Positions 1 through 64,000 of a DNA stretch of 64,000 nt are shown piece by piece. The translations under genes were made by a program, and so were the position numbers. Source of the DNA: Thermodesulfobium sp. 4217-1 (GTDB lineage: Bacteria > Thermodesulfobiota > Thermodesulfobiia > Thermodesulfobiales > Thermodesulfobiaceae); assembly GCF_039822205.1 (NCBI RefSeq), contig NZ_JBAGBW010000009.1:1-64000 (forward strand), given 5' to 3'. The notes under the pieces are model-generated. The model was not told the origin of the DNA, did no database searches, and worked only from the letters and a program-made list of their open reading frames with translations. Position 1 is the first letter of the stretch. Each line of letters begins with the position of its first letter.

Positions 1-21
1 TCGTGAGGCGAAATTTAATTT

Positions 22-516
22 ATGAACTTGATTGACTTAATAATATTAGTATTATTTGTTCTTTCGTTTTTTAGTGGTTACAAGACTGGATTAATAGTGG
101 TTTTTGCTTTTATTTGTGCCTTCTTCTTATCTTTATATCTTGTTCCTCACTTAATAAACATTTCTACCACTTTCTTTTCCAAAGCTCTCCTGTTCAATGG
201 ACACACCCTTATCAGCATCTCTTTTATCTTTACTCTCCTCATGTTAAATGCTTTTATCGGTAAGTTTTTTTTATTGATAGCTGATATATTGGGAATTACA
301 AGAATCTCCAAAAATTCTTTTTTTGCTGGTGCTGTAAATGTCCTTTTGTCCCTCTTGCTCGTTAGTATGGTTATTAAATCTATTGACTGGGCAAATATGT
401 ATATGCTTTTTTCTGCTCAATGGAAGACTTCTCCAGCAATTCATTATTTATTGGAATTAAATAATAATTTTTTTAAAATCATCCCAATTAATTTTTCACT
501 TCCATGGAAAAATTAA
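22..516 (+). CDS. cvpA: CvpA-family membrane protein
   Basis: A 164-residue, very hydrophobic protein with about four membrane segments, at roughly residues 5-22, 25-45, 62-85 and 100-120. It opens with the family's usual start, a short Leu/Ile-rich helix followed by a Gly-x-x-x-Gly turn (SFFSGYKTG). Length and layout fit the CvpA/colicin V production family, inner-membrane proteins of poorly defined role. Its last 13 bases overlap the next gene, so the two are probably translated together. In Bacillus the CvpA-type gene yshB also sits directly before polX, which supports the call. A TGA at 4-6 may end a cut-off upstream gene. The function is inferred from family and position only. Confidence 0.8.
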   Translation: MNLIDLIILVLFVLSFFSGYKTGLIVVFAFICAFFLSLYLVPHLINISTTFFSKALLFNGHTLISISFIFTLLMLNAFIGKFFLLIADILGITRISKNSFFAGAVNVLLSLLLVSMVIKSIDWANMYMLFSAQWKTSPAIHYLLELNNNFFKIIPINFSLPWKN

Positions 517-2225
517 AGTATAAGAGCAATCAAAGAGCGGCTGATGTTGCGAGAAGATTAAAATACATAATTGACTACCACTTTCTTATAGGTATTGGTG
601 ATATTTCAAATTTCAATTATGCGTATGAGCTTGCTGTAAAGTGGAATAATGAGGCCTATAATTTGGTCTTTGGTGATAATAGCAGTAAATTATCGCAGGA
701 TATGAAATTGAAATTAAGAAAGATGTTCTCAGGCCAAAGGATCGATGAAGAGATAGAGATGATTAAAATAAACAGTTTTAATAAAGCTTTTTTCAAATAT
801 TGTGGCAATATCTTAGACGATAATATTTTAATTAATTTTAATATTTTTGGGCCTGTTTCTTTTTATAGGGCATACTCTTTATTTAAAGAATTTAGACAAA
901 TTTTTGATAGTTTTATAGAAAAGTCAAACTTTTATGATTTCTTATTTTTCTACTTTAAGTTTTCTAAAAAACCAATAGGTAAAGCTCTTAAAAGTTATGA
1001 AAAGTTAAAGAAGTGTCTTTCATCTATTGAACCTGTTGGCCCACTTTTAAGATTTGAAGAGCTTATATATCCTTTGGAGTTAATTTCTACAAATGACCTC
1101 AACAATGAAGATCTTAATTTAGATGGCTTTAAATATATCTATAAAACAAACTACTATGTATTACTCTATGACGAGACAAATCAAATTGAGATTAAATTAT
1201 ACTTAATAGATTTTAAAAATTTTTACTTACAGAAGTGGTTTTTGACTGGCTCATTAATTCACAATGATATATTTATTCAGCTTGCTAAGCGAAAGTTCAA
1301 TAATTTTAGAATCTTTAAAGACGGCATTTTTATTGATGGAGTTCGAATTGTCGTTGATGATGAAAAAGACATTTATAGAAAATGCGGCTTTAATTATGTT
1401 CCTCCAGAACTTAGATGTGGAAGTACTGAATTGTTTGCGGATAAAGAGGATTTAAAAACTGTAAAATTCGCTGATATAAAGTCGGATTTACATATTCACA
1501 CAAATTATAGCGATGGCTCTCATACAATTGAGGAATTGTGCGAATTTTATATTGCTAAGGGTTTTCAACATATAGTATTAACCGATCATTCGGTTTCGCT
1601 TACTCAGGGCAGAGGATTGGATATTGAAAAATTAATCGAGAAAAATAATTTGATTGATAAATTAAACAAAAATTTTAAAAACTTTAAGATATTTAAAGGG
1701 GCAGAAGTTGACATATTGCACGATGGATCGCTTGATTATCCAGATTGGATTTTAAGGGATTTGGATTTCGTAGTTGCATCAGTTCATCAAGATTATTCTG
1801 ATAGTGAGGGCGTTATGACTATGAGGTTTAAAAAGGCTATTATGAATCCATACGTACATATGATAGGGCATATTAGTGGTAGGCTTGTAGGCTTCTTGCC
1901 AATTTATAATATTAATTTGAAAAGTTTATTGGAACTTGCCTCTGAATATAAGACTATAATTGAAATAAATGGTAATCCAGCCAGGCTGGATATTGATGTA
2001 AGTTCAATTAGAATGTATAAAGAAAGATTTAAAAATCTATATGCTGTAAATACAGATCTTCACAACATTAGGCAATATGATGTGAGGTTTTTCTGTTCTG
2101 TGATGGCTGCAAGAAAATCTTATTTAAAAAAGAGCGAAATTGTTAATTCACTGAGCACAACTGAGTTTGAGGATTTAATTAGAGCCATTAGAGCTGAAAA
2201 ACTTCTTAAAAATGGCTATATCTGA
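504..2225 (+). CDS. PolX-family protein with intact PHP domain and degenerate polymerase domain
   Basis: The 573-residue length and domain order match bacterial family X DNA polymerases, with an N-terminal Pol-beta-like part and a C-terminal PHP phosphoesterase. The PHP half, from about residue 325, is complete: HxH at 330/332 (SDLHIHTNYSDG), TDH at 360-362, then GAEVDIL, ASVHQ, IGHISGR, NGNPARLD and NTDLHN. The polymerase half is not. Where Bacillus PolX has GSLRR...DLD, this protein has GPLLRFEELIYPLELIST (179-196), and the third catalytic Asp site (VDFR) reads IEIK at 228-231. The linking TGS-x-x-HN segment remains. I infer a metal-dependent phosphoesterase or 3'-end-processing role without nucleotide addition. 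It starts inside cvpA with no clear ribosome binding site, suggesting coupling. Confidence 0.8.
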   Translation: MEKLKYKSNQRAADVARRLKYIIDYHFLIGIGDISNFNYAYELAVKWNNEAYNLVFGDNSSKLSQDMKLKLRKMFSGQRIDEEIEMIKINSFNKAFFKYCGNILDDNILINFNIFGPVSFYRAYSLFKEFRQIFDSFIEKSNFYDFLFFYFKFSKKPIGKALKSYEKLKKCLSSIEPVGPLLRFEELIYPLELISTNDLNNEDLNLDGFKYIYKTNYYVLLYDETNQIEIKLYLIDFKNFYLQKWFLTGSLIHNDIFIQLAKRKFNNFRIFKDGIFIDGVRIVVDDEKDIYRKCGFNYVPPELRCGSTELFADKEDLKTVKFADIKSDLHIHTNYSDGSHTIEELCEFYIAKGFQHIVLTDHSVSLTQGRGLDIEKLIEKNNLIDKLNKNFKNFKIFKGAEVDILHDGSLDYPDWILRDLDFVVASVHQDYSDSEGVMTMRFKKAIMNPYVHMIGHISGRLVGFLPIYNINLKSLLELASEYKTIIEINGNPARLDIDVSSIRMYKERFKNLYAVNTDLHNIRQYDVRFFCSVMAARKSYLKKSEIVNSLSTTEFEDLIRAIRAEKLLKNGYI

Positions 2226-2272
2226 AAAGGGAGTGTTTGATATTAATAAATGGAGATTGTGGTGGAATAAGC

Positions 2273-2728
2273 ATGTTTGAGGATTTAGTTTGGCAGATTA
2301 AAAGGCTATTAAAAATTTTAATAGCAATGTTTATCGTGATTTTTCTACCTCTTTTCTGGTTCTTTAATCAAGTTGGGCCAAAATATTATATTAGTTCTGA
2401 GACGCCCAGTTTTGTTGTAGAGAAGTATTTAGATGGAAAGAAAAACGATGATTTTTATGAGATTTACGTTAACTATCCATCTATTTTCAAAAAAGACTTG
2501 TATGGCATTGCATACAGCGGTTGGGCAAAAAACATATATCAAGAAGTAAGATATAGGGTAGTTGATGTTAAAAATTATGGTAATGAGGCAGATGTTAATG
2601 TTCTTGTGACCTTAATAGGAGGAGATAGGAAGATGACAGAATATGTTTTAAGAAAAGAAAGCGGTTTATGGAAGATTGTTTATGATAAAGACTTAGGTTT
2701 TGTAGAATTTTCAACGAAGGGCAATTAA
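2273..2728 (+). CDS. Small membrane-anchored protein of unknown function
   Basis: A 151-residue protein I do not recognise confidently. One membrane helix (about 11-30) is followed by a soluble, probably extracytoplasmic domain of mixed beta strands ending in a WKIVYDKDLGFVEF-like strand. This is the size and pattern of small NTF2-like/DUF4878-type lipoprotein-like domains, but that is only a resemblance. I chose the ATG at 2273 because GGTGG lies 7 bases upstream; the frame is also open from a TTG at 2237, which has AGGGAG only 3 bases before it. The gene sits tightly between the PolX-like gene and dnaE, one base before the dnaE start, so it is probably co-transcribed with them. Confidence 0.6.
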   Translation: MFEDLVWQIKRLLKILIAMFIVIFLPLFWFFNQVGPKYYISSETPSFVVEKYLDGKKNDDFYEIYVNYPSIFKKDLYGIAYSGWAKNIYQEVRYRVVDVKNYGNEADVNVLVTLIGGDRKMTEYVLRKESGLWKIVYDKDLGFVEFSTKGN

Positions 2729-2729
2729 A

Positions 2730-5700
2730 ATGAGCTTTGTACATTTACATGTTCATAGTGAATATAGTTTATTGGATGGAGCAAGCAGATTAGAAGACCT
2801 TATTCTAAAGGCTAAAAACAACAACATGCATTCATTTGCTCTTACAGATCACGGAAATATGTATGGAGCCTTAAAGTTTTATTCTTTGGCGAAAAAACAT
2901 GAATTGAAGCCATTAATTGGCTGTGAAGTATATGTCAGTGACGACATGACAAAACAAGTTAGGGCAAATTCTGACCCAGAATCTTACTTGTCTCATCTTA
3001 TACTAATTGCGAAAAATTTCGATGGTTATAAAAACTTAGTTAGGCTTGTTTCTCTTGGATTTCTTAAGGGATTTTATTATAAACCAAGAATTGATCTAAA
3101 AACTTTGTATGAACATAAAGAGGGGCTAATAGTTTCAAGCGCATGTATGTATGGGAGAATACCTCAACTTATTCTTGCCAATAGTCAGGATCGCGCTGTC
3201 GAGATGGCCAAGACGTTGAAAGATTGGTTTGGAGAAGATTTTTACCTTGAGATACAGGATCATGGCTTGGAAGAGGAGAAAAAACTAATTCCTGTAATAA
3301 TAAATATGGCTCAAGATTTGCATATTCCTTTGGTAGCTACAAATGACTCTCACTATACTAATAGAGAAGACGCTGAGTTTCATGATGTTTTGCTGTGTAT
3401 CCAAACGAAGAAGACCGTTCAAGACAAGAATCGTATGAAATTCAATACAGACTCTCTATATTTTAAAACACCTGAAGAAATGACTGATCTTTTTTCATAT
3501 TGTAAGGAAGCCATTGATAATACCCTGGTTCTTGCAGATAAATGTAACCTTGAATTGCCAATTGGCAAGGTAACAGTACCAAAATTCCCCTGCGCAGAAG
3601 GCAAGACTGAAAAGGAATACCTTAATATCTTGATTGAAAATGGCTTAAATCAAAGATATAATGGAGATATATCCAACGAAATAAAAGAGCGTTTAGACTT
3701 TGAGCTTGATATCATAAAGAAAACAGGCTATGAAGGTTATTTTTTAATAGTGTCTGATTATATTAATTATGCCAAAGACCATGGCATTCAAGTGGGTCCG
3801 GGCAGAGGATCTGCTGCTGGGAGCTTGGTAGCGTATATTCTGGGAATAACCGATATAGATCCTTTAAAGTATAATCTTCTTTTTGAGAGATTTTTAAACC
3901 CAGAAAGAGTAAATCCACCTGATATTGACGTTGACTTCTGTATAGAAAAAAGATCCGAGGTTTTAAATTATCTGGTCAAAAGATATGGTCAGGAAAATGT
4001 AGCTCAGATTGGTACCTTTGGGACTATGAACGCAAGGGCTGTAATTAGAGATGTGGGTAGGACCCTGGGCACTCCACTGGGCATAGTGGACAAACTCGCA
4101 AAACTAATTCCAAACAAACCTGGATCTCAGGCTACATTAAGGGAAGCGGAAGAATTGAAGGAAGTAAAGCAATTTCTAAATTCTGATGCATCCCTAAAAG
4201 AACTTTGGGAAAAAAGTGTGAAATTGGAGGGACTAACAAGACATAGCTCTGTTCATGCTGCTGGTGTAGTTATTTCCCCTTTTCCTATTTACGATCTTAT
4301 ACCATTGCAGCGACCTTCTGAGGGCGAGGTTCCTGTAACGCAGTGGTCTATGGAAGATGTTGAAAAATCAGGATTTTTAAAAATGGATCTGCTTGGCTTA
4401 AGGAATTTAACTGTAATTGGCAAAACTCTTGAGCTAATCGAAAAAACCAAAGGTATCAAGATAGATATAGGCAATATTCCTCTTGACGATCCGAAAGTTT
4501 ATGAGCTTTTGGAGAAAGGGGAAGCGCTTGGAGTATTCCAGCTTGAAAGTACAGGAATGCAACAACTTCTAAAGGATGTAAAACCTGATAAATTTGAAGA
4601 TCTAATAGCTATTCTTGCTTTATATAGACCGGGCCCTATGAATTCTGGCATGGTTGAACAGTTTATAAAGCGCAAACATAAAGAAGAGCCTGTAATATTT
4701 GCTCATAAGGATGTTGAACCAATTCTTTCTGAAACTTATGGGGTTATGGTCTATCAAGAGCAGATAATGCAGCTTGCAAGCATCTTGGCTGGTTTTTCTC
4801 TTGGAGAAGCTGATCTTTTGAGAAGAGCTATGGGTAAAAAAAAGGTAGAGGTTATGGCAGCTCAAAAACCAAAATTTGTAGAAGGGGCTGTCAACAAAGG
4901 TTTGATTTCAAGAGAACAGGCTGGGAAGATCTTTGATGATATGGCTAAGTTTGCTGAGTATGGTTTTAATAAATCTCACAGTGCCTCATATGCTTTGGTT
5001 ACTTATAGGACTGCATGGTTAAAGGTTTATCATACTCCTGAGTATATGGCGGCTCTGCTTTCATCTGTATCGTCTGATACCGATAAAGTTGCCGAATACA
5101 TTAAGGAAGCTAAGAAATTTGGTGTTGAAGTATTGTCTCCTGATGTAAATGAAAGTGGAGAGAATTTTACTGTTATAGGAAACAAAATCAGATTTGGTCT
5201 TTCTGCCATCAAGGGTGTTGGCAAGGCTGCAATAGAATCAATATTGACAAATAGAGATGCAGATGGAAATTTTAAAAATTTAAAGGATTTCATTTGCAGG
5301 ACGAGTTCAAAAGCCGTTAATAGGAAAATTTATGAAAACCTTATCAAGGCTGGAGCTCTTGATAATCTATATGAAGACAGGTTAAGCCTTTTGGATCAGC
5401 TCGATCAGGTTCTGGCTTCTTCAAAGAAAAGCACAAAGAACGAAAATGGCCAAAGCCTTTTTGGTGAATCTTTTGAGGAGGAAGAGCTATATATCTCTAA
5501 TGATATAGAAATCATTCCAAAAAAAGATTTCGACCCTGGCTTGAAACTTGCTTTTGAAAAAGAAGTTCTTGGGCTTTATGTTAGCGGACATCCGCTTACA
5601 CCATATAAATTTTTGCTTGAAAGCATATCAAATTATAGTGTTGCAGCTTTAAATGAACTGGATATAGATAAGGCAAAAATTTCTGGAATTGTCTTTAACA

Positions 5701-6146
5701 AAAAACAAGTTTTTAAAAAAGATGGCTCATTCTTCTTTGTATTAAACATAGAGGATCTAACGGGAAGCGTTGAGTGTGTTTTTACTAAAAAAGATAAATC
5801 TTTGATTGATGATATAAAAGAAAATGATATTGTGTGGGTTGAGGGTAGGCTTTTAAAAAGAGATGAAGGATCAAGGATAATTATCGATCAGATTGGTAAG
5901 ATTAATAGAAAGGTGTTTCATATAAAATTTTATAGCAAGTTGTGTTCAGAGGGTTCTGTTATGAAATTGAAGGAAGAACTGTCAAACTTAAAGGGCGATG
6001 TGCCATTGGTAATTCATTTTATGTCTGATGAAACAGAAAAACTTTGCTTGGCTGACTCTAATTATTTTGTAAACTCAGAGACCGATATAAAAGAGAAAAT
6101 TAATCAATTTAGAGGTGTAGAATGTTGGATAGAACAAGAGGGCTGA
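2730..6146 (+). CDS. dnaE: DNA polymerase III alpha subunit
   Basis: The catalytic subunit of the replicative polymerase holoenzyme, 1138 residues, normal for DnaE (not PolC: there is no inserted exonuclease). It begins with the PHP domain (FVHLHVHSEYSLLDGA, 3-18). The palm carries PDIDVDF at 397-403 and KMDLLGLR with Asp553, giving the three catalytic aspartates. GPGRGSAAGS and the finger motif YRPGPM follow. Helix-hairpin-helix residues come after residue 800 and an OB-fold near 970-1050 (AKISGIVFNKKQ...VECVF). ATG 2730 is preceded by GAAGGG at a good distance. It is the last gene of the opening operon; the next gene has its own leader. Confidence 0.97.
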   Translation: MSFVHLHVHSEYSLLDGASRLEDLILKAKNNNMHSFALTDHGNMYGALKFYSLAKKHELKPLIGCEVYVSDDMTKQVRANSDPESYLSHLILIAKNFDGYKNLVRLVSLGFLKGFYYKPRIDLKTLYEHKEGLIVSSACMYGRIPQLILANSQDRAVEMAKTLKDWFGEDFYLEIQDHGLEEEKKLIPVIINMAQDLHIPLVATNDSHYTNREDAEFHDVLLCIQTKKTVQDKNRMKFNTDSLYFKTPEEMTDLFSYCKEAIDNTLVLADKCNLELPIGKVTVPKFPCAEGKTEKEYLNILIENGLNQRYNGDISNEIKERLDFELDIIKKTGYEGYFLIVSDYINYAKDHGIQVGPGRGSAAGSLVAYILGITDIDPLKYNLLFERFLNPERVNPPDIDVDFCIEKRSEVLNYLVKRYGQENVAQIGTFGTMNARAVIRDVGRTLGTPLGIVDKLAKLIPNKPGSQATLREAEELKEVKQFLNSDASLKELWEKSVKLEGLTRHSSVHAAGVVISPFPIYDLIPLQRPSEGEVPVTQWSMEDVEKSGFLKMDLLGLRNLTVIGKTLELIEKTKGIKIDIGNIPLDDPKVYELLEKGEALGVFQLESTGMQQLLKDVKPDKFEDLIAILALYRPGPMNSGMVEQFIKRKHKEEPVIFAHKDVEPILSETYGVMVYQEQIMQLASILAGFSLGEADLLRRAMGKKKVEVMAAQKPKFVEGAVNKGLISREQAGKIFDDMAKFAEYGFNKSHSASYALVTYRTAWLKVYHTPEYMAALLSSVSSDTDKVAEYIKEAKKFGVEVLSPDVNESGENFTVIGNKIRFGLSAIKGVGKAAIESILTNRDADGNFKNLKDFICRTSSKAVNRKIYENLIKAGALDNLYEDRLSLLDQLDQVLASSKKSTKNENGQSLFGESFEEEELYISNDIEIIPKKDFDPGLKLAFEKEVLGLYVSGHPLTPYKFLLESISNYSVAALNELDIDKAKISGIVFNKKQVFKKDGSFFFVLNIEDLTGSVECVFTKKDKSLIDDIKENDIVWVEGRLLKRDEGSRIIIDQIGKINRKVFHIKFYSKLCSEGSVMKLKEELSNLKGDVPLVIHFMSDETEKLCLADSNYFVNSETDIKEKINQFRGVECWIEQEG

Positions 6147-6151
6147 TCGAA

Positions 6152-6173
6152 TAATATAATAAATATTATATTA
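6152..6173. repeat. Perfect 10-bp AT-only inverted repeat
   Basis: TAATATAATA, two bases (AA), then TATTATATTA: a perfect 10-2-10 inverted repeat made only of A and T, 5 bases after the dnaE stop and just before the putative hisZ promoter. No T-run follows, so it is not a standard terminator. It could be an operator or simply AT-rich spacer DNA. Confidence 0.6.
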
Positions 6174-6177
6174 GACT

Positions 6178-6206
6178 TTGTAAAAGCTGTTTAAATTTTA
6201 TATTAA
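6178..6206 (+). promoter_or_regulatory. Candidate promoter for hisZGD
   Basis: TTGTAA (6178-6183), a 17-base spacer and TATTAA (6201-6206), each matching the sigma-70 consensus at four of six positions. The predicted transcript would start near 6213, with AGAGAGG then ATG at 6232. The match is modest and the region is AT-rich, so chance is possible. Confidence 0.35.
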
Positions 6207-6231
6207 TAAAAATTAAAGAGAGGTAATTTAT

Positions 6232-7446
6232 ATGATAAAGTCGCCATCAGGTTCTATGGATATGATACCTGAAGAGGTTTTTTGTAGGAACACAATTGAA
6301 AATAAAATCAAGAATTTCTGGGAAAAAAATGGTTTTGTCAGAGTAAGCACTCCTATCATAGAACATTGGGACAAATTACAAGTGGCTCTTGGCGAGAACC
6401 TTGTTGATAAAACAATTAGATTTATTGACAGATTTGGAGAGGTTAGTGTTCTGAGTCCTGATTTAACTGTATCAATCGCTCGAATGGTTTCGACTAGGAA
6501 GAAAAATGGTCCTTTCCCTTTAAAGTACTTTTACTTAGGCGATGTCTTCAGAGTTACTTCTGAGCAAAGTGAGATAAGACAATGCGGTGTTGAGATTATT
6601 GGTGCAGATAAACGAAGTATAGCCGACGTTGAATTGGCTGTGCTTATTTTTATGACCTTAAGAGAATTAGGACTGAACAATATATATCTTGAGATTGGCA
6701 ACTTTGAAACATTAAGAGAACTGTTAAAATTAGAAATACTTGATGATTATAGACAACTTATAATTGATGCCCTTTTAAAAAAAGATTGGGTTAGTTTAAA
6801 TGATATTGCAAACAAAGTTTCTGATCCTAAAATTTCAGAATTTATTAAAAATCTTCCAAAACTTACTGGAACCCCTGAGGAGGTTTTCTCAAATATTGAT
6901 TTAATTCCTGACTTTTTGATTCCAGGTATGAAGAACCTTGAAAATATCAGTAAAGAGATAAAAAATGCTGGCGTTAAACACTATATTAATCTTGCCTTGG
7001 TTAATGAGATTTCTTATTATACGGGTTTCATTTTTCAAGTTTTTGTTACAGGATCGCCAAGGTCTATCGGTGGAGGGGGTAGATATGATGATTTGTATTC
7101 TTTGTTTAATTTTAAATGTCCCTCTTCTGGTTTTGGGATTAATGTAGATAAAATTTATGAAATTCTCAAAGCCTCGTATTTTAAGGCCATTAATACTGAT
7201 GTGCTTTTGTGTTTCAACGATGGGATACCTTTGCACTGGGTATGGAATATGGCAGCTTCATATAGAGATCAGGGAATTAAGGTTGAGATAGATTTGAAGA
7301 GCAGGGTTTTTGAAGAAGCCATAGAGTTTTCCAAGAAAAAAAAGGCTCAAAGGATGGTTTATATATTAAAATTAGAATCATCTGGAATTTCTGGTTGGAT
7401 AGTTGATACTCATAATGAAAACAAAGAAAGGATGACCTTTTGCTAA
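6232..7446 (+). CDS. hisZ: ATP phosphoribosyltransferase regulatory subunit HisZ
   Basis: A 404-residue paralogue of histidyl-tRNA synthetase that serves as the regulatory partner of short-form HisG in the first step of histidine synthesis. It shows the HisRS-like core: a motif 1 region (NGFVRVSTPIIEHWDKL), a motif 2 region (KYFYLGDVFR), and the late GGGRYDDL loop (about 282-289). It ends shortly after a reduced C-terminal region, and the HisRS anticodon-binding domain is not clearly present. The next gene is a short HisG, which needs HisZ, so context and sequence agree. AGAGAGG precedes ATG 6232. It overlaps hisG by a few bases. A true HisRS is the alternative, but the length and the hisG neighbour speak against it. 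Confidence 0.88.
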   Translation: MIKSPSGSMDMIPEEVFCRNTIENKIKNFWEKNGFVRVSTPIIEHWDKLQVALGENLVDKTIRFIDRFGEVSVLSPDLTVSIARMVSTRKKNGPFPLKYFYLGDVFRVTSEQSEIRQCGVEIIGADKRSIADVELAVLIFMTLRELGLNNIYLEIGNFETLRELLKLEILDDYRQLIIDALLKKDWVSLNDIANKVSDPKISEFIKNLPKLTGTPEEVFSNIDLIPDFLIPGMKNLENISKEIKNAGVKHYINLALVNEISYYTGFIFQVFVTGSPRSIGGGGRYDDLYSLFNFKCPSSGFGINVDKIYEILKASYFKAINTDVLLCFNDGIPLHWVWNMAASYRDQGIKVEIDLKSRVFEEAIEFSKKKKAQRMVYILKLESSGISGWIVDTHNENKERMTFC

Positions 7447-8069
7447 TGCTTAAAATTGCTGTTCCAAAAGGCGTTTTATTTGAACCATCTTTGAAGCTAT
7501 TACAGAATTGCGGTTACAGCGTTCCGTCAGATTTTGGCAGAAAGCTTTTGATTGAAGATTCTAAACAAGAACTGTCTTTGATAATTGTTAGGCCATTTGA
7601 TATGCCTCTTTATGTGGAAGAAGGCGTTGTTGATATAGCTTTTGTGGGAAAAGATGTTATTGAAGAAACTTCAATGGCCTGTTTTGAACTCATGGATTTG
7701 GGATATGGTCTTTGCAGACTCTCAGTTGCTGTTCCAAAGTATAGCTCTTATAGATCGGTAGACGAATTTCATCCATTTATAAAAATTGGTTCAAAATATC
7801 AAAATCTCGCTGAAAAATATTTTATGCAAAAGGGCATGCAAGTTAGGATCTTTCCTCTTGGAGGATCTGTAGAGATTTCACCTATAGTCGGCTTGTCTGA
7901 GGCTATAATTGATCTTGTGTCAACTGGGAACACATTGAAGGCTAACAATTTAGTAGAAATTGAAACAATTTTGCTTTCAACTTCACGTTTGGTAGCAAAT
8001 GACGCTAATTATAGGTTAAAGAGAAAAGAAATAAACAGTTTTATTACAAAGATAAATGGAGGGATCTGA
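7440..8069 (+). CDS. hisG: ATP phosphoribosyltransferase catalytic subunit (short form)
   Basis: A 209-residue HisG of the short class, which lacks the C-terminal ACT-like regulatory domain and works in a hetero-octamer with HisZ. It condenses ATP and PRPP to phosphoribosyl-ATP. Visible features are the N-terminal IAVPKGVLFEPS strand-loop, VVDIAFVGKDV and the PRPP-binding region IIDLVSTGNTLKANNL. TTG 7440 is the best start because AAAGGA lies 7 bases upstream; ATG 7446 is too far from it. The start overlaps the hisZ stop, and the stop overlaps the hisD start as ATGA. Confidence 0.93.
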   Translation: MLMLKIAVPKGVLFEPSLKLLQNCGYSVPSDFGRKLLIEDSKQELSLIIVRPFDMPLYVEEGVVDIAFVGKDVIEETSMACFELMDLGYGLCRLSVAVPKYSSYRSVDEFHPFIKIGSKYQNLAEKYFMQKGMQVRIFPLGGSVEISPIVGLSEAIIDLVSTGNTLKANNLVEIETILLSTSRLVANDANYRLKRKEINSFITKINGGI

Positions 8070-9358
8070 TGAGATTTGTTGATGACTTTCTTTTACTGAA
8101 AAAAGAAGCTGAACTTCAAAGACTTTGGAAGAGAGAATCGTCTTTTCAAGATAATAAAACCTTAGATGATGTGGCAAGGATTATAAATGATATTAAGTTA
8201 AGAGGGATGGAAGCAATAAAAGAATATTCTAAAAAATTTGATGATTATGATCTATCTATGGGTTTGGTGGCATCCGATGAAGAAGTGCTTTCTCAAGCGA
8301 AACTTGTTCCATTAGATGTATCTGAGGCTTTAAAATATTCAGCCAAAAGGATAAGACAATATCATGAAAGTATAAAATTTGATTCATTTAAATATGAGAC
8401 AGAAGAATCAGAGTCTGGTTTCAAGTGGACTCCAATAGAAAATATAGGAATTTATGTGCCTGGCGGCTTGACTGCATACCCGTCGTCAATCCTTATGACA
8501 GTTATTGTTGCAGATGTTGCTGGCGTTAAAAACATCTATGTCTGCTCCAAGCCAAATAAGGGCAAGATAAACCCATATATAGCTTCGGCTATTTTAGCTT
8601 GCAATACTAAGAGATTGAAGGTTATAAAGCTTTCAGGCATTCAAGCTATATCTTCAATGGCTATGGGTTTGGGAATTAAGAAAGTTGACAAGATTTTTGG
8701 CCCAGGTAATGATTACGTTAGTCTTGCGAAAAAGCAATTTTTCGGGGAAGTTTCTATTGACATGATGGCTGGACCCTCTGAAATACTCATAGTTTCTGAT
8801 GGCAAGGTAGATCCTTCATGGATTGCGTGGGATTTTCTATCTCAAGCAGAACACGATGTAAATGCAAAAACTGGTCTAATATCTACAGATGTTAATTTCT
8901 TAAATGAAGTGATGTTAAAGGTAAAAGAATTTTCTGGGAAGATTTTGAATAAACACATTGTTGAGTCTTCGCTCCAGAGCTCATTTTTCGGTTTTGCTCC
9001 TGCTCTTGAGGATGCAATAAGCATTTCAAATATTTTAGCACCTGAACATCTGGAGATTGCATGTGAGAATTCCGAAGAACTTTTTGAAAAGGTGCAGAAT
9101 GCTGGTACAGTGTTTTTGGGGAGCTTGACGTGTGAGCCATTTGGAGATTACATTCTTGGTCCAAGTCATGTTTTGCCCACGTCTGGTAGCGCGCGATATT
9201 TTTCTGGAATAAACGTATATGATTTTTTGAAGAGAGTAAATTTTTCGAAAATTAAGAATAAAAATTCTCTGAAAAAGCTGTTGAGCGCCTCTTTAATTGC
9301 AGAAATAGAAGGTTTTAGTGCACATAAAAACGCAATGACTTGTAGAGATACTGATTAG
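8069..9358 (+). CDS. hisD: Histidinol dehydrogenase
   Basis: Catalyses the last two steps of histidine synthesis, histidinol to histidine with two NAD+, using a zinc ion. The 429-residue length is typical. Recognisable parts are IGIYVPGGLTAYPSS, KVDKIFGPGNDYV, the QAEHD zinc region, APEHLEI with the catalytic pair Glu326/His327, and the final SGSARYFSGINVYDF. The start is ATG 8069, overlapping the hisG stop, with GGAGGG upstream. No other his genes follow, so the rest of the pathway must lie elsewhere. Confidence 0.96.
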   Translation: MRFVDDFLLLKKEAELQRLWKRESSFQDNKTLDDVARIINDIKLRGMEAIKEYSKKFDDYDLSMGLVASDEEVLSQAKLVPLDVSEALKYSAKRIRQYHESIKFDSFKYETEESESGFKWTPIENIGIYVPGGLTAYPSSILMTVIVADVAGVKNIYVCSKPNKGKINPYIASAILACNTKRLKVIKLSGIQAISSMAMGLGIKKVDKIFGPGNDYVSLAKKQFFGEVSIDMMAGPSEILIVSDGKVDPSWIAWDFLSQAEHDVNAKTGLISTDVNFLNEVMLKVKEFSGKILNKHIVESSLQSSFFGFAPALEDAISISNILAPEHLEIACENSEELFEKVQNAGTVFLGSLTCEPFGDYILGPSHVLPTSGSARYFSGINVYDFLKRVNFSKIKNKNSLKKLLSASLIAEIEGFSAHKNAMTCRDTD

Positions 9359-9395
9359 AAGATTCGCTTTGGTCAAAAATTTAAGGAGGGTGAAA

Positions 9396-9404
9396 ATGCT
9401 ATGA
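9396..9404 (+). promoter_or_regulatory. Two-codon upstream ORF overlapping the NUDIX start
   Basis: ATG-CTA-TGA: a Met-Leu-stop frame whose TGA overlaps the ATG of the NUDIX gene (9401) in an ATGA junction. The strong GGAGG (9385-9389) lies 6 bases before this ATG but 11 before the main one, so ribosomes may first engage the micro-ORF and reinitiate. Coincidence is quite possible. Confidence 0.35.
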
Positions 9405-9934
9405 AAGAGGATAAGACGTATGTAGAATATATCTATAATGGAAAAATTATCAAAGTAAGAAGAGATTGGGTTAAGATAAAAAAAGGGTCAAAACAACACA
9501 GAACATGGATGGAAGTAGTAGAATTTTCTAATGCAGTAGGAATGATTGCATTATTGAATAATGATGAAATATTATTGGTTGAGCAATTTAGACATGCGCC
9601 TGGTAAAAAGCTGATAGAGATACCTGCTGGGAAATTGGAACCTGGAGAATCTCCCGAGGTTGGCGCTGTGAGAGAGCTTATTGAGGAAACAGGATATAAA
9701 GCTAATAAAGTAAAGAAGATTTTTTCTATGTATACAACCCCAGGGTTTACAGATGAATACATGCATATTGTAGTTTGTGAAGATCTTGAGTATGTAGGAG
9801 TCAATCCTGATGATGATGAGATAATTAACGTCATTAAATTTAATATAAAAGACCTTGAGAAGATGGTCTTAGAGGGGAAGATTGGAGACGCCAAAACAGT
9901 GCTTGCAGTCCTTTATCTTACAAGAAGGCAATGA
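9401..9934 (+). CDS. nudF: NUDIX hydrolase, ADP-ribose pyrophosphatase type
   Basis: A 177-residue NUDIX enzyme that should split ADP-ribose (or a related nucleotide sugar) to AMP and ribose 5-phosphate. The Nudix box is complete at 77-99, from GKLEPGE through REL to EETGY. The upstream LLVEQFRHAPGKKLIEIPAG strand and the downstream YTTPGFTDE loop (the latter after the box) are typical of the ADP-ribose subgroup. The start at 9401 follows AAGGAGGG, with a two-codon frame in between. Its 3' end overlaps the recombinase start. The exact substrate is inferred from subgroup resemblance. Confidence 0.9.
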   Translation: MKEDKTYVEYIYNGKIIKVRRDWVKIKKGSKQHRTWMEVVEFSNAVGMIALLNNDEILLVEQFRHAPGKKLIEIPAGKLEPGESPEVGAVRELIEETGYKANKVKKIFSMYTTPGFTDEYMHIVVCEDLEYVGVNPDDDEIINVIKFNIKDLEKMVLEGKIGDAKTVLAVLYLTRRQ

Positions 9935-10820
9935 AGCTTTAAGTGCCTTTGTAAGCTATCTTTTTCTTATAAGGGGTTACTCTGATAATACCGTAAGCTC
10001 TTATAAAAGTGATGTGGAATCTTTTTTTAATTTTTTTTCAAATAAAATGCACGCTAACAACGACATAGAAAACTTGTTGCTCCAATATTCAAATAAATTG
10101 TTTTCTGATAACTATAAAGGAACTTCGGTGGAGAGAAAGCTGGTTGCTATAAAGCAATTTTTTATATTTTCTTTTCAAGAAGGTCTTTATAAGGGTAAAA
10201 TTCCTGAAATTATTTTGCCTAAGAGAGAAAGAAGACTTCCAACTTTTCTATCAAAAAGCAATATATCCAATATTTTTGATTTTATATCCAGTTCAGACCT
10301 ATTTTCTATTAGGGATTTATTTATTTTTAAGATGCTATATTTTACTGGGTTAAGAATCTCAGAACTTTTAAACTTGAAGATTGAAAATATTAATATCGAA
10401 AGAATGGATATAAGAGTTTTTGGAAAGGGTTCTAAAGAGAGAGTTATTCCCTTTCATTATGAAATTTCAGGATTGTTTAGATCTTATTTGAGTTATAGAA
10501 AAAGTCTTAATCCAAAGTGTGAGAATATTTTCGTTAATTCAAGGGGGAAACCTCTTTCAAGACAGTATGTGTGGAAGATGTGCAAAAAAATTGGAAGTTT
10601 CTTAAACCTAGACTTACATCCTCATATTTTTAGGCACTCACTTGCTACACATCTTCTCTCAGGTGGAGCTAGTATTAAGATAATACAGGATTTGCTTGGA
10701 CATGAATCTATTTCTACCACTCAAATATATACACATCTTATATATGAAGATCTTAAAAAAGAATATATCAGAGCGTTTGAAAAATTCAACTCGGGCTTAT
10801 TTTTTAGCAATACTTTATAA
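9882..10820 (+). CDS. Tyrosine recombinase, XerC/XerD type
   Basis: A 312-residue site-specific recombinase, probably resolving chromosome dimers at a dif site as a XerCD homologue. The N-terminal SAM-like core-binding domain (about 20-110) contains YSDNTVSSYKSD. The catalytic domain has all six active residues: Arg158 (TGLR), Lys182 (GKGSK), His248 and Arg251 (HIFR), His274 (LLGHES) and nucleophile Tyr283. TTG 9882 is the only start giving a full N-terminus with a ribosome site (GAGGGG, 4 bases away); it lies 53 bases inside the NUDIX gene. No integron, phage or transposon features surround it, so a housekeeping role is likelier than mobility. XerC versus XerD cannot be decided here. Confidence 0.88.
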   Translation: METPKQCLQSFILQEGNEALSAFVSYLFLIRGYSDNTVSSYKSDVESFFNFFSNKMHANNDIENLLLQYSNKLFSDNYKGTSVERKLVAIKQFFIFSFQEGLYKGKIPEIILPKRERRLPTFLSKSNISNIFDFISSSDLFSIRDLFIFKMLYFTGLRISELLNLKIENINIERMDIRVFGKGSKERVIPFHYEISGLFRSYLSYRKSLNPKCENIFVNSRGKPLSRQYVWKMCKKIGSFLNLDLHPHIFRHSLATHLLSGGASIKIIQDLLGHESISTTQIYTHLIYEDLKKEYIRAFEKFNSGLFFSNTL

Positions 10821-10860
10821 TATTAATTAGATTTATCTATTAGTTTAAAGGAGGCTTAAT

Positions 10861-12492
10861 TTGAGAAACTGCGCAGCAAGAGTTCCAGAACCTGTGAACG
10901 AACCAATCTATGAGTATAGAGTAGGAAGTAAAGAAAGAAGAGAGCTAAAAATAGCGTTGGAAGATATTGTTTCAAAAAAAGTAGAGATTCCATTAATTAT
11001 TGGTGGCAAAGAGATTAAAACTGAGAGTAAAATGGAAATTAGATGCCCTCACCAGCACAATGTTTTATTAGGGCACTATTATCAGGCAGGAAAAGAAGAG
11101 GTAAAGTTAGCAATTGACTCTGTTATGGATGCCAAAAAAACTTGGTCAAAGGTCGACTTTCAAGAAAGAACAGCAATTTTCTTAAGGGCAGCAGAGCTTC
11201 TTAGTACTAAGTATAGATTTATTATGAATGCCATAACTATGCTTTCAATCAGCAAGAATGCATTCCAGGCAGAGATAGATTGTGTGTGTGAGCTCATTGA
11301 TTTTTTGAGATTTAATGCAAGTTTTGCACAAAAGATCTATGAAGATCAGCCCATTTCTCCTAAGGGTTTTTGGAACAGAATGCAATATAGGCCTTTGGAG
11401 GGATTCGTTTTTGCTGTGCCGCCATTTAACTTTGTCTCCATTTCTGGAAATCTGCCAACTGCGCCAGCGATAATGGGGAATGTTTCTATCTGGAAACCTG
11501 CGTCTAGTGCAATTTATCCTTCATATATGTTTATGAAGATTTTGCAAGAGGCGGGACTTCCAGATGGGGTAATAAATTTTGTCCCTGGAAAAGGATCTAC
11601 TATGGGCGATCTTATATTTTCGTCTAAGAGCTTCTCGGGCCTGCATTTTACAGGAAGTTATGACACCTTTAACTACATGTGGAAATTTATAGCAAATAAT
11701 ATGTCAAATTATATTACATATCCGAGGATAGTTGGAGAAACAGGGGGCAAAGATTTCATATTTGCTCATAGTTCTGCTAATACCAGGAGTCTAATTACTG
11801 CAATAGTTAGGGGTTCTTTTGAATATCAAGGTCAAAAGTGCTCTGCAGTTTCAAGGGTGTACCTTCCAAAGTCAATGTTTAACAGTATTAAGGACGAATT
11901 ATTAAATGAGTTAAGCAAGATAAAAATGGGTTCTCCTGAAGATTTTACTAATTTTGTGAATGCAGTTATCGATAGGGAGTCGTATGACAAAATAAAATCA
12001 TACGTTGATTTTGTAAAGAATCAAAACGAAGCCAAGATATTTTTTGGTGGAAAATGCGATGACAGCGTTGGGTATTTTATAGAACCTACAGTTGTCGTCA
12101 CTGAAGATCCCCACTTTAAAACTATGGAGGAAGAGATTTTTGGGCCTGTGGTAACATTCTACCTTTATGATGATGACAAGTTTGAAGAGACCCTACATCT
12201 CTGTGACAAGACAAGCATCTATGGTCTAACAGGGGCAATATTTGCTCAAGATAGAAGCGCTATAAATACTGCAACTGAAATTCTTGAGTCAAGTGCTGGA
12301 AATTTCTATATCAACGATAAGCCTACAGGTGCTGTAGTTGGACAGCAGCCATTTGGAGGAGCAAGGGCAAGCGGAACAAACGATAAGGCAGGCAGCTTGC
12401 TAAATCTTATTAGGTGGACCAGTGCAAGGTCTGTCAAGGAAACGTTTAACCCTCCAGAGCATATTCAATATCCATTTATGGAGGAAAAATAA
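10861..12492 (+). CDS. L-glutamate gamma-semialdehyde (P5C) dehydrogenase
   Basis: A 543-residue aldehyde dehydrogenase of the P5C dehydrogenase branch, converting glutamate semialdehyde to glutamate with NAD+, the second step of proline breakdown. Catalytic Glu293 lies in VGETGGK and nucleophile Cys327 in QGQKCSAV. FVFAVPPFNFVSISGN is the family's cofactor loop, and VGQQPFGGARASGTNDKAG near the end is typical of stand-alone P5CDH. TTG 10861 follows AAAGGAGG at good spacing. The stop overlaps the next start as TAATG, and the partner proline dehydrogenase follows, so the pair is an operon. Confidence 0.95.
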   Translation: MRNCAARVPEPVNEPIYEYRVGSKERRELKIALEDIVSKKVEIPLIIGGKEIKTESKMEIRCPHQHNVLLGHYYQAGKEEVKLAIDSVMDAKKTWSKVDFQERTAIFLRAAELLSTKYRFIMNAITMLSISKNAFQAEIDCVCELIDFLRFNASFAQKIYEDQPISPKGFWNRMQYRPLEGFVFAVPPFNFVSISGNLPTAPAIMGNVSIWKPASSAIYPSYMFMKILQEAGLPDGVINFVPGKGSTMGDLIFSSKSFSGLHFTGSYDTFNYMWKFIANNMSNYITYPRIVGETGGKDFIFAHSSANTRSLITAIVRGSFEYQGQKCSAVSRVYLPKSMFNSIKDELLNELSKIKMGSPEDFTNFVNAVIDRESYDKIKSYVDFVKNQNEAKIFFGGKCDDSVGYFIEPTVVVTEDPHFKTMEEEIFGPVVTFYLYDDDKFEETLHLCDKTSIYGLTGAIFAQDRSAINTATEILESSAGNFYINDKPTGAVVGQQPFGGARASGTNDKAGSLLNLIRWTSARSVKETFNPPEHIQYPFMEEK

Positions 12493-13391
12493 TGTTAAAT
12501 AGCATATTTAATTTTTTGACTTCAAATACAATTGATTATGTTCCTGAACAGATTATTGAAATATTTTCAAAAAAATATGTTTCTGGCCCTCTTCTCTCAG
12601 ACGCAATAAGAGTAGTTAGTGATTTAAATTCCAGAGGCATTATGGCTACCATAGATGTTTTGGGCGAGTCTGTAACGAATGAAGATCAGACTATATTTTT
12701 TAGAAATGAATGTATAAGAGTGCTCGAAACAATTAAAAAAGAGTCATTAGATGCGAATCTTTCTCTAAAACCTACTCAGATGGGATTGGCTATAAACAAA
12801 GCACTTTGTTACGAAAATATAAGAAAGATTGTTCAGAAGGCAAGCGATTTGGATAATTTTGTAAGAGTTGATATGGAGGATTCACCCTTTACTACCGATA
12901 CGTTGAAGATGTACAAACTTTTAAGGGAAGAATTCCCCGGTCATGTTGGAACTGTTTTGCAGGCTTATCTAAGAAGGACGGCCGATGATATAGAAAATCT
13001 TTCTGAGAAGCCATTCAATATTAGACTTTGTAAGGGCATATACATAGAGCCATATAAGCTTGCTTATAAAAGTCACGAATTAGTTAATGAAAATTATATA
13101 TATTGTCTTGAAAAACTATTTAAGAAAAAGGCTTATGTTGGCATTGCAACCCATGATGAAAAATTGGTATTTCATGCAATGAAATTGATCGAAAAATACA
13201 ATTTAAATCCAGGTGAATATGAATTCCAAATGCTACTTGGGATTGGGGACGAATTAAGAGAGTTTATACTTTCTAAGAAAAACAGATTAAGAATTTATGT
13301 TCCATACGGTGAGCAATGGATATCTTATGTTAGAAGAAGGCTTAAAGAAAACCCAAATATTATTAAAACTGCATTGGGCATAAAACTGTAA
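12492..13391 (+). CDS. Proline dehydrogenase
   Basis: A 299-residue FAD enzyme that oxidises proline to pyrroline-5-carboxylate, passing electrons to quinone. It is a compact monofunctional type like those of Thermus and Bacillus. Barrel motifs in order are SLKPTQMG, RVDMEDS, QAYLRRT, RLCKGIY, ATHDEK, YEFQMLLGI, and the substrate-binding end YVPYGEQWISYVRRRLKENP. It begins on the TAATG junction with P5C dehydrogenase. Together they turn proline into glutamate. A short gap with a promoter separates it from the binding protein downstream. Confidence 0.95.
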   Translation: MLNSIFNFLTSNTIDYVPEQIIEIFSKKYVSGPLLSDAIRVVSDLNSRGIMATIDVLGESVTNEDQTIFFRNECIRVLETIKKESLDANLSLKPTQMGLAINKALCYENIRKIVQKASDLDNFVRVDMEDSPFTTDTLKMYKLLREEFPGHVGTVLQAYLRRTADDIENLSEKPFNIRLCKGIYIEPYKLAYKSHELVNENYIYCLEKLFKKKAYVGIATHDEKLVFHAMKLIEKYNLNPGEYEFQMLLGIGDELREFILSKKNRLRIYVPYGEQWISYVRRRLKENPNIIKTALGIKL

Positions 13392-13410
13392 TATAAAGGT
13401 TTTTTATGTA

Positions 13411-13440
13411 TTGTTAATTAAAGTGAAAATGTAATAAAAT
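13411..13440 (+). promoter_or_regulatory. Candidate promoter for the binding-protein gene
   Basis: TTGTTA (13411-13416), an 18-base spacer and TAAAAT (13435-13440), matching consensus at four and five of six positions. The transcript would start near 13447, ahead of AGGGGGTG and the TTG start at 13478. Confidence 0.5.
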
Positions 13441-13477
13441 ATAAGTTGTAGTAAATATTATTTTAGGGGGTGTTAAT

Positions 13478-14611
13478 TTGTTTTTGAAGTACAAGAAGTA
13501 TTTGTTTTTAGCAGTATTCTTATTTGGGGTGGGTTTGTTATTGGCTGGGTGTTCTGGAACTCAGCAAAAGGCGGCAAGTTCTACAATCAAGATTGCGGTA
13601 GTAGGACCAATGACTGGATCACAAGCAAAGTATGGTGAGGATTGGAAGAATTCTACGCTTTTGGCTATCGATGAAATTAACGCAAAGGGAGGGATTAAAG
13701 GCAAGAAGTTAGAGGCAGTAGTATTTGATGATGCAGCAGATCCAAAACAAGCTGTATCTGTGGCACAAAAGATTGTCAGCGATCCAAGCATCATAGCAGT
13801 AATCGGGCATGTAGATTCTGGATGCTCAATACCTGCATCTAAGATTTATGCACAAGCAAACATACCAATGTTAACTGTTTCTACAAATCCAGAATTAACA
13901 CAGCAAGGACTAAAGAATATTTTTAGAGTAGCTCCTACTGATAACGTTCAGGGTAGTTTTGCTGCTGAATTTTTATTCAAAAAGGGATATAAAAATGTAG
14001 CAGTTCTCCAAGACAAGTCCGCGTATGGTCAAGGAGTTGCCACCGAGTTTAAAAATAGTTTTGAAAAATTAGGCGGGAAAGTGCTTGACTTTGAGGGAGT
14101 AGCTCAAGGCGAAAAAGATTTTTCTGCTATCCTGACAAAATTTAAAACTCTTAAGCCAGATATAATTTATTTTGGCGGATATTATCCTGAGGGCGCTCTT
14201 ATAACAAAACAGATGAGAGACTTGGGTATGAAAATGCCATTGGTAGGACCTGATGGTCTTTATGATCCTCAATTCTTAAAGATTGCAGGGGATGCAGCCA
14301 ATGGAGATATAATAACAAATATTGGATTAAACATTGAAAAAGATCCAAATGCTAAAGACTTCTTAGCTGCCTATAAGGCAAAGTACGGAGAACCAGGAGC
14401 ATATGGCATATTTGCCTATGAGGCAACCAAGATATTGGCTGCTGCTCTTGACAAAGATCCTACAGCTAAGGGCGAAGCACTTATAAAACTTTTGGATGAG
14501 ACTAATTACACTGGTGTTCTCGGAAAAACAACATTTGCTCCAAATGGAGACACAACTAACAAGATAATCACTGTATATCAAGTAGAGAACGCTAAGTTTG
14601 TAGAGATTTAG
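13478..14611 (+). CDS. ABC-type branched-chain amino acid binding lipoprotein
   Basis: A 377-residue periplasmic-binding protein of the LivJ/Leu-Ile-Val class. The N-terminus is a lipoprotein signal with lipobox LLAGC and lipidated Cys25. The mature part shows IKIAVVGPMTGSQAKYGED, GIKGKKLEAVVFDDAADP, the first-lobe AVIGHVDSGCSIPAS and second-lobe YGQGVATEF regions. TTG 13478 has AGGGGGTG at ideal spacing. No permease or ATPase genes lie beside it, so it must serve a transporter encoded elsewhere or act as a sensor. Its position after the proline-catabolic pair hints at proline or glutamate-type ligands, but the ligand is unknown. Confidence 0.9.
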   Translation: MFLKYKKYLFLAVFLFGVGLLLAGCSGTQQKAASSTIKIAVVGPMTGSQAKYGEDWKNSTLLAIDEINAKGGIKGKKLEAVVFDDAADPKQAVSVAQKIVSDPSIIAVIGHVDSGCSIPASKIYAQANIPMLTVSTNPELTQQGLKNIFRVAPTDNVQGSFAAEFLFKKGYKNVAVLQDKSAYGQGVATEFKNSFEKLGGKVLDFEGVAQGEKDFSAILTKFKTLKPDIIYFGGYYPEGALITKQMRDLGMKMPLVGPDGLYDPQFLKIAGDAANGDIITNIGLNIEKDPNAKDFLAAYKAKYGEPGAYGIFAYEATKILAAALDKDPTAKGEALIKLLDETNYTGVLGKTTFAPNGDTTNKIITVYQVENAKFVEI

Positions 14612-14614
14612 GGG

Positions 14615-14643
14615 TTGGCAATTTTTGTTTTTTAGTTTATAAT
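14615..14643 (+). promoter_or_regulatory. Strong promoter for tRNA-Gly/tRNA-Arg
   Basis: TTGGCA (14615-14620), a 17-base spacer and perfect TATAAT (14638-14643). The predicted transcript begins about 6 bases before tRNA-Gly, as expected for a tRNA promoter. Confidence 0.85.
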
Positions 14644-14655
14644 TTCAACATGTGA

Positions 14656-14731
14656 GCGGGAGTAGCTCAGTCGGTAGAGCATCAGCCTTCCAAGCTGAGG
14701 GTCGCGGGTTCGAATCTCGTCTCCCGCTCCA
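14656..14731 (+). tRNA. tRNA-Gly (anticodon TCC)
   Basis: A 76-base cloverleaf with acceptor GCGGGAG/CTCCCGC, an AGCTCAG D-arm, anticodon stem TCAGC/GCTGA around CTTCCAA, T-arm GGTTCGAATC and an encoded CCA. The loop gives anticodon TCC, glycine. It is followed 12 bases later by tRNA-Arg on the same transcript. Confidence 0.96.
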
Positions 14732-14743
14732 TGTTAATTTTAA

Positions 14744-14820
14744 GCGCCCGTAGCTCAGTTGGACAGAGCGGCGGACTTCTAATCCGTAGGTCACAGGTTC
14801 GAATCCTGTCGGGCGCGCCA
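14744..14820 (+). tRNA. tRNA-Arg (anticodon TCT)
   Basis: A 77-base cloverleaf with acceptor GCGCCCG/CGGGCGC, discriminator G and an encoded CCA. The anticodon stem GCGGA/TCCGT (one G-T pair) encloses CTTCTAA, anticodon TCT, reading AGA/AGG. AGA is a heavily used Arg codon in the neighbouring genes, so this is probably a major species. Confidence 0.95.
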
Positions 14821-14854
14821 CTTTTTATGCAAGATATTTTAAGGGGGAATAATT

Positions 14855-15628
14855 GTGAAGAACAATTCTGTGGTTTATGAATGCAGTCCCAATAGCTCTT
14901 TAGATATCAGCGTTAAAAAGAAAAATATTTCATATTTATCAGTTAATACTACCTTAAAAAGCGTTCTCTTTTTTGATTCAAACAATGAGGGTAAACTACC
15001 TGGAATTTTGTTGTTTTCTGATTGGTTAGGTGTGAGCGATTTTGCCTTTGAAAAGGCAAGAAGTTTTGTAAAAGAGGGATTTGTAGTTTTGGTTGCTGAT
15101 GTTTACGGCGATGGCAAGGTCGCAAAGGATCAAAAAGAAGCATTTGAGCTCTCTTCTGTTTATAAAAACAATAGGCTTTTAATGCGAGAAAGAGCTAACG
15201 CATCGTTTGAGGAATTTAAAAAACTTGATGTTGTTAAAAAAAATAATATATCTGCTGTAGGTTATTGCTTTGGGGGGACAGTAGCACTTGAACTAGCAAG
15301 GGATGGTGCTGATCTTAAAAATGTGGTAGTTTTTCATGCAGGCTTAGACACTCCATTGGAAGCTGTTCCAGGAAACTTTAAACCTAAAGTATTAGCTTTG
15401 CACGGAGCAGACGATCCGCATGTGCCTACCGAACAGGTACTGAAGTTTCAAGAGGAGTTAAGAAAAGCAAAAGCTGACTGGTCATTCGTTTCTTATGGAA
15501 ATAGCGTTCATTCGTTTACTAACAAAAAGGCTGGTACAGATTCGTCTAAAGGGGTGGCTTATAATAAATTGGCTGATAAGAGGTCATGGTCTGTCGCTAT
15601 CAGCTTTCTAAAAGAGAATATCAAATAA
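14855..15628 (+). CDS. Dienelactone hydrolase family protein
   Basis: A 257-residue alpha/beta-hydrolase of the DLH family. The triad is visible: nucleophile Cys138 in GYCFGG, Asp187 in HGADDPHVP and His219 in GNSVHSF. Family members hydrolyse dienelactones or other small esters and lactones; the substrate here is unknown. GTG 14855 follows AAGGGGG. With only 34 bases after tRNA-Arg and no promoter between, it is probably read from the tRNA promoter. The N-terminal 45 residues are longer than in classical DLH but carry no signal peptide. No aromatic-degradation genes adjoin it, so a clc-type pathway role is unlikely. Confidence 0.85.
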   Translation: MKNNSVVYECSPNSSLDISVKKKNISYLSVNTTLKSVLFFDSNNEGKLPGILLFSDWLGVSDFAFEKARSFVKEGFVVLVADVYGDGKVAKDQKEAFELSSVYKNNRLLMRERANASFEEFKKLDVVKKNNISAVGYCFGGTVALELARDGADLKNVVVFHAGLDTPLEAVPGNFKPKVLALHGADDPHVPTEQVLKFQEELRKAKADWSFVSYGNSVHSFTNKKAGTDSSKGVAYNKLADKRSWSVAISFLKENIK

Positions 15629-15730
15629 TGGGTTTTTAAAAAACTATAGCTTATAAATTTACAAGATATCAGTTATAAAAAACACTTATTTTTTAATATA
15701 TTTAATTTGTAATTTTGCTTATTTAAATAA

Positions 15731-15739
15731 TGTTATAAT
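15731..15739 (+). promoter_or_regulatory. Extended -10 promoter for the metallo-beta-lactamase-fold gene
   Basis: TGTTATAAT is a perfect extended -10 element (TG-N-TATAAT). No good -35 is visible, as expected for this promoter class. The transcript would start near 15746, ahead of ACGAGGGG and ATG 15779. Confidence 0.5.
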
Positions 15740-15778
15740 AAAATGCTGTTTTAAGTAAACTAAAAACGAGGGGATATT

Positions 15779-16615
15779 ATGAAAATTACTATTGCAATGG
15801 ATAATTGTGTCCATGCCCCAACTCCATATTCTTTTAAAGCCGAACACGGCATGTCGATTTTAATCAATGTATCTAACAAACTTATACTGTTTGACACAGG
15901 CCAATCAGGGTCAATTATTCACAATCTTTCTTTATTAGGCGTTAACCCAAAAGATTTGGATATGATTGTTTTGAGTCATGGACACTATGATCATACAGGC
16001 GGTTTATTGTCTATTTTGGATAATGCAAGAAAAGAGATACCAATATTTCTCCATAAAGACGCCTTTCTTGACAGGTATTCTGTTGCTGCTGGGAAGAAAT
16101 TTCATATTGGTATTCCCTATTCTAAGGCATATTTGGAATCATTGGGTGCAAATTTTGTTTTTGTTGAAAATGTTTTAGAGATTGTCCCAGGGCTGTTCTT
16201 GAGTGGTACTATTCCGCGTGAAACTGATTATGAAAAGGGAGATTCAAATTTAGTTATAGAAAAAGATGGCAAAACTGTAAAAGATCCGATTTTAGATGAT
16301 ATGGCTTTATATGCTTTTAAGGATAATGGGCTTATAGCCCTGACAGGATGTGCCCATGCTGGCATTATAAATATTATCCGTTATGGGCTTAAAGTGCTAA
16401 AAACAGATAATCTTTATGCAATTGTTGGGGGAACTCATCTTGGTCCTGCGAGTCCAGAACAAAGAGAAAGTACAATTTCAGATTTGTTAGATGCTAAGCC
16501 AGCTATTGTGGCTGCCAATCATTGTACTGGTTTTTCTATGATGGCAAAGCTAAAAGATTCGTTTGGGGATCGTTTTATAGCTGCTTTTGTAGGAACTGAA
16601 ATTGATTTTTCATAA
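15779..16615 (+). CDS. Metallo-beta-lactamase-fold hydrolase, COG1237 type
   Basis: A 278-residue metal-dependent hydrolase. The metal motif SHGHYDHTGG supplies His67, His69, Asp71 and His72. Further ligands come from TGCAHAGI, GGTHLG and the late AANHCTG. The arrangement matches COG1237, whose archaeal members act on the pterin precursor ribofuranosylaminobenzene phosphate. Many bacterial members have no known substrate, so I do not assign that reaction. ATG 15779 follows a strong GAGGGG. It lies between the DLH-like enzyme and an MFS permease in the same direction and may form a small functional unit with them. Confidence 0.85.
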   Translation: MKITIAMDNCVHAPTPYSFKAEHGMSILINVSNKLILFDTGQSGSIIHNLSLLGVNPKDLDMIVLSHGHYDHTGGLLSILDNARKEIPIFLHKDAFLDRYSVAAGKKFHIGIPYSKAYLESLGANFVFVENVLEIVPGLFLSGTIPRETDYEKGDSNLVIEKDGKTVKDPILDDMALYAFKDNGLIALTGCAHAGIINIIRYGLKVLKTDNLYAIVGGTHLGPASPEQRESTISDLLDAKPAIVAANHCTGFSMMAKLKDSFGDRFIAAFVGTEIDFS

Positions 16616-16671
16616 CGCTTAATTTTAGGAGGTGATTTAGTTTAGCTTTAAAATTCTTAGGAGGTGTAAAT

Positions 16672-17964
16672 TTGGATTCTGCAGTTTTGAAAAGTGCAAT
16701 TAGCAAGTCAAGATGGTTTTTGATGCCTTACATTTACATTTTGTACATTTTAAATTTCGTTGATCGTATTAATTTTGGTTTTGCAGCAGTAGGGGGTATG
16801 AATAAAGATTTAGGATTATCTGCTGAGCAATTTGGTTTTGCTGCTGGCGTATTCTTTTTTGGATATTTAATTTTTCAAGTGCCTAGCAATTTGCTGTTAC
16901 ATAGAATTGGGGCAAGGATCTGGATAGCCGTTATTATAATAGTTTGGGGTTTGACTGCTACATTAACGGGATTTTCAGACAGTGCTTTTCACCTCTATGT
17001 AGCTCGTGTAATGCTTGGCTTGGTAGAGGCAGGATTCTTCCCAGGCATGATATTGTATCTTACATATTGGTTCCCACAAAGGGAATTAGCTCAAACTATA
17101 GCAATCTTTATGACTGCCTTAGCTATATCGAGCGTTATCGGTGGTCCTATTTCTGGTCTTATATTAGATCATGTTCACTGGTTAAATATACATAGCTGGA
17201 GATGGATGTTTATAATTGAAGGAATCCCTTCAATTATTTTTGGTTTTATAACCCTTTTTGTGCTTCCAAACAGGCCATCAGAGGCTAAGTTCTTAACTGA
17301 TGAAGAGAAGAAGACTTTAATTGATGAAATATCTAAAGAGCAGGCAGAAAAAGCTAAGCAGAGAAAGGCTTCTGTCAAAGAGATCATTGTCGATGGCAGA
17401 GTTTGGCTCTTGGCATTTATTTACTTTTTTGGATGTATTATGGGTCTATATTCAACTAGCTTCTGGCTTCCCACGATCATTAAGGGCTTGTCAAGCTCTT
17501 TTAGCGCAACTATAGTAGGCTTTCTAACAATGATTCCTTATATATTTGCTGCTATTGCTATGGTGTGGGTAGGTAGGGATGCTGACAGAAAGGGAGAATG
17601 GAGACGTCACTCTCAAATTCCTCTTTTGATAAGCTCTATTGCAATATTTCTTATGTTGTTTATAAAAGATCCTGTTATATCTATGATTGTTTTGTCTGTT
17701 GTTACTATGGGAGCATTTGGAGCATTTGGTCCCTTTTGGGCACTGGTTAATGAATTTCTATCAGGAGAGGCAGCTGCTGCTGGAATCGCAGTGATAAATT
17801 CAATTGGAAACCTTGGTGGCTTCTTTGCGCCTTATATCATTGGGCTTATTAAAGATAAGACTGGCAATGTCTATTTTGGACTTGCAGCCGTAGGAGTTTT
17901 GCTGCTCGTGGCTGTTGTGTTGTTGGCTATATTGCCTAAAGAATCTGCCAGAAAATCTGCTTAA
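16672..17964 (+). CDS. MFS transporter, anion:cation symporter (ACS) type
   Basis: A 430-residue permease with 12 predicted membrane helices and a central cytoplasmic loop (about 205-245). Signatures include NFVDRINFGFA in helix 1, the conserved motif between helices 2 and 3 (PSNLLLHRIGARIWI), and GFFPGMILYLTYWFP, which is typical of the ACS family carrying organic anions such as phthalate, tartrate, glucarate or hydroxyphenylacetate. The substrate is not predictable. TTG 16672 follows TTAGGAGGTG. A second identical TTAGGAGGTG lies 32 bases further upstream with no good start after it. A clear terminator follows the gene. Confidence 0.9.
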   Translation: MDSAVLKSAISKSRWFLMPYIYILYILNFVDRINFGFAAVGGMNKDLGLSAEQFGFAAGVFFFGYLIFQVPSNLLLHRIGARIWIAVIIIVWGLTATLTGFSDSAFHLYVARVMLGLVEAGFFPGMILYLTYWFPQRELAQTIAIFMTALAISSVIGGPISGLILDHVHWLNIHSWRWMFIIEGIPSIIFGFITLFVLPNRPSEAKFLTDEEKKTLIDEISKEQAEKAKQRKASVKEIIVDGRVWLLAFIYFFGCIMGLYSTSFWLPTIIKGLSSSFSATIVGFLTMIPYIFAAIAMVWVGRDADRKGEWRRHSQIPLLISSIAIFLMLFIKDPVISMIVLSVVTMGAFGAFGPFWALVNEFLSGEAAAAGIAVINSIGNLGGFFAPYIIGLIKDKTGNVYFGLAAVGVLLLVAVVLLAILPKESARKSA

Positions 17965-17971
17965 TTTTCGT

Positions 17972-18015
17972 CTCTGCAGCTAAGCTTAACAGGTCTTAGC
18001 TGCAGAGTTTTTTTT
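17972..18015 (+). terminator. Rho-independent terminator after the MFS gene
   Basis: A perfect 13-bp stem, CTCTGCAGCTAAG with CTTAGCTGCAGAG, a 10-base loop and eight Ts. It is the clearest intrinsic terminator in the window and closes the tRNA-DLH-MBL-MFS block. Confidence 0.95.
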
Positions 18016-18035
18016 GTGATAGAATGTAATTCTAT

Positions 18036-19217
18036 ATGAAAAGAATTATTAATTCCTGTCCTACACCCTTGCACTTTCTTATAAAATGTTTGTATTTGGG
18101 CTCTACTGCATTTGGGGGAGTTGCAATGATACCTACCTTAAGAACTGAGTTTGTCAAGAAATACTCATGTGTAAGTGATAATTCATTTTTAAGAGGAATT
18201 ACTCTTACAGAGTTCTTGCCGGGCTCAATTATTAGCAATCTTATAGGGTTTATAGCTTATAGGGCATTTGGTTTTTGGTATGGAATTTTATCATCTTTAG
18301 CTATTGTTTTTCCCTCTATATTGATGATGATGTTCTTTGCATTTTTGTACTCGCATGGAAATACAGCAATAATAAATTTGGTTTTTAAGGGCTTAAAACC
18401 CTTTGTGGTTGCATTTTTCTTCGTTGCATTTTTACAGTTCTTTAAAAAGTACATTAAATCTGGAAAACAAATAATACTGCTTCTTATTACTTTCGTTGTT
18501 TTCTTAAATAACTTTGAAATTATATATGTATTTATGTTTTCATTCTTTTTTGGGGCACTTTTGTTTAAAATCGACATGCCGCCGAGAAGAAGTTCTGCCA
18601 TCGAAAAATTTTCATATAAAGAGATAGTTTATGTATTTATCATTTTGGCAACATTATGTTTTGTCGTTTTTTTCTTTTTTCCAAAATTTATTGGTTTTTG
18701 TATTAGCTTAAGCAAGATCAGTTTGCTCGCTTTTGGAGGTGCTCAGTCAGCACTTCCTCTTTATCATAAGACATTTGTTGTGGACAACAATCTTTTAACT
18801 CAAAACGCTTATTTAGATGCTGTTCTTATTAGCCAAATTACTCCTGGTCCGGTTCTTTGTCTTTCTGGATACATTGGGTATGTTTATGGCGGTATTTTGG
18901 GTGCAATGCTGGCATTCTTGTTTACTTTTTTGCCACCTATAATTTTATTAATCTTAGTTAATCCATTTTATGACAGACTGAGCAAAAAGATTTGGTTCTA
19001 TAGAGGCATGATCGGAGTAATTACCTCTCTAACATCACTTCTCATATCTTTAGGGGTTCAATTCTTCCCACAAACCATAATTGACCCATTCACTTTTTCG
19101 GTTATGATAATAAGTGCTCTGTCTCTTTATTATAAAAAACCAGTTATATGGACAGTGGCTATAATCTCTATTTCATCTTATATTTATTATGGTTTTTTAA
19201 CGCAGATTTTAAAATAA
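18036..19217 (+). CDS. Chromate-type (CHR family) anion transporter
   Basis: A 393-residue membrane protein with two homologous halves, the layout of long-chain ChrA proteins. The first half carries STAFGGVAMIPTLR and EFLPGSIISNLIGF; the second carries LLAFGGAQSALPL and ISQITPGPVLCLSGYIGY. These are the duplicated FGG and PGP motifs of the family. Known members export chromate or move related oxyanions. The substrate here could be chromate, sulfate-like anions or something else. No ribosome binding site precedes ATG 18036, while a TAGAAT (18020-18025) lies 10 bases before it, so a leaderless mRNA is possible. Confidence 0.88.
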   Translation: MKRIINSCPTPLHFLIKCLYLGSTAFGGVAMIPTLRTEFVKKYSCVSDNSFLRGITLTEFLPGSIISNLIGFIAYRAFGFWYGILSSLAIVFPSILMMMFFAFLYSHGNTAIINLVFKGLKPFVVAFFFVAFLQFFKKYIKSGKQIILLLITFVVFLNNFEIIYVFMFSFFFGALLFKIDMPPRRSSAIEKFSYKEIVYVFIILATLCFVVFFFFPKFIGFCISLSKISLLAFGGAQSALPLYHKTFVVDNNLLTQNAYLDAVLISQITPGPVLCLSGYIGYVYGGILGAMLAFLFTFLPPIILLILVNPFYDRLSKKIWFYRGMIGVITSLTSLLISLGVQFFPQTIIDPFTFSVMIISALSLYYKKPVIWTVAIISISSYIYYGFLTQILK

Positions 19218-19271
19218 ACACTTTTTAGCTTTTTAGGTTATAATATAGTAAATTGGAGAAATTTGTCGTGG

Positions 19272-19299
19272 TTGACAATTTTTATAATTTTTGTAGAAT
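19272..19299 (+). promoter_or_regulatory. Strong promoter for tRNA-Glu/tRNA-Val and probably sigA
   Basis: Perfect TTGACA (19272-19277), a 16-base spacer and TAGAAT (19294-19299). The transcript would begin about 3-4 bases before tRNA-Glu. No terminator is seen between the tRNAs and sigA. Confidence 0.85.
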
Positions 19300-19308
19300 A
19301 TTAACGAT

Positions 19309-19384
19309 GCCTCCATCGTCTAGGGGACTAGGACATCGCCCTTTCAAGGCGGAAACAGGGGTTCGAATCCCCTTGGAGGTACCA
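19309..19384 (+). tRNA. tRNA-Glu (anticodon TTC)
   Basis: A 76-base cloverleaf with acceptor GCCTCCA/TGGAGGT (G-T closing pair), D-arm CGTCTAGGGG...AGGACA typical of tRNA-Glu, loop CTTTCAA giving anticodon TTC, and an encoded CCA. Confidence 0.95.
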
Positions 19385-19412
19385 TTTTGTTTTTTTAGCC
19401 TCTTGATAAAAT

Positions 19413-19487
19413 GGGCGGATAGCTCAGTGGCAGAGCACCTGCTTTACACGCAGGGGGTCGTAGGTTCAAACCCTACTTCGCCCACCA
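19413..19487 (+). tRNA. tRNA-Val (anticodon TAC)
   Basis: A 75-base cloverleaf with acceptor GGGCGGA/TTCGCCC (one G-T pair), anticodon stem CCTGC/GCAGG around TTTACAC, anticodon TAC, T-arm GGTTCAAACC and an encoded CCA. It lies 31 bases before sigA. Confidence 0.95.
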
Positions 19488-19518
19488 TTTTTAAAACTTC
19501 ATTTTAGAAGGTGAAAAT

Positions 19519-20589
19519 ATGCCAAAAAATTCTAAACGTGTTAAGAAAATTCCACAAGTATCCAACCCAGATGATCAATCCTTTAAAAATTTCCCTAACT
19601 TTTTTGATGATCTTGAAGAACCATCTGATTTAGATAACATAATAAAGTCCATAGAAGCTGGAAATGTAGGGGAAGAAGATCAGGATCTTTTGAAGATTGT
19701 CCTTGATACTGAACCTGTTTTGCCAGAGGATGTTCTTGTTATGCCAGAAGAACGCGTACCTATGGTAGAGGATCCAGTTAGGCAATACCTTAAAGAAATT
19801 GGAAAAATACCTCTACTTAAACATGCAGAAGAAAAATATTTGGCAGAGAAAGCTTTCTTTGGCGACGAGACAGCTAAAAGAAAACTGGCTGAAGCAAATT
19901 TGAGGCTTGTAGTCTCAATCGCAAAGAAATACACAAAAAGGGGCTTATTGTTTCTCGACTTGATTCAGGAAGGCAATATGGGCTTGCTGAGAGCCGTAGA
20001 AAAATTTGACTATAGAAAAGGTTATAAATTTTCAACTTATGCAACTTGGTGGATTAGGCAGGCTGTAACCAGAGCAATAGCAGACCAAGCAAGAACGATT
20101 AGAATTCCTGTCCATATGGTAGAAACTATTAACAAATATAAGAAAGCTATTAGAAATCTAAGCCAACAGTTAAGCAGAAAGCCTACAGATGAAGAAATTG
20201 CAGAAAAGATGGAAGTAAATATTGAAAAAATTCACGAAATTAAAAGAATTTCCCAAGAGCCAATTTCTATCGAAACTCCAGTTGGCAAGGATGAAGATAG
20301 CCACCTCGGAGATTTTATAGCTGACGAATCCATTTCATCGCCTATGGAAGCAGTAACATACCACCTTTTAAAAGAAGATCTGGAAGACGTTATAAAGGAT
20401 TTACAGCCAAGGGAAAGGGATGTGGTAAGGCTTAGATTTGGTTTAGTTGACGGTCATTCAAGAACGCTTGAAGAGGTTGGCAAAGAATTTGGCGTTACAA
20501 GAGAAAGAATTCGCCAAATAGAGGCTAAGGCACTTAGAAAATTAAGACACCCAAGCAGGAGTCGCAAACTTAGGGACTATTTAGTATAA
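19519..20589 (+). CDS. sigA: Primary RNA polymerase sigma factor (sigma-70)
   Basis: A 356-residue housekeeping sigma factor. A short acidic N-terminus (about 1-80) is followed by region 1.2 ([16 protein letters not shown]), region 2 with [19 protein letters not shown] from residue 147 and [12 protein letters not shown] for -10 recognition and melting. Region 3 is [14 protein letters not shown] onward, and region 4.2 ends with [20 protein letters not shown] and the terminal HPSR. It has no E. coli-type non-conserved insert; size and layout match SigA of Gram-positives. AGAAGGTGA precedes ATG 19519. It is probably co-transcribed with the two tRNAs upstream and heads the uppS-cdsA-dxr-rseP-ispG-proS series, 2 bases before uppS. 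Confidence 0.97.
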
Positions 20590-20591
20590 TA

Positions 20592-21275
20592 ATGCAAAAA
20601 ATAAACCATATTGCCATTATAATGGATGGCAACGCAAGATGGTCTAAGACGAGGTCGATGCCAGTTTTTAATGGCCATCTTGAAGGATTCATGAAATTAC
20701 AAGAAATGGTTAATTGTTTTATAGATAGAGATATTCCTTATTTAAGCGTTTACGCTTTTTCGACAGAGAATTGGAAGAGACCAAAAGAAGAAATAACTGG
20801 AATTTTTAAAATTTTTTATGATGGTATTGAGAAGTACATAAAAGATTGGTCAAAAAGAGGAGTTAAATTAAAATTTTTCTCTCTTAAGGAAAATTTATCA
20901 AAGGATGTTTTGAAATTAATTGAAAATTCGGAAAAAATTGAGGTTTCACCTATAAAAGTTAACCTTGGAGTTGCTTTTAATTATGGTTCAAGAAAAGAAA
21001 TCCTATATGCAGTTAACAACTTAAATGCTGCTCAATCTGAAATCAATGAAGAGAATTTTTCAAGATCATTACTTACTAACTCTTTTCCTGATCCCGATAT
21101 ATTGATAAGAACTGGTGGAGAAAAAAGGATAAGTAACTTTTTTTTATGGCAGATAGCATATACTGAGCTATTTTTTATTGACAAACTTTGGCCAGATTTT
21201 TCAGAAAACGATTTAGATGGTATTATTGCAGAATATCATAGCAGACAAAGGAGATTTGGGGGACGTAATTCTTGA
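20592..21275 (+). CDS. uppS: Isoprenyl transferase (undecaprenyl diphosphate synthase)
   Basis: A cis-prenyltransferase that builds the C55 lipid carrier for peptidoglycan and other envelope polymers from farnesyl and isopentenyl diphosphate. The 227-residue length is slightly short but normal. Catalytic Asp12 lies in IIMDGNAR, followed by YAFSTENWKRP, DILIRTGGEKRISNFF and the terminal RRFGG. It starts 2 bases after the sigA stop and overlaps cdsA. The substrate chain length is inferred from the family. Confidence 0.95.
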   Translation: MQKINHIAIIMDGNARWSKTRSMPVFNGHLEGFMKLQEMVNCFIDRDIPYLSVYAFSTENWKRPKEEITGIFKIFYDGIEKYIKDWSKRGVKLKFFSLKENLSKDVLKLIENSEKIEVSPIKVNLGVAFNYGSRKEILYAVNNLNAAQSEINEENFSRSLLTNSFPDPDILIRTGGEKRISNFFLWQIAYTELFFIDKLWPDFSENDLDGIIAEYHSRQRRFGGRNS

Positions 21276-22045
21276 TTTTTAGGATTATAACGGCTTCGTG
21301 GGGCATACCAGTTTTGTTGTTCTTTGTATATGCTGGCAACTATTGGTTTATGTTTTTGTTGTCAGTATTAATATTGTGCTCCACTTATGAGGTTAATCTT
21401 ATGATGAAGAGCAAGAACTATAATATGCCTTTTGTCACATTCATAACTTCATTTTTAATTTTTTTTGGAAGCATTTTTGGTTTTTTGCCGCTTGCAGTAT
21501 TTTTATCTACATTGCTTTTTTTTAGTTTTCCGTTGATATTTGTCAACAGATATTCCTTTTTTGATATTAGTTTCTCATTCATAATTTCCTTCTTTATATC
21601 TTATTCCCTATCCTTTTTCTATCTTATTAGAAATCTTGATAACGGATTTTTTTGGTCTATATCGCTCTTATCTAGCCTATGGCTTGGCGATTCTATGGCT
21701 TATATTGTTGGTAAAAATTTCGGCAAACACAGGCTTTCCAATATTTCACCTAAAAAAACATGGGAAGGTGCACTGGCAAATCTAATCTTTGGCATTATTC
21801 CATTTATTGCCCTCTCGTTTTATTTGCAAAAATCTATATTTTTGTTAATTTTTTTAGGTGCTGTTGTAAATGTCGTTTCGCAAATTTCTGATTTAAGCGA
21901 ATCATTAATCAAGAGAACGTTTGATTGTAAGGACTCTGGCAATCTCTTGCCAGGTCACGGTGGTTTTTTTGATAGATTTGATAGTCTATTTTTTTCTGCT
22001 CCCGTTTTATATTTTATGATTTTTTATCTTGTGGGTATTAAATGA
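21272..22045 (+). CDS. cdsA: Phosphatidate cytidylyltransferase
   Basis: A 257-residue integral membrane enzyme making CDP-diacylglycerol from phosphatidic acid and CTP, the branch point of phospholipid synthesis. It has about seven or eight membrane segments, and the C-terminal signature SDLSESLIKRTFDCKDSG, then LLPGHGGFFDRFDS, is intact. WLGDSMAYIVGKNFGKH is also typical. It starts with TTG 21272 inside the uppS stop and ends in an ATGA overlap with dxr. Confidence 0.95.
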   Translation: MIFRIITASWGIPVLLFFVYAGNYWFMFLLSVLILCSTYEVNLMMKSKNYNMPFVTFITSFLIFFGSIFGFLPLAVFLSTLLFFSFPLIFVNRYSFFDISFSFIISFFISYSLSFFYLIRNLDNGFFWSISLLSSLWLGDSMAYIVGKNFGKHRLSNISPKKTWEGALANLIFGIIPFIALSFYLQKSIFLLIFLGAVVNVVSQISDLSESLIKRTFDCKDSGNLLPGHGGFFDRFDSLFFSAPVLYFMIFYLVGIK

Positions 22046-23169
22046 AAAAGATAATTTTAATTGGGTCCACTGGTTCAATAGGCACTCAAGCATTAGATGT
22101 GGTTAGGAAGCATTCAGATAAATTAAAGATTGTCGGTTTAGCTGCTCGCACGGGATCAGAGAAATTTAAAAGTCAGATCGAAGAATTCAAGCCTGAGAGC
22201 GTTAGTTTGTTGTATGAAGCAGAGCTTGATATAGGACCAAAAAATATTTTTTATGGGTTTCAAGGCATTTTGGAGATGATTGAAAAAACTGATGCTGATG
22301 TAGTTCTATTAGCTTGGGTTGGTAAGGATTCTCTATATGTTGCTAAAACTGCATTGGATTCTGACAAGGATCTTGCTTTTGCTACCAAAGAGATACTCGT
22401 TTATGGTGGGAATTTAATAGTCAATTATGCTAAAAAAATGGGCAAAACAATTTTACCAGTAGATAGCGAACACAACGCAATTTTTCAACTATTAGAAGGT
22501 GAGGATATATCCTCTGTAAGCTCGATATACCTAACTGCTTCTGGCGGCCCATTTCACAAGAAACATTTTGTCGAAAATCCATCAGTTGATGAGGTATTGC
22601 TTCATCCAACATGGAAAATGGGACCAAAGGTTACAGTGGATTCTGCCAACCTAATGAACAAAGGTTTTGAGGTAATTGAGGCATCTTTTCTTTTTGGTTT
22701 AGATGCTGACAGAATTAAAGTTCTTATTAATAGAACAAGCCTGGTGCATTCTTTGATTACATTCCTTGATGGATCTGTCAAGTTTTTATATTATAAACCT
22801 GATATGTGCATACCTATTCAGCATGCTCTTTCTTATCCTGAAAGATGGGACCATCAAATAGAAGATTTTAAAGAAGATTTTATTTTAGAGTTCGAGCAAC
22901 CAGATTATAATAAGTTTCCTTGTCTAGGTATTGCATACGAAGCATTGAAGGGCGGCTCAGTTAAAACCGCGACGCTTGCTGCCTGTGATGAAGTCCTGGT
23001 AAACGCATTTTTAAATAAGCAAATCTCATTTCTAAATATTCCAAAGATGTTAGAATTAATCTTATCGGAATCATATTCTGGTGACGTCTCTTCATTTGAA
23101 GAAGTTGGTTTAATTTATGACGAGACTGTTAAGAAAACTTTAAATTTATTGGAGGTTTATAAGCTTTAA
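22042..23169 (+). CDS. dxr: 1-deoxy-D-xylulose 5-phosphate reductoisomerase
   Basis: Second enzyme of the MEP isoprenoid pathway, converting DXP to MEP with NADPH and a divalent metal. The 375-residue protein opens with the Rossmann motif ILIGSTGSIGTQALD. The metal and substrate region shows LPVDSEHNAIFQ, TASGGPF, HPTWKMGPKVTVDSA and NKGFEVIEA. It overlaps cdsA by ATGA and rseP by TAATG. Together with ispG two genes on, it shows that this organism uses the MEP route. Confidence 0.97.
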   Translation: MKKIILIGSTGSIGTQALDVVRKHSDKLKIVGLAARTGSEKFKSQIEEFKPESVSLLYEAELDIGPKNIFYGFQGILEMIEKTDADVVLLAWVGKDSLYVAKTALDSDKDLAFATKEILVYGGNLIVNYAKKMGKTILPVDSEHNAIFQLLEGEDISSVSSIYLTASGGPFHKKHFVENPSVDEVLLHPTWKMGPKVTVDSANLMNKGFEVIEASFLFGLDADRIKVLINRTSLVHSLITFLDGSVKFLYYKPDMCIPIQHALSYPERWDHQIEDFKEDFILEFEQPDYNKFPCLGIAYEALKGGSVKTATLAACDEVLVNAFLNKQISFLNIPKMLELILSESYSGDVSSFEEVGLIYDETVKKTLNLLEVYKL

Positions 23170-24194
23170 TGGAGAATATTTTAATTTTCATTTTGGTTAT
23201 ATTTGTGGCTACGCTTGTTCACGAAGCGGGACATTTTGTATTTGCAAGGATTTTTGGCGTAGGAGTTTACGAATTTTCTGTTGGTTTTGGTCCACGAATT
23301 TTCAAAAGCAAATATAAAGAAACTGATTTAAGCGTTAGAATACTGCCTCTTGGAGGTTTTGTAAGAATTGCTGGCTTAGATGAGGGAGAGGTCCCTCCTG
23401 GAACAAAGAGATTTGATCAGATAAGGTCTTTCCAAAAGATTTTAGTAATAGTAGCTGGGCCTGTTATGAACATAATTATGGCTGCAGTTTTGTTTACCCT
23501 TGTTTTTACCCAGGGAGTATATGTTCCAGATTTAAGAATTCAATCGGTAAATAGTGATTTTCCGGCTGCAAAAGCTGGAATCCAGGTTGGTGACAGAATT
23601 GTTTCAGTGAATGGCATTTCAATAAAAACGCCAAACGATTTAATAAGAATAGTCTCTGAATCTAAAGGCGAAAAATTAGACTTAACCCTTTTAAGAGATG
23701 GCAAGGACATTAATATCAGCCTTTATCCAGAATTTGATCAAAAAGACAATAGATATCTTATCGGGATAATGTTCGATCGCACTATGAAAAAGTATTCTGT
23801 TGTTGATTCTGTATATATGGGCTTTACTCAAACTTTATCATGGGGAATTGCGCTCGTTGTTAGTATATGGATGTTGATATCGGGACAGGTACCCGTAGGG
23901 AGTTTGGCTGGTCCAATAGGCATTGCCAATATGCTTGGTCAGGCTGCTAATGAAGGTCCGACTGCTCTTCTCTTTTTTGTGGGATTTTTGTCTTTAAATC
24001 TTGGAATATTAAACTTGTTACCCATCCCTGCACTTGATGGTTCTAGGATACTATTTTTGATTATAGAGATGATTAGAGGAAAACCTATAGATCCTAAGAA
24101 GGAAAACTTTATACATGTTGCTGGTTTTGTATTTCTAATCTTATTAATGATATTTGTAAGCTACTTCGATGTGTTGAGACTTTTTAAGAAATGA
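23169..24194 (+). CDS. rseP: Site-2 zinc metalloprotease RseP/RasP
   Basis: A 341-residue intramembrane protease with catalytic HEAGH at 18-22 in the first membrane helix, one PDZ domain (about 115-195, GIQVGDRIVSVNG), and the second active-site helix NLLPIPALDGSRIL supplying the Asp ligand. Relatives cleave anti-sigma factors and leftover signal peptides within the membrane. One PDZ domain resembles Bacillus RasP more than the two-PDZ E. coli RseP. It is translationally linked to both neighbours. The local target is unknown. Confidence 0.93.
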   Translation: MENILIFILVIFVATLVHEAGHFVFARIFGVGVYEFSVGFGPRIFKSKYKETDLSVRILPLGGFVRIAGLDEGEVPPGTKRFDQIRSFQKILVIVAGPVMNIIMAAVLFTLVFTQGVYVPDLRIQSVNSDFPAAKAGIQVGDRIVSVNGISIKTPNDLIRIVSESKGEKLDLTLLRDGKDINISLYPEFDQKDNRYLIGIMFDRTMKKYSVVDSVYMGFTQTLSWGIALVVSIWMLISGQVPVGSLAGPIGIANMLGQAANEGPTALLFFVGFLSLNLGILNLLPIPALDGSRILFLIIEMIRGKPIDPKKENFIHVAGFVFLILLMIFVSYFDVLRLFKK

Positions 24195-25243
24195 TAAGAA
24201 AAGAAGTTTTAGTTAGAGATCTTGTTTTTGGCTCGGGCAAGATATTTGTTCAGACAATGACAAAGACAGATACAAGAAATGTAGGCGCTACTGTGGGTCA
24301 AATCAAGCGAATCCAAAAGGCTGGGGCTGACCTGGTAAGGCTTGCAGTACCAGACAATGAAGCTGCTGAATCAATAGCAAAAATTATTAAAAAGGTATCA
24401 ATACCATTGGTAGCTGATATTCATTTTGATTATAGGCTGGCCTTAAAAACTATCGATGCTGGAATTTCCAAAATTAGAATTAATCCTGGCAATATTGGCT
24501 CAAAAAGTAACTTATTAGAGGTGGTTAAGGCTGCAGCTTATAATAAAGTTCCTATCAGAATAGGCGTAAATGAGGGTTCTATCCCTAAGGATCTTGTCAA
24601 CCTTTTTAATGAAGATCCTGTTAATGCCCTTTTTGAGTCTGTTTCAAGAGAAGTAAGCTTGCTGGAAGAAGCGGGGTTTGGCGATATTGTAATTAGTGCA
24701 AAGACATTTTCTGTTAACTTGCTTGTAAAAACTTATGAAAGACTTTATAAGGAGTTTCCATATCCACTGCACTTAGGGGTTACTGAGGCAGGTCCTATGT
24801 TTCAAGGAACAGTCAGGTCGAGCGTAGGTTTAGGCATTTTGTTAGACAAGGGAATTGGTGATACCATTAGAGTTTCTCTTAGCTCGAATCCAATTGATGA
24901 GATTAGGGTTGGCAAAGAAATACTTAAATCTCTGGACATTGAAGCGGGTCCTGTGATCATATCCTGTCCGACTTGTGGTAGGACAGAGGTAAATTTAAAG
25001 AGATTAACAAAAGTTGTTGAGAAAAGGCTCTTAAGCGTTAAAAAGCCTTTAAAAATTGCTATTATGGGCTGTGCAGTGAATGGTCCATCAGAGGCTAAAT
25101 CTGCTGACTTAGGCATTGCAGGTGCGAAAAATTTTGCATTTTTATTTAAATATGGAAAAATAATTAAAAAAATTGATAACGATAATATGGAAGAAGTTTT
25201 TTTAGATGAGCTTGAATCTCTTATTTCTCAGGAGGATTTATGA
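24191..25243 (+). CDS. ispG: 4-hydroxy-3-methylbut-2-enyl diphosphate synthase
   Basis: The MEP-pathway enzyme that reductively opens the cyclic diphosphate MEcPP to HMBPP using a [4Fe-4S] cluster. The 350-residue length is the compact bacterial form. Cluster ligands are Cys259 and Cys262 (CPTC), Cys294 (MGCAVNG) and Glu301 (GPSEAK). The barrel begins with GSGKIFVQTMTKTDTRN and includes PLVADIHFDYR and IRINPGNIG. Both ends overlap neighbouring genes by ATGA. Confidence 0.96.
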   Translation: MIRKEVLVRDLVFGSGKIFVQTMTKTDTRNVGATVGQIKRIQKAGADLVRLAVPDNEAAESIAKIIKKVSIPLVADIHFDYRLALKTIDAGISKIRINPGNIGSKSNLLEVVKAAAYNKVPIRIGVNEGSIPKDLVNLFNEDPVNALFESVSREVSLLEEAGFGDIVISAKTFSVNLLVKTYERLYKEFPYPLHLGVTEAGPMFQGTVRSSVGLGILLDKGIGDTIRVSLSSNPIDEIRVGKEILKSLDIEAGPVIISCPTCGRTEVNLKRLTKVVEKRLLSVKKPLKIAIMGCAVNGPSEAKSADLGIAGAKNFAFLFKYGKIIKKIDNDNMEEVFLDELESLISQEDL

Positions 25244-26949
25244 AACTTTCCAAATTGTTTTTTAGAACTTTAAAAGAAGTACCTGGCGATGCAGAGGCTA
25301 TCAGCCACATCTTATTGCTGAGGGCTGGATACATAAGGCGTCTTGGCTCAGGGATATACACTTATTTGCCATTGGCTAAGAAGGTTTTATTGAAAATTGA
25401 AAATATAGTTAGAGAAGAAATGATTAACATAAACTCTCAAGAATTACTTCTTCCTGCCCTTCAACCCAAGGAGATTTGGGAAATTTCTGGCAGATGGAAA
25501 AAATATGGTCCTGAACTTATGAGATTCAAGGATAGACATGATAAAGAATATGCGCTTGGTCCTACTCATGAAGAGGTTATAACTGATTTAATAAACAGAG
25601 AAGTTAGTTCTTACAAGCAGCTCCCAATTTCTGTTTTTCAAATACAGACAAAATTCAGGGATGAAATAAGGCCAAGATTTGGTTTGATGAGGTCTAGGGA
25701 ATTTATTATGAAGGATGCCTATAGCTTTCACAGAAACGAAGAAGATCTTGATGTGACTTACTGGGATATGTTTCACGCTTATGAAAAAATTCTTAATAGA
25801 ATGGGGCTAAATTTTAAATCTGTAGAGGCAGACTCTGGTGCTATTGGCGGGAGTGTTTCTCACGAATTTATGGTTCTGACTCCTTATGGCGAAGATAAAA
25901 TACTGTATTGTTCGAGCTGTTCTTATGCTGCCAACCTTGAAAAGGCATCTTCAAGCTATGAACCTTTTGATGTCAGGGATTTTTCAGACTTGGATATCGT
26001 ATCTACTCCAAATGCAAAAACTGTTGATGAAGTTTCTAAATTTGTGGGTGTGGATCAAAAGTACATTCTAAAATCTCTGATGTATAAAATTGAAGGCGAA
26101 CCAACAATGATAATATTGGCTGGTGATGATGAGCTAAATGAAGTGAAATTAAAAAATGCCTTTGGTGGGAAAGAAATATCTATGATGACACCTGACGAAA
26201 TTAAGCAAAAACTCGATTTATCTGTTGGCTCTATAGGGCCAGTTAAAGTAAACAACATAAAGTTAATATGTGATAAGAGGGTTTGTGTAGAAAACGTCTC
26301 GTTTTATGCTGGAGCCAATAAAGATGGATACCATTTTAAAAACGTCTATTTTAAAAGAGATTTTTACTCGGATAATATATTTGATTTAAGGGTTTCAAAA
26401 GCTGGAGAATTTTGTCCGCGTTGTGGTGCCAAGCTTGTTGAAAGCACTGGCAGCGAGGCTGGTCATGTATTTAAGCTTGGCACAAAATATAGCGAACCTA
26501 TGAAAGCCTGTTTCAAGGATGAAAATGGCAAGGAAAAACCCTTTGAGATGGGATGCTATGGTATTGGCATTTCTAGGCTTCTATCTATTGTTGTAGAACA
26601 GCACCACGATGAATTTGGAATTATATGGCCCGCAACTTTGTGCCCCTATCAGGTTATAGTTATTCCTGCTAATGTAAAAGATGAAAATCAGCTAAATACC
26701 GCAGATATGATCTTTCATGAGCTCAGGGACAGGGGGATTAGCGTTTTATTCGATGATCGTGATGATAGAGCAGGTGTAAAGTTTAAAGACGCAGATCTCT
26801 TAGGGATACCGATCAAGATAATTATAGGAGGACATTTTTCAAAGTCTGGTCTTATTGAGATAAAGATTAGGCGTGATGGGAGTTCAAATCTTGTACCTCC
26901 TGATGAGGCCAGCGTTTATGTGTCTCTTAAATTAAGGCAACTAATATAG
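25240..26949 (+). CDS. proS: Prolyl-tRNA synthetase (bacterial type)
   Basis: A class II synthetase that charges tRNA-Pro, 569 residues, matching the bacterial ProS with the inserted editing domain. The N-terminus carries RAGYIRRLGSGIYTYLPL (motif 1 area), motif 2 FRDEIRPRFGLMRSREFIMKD with the class core, the editing insertion at about 220-380, and motif 3 with GCYGIGISRL. The anticodon-binding domain ends the chain. It overlaps ispG by ATGA. Confidence 0.96.
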   Translation: MKLSKLFFRTLKEVPGDAEAISHILLLRAGYIRRLGSGIYTYLPLAKKVLLKIENIVREEMININSQELLLPALQPKEIWEISGRWKKYGPELMRFKDRHDKEYALGPTHEEVITDLINREVSSYKQLPISVFQIQTKFRDEIRPRFGLMRSREFIMKDAYSFHRNEEDLDVTYWDMFHAYEKILNRMGLNFKSVEADSGAIGGSVSHEFMVLTPYGEDKILYCSSCSYAANLEKASSSYEPFDVRDFSDLDIVSTPNAKTVDEVSKFVGVDQKYILKSLMYKIEGEPTMIILAGDDELNEVKLKNAFGGKEISMMTPDEIKQKLDLSVGSIGPVKVNNIKLICDKRVCVENVSFYAGANKDGYHFKNVYFKRDFYSDNIFDLRVSKAGEFCPRCGAKLVESTGSEAGHVFKLGTKYSEPMKACFKDENGKEKPFEMGCYGIGISRLLSIVVEQHHDEFGIIWPATLCPYQVIVIPANVKDENQLNTADMIFHELRDRGISVLFDDRDDRAGVKFKDADLLGIPIKIIIGGHFSKSGLIEIKIRRDGSSNLVPPDEASVYVSLKLRQLI

Positions 26950-26952
26950 ACA

Positions 26953-29052
26953 ATGTTAAGTAAAATAAAAAAATTTTTAATTTTTATAGGGATTTTTCTA
27001 GCTCTTTTTGTTGTAGGTCTTTTAGCTGGTGTAACAATTTATTCTTTTATTAAAGTTCCAAACGTAGAAAGCCTTGAAAACTATGCTCCACCTGAGGCTA
27101 CACAGATATTTGATAGAAATGGCAAGTTGATAACTACTCTGTATGATTCTGAGAACAGAGTCGTGGTTCCATTGAAGGATATCCCAAATAATCTTAGAGA
27201 CGCTGTAATAGCAGTCGAGGACTCAAGGTTTTATTCAGAAGTGGGTTTCGATCCTATTGGCATTATGAGGGCTTTTATCGCAGATATTATGCATAGAAAA
27301 GAAATCGAAGGCGGCAGTACTTTGACTCAGCAGCTGGTAAAGAATATTTATCTTACTCCACAGCAAACTTTAATGAGAAAACTGGTAGAATTGGTCATTT
27401 CTATTAGGGTAGATCTGACTTTAAGCAAAGATAAAATATTAGAACTCTACCTTAACGAAATCTATTTGGGGCATGGTACCAATGGAGTCCAGGCCGCTTC
27501 AAAGTATTACTTTAACAAAGACGTAAAAAATCTTAATTTAGCAGAATCTGCAATGCTTGCAGGATTAATAAGTGCTCCAGAATATTATTCACCTGTAAGA
27601 AACTTTAAGTTAGCAAAAGAGCGTCAGAAGATAGTATTAAACAGAATGGTTGACGTAGGGTATATCACTAAGGCTCAGGCAAATGATGCATACAGTCAGC
27701 CAATTGATATCGTTCATTCAAATACCAGATGGGGCGGAATAGCTCCTTATTTTGTCGATCATATCTTACAAGAAATGGCTAAAAAATACGGTTATAATGA
27801 AGTTTATACTGGTGGCTTAAAAATTTATACTACTCTTGACTACAATATGCAGGAAGAAGCAGATAAGATGGTAAAAGATTATGTGAAAAAATACAGCTAT
27901 CTTCACGTTTCAGAAGGGGCACTGGTTGCTATCGATCCACAAAACGGAGAGATTAGAGCCTATGTGGGCGGAACAAGCTACGAAAAAAGTCAATTTGATA
28001 GAGTAATAATGGCTGAGAGACAGCCAGGATCTTCTTTTAAACCATTCGTATACCTGACCGCCTTGGAACAGGGACTGGGTCCTAATACTACATTATCTGA
28101 TACTCCCGTTACATATCAAACCCCTGAAGGTCCATGGAGTCCTCAGAATTATGAGAGAACTTTTATGGGTAACATTCCTATGTGGGAGGCTCTAATGCTA
28201 TCCAGGAATGTTCCAAGTGTGAAATTGCTTGACATGGTTGGGGTAGAGAACGCAATTAAAACGGCAAGAAAGGCTGGGATTAAAAGCCACCTAAACGCAA
28301 ACCTTGCCCTTGCTCTTGGTGCGAGTGATGTGAACCTTCTTGAAATGACTTCTGCCTATGGCGTTTTCGCAAATAGAGGAATAAGGGTGGAACCAATATT
28401 TATTACCAAGGTTGTAGATAGAAACGGTAAAGTTTTAGAAGAAAATAAACCTATACCACAGAGGGTTTTTGAGGAAAAATATATTTCGGTGCTTGACGGT
28501 ATGCTTACTAACGTAATTTTACACGGTACTGGAATGGCTGCTAATATTGGTAGGCCTGCTGCAGGAAAAACTGGCACTACTGACGACTTTAGGAATGCAT
28601 GGTTTATGGGATTTACTCCAAATATGGTTTGTGGCGTTTGGGTAGGAAATGACGATAATTCGCCAATGAACGGTGTAGTTGGTGGATTTATCCCTGCTGA
28701 AATTTGGGCTGGATTTATGAAGTATGCTCTTACAGGGACACCCGTTGCATATTTTCCAAAGAGTTCTGAGTCTATCGGATCTTCTAGTGGCAATGAGGTA
28801 AGTGTTTGGATTTGCAGCGGTTCTGATAAATTGGCTACAGACAAGTGCCCAAATCCTATTTTAAAATCATTCCCGAAGGACAATGTACCTACAGAATATG
28901 ACAGTAGATACCCTGGAACTCCTTATGTTCCGACTGAGGAGAAAAGAAAAGAAAATACTGTCGGGAAAACAAAAAATTCAAATGAAAACAGTCAACCAAC
29001 AACCATCCCTAAACATGAAGGAAACTCTATTATCGTTCTCCCCCAAAGATAG
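26953..29052 (+). CDS. Bifunctional penicillin-binding protein 1A
   Basis: A 699-residue class A PBP that polymerises and cross-links peptidoglycan. An N-terminal membrane anchor (about 10-32) is followed by the GT51 glycosyltransferase (VEDSRFYSEVGFD with the catalytic Glu, GGSTLTQQLVKNIYL) and the transpeptidase. The latter has nucleophile Ser360 in SSFK, a SRN motif (MLSRNVPS) and KTGT at 539-542. The last about 45 residues are a low-complexity charged and Pro-rich tail. It begins 3 bases after proS and closes the sigA block. Its final 23 bases overlap the convergent hypB. Confidence 0.95.
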   Translation: MLSKIKKFLIFIGIFLALFVVGLLAGVTIYSFIKVPNVESLENYAPPEATQIFDRNGKLITTLYDSENRVVVPLKDIPNNLRDAVIAVEDSRFYSEVGFDPIGIMRAFIADIMHRKEIEGGSTLTQQLVKNIYLTPQQTLMRKLVELVISIRVDLTLSKDKILELYLNEIYLGHGTNGVQAASKYYFNKDVKNLNLAESAMLAGLISAPEYYSPVRNFKLAKERQKIVLNRMVDVGYITKAQANDAYSQPIDIVHSNTRWGGIAPYFVDHILQEMAKKYGYNEVYTGGLKIYTTLDYNMQEEADKMVKDYVKKYSYLHVSEGALVAIDPQNGEIRAYVGGTSYEKSQFDRVIMAERQPGSSFKPFVYLTALEQGLGPNTTLSDTPVTYQTPEGPWSPQNYERTFMGNIPMWEALMLSRNVPSVKLLDMVGVENAIKTARKAGIKSHLNANLALALGASDVNLLEMTSAYGVFANRGIRVEPIFITKVVDRNGKVLEENKPIPQRVFEEKYISVLDGMLTNVILHGTGMAANIGRPAAGKTGTTDDFRNAWFMGFTPNMVCGVWVGNDDNSPMNGVVGGFIPAEIWAGFMKYALTGTPVAYFPKSSESIGSSSGNEVSVWICSGSDKLATDKCPNPILKSFPKDNVPTEYDSRYPGTPYVPTEEKRKENTVGKTKNSNENSQPTTIPKHEGNSIIVLPQR

Positions 29053-29701
29053 CAAGGTGTTTTTGGATTAACCATTCAATAAATTCCATATATGAAGATT
29101 TGTCTTTTTTTGACATAAGGAAGATTGGCGCCTTTTTATTCAACTTCCTAATTTCTGAAATGAAGATGTCCTCGGTTAGATCGAGAAAAGGTAATAGATC
29201 TACTTTGGTTAAAAGCACGCAGGAAGACTCTTTAAACAGGAGTGGATATTTTTCTGGCTTGTCTTCTCCCTCTGTTACGCTTAATATTGCTATTTTTTCG
29301 TGTTCTCCCAGGTAAAATTCTGCCGGACATACGAGGTTTCCGACGTTTTCGATAAACAATATCTTCTCATTCACGATATCTAGCTGTTCGAATGCCTTCC
29401 TTATCATTTTGGATTCGAGATGACAGATGCCATGAGTATTAATTTGGACACATTTTATTTCTTTTTTGCTAATCCTTTCTGCATCTCTTGTAGTAGCAAT
29501 GTCACCTTCGATAACTAAACAAGGAAAACCTTGTTCGTTTAATATAGGAGCAATATTTTCAAGTAAAGTAGTTTTCCCGGAACCAGGAGAGCTAATGAGG
29601 TTGATCGTCAAGAGCCCCTTTGACTCAAAAATATTTTTATTTGTCTCCCCCTCTTTTATATTTTTTGATAAAATTGGAATATTAATATCTTTTATATCCA
29701 T
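29030..29701 (-). CDS. hypB: Hydrogenase nickel-incorporation GTPase HypB
   Basis: A 223-residue G3E-family GTPase that delivers nickel to [NiFe]-hydrogenase together with HypA. The Walker A loop SSPGSGKT spans 37-44, with VIEGDIATTRDAERI and VCPAEFYLGEHEKIAILSVT after it. It lacks both the N-terminal His-rich store and the CxxCGC motif, so it is a minimal HypB. It lies 45 bases after hypA. No hydrogenase structural genes or other hyp genes are in the window. Confidence 0.95.
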   Translation of the reverse strand: MDIKDINIPILSKNIKEGETNKNIFESKGLLTINLISSPGSGKTTLLENIAPILNEQGFPCLVIEGDIATTRDAERISKKEIKCVQINTHGICHLESKMIRKAFEQLDIVNEKILFIENVGNLVCPAEFYLGEHEKIAILSVTEGEDKPEKYPLLFKESSCVLLTKVDLLPFLDLTEDIFISEIRKLNKKAPIFLMSKKDKSSYMEFIEWLIQKHLAIFGGER

Positions 29702-29746
29702 TATTTGTCTCCCTTCTTTTCTATCTTGAATAATTTTTGAATAAAT

Positions 29747-30091
29747 TTATTCTGCAATAATTTTATTTATAAGCATTTCCCTACCTGATTCAATTATTGT
29801 TTCAAACGAATGACAATATGGACATTCCATACTGACCATTCTATCGCTTTCTGATATTTTATCGCAATTTAGACAGTGTAATTTAAGGTTAACCTTATTT
29901 ATCTTTAAGGTTGCATCTTCGAGCATTGTTTCGTTTTTCATAACATCGAATGCTCCTGATAGGAGATCAGTTTCTATCATTGCTCCTGCGCCAACAGTTA
30001 TCTCTACTTCGAGAACCTTGTGAGCATTGTTTTGTTTTGCCTGTTCAGTGGTTATGTCGATTATTTCCTGTACAATACTTGCTTCATGCAT
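29747..30091 (-). CDS. hypA: Hydrogenase maturation nickel metallochaperone HypA
   Basis: A 114-residue nickel chaperone. The N-terminal Met-His-Glu gives the nickel-binding His2. The zinc site uses Cys73, Cys76, Cys90 and Cys93 (CLNC and CPYC). Its start codon lies immediately after the M48 protease stop. GGAGG is 11 bases upstream, and a perfect 16-bp palindrome spans from the edge of that site to the start codon. Transcription probably comes from the argS side. Confidence 0.95.
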   Translation of the reverse strand: MHEASIVQEIIDITTEQAKQNNAHKVLEVEITVGAGAMIETDLLSGAFDVMKNETMLEDATLKINKVNLKLHCLNCDKISESDRMVSMECPYCHSFETIIESGREMLINKIIAE

Positions 30092-30103
30092 TTAATTAAA
30101 TGC
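30088..30103. promoter_or_regulatory. 16-bp palindrome over the hypA start codon
   Basis: GCATTTAATTAAATGC is a perfect palindrome covering the protease stop, the hypA ATG and the edge of its GGAGG. In RNA it could fold as a 6-bp stem with a 4-base loop hiding the start codon. In DNA it could be a protein site. Neither is proven. Confidence 0.4.
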
Positions 30104-31189
30104 CTCCCACAAAGAATTTTTCCATACTATTTTTTTTAATTCAGAACATAGGGTTGTTAAGATTTTTCTGTTTTCTTCTGTATCTTTTGCAGAAATAACC
30201 TTTATATTCTTAACGTAAATTATAACACTATCCCCTTCACCAACAACGTTTATATCATAAATGCTAGGTTCTTCATCAAATGCAAGGTTTAGGTTTTTTA
30301 TTACCGATGTCAAATCTATAAAAGGATTTGGAAATATATTTGGATAGTCTTGAAGATTGAACCACAAATCTTTTTCAATATAGACATTTGGCCCAATATT
30401 TGTAACCTTGAAATAATCGGCTGCAATTCTTCTGTTAATTACAACGCCATAACTTTTTAAAGCAGCGATAATATAGTGAATTCTTTCTTCTGTTTCTGGA
30501 TGATTTTGGTAGATTCCCCAGTTTATATCCTGGTAGCTTCTCTCTCTTGCATTTAGCCTCTCCATAGTAGTTAACAGTCCTACTGGATTGTAGCCACATG
30601 CCATAGCACACCTGATGGCAAATTCATCTGCCTGTTTTTCAAGTCCTATAGAATATTGATTCATCATTGCCATTGACAATAGACTTGCAGACTCGCTAGC
30701 AGCGGCGTTTCCCCTTGATGCTATTATTACCGCAAGTGCTACGAGGGTATATTTCTTTTGAAGCTCCATTTGTTTTCGGTGATGATCTAAAACGACGTGG
30801 CCGGTCTCATGCGATAGTATACAAGCTAATTCGTCATCAGTCCTGACAAAATTTAACATTCCGGTAGTTACAAAAATAAAACCTCCCGGCAGGGCAAAGG
30901 CATTAACGTCATCGCTATGGTAAGCCTTTATGGTTAACTTTAGGTTTTTAACGCCTGAAAATTCTCTGGCATATACTTGCAGTCTACTGGCAATTTTGTC
31001 TAGTCTTTCTTGAACTGCTGGGTTTTTGACGATTTTATAATAAGATTCAATGTCCTTTGCAATTTTTTGACCTTCTTTATATTCTTTATCATAATTGATT
31101 ATGGTCTGTGCGTTTGAAGGGTTGTGTAAATTTATTAATAGGAAACTAACTACAAGGAGTAGAAGGGATATAATTTTTTTTTTAGACAT
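30092..31189 (-). CDS. M48-family metalloprotease, probably periplasmic
   Basis: A 365-residue zinc protease. An N-terminal signal sequence (about 1-28) directs it out of the cytoplasm. The catalytic motif HETGH is at 127-131, followed by the helix with the third ligand region (LEKQADEFAIRCA). NAFALPGGFIFVTTGML is typical of the BepA/Oma1-like secreted branch. In Gram-negatives such enzymes tend outer-membrane assembly. The C-terminal 110 residues are not clearly TPR repeats and I do not recognise them. It overlaps the upstream zinc-ribbon gene by 8 bases, so the two are coupled. Confidence 0.9.
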   Translation of the reverse strand: MSKKKIISLLLLVVSFLLINLHNPSNAQTIINYDKEYKEGQKIAKDIESYYKIVKNPAVQERLDKIASRLQVYAREFSGVKNLKLTIKAYHSDDVNAFALPGGFIFVTTGMLNFVRTDDELACILSHETGHVVLDHHRKQMELQKKYTLVALAVIIASRGNAAASESASLLSMAMMNQYSIGLEKQADEFAIRCAMACGYNPVGLLTTMERLNARERSYQDINWGIYQNHPETEERIHYIIAALKSYGVVINRRIAADYFKVTNIGPNVYIEKDLWFNLQDYPNIFPNPFIDLTSVIKNLNLAFDEEPSIYDINVVGEGDSVIIYVKNIKVISAKDTEENRKILTTLCSELKKIVWKNSLWEAFN

Positions 31190-31997
31190 CTTCCTTGCCG
31201 TCAGTATCCTGTTTTTTTTCTGGTTTTAATAAAGCACCGCAATAGCAGCAAAAATTATCATCTTCATCAAAGAGTGTTTTGTGACAAAATGGACATTTTG
31301 CCTCAGGCTTTCTGGGGAATTTTTTAATAGCTAATACGATTGTAAAGAATGATACAAAGATTAGCAATAAACCAACTACTGCAAGCAAAATAGGCATAAA
31401 ATCAGAAAAACTTTTAATTTTTATGGGACTATTAACTTTTTCTTTAGTTGTATTTTGTTCCTCAGGCGTAGTTTTTTTTGCAACATTGTCTTTTTCTAAA
31501 ACGATATTTTTGACGTAAAGTGGTTGGCTGCCCTTATTTATCAAAAGTTTGTATGTGCCATCCATTTCAGTTTTGACAGGTATTACTATATTAGTTTCAT
31601 CTACAACTTCATTTACTGGCCTTCTTTGACCATTTTCATTTACCACAGAATATCTTCTTGCGAAGAATACTATATCAGTCGAATATAAGGTCCTTCCATC
31701 AGGTGAATAGAAGTCTAATCCGTAAATCAATTTTGGACCCGTTACAGGCGGCTTATTCCCAAGTTTCAGCCAAGATTCTAATACAGGCCCATAATCTGGC
31801 GTGTTTTGAAGTATTTCTTTTATCAGGGCGCTGTCTGCTTTTACGTGAACGGTTAGCGAATCAATAGAGCTATAATTGCCATCTACCTTCTCATTTCCAG
31901 AAATAGTAAGATTGACCTGAAGCTGATCGGCTGCGTTTGCGTAATTGGTAAACAAACAAGAAAAAAATATAAGCGCTAATAAAATTTTAAATTTCAC
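31182..31997 (-). CDS. Unknown membrane protein with cytoplasmic zinc ribbon
   Basis: A 271-residue protein of no recognised family. A signal peptide (about 1-22) leads to an exported beta-rich domain (23-175), a Lys/Glu/Thr-rich linker, one membrane helix (about 205-228), and a C-terminal tail with two cysteine pairs (CPFC and, 15-16 residues on, CYC within FCCYCG) that should bind zinc inside the cell. This is a one-pass layout with sensing outside and zinc inside. It overlaps argS by 4 bases and the M48 protease by 8, so translation of the three genes is linked. A protease partner or regulator is a guess from position. Confidence 0.75.
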   Translation of the reverse strand: MKFKILLALIFFSCLFTNYANAADQLQVNLTISGNEKVDGNYSSIDSLTVHVKADSALIKEILQNTPDYGPVLESWLKLGNKPPVTGPKLIYGLDFYSPDGRTLYSTDIVFFARRYSVVNENGQRRPVNEVVDETNIVIPVKTEMDGTYKLLINKGSQPLYVKNIVLEKDNVAKKTTPEEQNTTKEKVNSPIKIKSFSDFMPILLAVVGLLLIFVSFFTIVLAIKKFPRKPEAKCPFCHKTLFDEDDNFCCYCGALLKPEKKQDTDGKEDV

Positions 31998-33619
31998 ATT
32001 TTCTCCAGAGGAATAATGCGTAAATAGGAAAGGCCCTTCGATAGGACTTCATGAACTTTGGTTATCAGAAAAAGCCTGGACCATTGGACAGTCTTTTCAT
32101 CGTTAATAATTCTGCTCTTTTGGTAATAAATATGAAATAGTCTTGAGAGGTCTAACATGTAAGTGACCAAGTAGTATGGTTCATAATCTCGCACTGCCTT
32201 TTCTCTGAAAAAATCAAAGTTATCAATCTTTTTAATAATTTCAAGTTCGTCTGCGCCCTCAATATACTTTGAGTACTCTTCTATGTCATCTGGTATCTGC
32301 TCTGCAATATTTCTTTTTATGCTTGATATCCTTGCACATGCATACTGTATATAGTAGAGTGGATTGTCCATTGTAACTTCTTTTGCCTTTTCTATATGAA
32401 AGTCTATTGTACTGTTTAAAGATCGGGAGGCTAAATAAAATCTTAGTACATCTGGCCCTACATCATCAAGAAGGTCCTTGAGGGTTATCATATTTCCAGT
32501 TCTTTTTGACATTCTTATAAGGTTCTTGTTCCTGTAAAGGTTAACTAATTGACCTAAAAGGATAATAAGCCTTTCTTCAGGTAATCCCAGTGCTTTCAAG
32601 GCACTTTTGAGCCTTGCAATATAACCGTGGTGGTCGGTTCCCCATATATTTATGTAAATATCAAAATTTCTCTTAAATTTTTCATAATGATATGCTATGT
32701 CTGCTGCAAAATATGTGGGCAATCCATTCTCTCTTATTAAGACCCTATCTTCATTGTCTAAATAATCAGAAGTCTTAAGCCAAAGCGCTCCATCTTTTCT
32801 ATATGTTTGATTTTTTGAAATTAAGATATCAACTATTTTATTTATTTTATCTTCTTCGTGCAATTTGCTTTCAAAAAAAAATGAGTCAAAGTTGACTCCA
32901 AAATTATTAAGTGTTTCTTTTTGTTCGTTTAGCGCGATATTTAAGGCCTCTTCTTTTATGAGATCGAAATGTAGGTTTTGTTCTTCTTTAATAAGAATAG
33001 GATGTTTGTTCAAGATTTTGTTTGCGATATCTATAACATACTCTCCTTGATATCCGCCTTCTGGAAAAACAAAATCTTGTTTTAGCAACTCTTTCATTCT
33101 GGCTATGATTGATTGGGTAAATAACTCCATTTGATTTCCATAGTTGTTCACGTAAAACTCTGTTTGGACATTAAACCCATAGTCCTTTAATAGCCTGTTT
33201 AAAGAATCTCCAAAAGCAGCCCATCTGCCGTGTCCTATATGAAGAGGTCCCGTAGGATTGGCAGAGACATATTCAATTAATATTTTTGGCGATTCTCTAT
33301 TGCTTAAAAATGGTTTAATAGAAAAATCTCTTAAAATATTTTGTAAGGTAAAATCTTTTAGACTGATATTTATGAAACCTGGATTTACAACCTGGATTGA
33401 GAAAATATCGTTACTAAATCTTTCAGCTATTTTATTCGCAATTTTTATTGGAGACTCTTTGAGATATTTTGCTAATTTCATTGCACTTAAAATAGTGTAG
33501 TCGCCATATTGGGGGTTGGATATTTGGATCTCAATGAATGAGTTAGGATCCTGGATGTCTGGGTATAGGCTGCTAATATGTTTTAGCGTTTCTTCCTTTA
33601 AATGATTGTAAAAAGACAA
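31994..33619 (-). CDS. argS: Arginyl-tRNA synthetase
   Basis: A class I synthetase charging tRNA-Arg, 541 residues, typical. The N-terminal Add1 domain (1-100) contains NPQYGDYT. The HIGH motif occurs in NPTGPLHIGHGRWAAFGD. The KMSKS equivalent is MSKRTGN, and the helical anticodon-binding domain closes the protein with the usual terminal IIPLEKM. Like many ArgRS, it needs bound tRNA for activation (family knowledge). It appears to head the leftward operon argS, zinc-ribbon protein, M48 protease, hypA, hypB, with AAGGAGG just before the start. Confidence 0.96.
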   Translation of the reverse strand: MSFYNHLKEETLKHISSLYPDIQDPNSFIEIQISNPQYGDYTILSAMKLAKYLKESPIKIANKIAERFSNDIFSIQVVNPGFINISLKDFTLQNILRDFSIKPFLSNRESPKILIEYVSANPTGPLHIGHGRWAAFGDSLNRLLKDYGFNVQTEFYVNNYGNQMELFTQSIIARMKELLKQDFVFPEGGYQGEYVIDIANKILNKHPILIKEEQNLHFDLIKEEALNIALNEQKETLNNFGVNFDSFFFESKLHEEDKINKIVDILISKNQTYRKDGALWLKTSDYLDNEDRVLIRENGLPTYFAADIAYHYEKFKRNFDIYINIWGTDHHGYIARLKSALKALGLPEERLIILLGQLVNLYRNKNLIRMSKRTGNMITLKDLLDDVGPDVLRFYLASRSLNSTIDFHIEKAKEVTMDNPLYYIQYACARISSIKRNIAEQIPDDIEEYSKYIEGADELEIIKKIDNFDFFREKAVRDYEPYYLVTYMLDLSRLFHIYYQKSRIINDEKTVQWSRLFLITKVHEVLSKGLSYLRIIPLEKM

Positions 33620-33655
33620 ATAAAACCTCCTTAAAAGTTAGTATCTCATTAATCA

Positions 33656-33661
33656 ATTATA
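33656..33661 (-). promoter_or_regulatory. Candidate -10 for the argS operon
   Basis: A perfect TATAAT on the minus strand, 37 bases before argS. No good -35 is seen at the right distance, so this is only a partial promoter call. Confidence 0.35.
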
Positions 33662-33730
33662 CAATAAGAGTAAACAGTTCACAGTTCTTAAAATTTGTAG
33701 TAACATATTTATAGTTAATAGGGAGGTATT

Positions 33731-34255
33731 ATGCTCAAAGCAAAGATTTTAAATGAGCAGGAAATTAATAAGATACTTCATCGTTTGATGTATGAGATTT
33801 ATGAGAATCACAAAGATTTTGATGAGCTTTTGTTAGTAGGCTTGTGGACAAGGGGAGTTTTTTTAAGTAGGCGTATTGCTGAAATTTTTTTAAATGAAAA
33901 GGGGATAAGGTTAGATACTTCAGAATTGGATGTTACTCCATACAGGGATGATTTATATACTAAAGAAAAAATTGCTTTAAAAACAACAAATTTAATTTCT
34001 ACTCAAGAACGTTCGATTATAATAGTTGATGATGTGCTTTTTACGGGGAGAACCATCAGGGGAGCGATAGAAGCTATCTTTGATTTTGGCAGACCAAAGA
34101 AAATAGAATTATTGATATTAATTGATAGAGGTCACAGAGAGCTGCCGATTAATGCAAATTATTTAGGTAGATTTGTGCCAACTTCTTCAAAAGAAGACGT
34201 TAATGTGAGACTTAAAGAGATTGATAATGTGGATGAGGTGATTATTTTAGAGTGA
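33731..34255 (+). CDS. pyrR: PyrR bifunctional pyrimidine regulator / uracil phosphoribosyltransferase
   Basis: A 174-residue PRTase-fold protein. The PRPP loop IIIVDDVLFTGRTIRGA is intact, and LLLVGLWTRGVFL and LDVTPYRDDLYTK match PyrR. In Bacillus relatives, PyrR binds UMP and a leader-RNA hairpin to stop pyr transcription. Here the 111-base leader shows no obvious PyrR-binding loop or terminator, so control may occur elsewhere or the enzyme function may dominate. GGGAGG precedes ATG 33731, and the stop overlaps pyrB. Confidence 0.93.
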   Translation: MLKAKILNEQEINKILHRLMYEIYENHKDFDELLLVGLWTRGVFLSRRIAEIFLNEKGIRLDTSELDVTPYRDDLYTKEKIALKTTNLISTQERSIIIVDDVLFTGRTIRGAIEAIFDFGRPKKIELLILIDRGHRELPINANYLGRFVPTSSKEDVNVRLKEIDNVDEVIILE

Positions 34256-35214
34256 TTTCTCACTTACTGAGCACGAAGAATTTAGAATTAAACGAAGCTT
34301 TGGAAATATTTGATAATGCAAGAAAATTTTTGGAGGTTTTAGATAGGCCTACAAAAAAGGTACCAATTCTTAAAGGCAAACTTATTTTAACTGTTTTTTT
34401 TGAGCCCAGCACGAGGACGAGAACATCTTTTGAAATTGCTGGCAAAACTCTTGGCGCAGATGTTGTGAACCTTTCTATCTCTCAAAGCTCAACCAAAAAA
34501 GGTGAAACCATCAAGGATACCTGTTTGACGCTCAATGCTATGAAGCCAGATTGCATTGTTATAAGACATTCTGTTTCTAAAATTCCTGATTATATTACGA
34601 ATTTTACTTCAGCAAAAATAGTTAACGCTGGAGATGGTTCCAATGAGCATCCTTCACAGGCATTACTTGATGCATTTACTTTACTACAACATTTTGGAGA
34701 TCTTTCTGGCAAGAAAATTTTAATTTTGGGAGACGTTTTAAATAGCAGAGTTGCAAGATCAAACATATGGCTTTTGAAAAAATTTGGTGCTAAGGTATCA
34801 CTTTGCGGTCCCTCCACACTTGTTAGGGAAGAATTTGAAAAAGAATGGGATGTGGATGTGTATTGGGATTTAGATGAGGCTATTAACGACGCTGATGCAA
34901 TTATAGTCCTTAGAATTCAGCTTGAAAGGGCTGCGAGTGCATGGATTCCCAGCACAAGGGAATATTCAATCTTTTATGGCTTAAATACCAAAAGACTTGT
35001 GAACAATAATAAGGTTTTAATTATGCACCCTGGACCTATGAATAGAGGCCTTGAGATTTCATCTGAAGTTGCAGATAGCGATAATGCCCTTATTAGGAAG
35101 CAGGTAACAAATGGTTTGGCAATAAGAATGTCTATCTTTTACCACTTATTGGGACACAAAGTTGACAATATCGGTGAGCATTTAGATAAGAATACCGAGC
35201 AGCGAGGTTATTAA
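34252..35214 (+). CDS. pyrB: Aspartate carbamoyltransferase catalytic subunit
   Basis: Joins carbamoyl phosphate and aspartate, the committed step of pyrimidine synthesis. The 320-residue chain carries the carbamoyl-phosphate site FFEPSTRTRTSFE (about 49-61), the DGSNEHPSQALLD region, and the late HPGPMNRG. GTG 34252 overlaps the pyrR stop. No pyrI regulatory subunit follows, suggesting the unregulated trimer class. The stop abuts the pyrC start. Confidence 0.96.
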   Translation: MISHLLSTKNLELNEALEIFDNARKFLEVLDRPTKKVPILKGKLILTVFFEPSTRTRTSFEIAGKTLGADVVNLSISQSSTKKGETIKDTCLTLNAMKPDCIVIRHSVSKIPDYITNFTSAKIVNAGDGSNEHPSQALLDAFTLLQHFGDLSGKKILILGDVLNSRVARSNIWLLKKFGAKVSLCGPSTLVREEFEKEWDVDVYWDLDEAINDADAIIVLRIQLERAASAWIPSTREYSIFYGLNTKRLVNNNKVLIMHPGPMNRGLEISSEVADSDNALIRKQVTNGLAIRMSIFYHLLGHKVDNIGEHLDKNTEQRGY

Positions 35215-36519
35215 ATGGATAAAATATTGTTTAAAAATATTTTAGTATATTTTTCAGATCTAAGTTCAAAAAGGATTAATTTTTATCTTGATTCATCTGG
35301 CAATGTAAATTTTTTAGATTCATTTGATATGTCTGATTATAAAGAAGTTGTAGATGGCGAAGATTTCGTCGTGATGCCTCTCTTGACTGATGTGCACACT
35401 CATATGAGAGTTCCCGGTCAAGAAGAGAAGGAAGATATTACCTCTGGCTCAAGAGCTGCAGCAAGGGGAGGAATTGGCCAGATATTTACAATGCCAAACA
35501 CAAAACCTGTTGTGGATAACGCATATCTTGTTGATTACTTAGTGAGCAACATTGATAAAAATTCAAGTATGAAAATTTATCCTGTGGGAGCTGTTTCAAA
35601 GAACCAAGCAGGCGAGGAGCTCTCTCCCCTTTTGGAGATGAAAAGGAGCGGTGCAATAGCTTTTTCTGATGACGGAAGGCCAATTACGACAAATATTCTA
35701 AGAAAAGCGTTAATTTACACTAAGACTTTCGATGGGGTAATTATAGATCATCCTGAAGATGCTGTTTTGAGCGATGGAGGATTGATTCATGAAGGTAGGC
35801 TTTCTAGGGCTTATGGGATTAAATCAATTCCATACACATCAGAAGAGGTCTGTGTGGCAAGAGATGTCGCTTTGGCAAGAGAGACAAGGTCTAGATTGCA
35901 CCTTGCTCATCTGTCTACAAGGCACTCCTTAAAATATATTGAGATTGCTAAAGAAGAGGATTTAAATGTTACTTCTGAAGTTACTGTGAACCACCTGATA
36001 TTTAATTGTGAAAATATTTCTATTTTCGATACCAAGTTTAAAGTAAATCCTCCTTTTAGAGAAGAAGAGGATATGTATGAACTTTTCAATGCTTTAAAAA
36101 ATGGAATTATTGATATAATTTGTACCGACCATGCTCCGCATACGCTGGAGGAGAAAGAGCTCGACTATAGTCAAGCCCCATTTGGCACTCCTGGCTTGGA
36201 GACTGTTTTTGCTGCTTTGTATACACATTTTGTTATGAGCAATAAATGCGGTTTAGAAGACATAATAAAATGGATGGTAGTAAACCCATCTAAAGTATTT
36301 TCTATTCCAGTTTTGGAATTACAAAATAATTCTAAAGCTAATTTTTTTATTTTTAAAAAGAATGAAGAATTTTTGGTGGAACCTGAAATGTTTTTTTCAA
36401 AGTGTAAGCTCTCTTTATTTTTAGATAAAAAACTATTTGGTTTTCCCCTTGCTACTTTTTACAATGGGAAAGTGATTTATAAAGATAATAACTTTTTACA
36501 GACTGTTAAAGAAATATAA
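35215..36519 (+). CDS. pyrC: Dihydroorotase
   Basis: A class I dihydroorotase closing carbamoyl-aspartate to dihydroorotate, 434 residues. Metal ligands His61 and His63 lie in DVHTHMRVPGQEEKED. FSDDGRPI, LHLAHLST and ICTDHAPHTLEEK supply further metal and substrate residues, and APFGTPGLE is the family loop. The first 50 residues are divergent beside the usual amidohydrolase start but the barrel is intact. It starts directly after the pyrB stop and precedes carA by 53 bases. Confidence 0.95.
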   Translation: MDKILFKNILVYFSDLSSKRINFYLDSSGNVNFLDSFDMSDYKEVVDGEDFVVMPLLTDVHTHMRVPGQEEKEDITSGSRAAARGGIGQIFTMPNTKPVVDNAYLVDYLVSNIDKNSSMKIYPVGAVSKNQAGEELSPLLEMKRSGAIAFSDDGRPITTNILRKALIYTKTFDGVIIDHPEDAVLSDGGLIHEGRLSRAYGIKSIPYTSEEVCVARDVALARETRSRLHLAHLSTRHSLKYIEIAKEEDLNVTSEVTVNHLIFNCENISIFDTKFKVNPPFREEEDMYELFNALKNGIIDIICTDHAPHTLEEKELDYSQAPFGTPGLETVFAALYTHFVMSNKCGLEDIIKWMVVNPSKVFSIPVLELQNNSKANFFIFKKNEEFLVEPEMFFSKCKLSLFLDKKLFGFPLATFYNGKVIYKDNNFLQTVKEI

Positions 36520-36572
36520 AAGTTAAATTTTTATTCTTGAGTTAACATTAAAGGAAAGGACGTGTTTTTCAT

Positions 36573-37688
36573 TTGAACTTTAAAAAAGCTATGCTTTTAT
36601 TGGAAGATAAAAGTTTATTTATTGGACGATCTTTTGGCGCAGAAGGGGAAGTCTTAGGAGAAGTAGTTTTTAATACCAGCATGAGCGGATATCAAGAAAT
36701 TCTGACCGATCCATCATATTGTGGGCAGATTGTAACCATGACTTATCCTTTAATAGGGAACTATGGAGTAAACAGCGAAGACGTTGAAAGCTTCAAGCCC
36801 TTTGTCAAAGGCTTTATAGTTAGAGACTACAAGGACAGAACGTCTAATTGGAGGGCACAAGAAACCCTTGGCTCATATCTTAGTAAGAATAATATTGTGG
36901 GTATAGATAACATCGATACAAGGTTTCTTACAAGGAAGCTAAGGACTAGAGGGGCCTTAAATGGAATCATATCCACAGTCGATCTCGATCCTGAATCTCT
37001 ATATGAGAAAATTAAGCGTTTGCCATCTATGGAGGGCCTCGATCTTGTCAAAGACGTCACGCCTAAGGAAAAATATACGTGGACTGATAAGGATATCTGG
37101 GTTAATGAAAGATTTAAGCCAGAGGGAGAATTTAATGTCGCAGTTGTCGATTACGGTGTAAAGTGGAATATTCTTAGGATACTAACTGCTTTGGGTTGCA
37201 AATTAACAATATTTTCAGCTTATAGCAGCGCAGAGGAAATTATGTCTATAAAGCCAGACGGCGTGTTTCTTTCTAATGGTCCTGGCGATCCTGCTGCAGT
37301 AGAATATGCAATCAAGCCTTTAAAAGATCTTTTTGGTAAGGTTCCGATTTTTGGAATCTGTTTAGGCCATCAGTTAATGGGTATTGCTTCAGGCGCTAAG
37401 ACTTTCAAGTTGAAATTTGGCCACCATGGAGCCAACCATCCTGTAAAGAGGCTTGAGACTGGTGATGTTGAGATTACTTCTCAAAACCACGGATTTGCTA
37501 TTGATCCAGAATCGATTGATAAATCCAATTGGGAAGTTACTCATATAAACTTAAATGACAAAACAGTTGAAGGCATAATGCACAAAAAATTGCCAATTTT
37601 TTCTGTCCAATATCATCCAGAGGCGAGTCCTGGACCTCACGATTCTGGCTATTTATTTAAAAAATTTTGTGAATTGATGAAGAAATAA
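36573..37688 (+). CDS. carA: Carbamoyl-phosphate synthase small subunit
   Basis: The glutaminase subunit that releases ammonia from glutamine for CarB. The 371-residue chain has an N-terminal half with FNTSMSGYQEILTDPSY and a class I amidotransferase domain with nucleophile Cys263 (FGICLGHQ) and VQYHPEASPGPHDS with the catalytic His and Glu. TTG 36573 follows AAGGACGTG, the same ribosome-site variant found before carB. Confidence 0.96.
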   Translation: MNFKKAMLLLEDKSLFIGRSFGAEGEVLGEVVFNTSMSGYQEILTDPSYCGQIVTMTYPLIGNYGVNSEDVESFKPFVKGFIVRDYKDRTSNWRAQETLGSYLSKNNIVGIDNIDTRFLTRKLRTRGALNGIISTVDLDPESLYEKIKRLPSMEGLDLVKDVTPKEKYTWTDKDIWVNERFKPEGEFNVAVVDYGVKWNILRILTALGCKLTIFSAYSSAEEIMSIKPDGVFLSNGPGDPAAVEYAIKPLKDLFGKVPIFGICLGHQLMGIASGAKTFKLKFGHHGANHPVKRLETGDVEITSQNHGFAIDPESIDKSNWEVTHINLNDKTVEGIMHKKLPIFSVQYHPEASPGPHDSGYLFKKFCELMKK

Positions 37689-37744
37689 GTAAGTGAAAAT
37701 TTAATACTTAATAAAAATATTATAAATTAAGGACGTGATAAGAC

Positions 37745-40700
37745 TTGCCTAAGAGAACAGATATAAAAAAGATTCTTATAATAGGTTCTGGACCTATAGT
37801 GATAGGTCAAGCATGCGAGTTTGACTATTCTGGTACTCAGGCTATAAAAGCTTTAAGGCAGGAAGGATATGAAGTAGTTCTAGTAAACTCAAATCCTGCT
37901 ACAATTATGACCGATCCAGAAATGGCCGATCACACTTATATTGAACCCATAACCCCACAAATTGTAACCAAGGTTATACAAAAAGAAAAGCCAGATGCAA
38001 TATTGCCTACCTTGGGGGGACAGACTGCCCTCAATGTTGCGGTAAACCTGGCAGAAGCAGGAATATTAGAAAAATATAATGTCGAGATGCTGGGCGTGAA
38101 TGTTGGCGCAATTAAGAAGGGCGAAGATAGACTTTTATTCAGAGAAACTATGAAAGAAATTGGTGTGGATCTGCCTAAAAGCGGAGTGGCACACAGTATA
38201 AACGAAGCAGAAAAAATTGCTTTTGAACTCGGTTTTCCATTGATAATAAGGCCATCTTTTACGTTGGGCGGAACAGGTGGGGGCATTGCTTATAACTTTG
38301 ACGATCTAATGGCTCACGTAGCTAATGGATTGGATCTTAGTATGATTCATCAGGTTCTGATTGAAGAGTCTGTCCTTAATTGGAAAGAGTTTGAATTAGA
38401 GGTAATGAGGGACAAAAAGGACAATGTAGTTATAATATGTTCTATTGAAAACCTGGATCCTATGGGCGTTCATACAGGGGACAGCATTACCGTAGCCCCA
38501 ATCCAAACCTTAACCGATAAAGAGTATCAAATCCTAAGAGATATGTCTATCAAGATCATTAGAAAAATTGGTGTGGATACGGGCGGATCAAACATTCAGT
38601 TTGCGATGAACCCAAACGACGGTCGCATTGTAATTATTGAGATGAATCCACGTGTTTCAAGGAGCTCTGCGCTTGCATCAAAGGCTACAGGATTCCCAAT
38701 TGCAAAAATTGCTGCCCTTCTTGCTGTGGGGTACAGCCTTGATGAAATTACAAATGACATTACAAAGAAGACTCCAGCATCTTTTGAGCCAACATTAGAC
38801 TATGTGGTAGTAAAGATACCCAGATGGGATTTCGAAAAATTTCATGGAACCTCAAGGGTATTGGATACCCAGATGAAGTCTGTGGGCGAGGCTATGGCAA
38901 TTGGAAGAAATTTCAAAGAAGCTTTTCAAAAGGCTATCCGATCCCTTGAAAACGGCAGAAAAGGATTCGGATTCGACGGCAAGGATGCTGACCTTGCAAA
39001 ATTGACAAAGGATGAACTTATAGAAGAAATTAGAACCCCTAAAGACAATAGGATTTTTATAATTCACAGGCTATTGGAAATGGGTTTAGGTGTTGACGAG
39101 CTAAATAAACTAACTGGAATAGATAAGTGGTTTTTAAAAGAACTTGAAGAAATTGTCTTAACAGGAAAAGAATTTATGAATAAGGATCTATACTCTGTTG
39201 AAAAAGATAGCCTGGCTAATTTAAAAAGAGATGGTTTTTCAGATTTTCAGATAGCTTTTCTAACAGGATCAAACGAACAAGAGGTTTCAAAATATAGAAA
39301 AGATCTCGAAATTGTTCCAGTATATAAGACGGTTGATACATGTTCTGCTGAGTTTGAATCCTTTACTCCATATCATTATTCTACTTATGATCAGGAGAAC
39401 GAACTGGTTCCTTTTGAGGACAAAGAGTCTGTAGTTATTTTAGGGGCTGGCCCAAATAGAATTGGACAGGGTATCGAATTTGATTATTGTTGTGTTCATG
39501 CAGTTGGCTCTTCCAAAGATTTGGGCAAGGCTGCAATAATGGTAAACTGTAACCCCGAAACTGTTTCTACTGATTATGATACCTCCGATCAGCTTTTATT
39601 TGAGCCTTTAACGTTTGAAGACGTTATGAATATTATTGAAAGAATAAAACCCTTAGGGACATTAATACAGTTTGGCGGTCAGACACCCTTGAAGCTTGCT
39701 AAATCATTTGAGAAACTTGGTGTTCCAATTCTTGGGACATCTCCAGAGGCTATTGATATGGCAGAAGATAGGGAGCGATTTGATGCCTTTTTAGAGAGCT
39801 TAAAAATATTTAGACCTGCTGCAGGCATTGCAAAGTCGTCAGGTGAGGCGCTAAAAGTTGCAAGGGGTCTTGGCTATCCAGTATTGGTCAGACCGTCATA
39901 TGTTTTGGGCGGCAGGGCTATGGAGATTGTTTATGATGATAATGATTTACTCGAGTATATCAAAAAAGCAGTTGAGGTTTCTGAAGCTAAGCCCGTTTTA
40001 ATTGACAGATTTTTGGAAGATGCAATAGAAATAGATGTCGATGCGCTCTGTGATGGAGAAGAGGTATTTATAGGCGGAATAATGGAACATATTGAAGAGG
40101 CAGGCATTCATTCAGGAGATTCTGCTTGCGTGCTGCCATCATTTAGCTTGACTAAGGAAGAGGTATCTGAACTATCTAGGATTACAAGAGAGATTGCTTT
40201 AAAGTTGGGGGTAAGAGGTTTAATAAACATTCAGTTTGCCATCAGAGATAGAATTTATGTATTAGAGGTAAACCCAAGGGCATCAAGGACAGTCCCGTTT
40301 GTAAGCAAGACTATAGGTATCCCGCTGGCTAAGCTGGCAACAAAAATATCGCTCGGGAAAAAGATAAAAGACTTTAATATCAAAGAAAGATTAGATCTCC
40401 CATATATTGCGGTAAAAGAAGCTGTATTGCCATTTGGAAGATTTTCAGGAGTTGACACTATCTTGGGACCAGAGATGAAGTCTACTGGTGAAGTGATGGG
40501 AATTGATTTTGAATTCGGAAAGGCTTATGCAAAAGCTCAACTTGCTGCTGGTGAAGAGCTGCCTCTTAGGGGGAATGTTTTTGTGAGCGTTTCAAACAAG
40601 CATAAGAGAAACATCGTATTTATAGTAAAAAGCCTTGTAAATATGGGCTTCAACATATATGCTACACAGGGAACTGCTAAGGTTCTAAAATTTAACGGGA

Positions 40701-40981
40701 TAAAGGTTAATGAAGTAAAAAAAGCAAGCGAAGACGGTCATACAATTCTTGATATGGTTAAGGATAACGAAATCCAGCTCATAATAAATACACCATCTGG
40801 TAAGGGTGCAAGAAAAGATGACTATAAGATAAGAAGGATGGCTCTCTTGCATCATGTGCCGACCATTACAACCATTGCTGGAGCTGCTGCAACAGTGAAC
40901 GCCATTGAGGCTCTGAAGAGTTCTGAAATAGAGGTAAGGTCTATACAGGATTTCTATAAAATTTTGAATAAACAGCTTTAA
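37745..40981 (+). CDS. carB: Carbamoyl-phosphate synthase large subunit
   Basis: Makes carbamoyl phosphate from bicarbonate, ammonia and two ATP for pyrimidine and arginine synthesis. The 1078 residues include both duplicated ATP-grasp halves, starting with [20 protein letters not shown] and [19 protein letters not shown]. The C-terminal allosteric MGS-like domain (about 940-1070) includes [17 protein letters not shown] 37745 follows AAGGACGTG. It closes the pyrR-pyrB-pyrC-carA-carB set; pyrD, pyrE and pyrF are not in the window. Confidence 0.97.
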
Positions 40982-41084
40982 GTTAAAGAGGATTAAAAGT
41001 AAGATTTATTGTTTCTTAGATTTAAAATTTGAGGTGTCAGTTGAAAAATATTTTATTTTGGCAAAATTCTTTTTAATATTTTTC

Positions 41085-41113
41085 TTGACTTTATTCGAAT
41101 ATTTCATTACAAT
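41085..41113 (+). promoter_or_regulatory. Strong promoter for tRNA-Met and probably tilS
   Basis: TTGACT (41085-41090), a 17-base spacer and TACAAT (41108-41113), five of six matches each. The transcript would start near 41120, about 10 bases before the tRNA. Confidence 0.8.
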
Positions 41114-41129
41114 AATTCTGCTTTTATGT

Positions 41130-41204
41130 GGCGGCGTAGCTCAGAGGCAGAGCAAGCGGTTCATACCCGCTGTGTCAGTGGTTCAAATCCACTCGCCGCT
41201 ACCA
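41130..41204 (+). tRNA. tRNA-Met elongator (anticodon CAT)
   Basis: A 75-base cloverleaf with acceptor GGCGGCG/CGCCGCT (G-T closing pair), anticodon stem AGCGG/CCGCT around TTCATAC, T-arm GTGGTTCAAATCCAC and an encoded CCA. Acceptor and anticodon arms closely resemble the Bacillus elongator tRNA-Met. It lacks the 1-72 mismatch and the three G-C anticodon-stem pairs of an initiator. A tRNA-Ile2 (CAU) identity is less likely but not excluded. Confidence 0.88.
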
Positions 41205-41211
41205 TTCTTTT

Positions 41212-42525
41212 ATGTCTATTAATTCTGAAATAAAAGACCTTGTGTTTCACGTTGACGAAATAATTAAAAAGAGTAGCGTTGATCTTCTTAATCCCTGTAT
41301 TGCCATATCAGGCGGAGCAGATTCAGTCTTGTTGGCGTTTGTGTTATCAGAATTAAAAATTAAAAGAAACTTTATATTGCTGCATTTCGATCATGGTTGG
41401 AGAAAAGAGGATCTCGTTTTTGAAAGAGATTTGATTGCTAATTATGCTGAAAGGTACAGCTTCAGAGTTATTTTCGGATCTTCAAAGGCTCCCGAAAAAA
41501 AAGATGAAGACGAGGCAAGAAAAAATAGGTTCAAGTTTTTTGCTAATACAATGAGTAAAATAGATTCAAATGTTTTATTCACGGGTCACAATCTAAATGA
41601 TAGGTTTGAAACTTTTTTGTGGAATATTTGCCGCGGAACAGGGCTAAGTGGAATGCTTTCTCCCAAAGAGGTAAGAAAGAATAAAAATTTTGCTATTTTT
41701 AGTCCTCTAATTCACGTTAGAAGAGAAAAGATTAGAGTTTTTTGTGAACATTTGGGACTGCATTATATATCTGATCCTTACAATGAAGATACTAATTATA
41801 AAAGAGTCTTTATCAGGAAAGAAGTATCGCCGAGAATAGAAAACATTTGGCAAAATTCTTTGGATCATTTTGACACGTTTATTAAATTGGCAGAAGATGA
41901 AAACGCTTATCTTGATAGGGTTACTGATGAAATTTATGCCGATGTTGTAATTAAATTGCCCTGGGCCAATATCATATATATTAAAGAGTTATTTAACTTT
42001 GACGTTGCTTTAATAAGAAGAGTTATTATAAAATTTTTAAATTCATTAAATGTTCCCTATGGCTTTAAAGAAATTGAATTACTTTATAAATATTTGGCAA
42101 ATAACTCACATATCTCTCTTTCTTCATTTAAAGATAATGGTATCTATAGAAACGAAAATATTTTCTCTATATATGATTTACATTTTTCAAAAGGGTATTC
42201 TGATGACAAGATTCCAGATGATTTGGGAATCACAATTTCAAAGCCATTAGAAACTAAAATTGATTTGCAGATTAGGTTTTTTAGGAGTTCTGATTATCTC
42301 GTTTTGAACGGCAAGAAAGTATATCTTTATAGCTTTTTTAATAATAGAAATCAATATTTCTATAAATTTATGCCAATGGTTTTCTATAAAAATATTCTTA
42401 GGTGGTCACCGTTTGTTTATTTTGATGAAAACTTTTTTAAGTCTTATAATATTGAAATTGTTTATGATAAGTTTTTAGAGAAGTTGAAATTAACATGGAG
42501 GCGCAATGACAGGAACTATAATTAA
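41212..42525 (+). CDS. tilS: tRNA(Ile)-lysidine synthetase
   Basis: Attaches lysine to the wobble C of tRNA-Ile2 (CAU), changing it from Met to Ile. The 437-residue chain has the PP-loop SGGADS (33-38), FDHGWR, GHNLNDRFET and NEDTNYKRVFIRKEV, followed by less conserved substrate-binding C-terminal domains. ATG 41212 begins only 8 bases after the tRNA-Met 3' end, with no ribosome site. Cleavage at the tRNA end would leave a near-leaderless mRNA. A later internal start would remove conserved N-terminal residues. Its end overlaps the DUF554 gene. Confidence 0.92.
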   Translation: MSINSEIKDLVFHVDEIIKKSSVDLLNPCIAISGGADSVLLAFVLSELKIKRNFILLHFDHGWRKEDLVFERDLIANYAERYSFRVIFGSSKAPEKKDEDEARKNRFKFFANTMSKIDSNVLFTGHNLNDRFETFLWNICRGTGLSGMLSPKEVRKNKNFAIFSPLIHVRREKIRVFCEHLGLHYISDPYNEDTNYKRVFIRKEVSPRIENIWQNSLDHFDTFIKLAEDENAYLDRVTDEIYADVVIKLPWANIIYIKELFNFDVALIRRVIIKFLNSLNVPYGFKEIELLYKYLANNSHISLSSFKDNGIYRNENIFSIYDLHFSKGYSDDKIPDDLGITISKPLETKIDLQIRFFRSSDYLVLNGKKVYLYSFFNNRNQYFYKFMPMVFYKNILRWSPFVYFDENFFKSYNIEIVYDKFLEKLKLTWRRNDRNYN

Positions 42526-43186
42526 TGCTTGTTCTGTAATAGTTGGAAGCACTATGGGCTTATTTATGGGCTCTCGTTTAGCCGAAAGACATAAGAATAT
42601 TGTAATTAACGCCATTGCTTTGGTTACACTTCTTATAGGTTTGAAACTTTCTCTTGAGGTCAAGAGCATCTTCTGGGTTCTTCTCTCTATGATCTTGGGG
42701 GGATTGGTAGGAGAATTTATAGCGCTTGACGCATTGATTGAGAGGCTGAATAGCCATTTAAACAACAAGCTAAATAAAGGTGATGTTGTAAATGCTTTTA
42801 TGAGCGCGAGCTTATTGTTTTGCATTGGCCCAATGAGTATTCTGGGATCTTTTCAAGATGGGCTAAAAGGTGATTACTCAATTTTATTGCTAAAATCTGC
42901 ACTTGATGGAGTATCTTCAATATTCCTTGCTTCTTCTTTGGGTATTGGAGTTTTTTTCTCATTTATTACCATACTTGTTTATCAGGGATCCTTAACCTTT
43001 TTTGCAAGCTCATTTTCATCTTTGTTTAGCAATCAATTTATTGCGGATAATTTTTATGCAACTGGCGGAGTTATGCTGATTGGCATTGGCTTCAATTTAT
43101 TGGGTTTAACGAAGATTAAGACGATAAATTATGTTTTTGCTTTAATTTTTGTAATTATTTTTTCAAAATTTGGAGGAATATTGTGA
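42506..43186 (+). CDS. DUF554 family membrane protein
   Basis: A 226-residue protein with about six or seven membrane segments, matching the YqgA/DUF554 family (start MTGTIINACSVIVGSTMGL, then LLIGLKLSLE and FCIGPMSILGS). The function is unknown; transport is presumed from topology. GGAGG lies just before ATG 42506. Both ends overlap neighbours: tilS by 20 bases, and hpt by a GTGA junction. Confidence 0.88.
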   Translation: MTGTIINACSVIVGSTMGLFMGSRLAERHKNIVINAIALVTLLIGLKLSLEVKSIFWVLLSMILGGLVGEFIALDALIERLNSHLNNKLNKGDVVNAFMSASLLFCIGPMSILGSFQDGLKGDYSILLLKSALDGVSSIFLASSLGIGVFFSFITILVYQGSLTFFASSFSSLFSNQFIADNFYATGGVMLIGIGFNLLGLTKIKTINYVFALIFVIIFSKFGGIL

Positions 43187-43713
43187 AAGAACACGAACTT
43201 AGGATATTAATTAACAGGGATGAGATTGGAAAGACAATTGATGCTTTGGCTAAAAAAATTGACGCTGATTATTCTGGCAAAAAAATTTTGTTAGTTGGAG
43301 TCTTAAAAGGAGCGGCATTCTTTCTTGTGGATTTGGCAAGGGCAATATCCTTGCCTTTGGAAATAGATTTTGTAGAAGTGTCAAGCTATGGGAATGAGAC
43401 CGAGAGTTCTGGCGAGATCAAGCTGATCAAAGATATTAAAAGGGATCTGTCTGATTATCATGTTCTAATAGTAGAAGACATATTGGATTCTGGACTCACC
43501 TTGCAATACCTAAGCAACTTTTTTAAGATGAAGAATCCATTAAGCGTTAAATCTATTGTGTTGTTTTATAAAAATAAATCTGATAATAAAAAGAGATCGT
43601 CTGTTGATTATGTCGGATTAAACATTCCTGATGACTTTGTAGTAGGCTATGGTTTGGATTATGCTGAAAAATATCGTAACTTGAAAGACCTCTATATAGT
43701 TTCTTTTGTTTGA
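43183..43713 (+). CDS. hpt: Hypoxanthine phosphoribosyltransferase
   Basis: A purine-salvage enzyme making IMP (and often GMP) from the base and PRPP. The 176-residue chain has KKILLVGVLKGAAFFL, VEVSSYGNETESSGEI and the PRPP motif VLIVEDILDSGLTL. GTG 43183 overlaps the DUF554 stop and follows TGGAGGA. The order tilS-hpt-ftsH is conserved in many Firmicutes, which supports the call. The ftsH promoter begins inside its stop codon. Confidence 0.95.
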   Translation: MKEHELRILINRDEIGKTIDALAKKIDADYSGKKILLVGVLKGAAFFLVDLARAISLPLEIDFVEVSSYGNETESSGEIKLIKDIKRDLSDYHVLIVEDILDSGLTLQYLSNFFKMKNPLSVKSIVLFYKNKSDNKKRSSVDYVGLNIPDDFVVGYGLDYAEKYRNLKDLYIVSFV

Positions 43714-43739
43714 CACTTACATATAAAAAAAGATACAAT
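43710..43739 (+). promoter_or_regulatory. Promoter for ftsH
   Basis: Perfect TTGACA (43710-43715) overlapping the hpt stop, an 18-base spacer and TACAAT (43734-43739). The transcript would start near 43746. Confidence 0.75.
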
Positions 43740-43767
43740 GTTTAATCAATATTTTTAAAAAGGGGAT

Positions 43768-45717
43768 ATGTATTTGAAAATAACTAAGAGTGTTACGTTT
43801 TACCTCATAATTTTGCTAATAGTCGTTGTCTTAACTGTTGTCTTAAGTAGCGGCAAAAAGGTTGCAAATCAGGAGCTGTCCTATACTGAGTTTATGGATA
43901 GGGTCAATCAAGAAGAGGTTAGAAAGGTAAACATTTCATCTTCTCAAAATATCATCAATGGTAAGCTGAAAGATGGTACCTCTTTTACTGTATATTATCC
44001 TCAAAACGATCCATCTTTAATTAAAACTTTGACTGACAAAAAAGTTGATATTAGAGTCGAACCGCCAAGTGACAGCGGTTGGTGGGTTTCCATACTTACA
44101 CAGCTATTTCCCATATTGATATTGATTGGCTTTTGGCTGTTTATGCTAAGGCAAGCGCAGGGCGGCGCAAGTCAAGCTATGTCGTTTGGAAAATCACGAG
44201 CGAAACTTTTCCATCAAGAGAAAACTAAAACTACATTTAAAGACGTTGCTGGTGCCGACGAAGCTAAACAAGAACTAGAAGAGATAATAGACTTTCTCAA
44301 AAATCCTGCTCCCTTTAGAGCTATGGGTGCGAAAATACCGCGAGGTGTTCTATTGGTCGGACCTCCTGGTTGCGGCAAAACCCTCTTAGCGAGAGCTGTA
44401 GCAGGTGAAGCTAAGGTTCCATTTTTTAGCATATCGGGATCTGATTTTGTTGAGATGTTTGTAGGGGTTGGCGCATCTCGTGTGAGAGACCTCTTTGAAC
44501 AGGCGAAAAACCAATCACCTTGTATAATCTTTATTGATGAAATTGATGCTGTGGGCAGACAACGAGGAGCGGGTCTTGGCGGTGGACACGATGAGCGTGA
44601 ACAGACGTTAAACCAACTGCTTGTAGAGATGGATGGTTTCGAGGTTGACGAGACTATTATCGTAATGGCAGCTACGAATAGACCTGATGTATTGGATCCG
44701 GCACTTCTCAGACCTGGCAGGTTTGATAGACATGTTACAGTGGATAGGCCAGATCTCCTTGGGAGAAAGCAGATTTTGGATGTGCATATGGCTGGAAAGC
44801 CTATGGAGGCAGAAGTAAATGTGGAAGTTATTGCAAAGAGAACTCCTGGATTTGCTGGTGCTGATTTAGCCAATTTAGTTAACGAGGCTGCCTTGCTGGC
44901 GGCGAGAAAGGGTAAGAAGACCATTTCTATGGCTGAATTTGAGGATGCAATTGACAGAATTGTGGCTGGTATAGAAAAAAGAAGTAGGGTTATATCTGAA
45001 AAAGATAAGAAAATTATTGCTTTCCACGAGGCAGGGCATGCTTTGGTGGCTCATAATTTGCCTGGGACCGACCCAATTCACAAGATTTCTATTATCCCTA
45101 GGGGTATGGCGCTGGGCTATACGTTGCAACTACCAGGTGAAGACAGATACCTGGTTAGCAAGACTGAACTAATTAATAACATCTGCGTCCTACTTGGCGG
45201 CAGAGCTGCTGAAGAGTTAGTTTTTAAGGAAGTGACCACAGGAGCTCAAAATGACCTTCAGAGAGCTACAGAGCTCGCAAGAAAGATGATTATGGAATAT
45301 GGAATGAGCGAGCATCTTGGCCCAAGAACGTGGGGAAAGAAAAGCGAAAATGTGTTTATGGGCAGAGATCTTTTTGAGACCAAAAACTATAGTGAGAATA
45401 TGGCAAATGAAATTGATTTAGAGGTTCAAAGAATGGTAGAGAGCTGCTATGAAAATTCTAAAAATATACTCTTAAAGGTTTTTGATACCTTAAACAACAT
45501 TTCTGCAAAACTTATTGAGAATGAAACTCTTCAAGGCGATAGCCTGATGCAATATTTAAATGGCAACTTTGAGGTTTCAAAAGCTGTTGAAGAGTCCAAA
45601 ACAGATGATGAATCTAAAACTATCGAAACGCCTCAATCTGTTGAGGAATCTAAAACTATTGAAGAGCCAAGTATCGATAATGCTATCTCTAAGAACGACA
45701 ATATTGAAGGAACTTGA
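43768..45717 (+). CDS. ftsH: ATP-dependent zinc metalloprotease FtsH
   Basis: A membrane AAA+ protease that degrades damaged membrane proteins and short-lived regulators. Two membrane helices (about 7-27 and 106-126) flank a small exported domain. Walker A GPPGCGKT is at 198-205, with Walker [11 protein letters not shown] and the second region of homology after it. The zinc motif HEAGH is at 420-424. The last about 45 residues are an acidic tail with three EESKT/DESKT-like repeats. ATG 43768 lies only 2 bases after AGGGG, while TTG 43774 has an 8-base gap, so the true start may be the TTG. Confidence 0.96.
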
Positions 45718-45774
45718 TATGTGTAAATTAAAATTTGAAAGAAGGCGAAAATTTAGTTAGAGGAGGAGGATTTA

Positions 45775-46560
45775 ATGAGGTTAAAGAGCTTATTTTATCT
45801 ATTGTTAATTTTATTATTTTGTAATATGTTTGTTTTGGGATTTAGCAAGAGCGCTGAAGCTGGGCAGGAGAGAGTGGTAGGCATAGTAAAGGAAGATTTG
45901 GTTTCTCCTAAAGAGATTCAAATTTTTGTTAAAGATCAAAAGGTATTGGTATTAAAATCGTTTGATGATAGCAGTTTTGAGAAGATTAGAAATGAAGCAG
46001 ACAAGATTTCTTATGCCATTAACCAGTTTTTTGGTGCTTCCAATGGGGTCTACGATCCCTCTACTATAAGGTTTGTTACTGAAGATAAATACTTCTGTTG
46101 CTACGTAGGAGACGAATTCGCCTTTAAGGTCAGCAGGAGTCAGGCTTTTCTGCAGAATTTATCAGACAATGATATCACAAATACCTGGTTGGTAAGCCTT
46201 CAAAGATCCCTTGGATATTCGCCAAACGAGGATCAAAGAGTTTTATACTCACATAAATATTATCTGAAAGAATTCGTTCAAGAAGGAATAGCTTCATGGT
46301 ATGGCAGCAATCTGGCAGGAAGGTATATGTCCAATGGTGAAATTTTTTATCCATCTAACCTTACTGCAGCTCATAGATGGCTACCGCTTGGCTCTCTTGT
46401 GCTTGTTACAAACGAAGATAATGGTGAAAGCGTAGTGGTGACCATCACCGACAGAATGGGAAGCAGGAGTAGGGTTATCGATTTATCAGAAGGCGCTGCT
46501 GAAAGAATTGGTATGCTGAGTTCTGGTCTGGCTCCGGTGAAAATCGATCTTCTCAAATAA
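45775..46560 (+). CDS. RlpA-like secreted protein
   Basis: A 261-residue exported protein with a signal peptide (about 1-29), an unassigned middle region (30-170) and a C-terminal double-psi beta-barrel domain: EGIASWYGSNLAGRYMSNGE, AAHRWLPLGSLVLVTN, then TITDRMG and SRVIDLSEGAA. RlpA proteins of Pseudomonas are lytic transglycosylases acting on peptidoglycan without peptide stems. Activity here is inferred. The N-terminal region is not an SPOR domain. AGAGGAGG precedes ATG 45775. Confidence 0.85.
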   Translation: MRLKSLFYLLLILLFCNMFVLGFSKSAEAGQERVVGIVKEDLVSPKEIQIFVKDQKVLVLKSFDDSSFEKIRNEADKISYAINQFFGASNGVYDPSTIRFVTEDKYFCCYVGDEFAFKVSRSQAFLQNLSDNDITNTWLVSLQRSLGYSPNEDQRVLYSHKYYLKEFVQEGIASWYGSNLAGRYMSNGEIFYPSNLTAAHRWLPLGSLVLVTNEDNGESVVVTITDRMGSRSRVIDLSEGAAERIGMLSSGLAPVKIDLLK

Positions 46561-46586
46561 ACTATATGAATTTGATAGACTAAAAA

Positions 46587-47249
46587 TTGTTTAAGATAAT
46601 AAAAGAAGATATAAATATTGTTTTTGAGAGGGATCCAGCAGCTAAAAACATCTTTGAAGTCCTTTTTTGCTATCCTGGGCTTCATTCTATATGGGTACAC
46701 AGATTTTCTCACTTTCTATGGGGCAAGCGCGTCCCCTTTTTCCCTCGTCTAATCTCTCAGATCGCTCGTGCTTTTACTGGCATTGAGATTCATCCAGGTG
46801 CGGCAATAGGTAGAAGATTTTTTATAGATCACGGTATGGGCGTTGTGATTGGTGAGACGTCTATTGTAGGCGATGACGTTACCATTTATCAATACGTAAC
46901 TCTGGGCGGTACAGGCAAGGACAAGGGCAAAAGGCACCCCACCATCGGAAATAATGTAGTAATTGGAGCTGGAGCTATAGTGTTAGGCCCTATTACTATT
47001 GGGGATAATGTAAGGATAGGCGCTGGGGCTGTGGTAATAAAGACGGTACCAGAAAATTCCACAGTGGTAGGGAATCCTGGGAGAATAGTGGTAAGAAATG
47101 GCGTTAAGGCGAAGTTTTCACAATTAGATCACAATGTATTGCCAGACCCATTAAAAGATTATTTAATTAAGCAAGATCAAAAAATAATTGAGTTAGAAAA
47201 TGAAATTGCAAAACTAAATAAAATTTTAAATATGGAGGTAAAATCCTAA
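46587..47249 (+). CDS. cysE: Serine O-acetyltransferase
   Basis: Acetylates serine with acetyl-CoA, first step of cysteine synthesis. The 220-residue chain has an N-terminal helical part ([16 protein letters not shown]) and a left-handed beta-helix of hexapeptide repeats ([18 protein letters not shown], then [19 protein letters not shown]). TTG 46587 fits the family's N-terminus exactly although no clear ribosome site precedes it. It is followed one base later by cysS, pairing cysteine synthesis with cysteine charging. Confidence 0.95.
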
Positions 47250-47250
47250 A

Positions 47251-48720
47251 TTGTTAACCAATCAGATATACCTTTACAACACGTTGACAAATAAAAAAGA
47301 GAAATTTATCCCTATTGAAGAAAATAAAATTAAGATGTATGTATGTGGGGTAACAGTTTACGATTATTGCCATTTGGGTCACGGCAGATCTTATGTAGTT
47401 TGGGACGTATGGAAGAGATTCTTTATAAGTCAGGGTTTTGATGTTTTTCATATCCAAAACTTTACTGATATCGATGATAAGATTATAAGAAGAGCTAATG
47501 AAGAAAAAGTTAATTGGAAAGACCTAACAGAGAAATTTATAGATGCTTACTTTGAGGATTTAGACAAGCTAAATGTCTTAAGGGCATCTCTTTATCCAAA
47601 AGCTACTGATTATATTGATGAAATAATTAGTATTATTCAGGGCCTGATGGAAAAAGGTTATGCTTACAGGGCTGGCGATGATATAGTCTTTTCTATAAAA
47701 AGATTTGAAGGCTATGGGAAGCTGTCGGGTAAGTCGATTGGAGATCTGATCGAAAACTATAGGGTAGAGTCATCATCTCTTAAAGAAAATCCACTGGATT
47801 TTGTTTTGTGGAAGTCATCAAAACCAGATGAGCCTTCTTGGGATAGCCCCTTTGGCAAGGGGAGACCTGGCTGGCATATTGAATGCTCTGCAATGTCATT
47901 GAAACATTTTGGATCACCATTTGATATCCACGCTGGTGGGCAGGATTTGATATTCCCTCATCATGAAAACGAGATAGCCCAATCTGAAGGTTATACCGGT
48001 AATAAATTTGTAAATTATTGGCTACATAATGGTTTTGTTATGATATCAGGCGAAAAAATGTCAAAATCACTGGGCAACTTTAAAACCCTGAGAGATATCT
48101 ATGAGCAATACGATCCGATGGTCTTAAGACTATTTATATTAAGCAGTCACTATAGAAGCCCGGTTATGTTTAACGTGGAAAACCTTACATCTGCAAGAGA
48201 AGCCTGGGACAAAATTAAAAACACTTTGGATGTCTGTTCTTCTTTTGGCTTGATAAGTGGCAATAAAAATAACGTGCCATCTAATTTTGTAAACGCTTTG
48301 TGCGATGATTTAAATACTCCGTTAGCGCTTTCTTTTATTTTTGAAAAAATTAGATTTGTTAATTCTATAATTAACGACTATGAAAAAAATCCTTTAAAAG
48401 AATATGAGATTAATATATCTTCTAACATAGATGAGATTTTATCTATGGTTGATATCCTTGGATTAAAATATACTCCAGACGTATTGTTTTATTCAAGGGA
48501 AAAGTTGACTGCCGATTTTGCATCTTATAATTTCAATGATGTAAATCTTGAGCTGTTTGAAGATCTAAACAATGAAAAAATATTTCAACTGATAAGCTAT
48601 AGAGAGTTTTTCAAAAAGAAAAAATCATATGATCTGTCAGATAAAATAAGAGATTTTTTTAATAATAAGGGATACGCTTTAGAAGATTTACCGAGAGGTG
48701 TGAGGATCAAGAAGAGATGA
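47251..48720 (+). CDS. cysS: Cysteinyl-tRNA synthetase
   Basis: A class I synthetase charging tRNA-Cys, 489 residues. The zinc-binding N-terminus YVCGVTVYDYCHLGHGR contains the HIGH-type motif. GWHIECSAM and HAGGQDLIFPHHENE hold further zinc ligands, and KMSKS occurs in GEKMSKSLGNF. TTG 47251 follows GGAGGT at a rather long distance. The stop overlaps rlmB by ATGA. Confidence 0.96.
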   Translation: MLTNQIYLYNTLTNKKEKFIPIEENKIKMYVCGVTVYDYCHLGHGRSYVVWDVWKRFFISQGFDVFHIQNFTDIDDKIIRRANEEKVNWKDLTEKFIDAYFEDLDKLNVLRASLYPKATDYIDEIISIIQGLMEKGYAYRAGDDIVFSIKRFEGYGKLSGKSIGDLIENYRVESSSLKENPLDFVLWKSSKPDEPSWDSPFGKGRPGWHIECSAMSLKHFGSPFDIHAGGQDLIFPHHENEIAQSEGYTGNKFVNYWLHNGFVMISGEKMSKSLGNFKTLRDIYEQYDPMVLRLFILSSHYRSPVMFNVENLTSAREAWDKIKNTLDVCSSFGLISGNKNNVPSNFVNALCDDLNTPLALSFIFEKIRFVNSIINDYEKNPLKEYEINISSNIDEILSMVDILGLKYTPDVLFYSREKLTADFASYNFNDVNLELFEDLNNEKIFQLISYREFFKKKKSYDLSDKIRDFFNNKGYALEDLPRGVRIKKR

Positions 48721-49451
48721 AAAAGGAATTTATATTTGGGATACATCCTGTAGTAAGTGCCATCAAAGAGGGCATAGAGTTTAGTGAATTATTGATTGCA
48801 AAAAACAAGAAAATACCCTTTATTGAAGAGTTTTTACAGAAAAACGATGATAAAAGGGCTTTTGTGGTCTATAAAGCATTTGCTGAAATAGAGAAACTTT
48901 TCCCAAATTCTCAGGGCATAGTCATGTTTACAAGGGAGTTTTCTTATTCAGATGAAGAAGATGTCGTTCTTAATGCGATAAGACACAAAAAAGTTCTTCT
49001 TGCATTTTCGGGAATTATGGATGTTCGCAATATCGGAGCTGTGGCAAGAACTGCACAGGCATCCGGTTTGGTAGGGGGCATAATTTTGCCGAAACACAGG
49101 TCGCTCGATATAACTCCTGCTGCTATTAAAGCCTCTACTGGTTCACTTTTAAATATACCCGTTGTAAGAGTGAGCAATTTGCGATATTTCTCAAAAGGCT
49201 TGCAAAAAAGAGGATTTGCTGTGGTGGGAGTTGAAAAAAGGGGCACAACCAGGTACGATCAGTTTAAGTATGAACTTCCTGTATGCTGTGTTTTCGGTTC
49301 CGAGTCAAAGGCGCTTTCGGATGTCTTCTTAAAAGACTTGGATCAAAGTGTTTACATTCCTATGTCTAATGATTTTAATTCTTTAAATTTATCAGTAGCT
49401 TCTGGAATTTTGTTATACGAAATATTAAAACAAAGGAATTTTGAGTTATAA
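48717..49451 (+). CDS. rlmB: 23S rRNA 2'-O-ribose methyltransferase, TrmH family
   Basis: A SPOUT methyltransferase, probably modifying G2251 of 23S rRNA. The 244-residue protein has an N-terminal substrate-binding domain (FIFGIHPVVSAIKEG) and the knotted catalytic domain with DVRNIGAVARTAQASG, VFGSESKALSD and SNDFNSLNLSVASGI. The cysS-rlmB order is common in low-GC bacteria. A tRNA target (TrmH) is the alternative; the YacO-like position favours RlmB. Confidence 0.9.
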   Translation: MKKEFIFGIHPVVSAIKEGIEFSELLIAKNKKIPFIEEFLQKNDDKRAFVVYKAFAEIEKLFPNSQGIVMFTREFSYSDEEDVVLNAIRHKKVLLAFSGIMDVRNIGAVARTAQASGLVGGIILPKHRSLDITPAAIKASTGSLLNIPVVRVSNLRYFSKGLQKRGFAVVGVEKRGTTRYDQFKYELPVCCVFGSESKALSDVFLKDLDQSVYIPMSNDFNSLNLSVASGILLYEILKQRNFEL

Positions 49452-49493
49452 TATTGATTTTGGTAATTTATTTTTAAGGAGGAATTTTTTTTA

Positions 49494-49958
49494 ATGTTAT
49501 CAACGCCTACAAAGTTTTTTATTTCTTTTGGAAGCTGTAACGCTGAACACCCTCTTAATGCTTTTGACGGAGCATTGCTAAGTGCAGGAGTAGGGAACAC
49601 CAATCTCTTAAGGGTTAGCAGTATTTTGCCGCCTGCTGCAGTAGAAGTTAAAAATTTAGTTTTGCCATACGGTGCCCTAGTTCCTATTGCTTATGCAAGC
49701 AAGGTAAGCGCGAATAGTGGCGAGAGAATTGCTGCTGCTGCTGGGATAGGAATACCAGACGATCCAACTCTGCCCGGTTTGATTATGGAATATAGTTGTA
49801 CTGGGAGCAAAGAAGAGGCCGAGAAGACTGTACTGGAGATGGTGGAAGAGGGTTTTGCAATGAGAGGATTTAAGTTGGCAGAAAAAAGGGCAGTAGCTAC
49901 AGATATAGTTGTTGATAAAGCTGCCTGCGCTTTCTCGTGTGTAGTGTTATGGTATTAG
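49494..49958 (+). CDS. Pyruvoyl-dependent arginine decarboxylase
   Basis: Converts arginine to agmatine, first step of a polyamine route, with a pyruvoyl group made by self-cleavage instead of PLP. The 154-residue proenzyme matches the archaeal-type family. LLRVSSILPP contains the cleavage pair Ser42-Ser43, Ser43 becoming the pyruvoyl. PYGALVPIAYA and GLIMEYS are also conserved. AAGGAGG precedes ATG 49494. The next gene is spermidine synthase, overlapping its 3' end. Confidence 0.93.
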   Translation: MLSTPTKFFISFGSCNAEHPLNAFDGALLSAGVGNTNLLRVSSILPPAAVEVKNLVLPYGALVPIAYASKVSANSGERIAAAAGIGIPDDPTLPGLIMEYSCTGSKEEAEKTVLEMVEEGFAMRGFKLAEKRAVATDIVVDKAACAFSCVVLWY

Positions 49959-50806
49959 AAGAAAATATCACACCTATATTCCAATTTAAAGAAGAGCACT
50001 TGCCTGGATCAGGCATTTATTTTGACGTTACAGACATACTGTTTAGTTCACATTCAAAATATCAAAAGATTGAAGTATTTCAGACGGATAGTTACGGCAA
50101 AATTCTTCTTATGGACGGAAAGGTAATGCTTACAGAAAGAGATGAATTTGTCTATCATGAAATGCTAACTCATGTTCCCTTAAACTTATCCGATAAAATT
50201 AAGGACGTTCTGATTATTGGCGGAGGCGATGGGGGATCTGCAAGAGAATGTCAAAAACACAAAAATATCAAACATATTAAACAGGTTGAAATTGATGAAA
50301 TGGTTGTTGATGTAAGTAAAAAATTTTTCCCATCTCTGTCATCAGGCTTTAGCGACTCAAGATTTGATCTTTGTATTTGCGATGGTATCAACTTTGTCAA
50401 ACAAACTTCTGAGAAATTTGACCTAGTCTTGGTGGATTCTACTGACCCAATAGGGCCAGCGGTTGGTCTTTTTGAGGCGGAATTCTTTGAAAACATTAAA
50501 AAAATCCTTAATCCAGATGGTATCTTAGTTTTTCAACTTGAATCGCCATGGTGCCATCTAAGTTTTATTAGTGATATAACTAATAAACTTAAAAAAATAT
50601 TTCCGATTTTCAAAAACTATATAGCATTTATCCCTACCTATCCTGCTGGATTGTGGAGTTTTGGATTCGCATCTCTTTCAGTAGATCCATTGAAAGATCA
50701 TTTATTGAATGACCCAATCAAAGATCTAAAATATTACACTCCAGAAGTTCACAGGGCATCTTTCGTGCTCCCTAAATTTTTTGGAGACTCTTTAAAAAAT
50801 ATTTAA
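49949..50806 (+). CDS. speE: Spermidine synthase-type aminopropyltransferase
   Basis: Transfers an aminopropyl group from decarboxylated SAM to a diamine, or to agmatine in thermophiles. The 285-residue chain has YQKIEVFQTDSYGKILLMDG, the cofactor motif IGGGDGGSARE, VEIDEMVVDVSK, CDGINFV and catalytic LVDSTDPIGPA. I prefer ATG 49949; the frame also opens at GTG 49937. Neither has a ribosome site, so translation is probably coupled to the decarboxylase. No speD or speB lies nearby. The preferred amine is unknown. It meets CooT tail to tail with a 4-base overlap. Confidence 0.92.
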   Translation: MVLEENITPIFQFKEEHLPGSGIYFDVTDILFSSHSKYQKIEVFQTDSYGKILLMDGKVMLTERDEFVYHEMLTHVPLNLSDKIKDVLIIGGGDGGSARECQKHKNIKHIKQVEIDEMVVDVSKKFFPSLSSGFSDSRFDLCICDGINFVKQTSEKFDLVLVDSTDPIGPAVGLFEAEFFENIKKILNPDGILVFQLESPWCHLSFISDITNKLKKIFPIFKNYIAFIPTYPAGLWSFGFASLSVDPLKDHLLNDPIKDLKYYTPEVHRASFVLPKFFGDSLKNI

Positions 50807-50997
50807 ATTTTTTGAAATATGATTTTGTGCTGTAAGAGATTTATCTCTAACAATTTTGCGTGTATTTCTTTTTGATCTCCAAATATACTAATTAAAAACC
50901 AAACATTTTCATCTTCTGGTTTTAAAAGGGCTACGTCCTTAAGAATAAGAGTTTCTTCGCTTTCTTGGTTTTTATAAAAAGCACTGGCTTCACACAT
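50803..50997 (-). CDS. CooT-family nickel-binding protein
   Basis: A 64-residue protein beginning Met-Cys-Glu-Ala, then ETLILKDVALLKPE and LLEINLLQHKIIFQ, matching the small CooT family. In Rhodospirillum, CooT binds nickel through Cys2 and aids carbon monoxide dehydrogenase maturation; many relatives are uncharacterised. Its start overlaps the end of the DUF3842 gene by 8 bases. With hypAB in the same window this suggests nickel-enzyme metabolism, but no CODH gene is present here. Confidence 0.82.
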   Translation of the reverse strand: MCEASAFYKNQESEETLILKDVALLKPEDENVWFLISIFGDQKEIHAKLLEINLLQHKIIFQKI

Positions 50998-51442
50998 ATT
51001 GGTCCGTCCTTTCGATGTAATTTTTTAAACGCATCACAGCGTCTTCAACTTGATGGGGGAGGGGTTCTTGTTGGGTGAGGGCAATGTCTATATTTGACTG
51101 ATTGATGGGCAAAAGAATTTTTATCGCCTTAGATTTTGCTACAGATTCTGACATCCTTGTAGTGAATTCTCCCATCATAGCATCGGATACCAGAATACTG
51201 ATGGAACCTAATATAAAATCAACTTCGGATACATTTTTTACTATTGCATTTTCACCTGATGCGCCCTTGTTCGCCTTGACTCTTAACATATTTACAGTAG
51301 CAAATGCGTTTGTTCCTAAGGCTATTATCTCTATATTCTCAATACTTTCTGACAAAACCTCTCTAATTTTCAATACTATTTGTTGACCTATTCCTCCGCC
51401 TTGCCCATCAATAATAGCAATTTTTATAGTATTTTTCTCCAT
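50990..51442 (-). CDS. DUF3842 family protein
   Basis: A 150-residue protein with a Gly-rich N-terminus IAIIDGQGGGIGQQIV like a nucleotide-binding loop, GTNAFATVNML, KGASGENAIV and VDFILGSISILV. This matches DUF3842, which has no established function. The GGGIG loop after a hydrophobic strand suggests a Rossmann-like fold. GGAGGCTGG precedes ATG. It overlaps the CooT-like gene downstream and diverges from the PfkB kinase. Confidence 0.82.
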   Translation of the reverse strand: MEKNTIKIAIIDGQGGGIGQQIVLKIREVLSESIENIEIIALGTNAFATVNMLRVKANKGASGENAIVKNVSEVDFILGSISILVSDAMMGEFTTRMSESVAKSKAIKILLPINQSNIDIALTQQEPLPHQVEDAVMRLKNYIERTDQYV

Positions 51443-51523
51443 CCAGCCTCCTTTTACTACAAATATTATATCAGATTTTGTTTTATAATGTAGGAAAATA
51501 GTATAAAAACTTAAGGAGGATTA

Positions 51524-52471
51524 ATGATTTTTTGTGTTGGAACAATAGTTTTTGATACTATATTAGTTGTAAAAAAATTAGCTTTAGAAAATGATGCTGT
51601 TGTAGCTGATGAATACAAAAGAACTTTTGGAGGGGCTGCTGCAAACTGTGCCGTGACAATTAAAAAATTATCTGTGGATTCTGGTCTTGTTTCAGCAGTT
51701 GGAGACAGCGATTTTCACCATGGGTATGAGGATTATCTTAAAGGGCTCCTGATTGATACAAAATCCGTTTTTAAGATTCCAAATGGATATTCTCCAAGAA
51801 GCATTCTGATTACTAGGGTTCCAGATGGAGCTCAACAGATTTATTTTTATGAAGACAAGATAAATTATGAGAAAACTTTGGTATCAAACATTCCTTACAT
51901 CATAAACAATCTAAATAATTGCAAAATATTGCACTTTACTACGGGCTATTATGATTTTTATAAACAACTATTAATTGAGTTGAAAAGCCATAGAAAAGAT
52001 ATAAAAATAAGCTTCGATCCAGGGCAGCAGACGCTGACACAGCCCGATAAAGTGATTGAAATTTTGCCTTATGTGGATTTTTTGTTTATGAATGAATTTG
52101 AAAACAAGAAATTATGTGAAACCTTAAAGATAGAAAATATTATGAATTACAAGAGGTTTGAACTCTCTTGTGTTAGCTACGGCGAGAACGGGTGCAAGAT
52201 TTTCTATAATGGTTTTAATTATACTATCCCAGCTATCCCACCAAAAATTTTTGTAGATTCTACTGGAGCAGGGGATAGCCACAGAGGCGCTTTTCTGTCG
52301 GCCTATTCGCTTGGCTTTGAATTTCTTGATTGCGCATATATAGCAGCCTCTGTGTCATCGTTTGTTTTGGAAAAAGATGGAGCGCAAACTAATTTGCCAG
52401 ATCTCGATATGGCTATTGAAAGGGCAAAAAAGTTTACCAACTCTAAGTTTAAAGTTTTACGTCAACCATAG
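51524..52471 (+). CDS. PfkB-family carbohydrate/nucleoside kinase
   Basis: A 315-residue ribokinase-fold kinase. The N-terminal signature FGGAAANCAVTIKKL follows a start typical of the family (IFCVGTIVFDTIL). The C-terminal ATP and catalytic motif is STGAGDSHRGAF, whose Asp is the catalytic base. Substrates in the family include ribose, fructose phosphates, adenosine and other nucleosides; this one is not predictable. AAGGAGG precedes ATG 51524 and a TATAAT lies at 51484-51489. The 3' end overlaps the convergent secreted-protein gene by 23 bases. Confidence 0.87.
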   Translation: MIFCVGTIVFDTILVVKKLALENDAVVADEYKRTFGGAAANCAVTIKKLSVDSGLVSAVGDSDFHHGYEDYLKGLLIDTKSVFKIPNGYSPRSILITRVPDGAQQIYFYEDKINYEKTLVSNIPYIINNLNNCKILHFTTGYYDFYKQLLIELKSHRKDIKISFDPGQQTLTQPDKVIEILPYVDFLFMNEFENKKLCETLKIENIMNYKRFELSCVSYGENGCKIFYNGFNYTIPAIPPKIFVDSTGAGDSHRGAFLSAYSLGFEFLDCAYIAASVSSFVLEKDGAQTNLPDLDMAIERAKKFTNSKFKVLRQP

Positions 52472-52889
52472 CTGACACGCCCACCCCTAAAACTCTATGA
52501 AACTGTAATGGGTTAAGAGAATCAGATGGTATAAGAGCCTTAATTCTAAACCTATTATCGCTAAAATTGAGTTCTAATTGCATGACTGCTTGTACTGATT
52601 GGACGCTTTCGGCAGGGCCTGATACCTGTACAGCGCCTACATAGGTTCCGTTTCCTATTGAAATAACAGGCACGACCTTTGTCATCTCTTGAGTGGAAAT
52701 ATTTTTGTTCATTAAGGCGGTATTTATAAAGTCATTTATCTGTCTGCCGAAAATTTTTACAGCTATTGCAATCCCTCCGCCTTCTAAAAGTCCTCCTAGA
52801 TTAAAAGCATAGAGCTTTACAGGTGCTACAAACAACAAACTACATATAAGCATTGCGACAGTAACCTTTTTTAAGACAAAATTTTTCAT
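52449..52889 (-). CDS. Secreted protein of unknown function
   Basis: A 146-residue protein with a clear signal peptide (about 1-28, cleavage after KLYA). The mature part has a Gly-rich start, FGRQINDFINTALMNKN, VVPVISIGNGTYVGAVQVSGP and a closing VLGVGVSAMVDVKL. It resembles small conserved exported proteins of anaerobes, but I cannot name a family or function. GGAGGG precedes ATG. It is monocistronic, transcribed away from aroF and convergent with the PfkB kinase. Confidence 0.75.
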   Translation of the reverse strand: MKNFVLKKVTVAMLICSLLFVAPVKLYAFNLGGLLEGGGIAIAVKIFGRQINDFINTALMNKNISTQEMTKVVPVISIGNGTYVGAVQVSGPAESVQSVQAVMQLELNFSDNRFRIKALIPSDSLNPLQFHRVLGVGVSAMVDVKL

Positions 52890-52946
52890 CTTATCCCTCC
52901 TTTGGTGTTATTATATTCTAACTTAGATTACAGATAAATTAAATCT

Positions 52947-52975
52947 TTGACAAATATCTAAAAGTCTTATAGTAT
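52947..52975 (+). promoter_or_regulatory. Promoter for aroF-tyrA-aroA
   Basis: Perfect TTGACA (52947-52952), a 17-base spacer and TAGTAT (52970-52975); TATAGT at 52968 is an alternative with a 15-base spacer. The transcript would start near 52982. Confidence 0.55.
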
Positions 52976-53008
52976 TTTCTAAATCAGTTTTATATGGAGG
53001 TAATGTAA

Positions 53009-54019
53009 ATGATTATTGTAATGAAACCGTCAGCAAGCGAAGAAGAGATTAACAGAGTAGTCGAGAAGTTAAACAGCTTAGGATTTGGGGTTCATCTTTC
53101 AAAGGGAGAGGTTCATACTATAATCGGAGCAATTGGAAACAAAAAATTATTAGTTGAGCCAATTGAAGTATTGCCTGGTGTCTCTCAAGTCATACCTGTA
53201 AGAAAGCCTTACAAAAGAGCTAGCAGAGAGTTTCATCCCCTGGATACAGTGATAGATATGGGGACTTTTAAAATTGGTGGTGAGCATCTGGTCATAATGG
53301 CTGGACCTTGTGCTGTCGAAAGTAGGGAGCTCTCTTTTGAGGTGGCAAAGGGAATAAAGAGTTTTGGCGCAAATGTTTTAAGAGGCGGTGCTTTTAAGCC
53401 AAGATCTAGTCCTTATTCTTTTCAGGGATTAGGCGAAGAGGGTTTAAAATATCTGAGAGATGCCGCTGATGAATACGAATTGAAAATAGTTACTGAGGTA
53501 ATGGATACGCGTGATGTAGAATTGGTTGCCTCTTATGCTGATATACTCCAGGTTGGAACGAGAAATATGCAAAATTTCCCATTATTAAAAGAAGTAGGCG
53601 GATGTTCGAAGCCAGTATTATTGAAGAGGGGGCTGTCTTCATCTATTGAAGAGTGGCTATTGGCTGCTGAGTATATTTTGGCTGAGGGAAATGAAGAGGT
53701 AATATTGTGTGAAAGAGGCATTAGGACCTTTGAGAAATATACAAGAAATACTCTTGATCTGAGCGCAGTGCCTTTGATAAAGCAGCTTAGCCATCTTCCA
53801 ATAATTGTTGACCCGAGTCATGCCACAGGAAAAAGATCTCTCGTAGCTCCAATGTCAAGAGCTGCAATCGCTTCTGGTGCAGATGGCCTAATGATAGAAG
53901 TTCACCCAAGACCAGAAGAAGCTCTGTCAGACGGACCTCAATCTCTAAATTTAGTTGAGTTTGAAATCCTTATGAATGAAATACGACCTATAGCAAAAGT
54001 CTTAAATAGAACATTGTAA
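53009..54019 (+). CDS. aroF: 3-deoxy-7-phosphoheptulonate synthase (class I-beta)
   Basis: Condenses PEP and erythrose 4-phosphate to DAHP, the entry to aromatic synthesis. The 336-residue chain has an N-terminal ferredoxin-like regulatory domain (about 1-70) and a TIM barrel with VIMAGPCAVESRE, LRGGAFKPRSSPYSFQG, LKRGLSS and DPSHATGKR. The regulatory domain usually confers feedback by Tyr or Phe. TGGAGG precedes ATG 53009. It leads the operon aroF-tyrA-aroA with 3- and 2-base gaps. Confidence 0.96.
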   Translation: MIIVMKPSASEEEINRVVEKLNSLGFGVHLSKGEVHTIIGAIGNKKLLVEPIEVLPGVSQVIPVRKPYKRASREFHPLDTVIDMGTFKIGGEHLVIMAGPCAVESRELSFEVAKGIKSFGANVLRGGAFKPRSSPYSFQGLGEEGLKYLRDAADEYELKIVTEVMDTRDVELVASYADILQVGTRNMQNFPLLKEVGGCSKPVLLKRGLSSSIEEWLLAAEYILAEGNEEVILCERGIRTFEKYTRNTLDLSAVPLIKQLSHLPIIVDPSHATGKRSLVAPMSRAAIASGADGLMIEVHPRPEEALSDGPQSLNLVEFEILMNEIRPIAKVLNRTL

Positions 54020-54022
54020 AAT

Positions 54023-54868
54023 ATGGATTTTAAAAATATTTGTGTCATCGGCCTTGGCCTTATTGGAGGATCTCTTGCTAAGGCCTTTGCTGCCAATGGG
54101 TATAGCATATTTGGATATGATTCTAAATTAGACACTGTTAAGCTTGCCAAATCTGAAAAGATTTTTTATCACTTAAACAACGAGTTAGACTCTAATATTT
54201 CTTCCTGTGATCTTGTATTTGTGTGTGTAAATATTGAAAATACTCTGGATGTATTTACTAAACTGGTGCCATATCTTAAAAATGGATGTGTAGTTTCTGA
54301 CGTAGCAAGTGTAAAATCACACTTTTTTAACAAGGTAGTTAATCAGGTTCCTGATGGCGTGAATTTTGTTAGCACCCATCCAATGGCAGGCACGCAATAT
54401 TGCGGATACGAAAACTCTTTCAAGGAAATTTTCATAGATAGACCCCTTTTGATTATAAAAAGTGATGAAAAAAAGGCTTTAATTGATAATCTTGCTAATT
54501 TTTTAAAAATCAATCTTAAGGTTAATATTCAATTGGTTGGCATTGATGAGCATGATAGCTTGGTATCTCTTACGAGTCACTTACCGATGTTTGTGGCTGT
54601 GTCGCTGTCGAACACTGTAAAAAAATATGACCAAACTTTTCCATATCTTAATTTAGTTGCAGGTCCTGGTTTCAAAGACACATCCAGGCTTGCCTTACAA
54701 GATCCGAATTTTACACATTCAATTTTTCGATTTAATAAGAAAGAATTATTAAAAGCTGTAGATTCTTATATCGACACCTTGAGCTCCCTTAGAGAATCTC
54801 TTAGAGGAGATGATGAATCTTTTAAAAAGGAAATTATTAATGCAAAAGAATTTAGAGGGAGGTTCTAA
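54023..54868 (+). CDS. tyrA: Prephenate dehydrogenase
   Basis: Oxidatively decarboxylates prephenate to hydroxyphenylpyruvate for tyrosine. The 281-residue protein has the NAD motif VIGLGLIGGSLAKAF at 8-22, DVASVKSHF, STHPMAGTQY and DEHDSLVSLTSHLP with the catalytic His. It has no ACT domain and no fused chorismate mutase. It starts 3 bases after aroF and ends 2 bases before aroA. Confidence 0.95.
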   Translation: MDFKNICVIGLGLIGGSLAKAFAANGYSIFGYDSKLDTVKLAKSEKIFYHLNNELDSNISSCDLVFVCVNIENTLDVFTKLVPYLKNGCVVSDVASVKSHFFNKVVNQVPDGVNFVSTHPMAGTQYCGYENSFKEIFIDRPLLIIKSDEKKALIDNLANFLKINLKVNIQLVGIDEHDSLVSLTSHLPMFVAVSLSNTVKKYDQTFPYLNLVAGPGFKDTSRLALQDPNFTHSIFRFNKKELLKAVDSYIDTLSSLRESLRGDDESFKKEIINAKEFRGRF

Positions 54869-54870
54869 AT

Positions 54871-56160
54871 TTGAAAATTTCTGGAATAGTGAAAAAATTT
54901 TCTTCAGAAATTTCTGTTCCTTCGGATAAATCTATTACCCACAGATTGTTTATCTTTGCTTTAGCAAGTAAGGGAAGGTCTTCTATTAAAAACCCATTGC
55001 TTGGCGACGATACCTTGTCTACCCTTTCAATTGTAGAGAAGCTTGGAGCAAAAGTTGAGAGATTTGATAATTTTGTTTCTATTGTTGGCAAGGGGCTAAG
55101 GGAAATTGATGAGCCGTTAGATGTATTGAATTCTGGGAATTCTGGTACCACAATGAGGCTCCTAACTGGATTTTTGGCTGCCGAGAGAAAAGGACTGTAC
55201 GTCTTAACCGGCGATAATTCTTTGAGAAGCAGGCCTATGGGCAGGGTAGTAAGACCGTTATCTAATATGGGAGCCAATATATTTTCAAGAGAGAATTTTT
55301 TTGCTCCTTTGGCGATAGTAGGGAATAAAAATGGTCTTAATGGCATTAATTACGATATGCCTATTTCAAGCGCCCAGTTGAAGTCTTGCCTTATTTTGGC
55401 TGGTTTAAAGGCTAACTCAAATAGTATTATCAGTGAACCGTTCCCATCAAGGGATCACACTGAGCTTTTTCTGTCTTATCTTGGGACAAACATAAAGAAA
55501 GTCGAAAATTCTGTTTACGTATCTCCATCAGAAGATCTTGACTCGTTTGACTTAACTGTTCCGGGAGATCCTTCTTCTGCAGCATTCTTTGTGGCTCTTG
55601 CAGCACTGATTCCTGGATCTAAGTTGGTAGTTAGAGATGTGTGTCTTAATCCTTTAAGAATTGGTTACATAGAGGTATTTAAAAGGATGGGGGCTAAAAT
55701 AAGTCTTGAGTATGATTCGCATAGTCCAGAGCTTGTGGGCACTATCTTGGTGGAAGGTACAGAAAAATTGAAGGCTACAAATATTTTTGCAGAAGAGGTT
55801 CCTAAGATTATAGATGAGATACCCATTATTTCTGTCGCTATGGCTTTGGCTCAGGGAAAGAGTGAGATTTCAGGGGCGCTCGATCTAAGGAAGAAGGAGT
55901 GCGATAGGATAAAGGCAATTTACTTTAATTTGAAAAATATGGGAGTTAGCGTCTTAGAAAAAGAAGATGGCCTAATTATCGAAGGAATAAACGATATCAA
56001 GCCATCTCATATTAAAACCTTTGACGATCACAGAATCGCTATGTCTTTTACAATAGCAGCGCTATTAGCAGACGGAGAAAGCTCATTTGATAACGCGGCT
56101 TGTTGTTCTATTTCTTTTCCAGGCTTTTATGATAAGCTGAACTATTTGGTCAAAAGCTAA
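54871..56160 (+). CDS. aroA: 3-phosphoshikimate 1-carboxyvinyltransferase (EPSP synthase)
   Basis: Sixth step of the shikimate pathway, joining PEP to shikimate 3-phosphate. The 429-residue two-domain protein shows VPSDKSITHRLFIFA, LNSGNSGTTMRLL, SRPMGRVVRPL, PGDPSSAAFF and DEIPIISVA. It carries GNSGTTMR rather than the GNAGTAMR of class I enzymes, suggesting a class II type. TTG 54871 follows GGAGG. It faces the convergent CCA/poly(A) gene 9 bases on, without a visible terminator. Confidence 0.96.
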   Translation: MKISGIVKKFSSEISVPSDKSITHRLFIFALASKGRSSIKNPLLGDDTLSTLSIVEKLGAKVERFDNFVSIVGKGLREIDEPLDVLNSGNSGTTMRLLTGFLAAERKGLYVLTGDNSLRSRPMGRVVRPLSNMGANIFSRENFFAPLAIVGNKNGLNGINYDMPISSAQLKSCLILAGLKANSNSIISEPFPSRDHTELFLSYLGTNIKKVENSVYVSPSEDLDSFDLTVPGDPSSAAFFVALAALIPGSKLVVRDVCLNPLRIGYIEVFKRMGAKISLEYDSHSPELVGTILVEGTEKLKATNIFAEEVPKIIDEIPIISVAMALAQGKSEISGALDLRKKECDRIKAIYFNLKNMGVSVLEKEDGLIIEGINDIKPSHIKTFDDHRIAMSFTIAALLADGESSFDNAACCSISFPGFYDKLNYLVKS

Positions 56161-56169
56161 TATATTTTT

Positions 56170-57576
56170 TTACTCTTTAATCCTTAAATTATTGAATTTT
56201 TCGGTAAGAAAAGATTTAGCATCTTCTTCGTCTTTTACCTCGCCCCTTATCATGGCTCCTTTTAGCATTTTTATGGCTATTCCCACTGAGGGACCAGGCT
56301 CTAAGTTTAGCAAATTCATAATTTCTTTACCGTTTAATGGGAGCTTTTTAGGCGGCTCATAGAAAAGTGATGTTTTGATTATTTTCTTATACAGCCTATA
56401 TCTTTCTAATACATAAGAAAGTGTTATCTTCTGACCTCTGCTTGAAAGTCTGTCAGCTAAGCTCAATAGAACAATGTTTACTGTGTATGGGTATGTTCTA
56501 CCTAAAAATTTTAAAATGTGGGCCTCAGGGTTTTCTGCAGGTATAAAAATTGGTTGCATATGATTTTTTACCATGTGCTTAAGTTCTTTTATTTCTAATT
56601 TGGAGAGCCTGATTCTCCTAGCGATTTTCTCAACAATAAGTGAGCCTTCTAAGTCATGGTTTAGGAAGCTGGCTTTATTTGAATCTAATTTCATCGTTAT
56701 TGGCTTTCCTACATCGTGAAATAGGGTAGCTAATTTTAACAACTGGATGTTCTTTCTTCCACCGCCTATTATGTGATTTAAATAATAGGTTAGCTTGTCG
56801 GATATATCTTGCCAAATAGGAGAATTCAATAACAATACTCTTTCCAGACATCTAAGCGCTTCAAAAGAATGTTCTATACCGTTTAGGTGATGGTATCTTT
56901 GCGGTTCTGCGCTTACCTTTTCAAGTAGAGTTAATTCTGGGAAAACTACTTTTAATATGCCTGATTTCCATAGATTGTCTAAAACGTCTACAGAATTCTT
57001 TAACGTTAATATTTTAAATATTTCGTCTCTAACTCGCTCTGAAGGAACTTGTGATATCAGTGGTGCTTGTTCCATTATTAAAATGTGAGTTCTTTCTTCC
57101 AACTGAAAATTCATTTCAGCAACAAACCTATATGCTCTAATGAGTCTGACAGGATCTTTTATGAAGGCAAGATCGCTTGTTAGTCTAATTTTTTTATTAA
57201 TTAGGTCTCTAATTCCCTCTGCGGAATCAAATAGGGCTCCATCGCTCATCCTTATAGCCATAGAGTTTATGGTGAAATCTCTTTCTAAGAGATCTTCTTG
57301 CAGATTGCTACCCTTTGGCTCAGAAATATCAATCTGTAAGCCTTCTTTAATAATGCGGATGGTTTTTGAGGAATAGTTGGCACCTTTAAGGAAAAAGAAT
57401 TTACCACCTAAATTATTTGATAAGAGTTTGGCTATATCGGATACTGAACCTTCTGATACTAAGAAATCATAGTCGCTTATTTGCTTACCTATCAGTAGGT
57501 CCCTGACCGCTCCTCCCACTAAAAAAACATCCTCAAACGCATTATCGTCCAACAGGACGTGTATTTCATTTAACAA
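56170..57576 (-). CDS. CCA-adding enzyme / poly(A) polymerase family nucleotidyltransferase with HD domain
   Basis: A 468-residue class II nucleotidyltransferase. The head motif VGGAVRDLLIGKQISDYDF provides the catalytic carboxylates, with LLERDFTINSMAI and DPVRLIRAYRF after it. An HD domain follows (LFHDVGKPITM). It should repair or add tRNA CCA ends; split CC/A-adding or poly(A) activity cannot be excluded. Every tRNA here already encodes CCA, so repair is likely. The annotated TTG start has no good ribosome site. Twelve codons upstream (57612) an in-frame ATA lies 5 bases after GAGGGGGAG and may be the real start. Confidence 0.9.
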   Translation of the reverse strand: MLNEIHVLLDDNAFEDVFLVGGAVRDLLIGKQISDYDFLVSEGSVSDIAKLLSNNLGGKFFFLKGANYSSKTIRIIKEGLQIDISEPKGSNLQEDLLERDFTINSMAIRMSDGALFDSAEGIRDLINKKIRLTSDLAFIKDPVRLIRAYRFVAEMNFQLEERTHILIMEQAPLISQVPSERVRDEIFKILTLKNSVDVLDNLWKSGILKVVFPELTLLEKVSAEPQRYHHLNGIEHSFEALRCLERVLLLNSPIWQDISDKLTYYLNHIIGGGRKNIQLLKLATLFHDVGKPITMKLDSNKASFLNHDLEGSLIVEKIARRIRLSKLEIKELKHMVKNHMQPIFIPAENPEAHILKFLGRTYPYTVNIVLLSLADRLSSRGQKITLSYVLERYRLYKKIIKTSLFYEPPKKLPLNGKEIMNLLNLEPGPSVGIAIKMLKGAMIRGEVKDEEDAKSFLTEKFNNLRIKE

Positions 57577-57685
57577 ACTATTTTTTTCGATTAATTCCTT
57601 TAAAGAAGTTATCTTTTCTCCCCCTCTTTTATATAATTTACTTAGTTAAAAATTATATAACAGAAAATTAAAAAAATCAAATATT

Positions 57686-58048
57686 TTAGGTTTTGTCAAT
57701 TTTTTTCCAATTTTCAAGTTTGAATTTTACGAAGTCCAATATATTTTTCTGTTCCTCTTTTGACAAAACCTTTAGCGCATAGAACATCATGCTAAATTCT
57801 GGCTCATCGGAAAGCTTTTTGGTCAGATCTTCGGTTATGTAACCCGCTCTTAAATATAGCTGCAATTCATCAAGTCCAAGGACTGAAGCTATATTTTTTA
57901 AGACCTTTGGTGATGGGGGCGGCATCTTTCCTGACTCAAGCTTATTCACATAGCCAGGATCTATACCAGATAGTAAAGCAAGCTTTCTTTGATTGATACC
58001 TTTTTGCAGTCTTGCCTCTTTTAAAAACCTTCCAAATTTGTTTGTCAA
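57686..58048 (-). CDS. XRE-family transcriptional regulator
   Basis: A 120-residue regulator with an N-terminal Cro/CI-type helix-turn-helix (about 5-60: FLKEARLQKGINQRKLALLS, then GYVNKLESGK) and a C-terminal helical part of about 55 residues probably for dimerisation. TTG 58048 follows AGGGGTGA. Two copies of the palindrome CAAATTTG straddle the start, a possible autoregulatory site. It lies 19 bases after the CoA-disulfide-reductase gene, so both may share a transcript and the regulator may govern that enzyme; this is inference. Confidence 0.87.
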   Translation of the reverse strand: MTNKFGRFLKEARLQKGINQRKLALLSGIDPGYVNKLESGKMPPPSPKVLKNIASVLGLDELQLYLRAGYITEDLTKKLSDEPEFSMMFYALKVLSKEEQKNILDFVKFKLENWKKIDKT

Positions 58049-58053
58049 ATTTG
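58033..58053. promoter_or_regulatory. Paired CAAATTTG palindromes at the XRE gene start
   Basis: CAAATTTG at 58033-58040 and again at 58046-58053, 13 bases centre to centre, together an 8-5-8 symmetric element overlapping the TTG start of the XRE regulator. Such paired palindromes fit an autorepressor operator, though the first copy is also coding and chance is possible in AT-rich DNA. Confidence 0.3.
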
Positions 58054-58067
58054 TTCACCCCTTTATT

Positions 58068-59765
58068 TTAATAAAAAGCACTCAAACCGGCCTCCAGATT
58101 GTACACTTCTTTAAAACCCTTATCTTTTAACATAACCGATGCCTGATAGGATCTTGAACCTGTTCCACAGAATACTATGATCTTTTTATCTTTATTATAT
58201 TTTAAATCAAAACCATACAATTTTTCAATAGGTATACTAATAGCATTTTTAAATGGTGAGGGAACCTTTTTAAATTCATCCTCTGATCTTACATCTAATA
58301 ATACCACATTTTCTAAATTACGGTCTTTTTCTAATATCTGTTTTACCTCTTCAAATGAAATAGCAGTATACATCTTATTCTTTTTGTTCTCATAAGTTTG
58401 AAAACCTTGAACCAATATATCTACTGAGTTGGAAAATGGAGGCGAATAAGACAAATCTAAGACTAAAAGTTTTTCAAAATTTATTTTATTTTGAATAATT
58501 GTAGCAGCTACGTCAATAGTTTTGTCAACGCTTGCTTCATTTCCTATACACTGAGCCCCAATTAAGCTATCATCTTTTTTATCGAAAATTAACTTTATGT
58601 TCATTTTTTTGCTTTCTGGCATATAGTGAGGTTTGTCGTAACCTGAGTATAAAACTGTTTCGAAGTCTATATTAGAATCTCTTGCTTCCCTCTCGCTTAA
58701 CCCTGTTCTGCCAATATTTATTCCTAAAATCTTAACTATAGCTGTGCCGATCGCCCCATCAAAAGCTTGAGAATTGTTTTTCATTATATTATTTGCGATT
58801 ATCCTGCCAAGTCTATTTGCATAGGTTGCCATTGGCGCATAAAAATTCTTGTTTGTAAGCTGATTTTTGATTTCTATACAGTCTCCGACGGCATATATAT
58901 CAGGGTCTGAGGTCTGCAAAAATTTATTGGTAATTATAGATCCTTTTGGAGACATCTCTATGTTGGCTTTTTTCGCTATTTCTGTATCTGGTCTTACGCC
59001 AGAGCAGATGAGGAATATATCTGCCTCTACCTCTCTTTGATCGGAGACGGCCTTAATAGTTTTGTTGTTTTCTGAAACAAATTTTGTTATTTTTTCACCC
59101 GTGTATATTTCCATGCCGTTGTTAAACATTTGCTTTTTTAAATATAGTCCAACCTCTTTATCTACTAAGGCTGCAAGGGGCCAATCAAAAATCTCAAAAA
59201 TGGAAACGTCGATATCTGAATTGAACAAGGAAGATGCTATTTCACAGCCAATTAGACCTGCGCCCATAATGCATGCGCTTTTAACATCGTTTTTGGCTAA
59301 GTAGGATTTAATTTCTTCTGCGTCTGTTGGGTCCTTCAGTGTGAATACGTTTTCACTATTTATTGATAGGCCTTCGATAGGAGGAACAATTGCTTTTGAG
59401 CCAGTAGCTATTATAAGCTTGTCATATTGAAATTTCGATTCTGTATTGTTATTTTTGTCTGTAACAAAAACGGTCTTTGAATCTGTGTCAATTCCTGTAA
59501 CTGAGTGCTCTAACAAGACATCTATGTTTGCGTAGTTTTTGAAATATTTTTTGTCTCTAATTGAGTCAAATGATGTTTTTCTTAAATCATCAAAATTCTT
59601 GACCAATCCTTCTATATAAAATGGCATGCCGCATGCTCCGAATGAAGGATAGGAGCCTTTATCTATAACTAAAATCTTTTGACCAAAATCCAATCTTCTT
59701 AGTCTCATTGCCGTTTTGAGTCCGCCAGGACCTGCTCCAATTATAATTACATTGAACTTATCCAA
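58068..59765 (-). CDS. CoA-disulfide reductase-like flavoprotein fused to rhodanese
   Basis: A 565-residue two-part enzyme. The first 450 residues are an FAD/NAD(P)H disulfide reductase with IIIGAGPGGLKTAMRL, a single redox Cys45 (FGACGMPFY), a second dinucleotide loop (CIMGAGLIGCEIA) and YAVGDCIE. The last about 100 residues are a rhodanese domain with active Cys533 in CGTGSR. This matches CoADR-Rhd fusions, which reduce CoA disulfide, CoA-persulfide or polysulfide. A role in sulfur-species or oxidative-stress handling is likely. NADH oxidase is an alternative for the flavoprotein part. Confidence 0.9.
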   Translation of the reverse strand: MDKFNVIIIGAGPGGLKTAMRLRRLDFGQKILVIDKGSYPSFGACGMPFYIEGLVKNFDDLRKTSFDSIRDKKYFKNYANIDVLLEHSVTGIDTDSKTVFVTDKNNNTESKFQYDKLIIATGSKAIVPPIEGLSINSENVFTLKDPTDAEEIKSYLAKNDVKSACIMGAGLIGCEIASSLFNSDIDVSIFEIFDWPLAALVDKEVGLYLKKQMFNNGMEIYTGEKITKFVSENNKTIKAVSDQREVEADIFLICSGVRPDTEIAKKANIEMSPKGSIITNKFLQTSDPDIYAVGDCIEIKNQLTNKNFYAPMATYANRLGRIIANNIMKNNSQAFDGAIGTAIVKILGINIGRTGLSEREARDSNIDFETVLYSGYDKPHYMPESKKMNIKLIFDKKDDSLIGAQCIGNEASVDKTIDVAATIIQNKINFEKLLVLDLSYSPPFSNSVDILVQGFQTYENKKNKMYTAISFEEVKQILEKDRNLENVVLLDVRSEDEFKKVPSPFKNAISIPIEKLYGFDLKYNKDKKIIVFCGTGSRSYQASVMLKDKGFKEVYNLEAGLSAFY

Positions 59766-59872
59766 AATCCGCCTCCTAAATTATTTTAAACATAAAATTT
59801 TTATTACAATTTTTTAATTTTATAACAATTTTTTTAATTTAACAATCTTTTCTTTGTTTTCGCAAATTAAAT

Positions 59873-59878
59873 TATAAT
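59873..59878 (+). promoter_or_regulatory. -10 element immediately before mutS2
   Basis: A perfect TATAAT ending 7 bases before the mutS2 ATG (59886). Transcription would start at or next to the start codon, so the mRNA may be leaderless. No convincing -35 is visible. Confidence 0.45.
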
Positions 59879-59885
59879 ATAGTTT

Positions 59886-62207
59886 ATGTCATTTAAATTT
59901 GATGCTTACGATTTAGATTATAAAGAAGTCTTAAAAAATATAGGGAAATATGCTTTATTGCCTTATATTAGGGAAGAAATTCTCTCTATCAGTCCATTGG
60001 AAGGTCTTGATGCTGCTCAAAGGCAAAGCCGTATTAGCGACGCTATTGATATTATTTGGAAGTATTCTGATCCAAGGGAAAGACTGCCTGAGTTGACTAT
60101 TGAATCGGTTGAGGGTTTTAAGAACAATCGTTCTTTGTCTTTTCAGCAGTACTTTGGTTTGTTTTTATTTTTAAAAGCAACTTACAACATTAGAGAATTT
60201 TTTCTAAGTATAACTCTAAATTCGAATTTTTTTTATAATATTGCTTCGCAATTAAGTTTTCCAGTCAGTTTTTTCAATCTTCTTGATAATATTTTCGACG
60301 ATGAGGGCAATATAAAAGACAAGGCAAGCAGCAAACTTTATGAGATCAGAAAGAGCATAAAAAGATTTGAAAACGATCTAAATAGCTTACTTACTAATTA
60401 TGTCAGAGGTGAGAACAAAAAATATTTTCAAGAAAACATAGTCTTGGAGAGAAATGGCTTTTATTTGCTTCCAGTCAAGATTGAGCATCTGGATAAGATT
60501 CCAGGGACTATACGGGACACATCTACTTCTGGATTGACAGCTTATGTTGAGCCATATATTTCTGCAGAAATTGTTAGCAAGATTAGGCTGAAAAAAGAAG
60601 AAGAACTGAACGAATTAAAGCTAATATTAAAAAATATTGATAAAAATCTTCTTAACTATAGGGAATTGATCCAAGAAAACATTAATTTTTATGATTCAAC
60701 CGATTTCTTTTTCGCCCTGGGCAAATACGCCAAAGAATACAATTGTGTAAAACCTGAGCTTGTTAGCGATTTAATTATTGAATTTAGCAATACAAGACAC
60801 CCACTTTTAAAGAACCCCATAGGACAAGATTTTTACTTAAACAACAAGGCAAGAGGGTTTGTGCTAACTGGAGCGAATGGCGGTGGAAAATCTGTCGCGT
60901 TAAAAAATTTGGGACTAAATGTTTTTTTGGCACTTAGTGGTCTGTATATTCACGCAAACAGCGCCAAGATAGGACCTTTCAAGGGCTTGTTTTCAGATCT
61001 TTCTGATGTACAGGATTTAAGTTTGGGCTTGAGCACGTTCACCTATCATATAGACAAACTAAAACACTTTTTAAAGAATGACTTGAGGGATTCGATAATT
61101 TTAATTGATGAGCTTGGTAATGGCACTGATCCTAAAGAAGGATTTTCCCTTGCTAAGTCAATCATAAAGTATTTACTTTTACAGGGTGCTTTTATCTGCA
61201 TAACTACACACATATCAGAATTAAAAATAACTAATATAGACAGATTTGAAATTACCATAGGTGCTATGGAATATGACAACAATTCAAATTTGCCGACATA
61301 TAGGCTTTTGTGGAATTCTATTGGGAATAGCCATGCATTGGATGTTGCAAAAAAGATGGGCTTGCCTCTTGAAATTATTTCTGATGCGAAGGAATATCTC
61401 CTAAGCGATCAGGTTTACAGCGAAATGTCGAAGCTAAATAAGCTTACTGAATTTTATAATAAAAAAATCGAAGAGTTAAAAATTCAAGAAAAAACTTTAT
61501 TAACAGAGAAAGAGCTTCTGGAAAGGGAATATAATCAACTTGAAGTCTCATTGAATAAAAGATACGATGAAAAAATATCAGAGTTAAACGAAATAATTTC
61601 TTCAACTCAATTAGTTGTCAAAGAGCTAAAGAGAAATTTGAATCAGCCAAAAAAAGATTTAATGATAGACAGCTTAAAAAGATGGGAAGATCTTGAAAGC
61701 ATAATAAGTAACAAGATCTCCAAAAAGAAGGATTCTGCACCAAATAAAATCAGAATAAATATTGGTGATTATGTTAATATATCGACAATGAATATTTCTG
61801 GCAAGTTGATTAAGAAACAAGGAAATAGGAGCTTAGTACAGTCTGAAAAATCTAAGGTTTGGGTTGATAATTCCTTACTAGTTTTTGCTGAAAACAACAT
61901 ATCAAAACAAGATAGAAAAATTTACAATAGTAATATTGGAATAAAATCTATAAGTAATACGGGTTCTAACTTTGAGATAAGCGTAAGAGGTATGAGAGCT
62001 GATGAGGCCATACAAAAAGTTGAAAAATTTATTGATAGATCTTTAGTTTCTAATGCTCCTTATATTAGAATAATACATGGAAAGGGAGAAGGTATTTTAA
62101 GAAAACTTGTTCACGAAATACTGGCCAATCATCCTCAAGTTGAAAACTTTGGCCTTGCAGATCCAAATGAAGGAGGTGCTGGAGTTACAATTGTACACTT
62201 TAGGTAA
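59886..62207 (+). CDS. mutS2: Endonuclease MutS2
   Basis: A 773-residue MutS-like ATPase with C-terminal Smr nuclease domain. It acts on branched recombination intermediates and, in Bacillus, on collided ribosomes. The order is core/clamp (1-290), ATPase with Walker A GANGGGKS at 329-336 and Walker B LIDELGNGTDPKEG, a coiled coil (about 510-600), KOW-like segment and Smr (about 697-773, VRGMRADEA and HGKGEGILR). It lacks the mismatch-binding domain of MutS1. Walker A has Ala for the usual Pro. No ribosome site precedes ATG. In Bacillus it lies beside polX; here it is 58 kb away. Confidence 0.95.
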   Translation: MSFKFDAYDLDYKEVLKNIGKYALLPYIREEILSISPLEGLDAAQRQSRISDAIDIIWKYSDPRERLPELTIESVEGFKNNRSLSFQQYFGLFLFLKATYNIREFFLSITLNSNFFYNIASQLSFPVSFFNLLDNIFDDEGNIKDKASSKLYEIRKSIKRFENDLNSLLTNYVRGENKKYFQENIVLERNGFYLLPVKIEHLDKIPGTIRDTSTSGLTAYVEPYISAEIVSKIRLKKEEELNELKLILKNIDKNLLNYRELIQENINFYDSTDFFFALGKYAKEYNCVKPELVSDLIIEFSNTRHPLLKNPIGQDFYLNNKARGFVLTGANGGGKSVALKNLGLNVFLALSGLYIHANSAKIGPFKGLFSDLSDVQDLSLGLSTFTYHIDKLKHFLKNDLRDSIILIDELGNGTDPKEGFSLAKSIIKYLLLQGAFICITTHISELKITNIDRFEITIGAMEYDNNSNLPTYRLLWNSIGNSHALDVAKKMGLPLEIISDAKEYLLSDQVYSEMSKLNKLTEFYNKKIEELKIQEKTLLTEKELLEREYNQLEVSLNKRYDEKISELNEIISSTQLVVKELKRNLNQPKKDLMIDSLKRWEDLESIISNKISKKKDSAPNKIRINIGDYVNISTMNISGKLIKKQGNRSLVQSEKSKVWVDNSLLVFAENNISKQDRKIYNSNIGIKSISNTGSNFEISVRGMRADEAIQKVEKFIDRSLVSNAPYIRIIHGKGEGILRKLVHEILANHPQVENFGLADPNEGGAGVTIVHFR

Positions 62208-62817
62208 AGCTTGTTTGAATTTGGTTTTTATTTTTTTGATTTTATCTTGCAATATTGCCTTTGCTCAGGATCTTATATATACCCCTTCCCCCTGGCAGAT
62301 GGCAAAGCTCCCTTTAAATAGCAGTCTGAACCTGGATTTTTCTTCTGGAGTGTTTGTGCCTGGTCAGCAAGACTCCGTTCAAAGGGTCTCAATAATTGTC
62401 ATAAGCAACAACGATCCATTTTGGGACTCCGATAAGGCATCTGTTTACCTTACTGAGGGCGAGAAGGATAGATACTATTCGCCTATTCCTGGAAATTTTT
62501 TTGGACCGCCGCAGTCAAGATGGTTTTTAATAACTTTTTCACGATTGGCCTCATTTAGTAGTTGTACCATTAAAGTAATCTTAAAAGGCGTAATTACTCC
62601 TACTGCTAATTTATATTTTTATACAAGCAATGGTATTTATAAAAATGCAAAAATTGGGTTTGGTTCTTACGACACTGTTAGTTACACTTTTAATTTAGGT
62701 CAGCCTGGTGATAGCGTTACGCTGGTAATATTAAATTCGCCATCAGATTCTGGGCCCAATATGGCGTCTAATTGGCGGTCTTTAGACTATAAGATAGAGG
62801 TTTCTGGCAACCCATAA
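62191..62817 (+). CDS. Secreted or lipid-anchored protein of unknown function
   Basis: A 208-residue exported protein of no recognised family. The signal sequence (1-25, cleavage after NIAFA) contains LSC at 18-20, so a lipoprotein is also possible. The mature part is beta-rich with many Ser, Pro, Tyr and Asn residues and ends in SLDYKIEVSGNP. TTG 62191 is preferred because GGAG lies 6 bases upstream. The start lies inside the mutS2 3' end, a 17-base overlap. The frame is open further upstream but that part is within mutS2 and lacks a signal. Confidence 0.65.
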   Translation: MYTLGKACLNLVFIFLILSCNIAFAQDLIYTPSPWQMAKLPLNSSLNLDFSSGVFVPGQQDSVQRVSIIVISNNDPFWDSDKASVYLTEGEKDRYYSPIPGNFFGPPQSRWFLITFSRLASFSSCTIKVILKGVITPTANLYFYTSNGIYKNAKIGFGSYDTVSYTFNLGQPGDSVTLVILNSPSDSGPNMASNWRSLDYKIEVSGNP

Positions 62818-62819
62818 TG

Positions 62820-62848
62820 TTTACAATTTTGATTGTAATAACTATAAT
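62820..62848 (+). promoter_or_regulatory. Promoter for greA-lysS
   Basis: TTTACA (62820-62825), a 17-base spacer and perfect TATAAT (62843-62848), transcript start near 62855. The -35 region overlaps an inverted repeat at 62821-62838. Confidence 0.7.
62821..62838. repeat. Inverted repeat over the greA promoter
   Basis: TTACAAT, four bases, then ATTGTAA: a perfect 7-4-7 inverted repeat lying from the -35 into the spacer of the greA promoter. Its place would suit a repressor site. No T-run follows, so it is not a terminator. Confidence 0.4.
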
Positions 62849-62877
62849 ACATAGGAATTTTAGTGCAGGAGGATTAT

Positions 62878-63357
62878 ATGAAAGAATTAATTAGCTTAAC
62901 CCAAGAAGGTTACGATAGACTGAAAAATGAGCTTGAATATTTGAAAGACGTAAGGCTAAAGGAAATATCTGAAAGAATTCAAGAGGCAAAAGATTTTGCT
63001 GAGGATTTTGGCAACCTTGAATACGAAGAGGCAAAGAGTGAGCAGGCTATGATACTTTCAAGAGTAAGTGAGCTGGAATCTCAACTTACTAATGCAAAGA
63101 TAATCGATATAGATAAGATTGAATTATCAAGAATAAGCATTGGATGCAAGGTAGCTGTGAAAGATCTTAACAAAAAGACCACAAAGGAATATATTATATT
63201 AGAACCGATTGAGGCTGATCCCTTGAACGGGAAAATCTCATATCAATCTCCAGTCGGCAAGGCACTGTTCGGTAAGCAGATTGGTGATGAGGTTAGCGTT
63301 CATACCCCAGGAGGCCAAACAATAAAATTAAAGGTGATAAACATTGAAAGAGCATGA
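62878..63357 (+). CDS. greA: Transcription elongation factor GreA
   Basis: Rescues backtracked RNA polymerase by stimulating transcript cleavage. The 159-residue chain has an N-terminal coiled coil (ISLTQEGYDRLKNELEYLK, then DFGNLEYEEAKSEQA with the acidic tip) and a C-terminal FKBP-like domain ending SVHTPGGQTIKLKVINIE. ATG 62878 is chosen because CAGGAGGA lies 5 bases upstream; the GTG at 62863 overlaps that site. The end overlaps lysS by 14 bases; greA-lysS is a common gene pair. Confidence 0.95.
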   Translation: MKELISLTQEGYDRLKNELEYLKDVRLKEISERIQEAKDFAEDFGNLEYEEAKSEQAMILSRVSELESQLTNAKIIDIDKIELSRISIGCKVAVKDLNKKTTKEYIILEPIEADPLNGKISYQSPVGKALFGKQIGDEVSVHTPGGQTIKLKVINIERA

Positions 63358-64000
63358 TGATGAGCCGTTTTTAAATGATGAAAATTTAGAAAATGAATAC
63401 TTCAATCAAAGACTATCAAAGTCTAATTCTTTGAGGGATATGCAAATAGACCCATATCCAGTTGAGTCTCAGTTTGTTGATTATATTTCAAATATAAAAG
63501 ATAAATTTGAAGGGTGCAGCTTACCTGAAGATGAAGAAGTGAACATAGTAGGCAGACTATTTTCCAAGAGATCTCATGGGAAGATGAGTTTTGCAGATAT
63601 GATTGATTTTACTGGTAAAATTCAGATACAACTGAAGAAAGATGTCTTGAATGAACAATATGATTTATTTAAGAACTTTATCGATATTGGAGATTTTATT
63701 CAAATTTCTGGTCCGCTTTTTAAGACAAAGACAGGCGAGATTACTGTTTTAGTCAAGTCAATTAAGATATTGTCTAAGGCTCTTAGGACGCTCCCCGAAA
63801 AATGGCACGGTTTAAAAAATGTAGAATTGAGATATAGATTTAGATACTTGGACCTGATATCGAATCAAAAAACAAGGGACGTATTCTTAAAAAGAAGCAA
63901 GATTATGAGTCTCATAAGAAAATTCTTTGAAGAAAAGGATTTTCTGGAGGTAGAGACCCCAATGCTTCACATAATACCAGGCGGCGCATCTGCCAAACCC
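63344..64000 (+). CDS. lysS: Lysyl-tRNA synthetase, class II (partial, cut by window end)
   Basis: The first 219 codons of a class II LysRS, running off the window. An N-terminal extension precedes the OB-fold anticodon-binding domain (VNIVGRLFSKRSHGKMSFAD, then FTGKIQIQLKK and FIDIGDFIQISGPLFKT). Next come LRTLPEKWHGL, RYRFRYLDL and motif 1 (FFEEKDFLEVETPMLHIIPG). TTG 63344 follows AAGGTGAT by 7 bases, and the gene overlaps greA. Motifs 2 and 3 lie beyond the end. Confidence 0.93.
   Translation, partial: MKEHDDEPFLNDENLENEYFNQRLSKSNSLRDMQIDPYPVESQFVDYISNIKDKFEGCSLPEDEEVNIVGRLFSKRSHGKMSFADMIDFTGKIQIQLKKDVLNEQYDLFKNFIDIGDFIQISGPLFKTKTGEITVLVKSIKILSKALRTLPEKWHGLKNVELRYRFRYLDLISNQKTRDVFLKRSKIMSLIRKFFEEKDFLEVETPMLHIIPGGASAKP

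Follow-up and report, generated by a model that had tools for sequence, protein, structure and literature searches.

A Thermodesulfobium PolX with an altered polymerase triad and an intact PHP metal site: a probable nuclease-only protein of the noncanonical class

What might a PolX protein do when the residues of its polymerase site have been replaced? This question is raised by a gene at the beginning of the window, by which we mean the whole 64,000-nucleotide stretch of Thermodesulfobium sp. 4217-1 DNA that was analysed. The open reading frame at positions 504-2225 of the forward strand starts with ATG, contains no internal stop codon and encodes 573 amino acids. An earlier interpretation made from the DNA alone (hereafter, the sequence-only reading) had assigned the protein to PolX, the DNA-repair polymerases of family X that are fused to a PHP domain, and our searches agree with this assignment. 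The NCBIfam PolX model matches residues 220-560 with 292 bits, below its curated cut-off of 426; two Pfam families, PHP (55.3 bits) and DNA_pol_B_thumb (35.2 bits), score above their cut-offs; a sequence search of the PDB returned Thermus PolX (E 1.6e-45), Deinococcus PolX (E 1.4e-41) and then, weakly, YcdX; and the modelled fold is that of PolX. The uninterrupted frame noted in that reading is intact, at 573 amino acids and 65-96% identity, in all four Thermodesulfobium genomes compared here, namely the source genome (G000; 2.0 Mb in 69 contigs) and G001, G002 and G003, each of which also has a dsrA match over the cut-off. These four were part of a profile search of 60 genomes, the remaining 56 of which share only the domain with the source. 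With the A1 profile at 1e-30, each of the four yielded one PolX and no second copy, and PF14792, sought as a mark of a backup canonical PolX, gave no match in any of them, this being a weak profile that exceeded its cut-off in 0 of 14 controls. A scan of genome contigs for relatives found two, and the PolX records of the plasmid and phage collections (36 and 6, respectively) were without exception distant, with less than 60% identity and none covering 80% of the query. We infer that polX has been inherited by vertical descent.

The palm, at residues 158-245 (975-1238, forward strand), was located by alignments and HHalign and adopts a palm fold in the structure model. It includes the motif GPLLRFEELIYPLELIST (residues 179-196), in which G179-P/S-L/F-L-R183 replaces GSxRR and, on alignment with relatives, the two DxD positions correspond to Pro190 (codon 1071-1073) and Glu192 (codon 1077-1079). 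The third catalytic position corresponds to Lys231 (codon 1194-1196; all three codons were counted from residue numbers on the forward strand), as indicated by several alignments. First, in the phmmer alignment with Thermus PolX, which is gapless from residue 226 to the end of the TGS motif, Lys231 stands opposite Asp243, a number obtained by counting along the chain. Second, MAFFT alignments of 52, 5 and 30 PolX sequences, differing in membership, each placed Lys231 on the third Asp. Third, HHalign did so when the genus was compared with 41 independently aligned DDD sequences, with a confidence digit of 6 (global) or 7 (local) out of 9. The spacing from Lys231 to TGS is the 17 residues of the third Asp, or 16 in two relatives with a one-residue deletion. 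Taking the catalytic residues of Thermus PolX to be Asp198, Asp200 and Asp243, the equivalents here would be P190, E192 and K231. Because phmmer, MAFFT and HHalign all place Lys231 on the third Asp, the Asp-Asp-Asp triad most likely reads Pro190-Glu192-Lys231 (PEK) in all four genomes of the genus, in which G179, R183, P190, E192, E229 and K231 are invariant.

The sequence-only reading had equated IEIK with the VDFR of the third site, a pairing that is two residues out of register because the alignments match Lys231, and not Glu229 two residues upstream, with the third Asp. Its view that all three carboxylates were lost was overstated: those at Pro190 and Lys231 are gone, but the middle Asp-to-Glu change leaves a carboxylate in place. 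Two of the three carboxylates are thus absent from P-E-K, and one of the three would be absent from P-E-E, the least altered triad, which its register would give; the aligned triad is altered in either register. The change extends to all four genomes of the genus, as the search for the same substitutions in related genomes revealed, and sequence alignment did not find acids at all three catalytic positions.

Might the palm still be an active polymerase that binds its metals through Glu192 and Glu229? Both residues are the same in all genus members, the fold of palm and fingers persists in the model, and the fingers, at residues 246-325 (1239-1478, forward strand; assigned from alignment columns, with PF14791 matching residues 247-305 at 35.2 bits), retain part of the dNTP site. 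Their motif FLTGSLIHN preserves TGS (TGT in two relatives) and Asn254, while the steric gate YF or HF has become FL and the Lys has become Leu. Residues 228-234 form one strand in the model, and Glu229, Lys231 and Tyr233 should therefore face the same side, so that the strand by itself favours neither Glu229 nor Lys231 as the third residue. Against an active palm, the first Asp is Pro in all four genomes, the third site falls on Lys231 rather than Glu229 by phmmer, the three MAFFT sets and HHalign, and even the milder triad AEE is reported to leave Deinococcus PolX without polymerase activity (PMC9226535). We therefore regard an active P-E-E palm as very unlikely and assign the third position, probably, to Lys231. 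The dimensions of the palm count against a polymerase-dead protein, in that it is shorter than in canonical relatives by only 4 to 5 residues: the stretch G179-T248 has 70 or 69 residues, compared with a mean of 73.7 (range 56-76) in the 41 DDD sequences, and the fingers stretch is not shortened (83 residues versus a mean of 85 in the same sequences). On the strength of the altered triad, polymerase activity has very probably been lost.

An AlphaFold2 model of residues 150-573, built from 17 sequences, has a pLDDT of 89.1 and a pTM of 0.86. Its best Foldseek match is Thermus PolX (3auo, E 7.2e-36), and VIA-align matched it to Thermus PolX 3au6 (Z 42.0, rmsd 2.3, 401 residues aligned) and to Deinococcus PolX 2w9m (Z 38.9, rmsd 2.9, 403 aligned). 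Taken alone, residues 1-157 in the numbering of the model resemble human Pol lambda and Pol beta with Z of about 17 (rmsd 2.0-2.5, 151-161 aligned). From these Foldseek and VIA-align matches, the palm and fingers are therefore predicted to be retained as a fold.

The PHP domain occupies residues 326-573 (1479-2222, forward strand), as defined by Pfam and the alignment, and in the model it resembles YcdX (Z 26.8) and histidinol-phosphatase-type PHP proteins (Z about 20; 20.0 for the HisK-type fold). The sequence-only reading was correct in describing its metal-ligand motifs as intact: the alignment identified all nine residues of the HHHEHHEDH set (H330, H332, H362, E401, H428, H456, E487, D518 and H520), and these do not vary among the four members of the genus. 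Among the 52 aligned PolX proteins, 48 have the full set, three have Gln as the first ligand and one is cut by a contig end. Gln at this position has been reported for Thermus PolX (PMC9226535).

The N-terminal region, residues 1-157 (504-974, forward strand), differs from that of most PolX in that profile searches recognised no HhH module (HHH_8 or HHH_5) there. HHH_8 was found in none of the four genus genomes, and neither HHH_8 nor HHH_5 was found in any of the four genus PolX proteins. In comparison, HHH_8 lies in the PolX frame in 31 of the 32 non-genus copies and in 30/30 of their genomes, when matches at E 1e-30 or better are counted, weaker ones are excluded and the results are cross-read by eye. 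The single miss is a second PolX copy, at G016:C29:77967-79010; the first copy in that genome matches. HHH_8 and HHH_5 were each found in 11 of the 13 members of alignment A2, which contains two genus members, and each in all six altered PolX from outside the genus. A full-length 8-kDa HhH domain is reported in 95.3% of all PolX and is therefore usual, not defining (PMC9226535); in the Thermodesulfobium protein it is not recognisable. Over alignment columns 118-179, the genus has 62 residues where most relatives have 84, and 19 of the first 20 residues of the protein are invariant across the genus. Considering this invariance, the missing HhH matches and the shorter segment, the N-terminus is therefore, as judged from sequence, constrained but remodelled. 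An earlier model built from six sequences (pLDDT 54), used only for this region, predicted it to be helical at low confidence.

The gene lies in a conserved setting. Upstream, at 22-516 on the same strand, an open reading frame for a 164-residue CvpA-like membrane protein overlaps polX by 13 bp, and both its length and this overlap are identical in G001, G003 and G002; the cvpA neighbour pointed out in the sequence-only reading is thus present in all four genomes, although its Colicin_V score of 21.9 bits is below the Pfam cut-off of 29.3. Downstream, on the forward strand throughout, a 163-residue frame with a TTG start, a hydrophobic stretch near its N-terminus and no Pfam family (2237-2728) lies between polX and dnaE; its counterparts have 151 residues in G001 and G003 and 163 in G002. 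It is followed by dnaE (2730-6146; identified by profile matches), which encodes DNA polymerase III alpha with a PHP domain of its own, and by hisZ-like, hisG and hisD genes (6232-9358; identified by Pfam on the G001 orthologues). The order in G001, determined by Pfam with cvpA below the cut-off, is pheS-pheT-cvpA-polX-ORF-dnaE-hisZ-hisG-hisD. As judged by length, the G003 frames follow one another in this order and equal or nearly equal their counterparts, and G002 agrees up to hisG, where its contig ends; the source contig begins just before cvpA, so that pheST is outside the view. The pheST-cvpA-polX setting presumably resembles that of Firmicutes, our own comparison of gene order being within the genus.

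The his genes suggest another role, in which the substrate of the PHP domain is no longer DNA but a small-molecule phosphate ester such as histidinol phosphate. They come after dnaE on the strand that carries polX, the HhH modules are lost, and PolX is the best match to the HisJ family in all four genus genomes. However, its HisJ (TIGR01856) scores of 28.7-34.2 bits are far below the cut-off of 90.2, so that no HisJ exceeds the cut-off in any of the four genomes though hisZ, hisG and hisD follow dnaE; its PHP ligands, palm and fingers are of the PolX type; and dnaE intervenes between polX and the his genes. Furthermore, there are other candidates for the missing histidinol phosphatase, an IMPase-family protein (L106; HisN 166 bits against a cut-off of 275) and a HAD-family protein (L114; over the Histidinol-ppas subfamily cut-off, with a GmhB-like best model), neither of which is over an equivalog cut-off. 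Taken together, these observations make a histidinol-phosphate role highly improbable.

Is polX instead decaying, its polymerase half drifting without a selected function? We calculated dN/dS by the Nei-Gojobori method for the two measurable pairs, G000/G002 and G001/G003; the counts in the close pair are small, and between G000 and G001 most segments show saturation at synonymous sites. The polymerase half gave 0.135 and 0.153 and the PHP domain 0.078 and 0.062, respectively, and across all segments of both pairs the values range from 0.06 to 0.27. Loss of the HhH motifs could be taken as a sign of decay, as could the palm being the segment with the highest dN/dS in both pairs (0.25 and 0.27); the palm exceeds the PHP domain significantly in G001/G003 (Fisher, p 0.004), the difference not being significant in G000/G002 (p 0.15). 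Yet even the palm is below neutral (p 0.014 and 0.002), as are the polymerase half (binomial test, p 6e-10 and 4e-19) and, in the one pair tested, the N-terminus, for which dN/dS is 0.13 and 0.12; the 573-residue frame is intact in all four genomes, and the position of polX is fixed within the genus. With dN/dS of about 0.14 in the polymerase half and 0.07 in the PHP domain, the gene is therefore not decaying, and ongoing decay seems to us exceedingly improbable. Purifying selection on both parts and the conserved gene order bear out the earlier view that the gene is selected.

How did the altered triad arise? From 72 loci, which were the best-scoring hits and not a random PolX sample, 52 proteins were aligned after duplicates and loci lacking a PolX frame were dropped; one of these, L032, is truncated where its contig ends. 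Forty-five of the 51 non-genus PolX in the alignment used for a tree keep three acids (44 DDD, 1 DDE), and six have altered triads (NNH, SET, NDD, CEK, GDA and HDR). In a tree of 55 sequences, built from columns outside the triad, the genus forms a clade with 100/100 support on a branch of 1.51, nested among canonical sequences where support for the backbone is poor. As regards a grouping with the main Bacteroidetes/Deinococcus cluster of noncanonical PolX, it is not joined to the Chitinophaga-titled L032 (HDR). An AU test mildly rejected a clade of the genus with L032 (p 0.037) and did not reject one with L026, L028 and L012 (p 0.084), both groupings having been named after the tree was seen, which weakens the test. 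The polymerase site was possibly lost independently in Thermodesulfobium, and the resemblance of the CEK triad of L026 to PEK may be convergent. Both L026 (649-2352; CEK) and L007 (1468-3222, reverse strand; SET) come from genomes of other families and keep both HhH modules. We also observed full-length PolX with PHP in the IMG/VR contigs L073, L074, L075, L077, L078 and L097, with DDD in L073-L075, and PolX palm and thumb within 901- and 869-residue proteins of the viral contigs (IMG/VR) L087 (1877-4579) and L088 (2174-4780), the remaining parts of which gave no Pfam match at E 0.001.

The altered triad, the intact PHP ligands, the modelled fold, the purifying selection and the gene order are together best read as those of a PolX that is dead as a polymerase and maintained for its PHP nuclease, in line with the phosphoesterase or nuclease scaffold of the sequence-only reading. 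With considerable confidence, we consider the protein to be a noncanonical PolX that cannot polymerise and whose PHP domain works as a Mn2+-dependent 3'-5' exonuclease trimming 3' ends in DNA repair. With Pro-Glu-Lys as its triad, the palm could no longer hold two catalytic metals and would therefore not support DNA polymerisation, and palm and fingers would persist as a structural scaffold. The C-terminal PHP domain, with its complete metal site, would supply the exonuclease, which is most likely its role in repair, and it might in addition show the AP-endonuclease or 3'-phosphatase activity that has been reported for PolX PHP domains. Since recognisable HhH modules have been lost in the genus, the protein probably contacts DNA in another way than other PolX do. 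In this way we infer, together, the loss of polymerase activity, the exonuclease activity, the repair role and the changed DNA binding.

We considered, too, which repair partners the genus encodes. The idea that PolX is the sole AP-endonuclease is weakened because PF01261 and PF03372 proteins, identified at the level of these broad families rather than as Nfo or XthA, are over the cut-off in all four genus genomes. That PolX is the only proofreader for DnaE is disfavoured because DnaE carries its own PHP domain with the expected motifs. Ku, a possible end-joining partner, had no match in the four genus genomes and was found in one of 14 controls. More tentatively, we speculate that Thermodesulfobium PolX represents an independently derived lineage lacking both the polymerase site and the HhH modules, with a conserved but remodelled helical N-terminus, in which a partner protein or a new DNA-binding surface would bring the PHP nuclease to DNA, perhaps in step with the adjacent dnaE; we hold this fuller scenario to be possible but rather doubtful.

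The favoured reading, a PHP nuclease in a polymerase-dead PolX, has precedents. Prostova 2022 (PMC9226535) reports that noncanonical PolX have lost polymerase activity and are active 3'-5' exonucleases, that triads are altered in 27.5% of prokaryotic PolX, that Deinococcus PolX proteins with the triads AEE and ARE are strong Mn2+ exonucleases without polymerase activity, and that one Asp-to-Ala change abolishes the polymerase activity of B. subtilis PolX. The protein described here has the marks of this class, namely the fold, at least one catalytic acid replaced by a non-acidic residue (Pro190 in 4/4, and Lys231) and an intact PHP site. As for two other traits of the class, a degraded dNTP site (steric gate, Lys, GS and Asn) and deletions in palm or fingers, the latter being frequent but not general, its gate and Lys are replaced, TGS or TGT and Asn254 are kept, the palm is 4 to 5 residues shorter and the fingers are not shortened. 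Like Deinococcus radiodurans PolX (2w9m, AEE), it combines a PolX fold and an altered triad with an intact HHHEHHEDH site, but its triad is PEK, its HHH_8 and HHH_5 are unrecognisable and the Asn of its dNTP site is kept. It shares the palm-fingers-PHP order of the canonical Thermus thermophilus (3au2, 3au6) and Bacillus subtilis PolX, from which it differs in the replacement of the catalytic Asp residues by P190, E192 and K231 and in its unrecognisable HhH modules. As in the actinobacterial PolX-like proteins reported to lack the polymerase region (PMC12926913), the PHP nuclease part is kept and polymerisation would be absent; unlike in those proteins, palm and fingers are present and folded in the model, and the HhH part is unrecognisable.

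The class having been published in 2022, the Thermodesulfobium protein is not a new kind of PolX. What is new is a lineage not named in the 2022 main text and the loss of recognisable HhH modules, a more stripped-down form. The string 'Thermodesulfobi' is absent from the main texts of PMC9226535 and PMC12926913, whose supplementary tables may include the lineage, and our literature search found no paper combining PolX and Thermodesulfobium. Polymerase function may have disappeared from PolX on a separate occasion here, in a lineage that the main text of the 2022 survey leaves unnamed. The case also lends support to the published conclusion that PolX retains its PHP nuclease more strongly than its polymerase; a 2026 survey reports that 95% of PolX1 have conserved PHP sites and 75% conserved polymerase sites (PMC12926913). 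Finally, in a genus without a Ku match, the loss of recognisable HhH modules makes the protein a natural case for asking which parts of PolX the nuclease requires.
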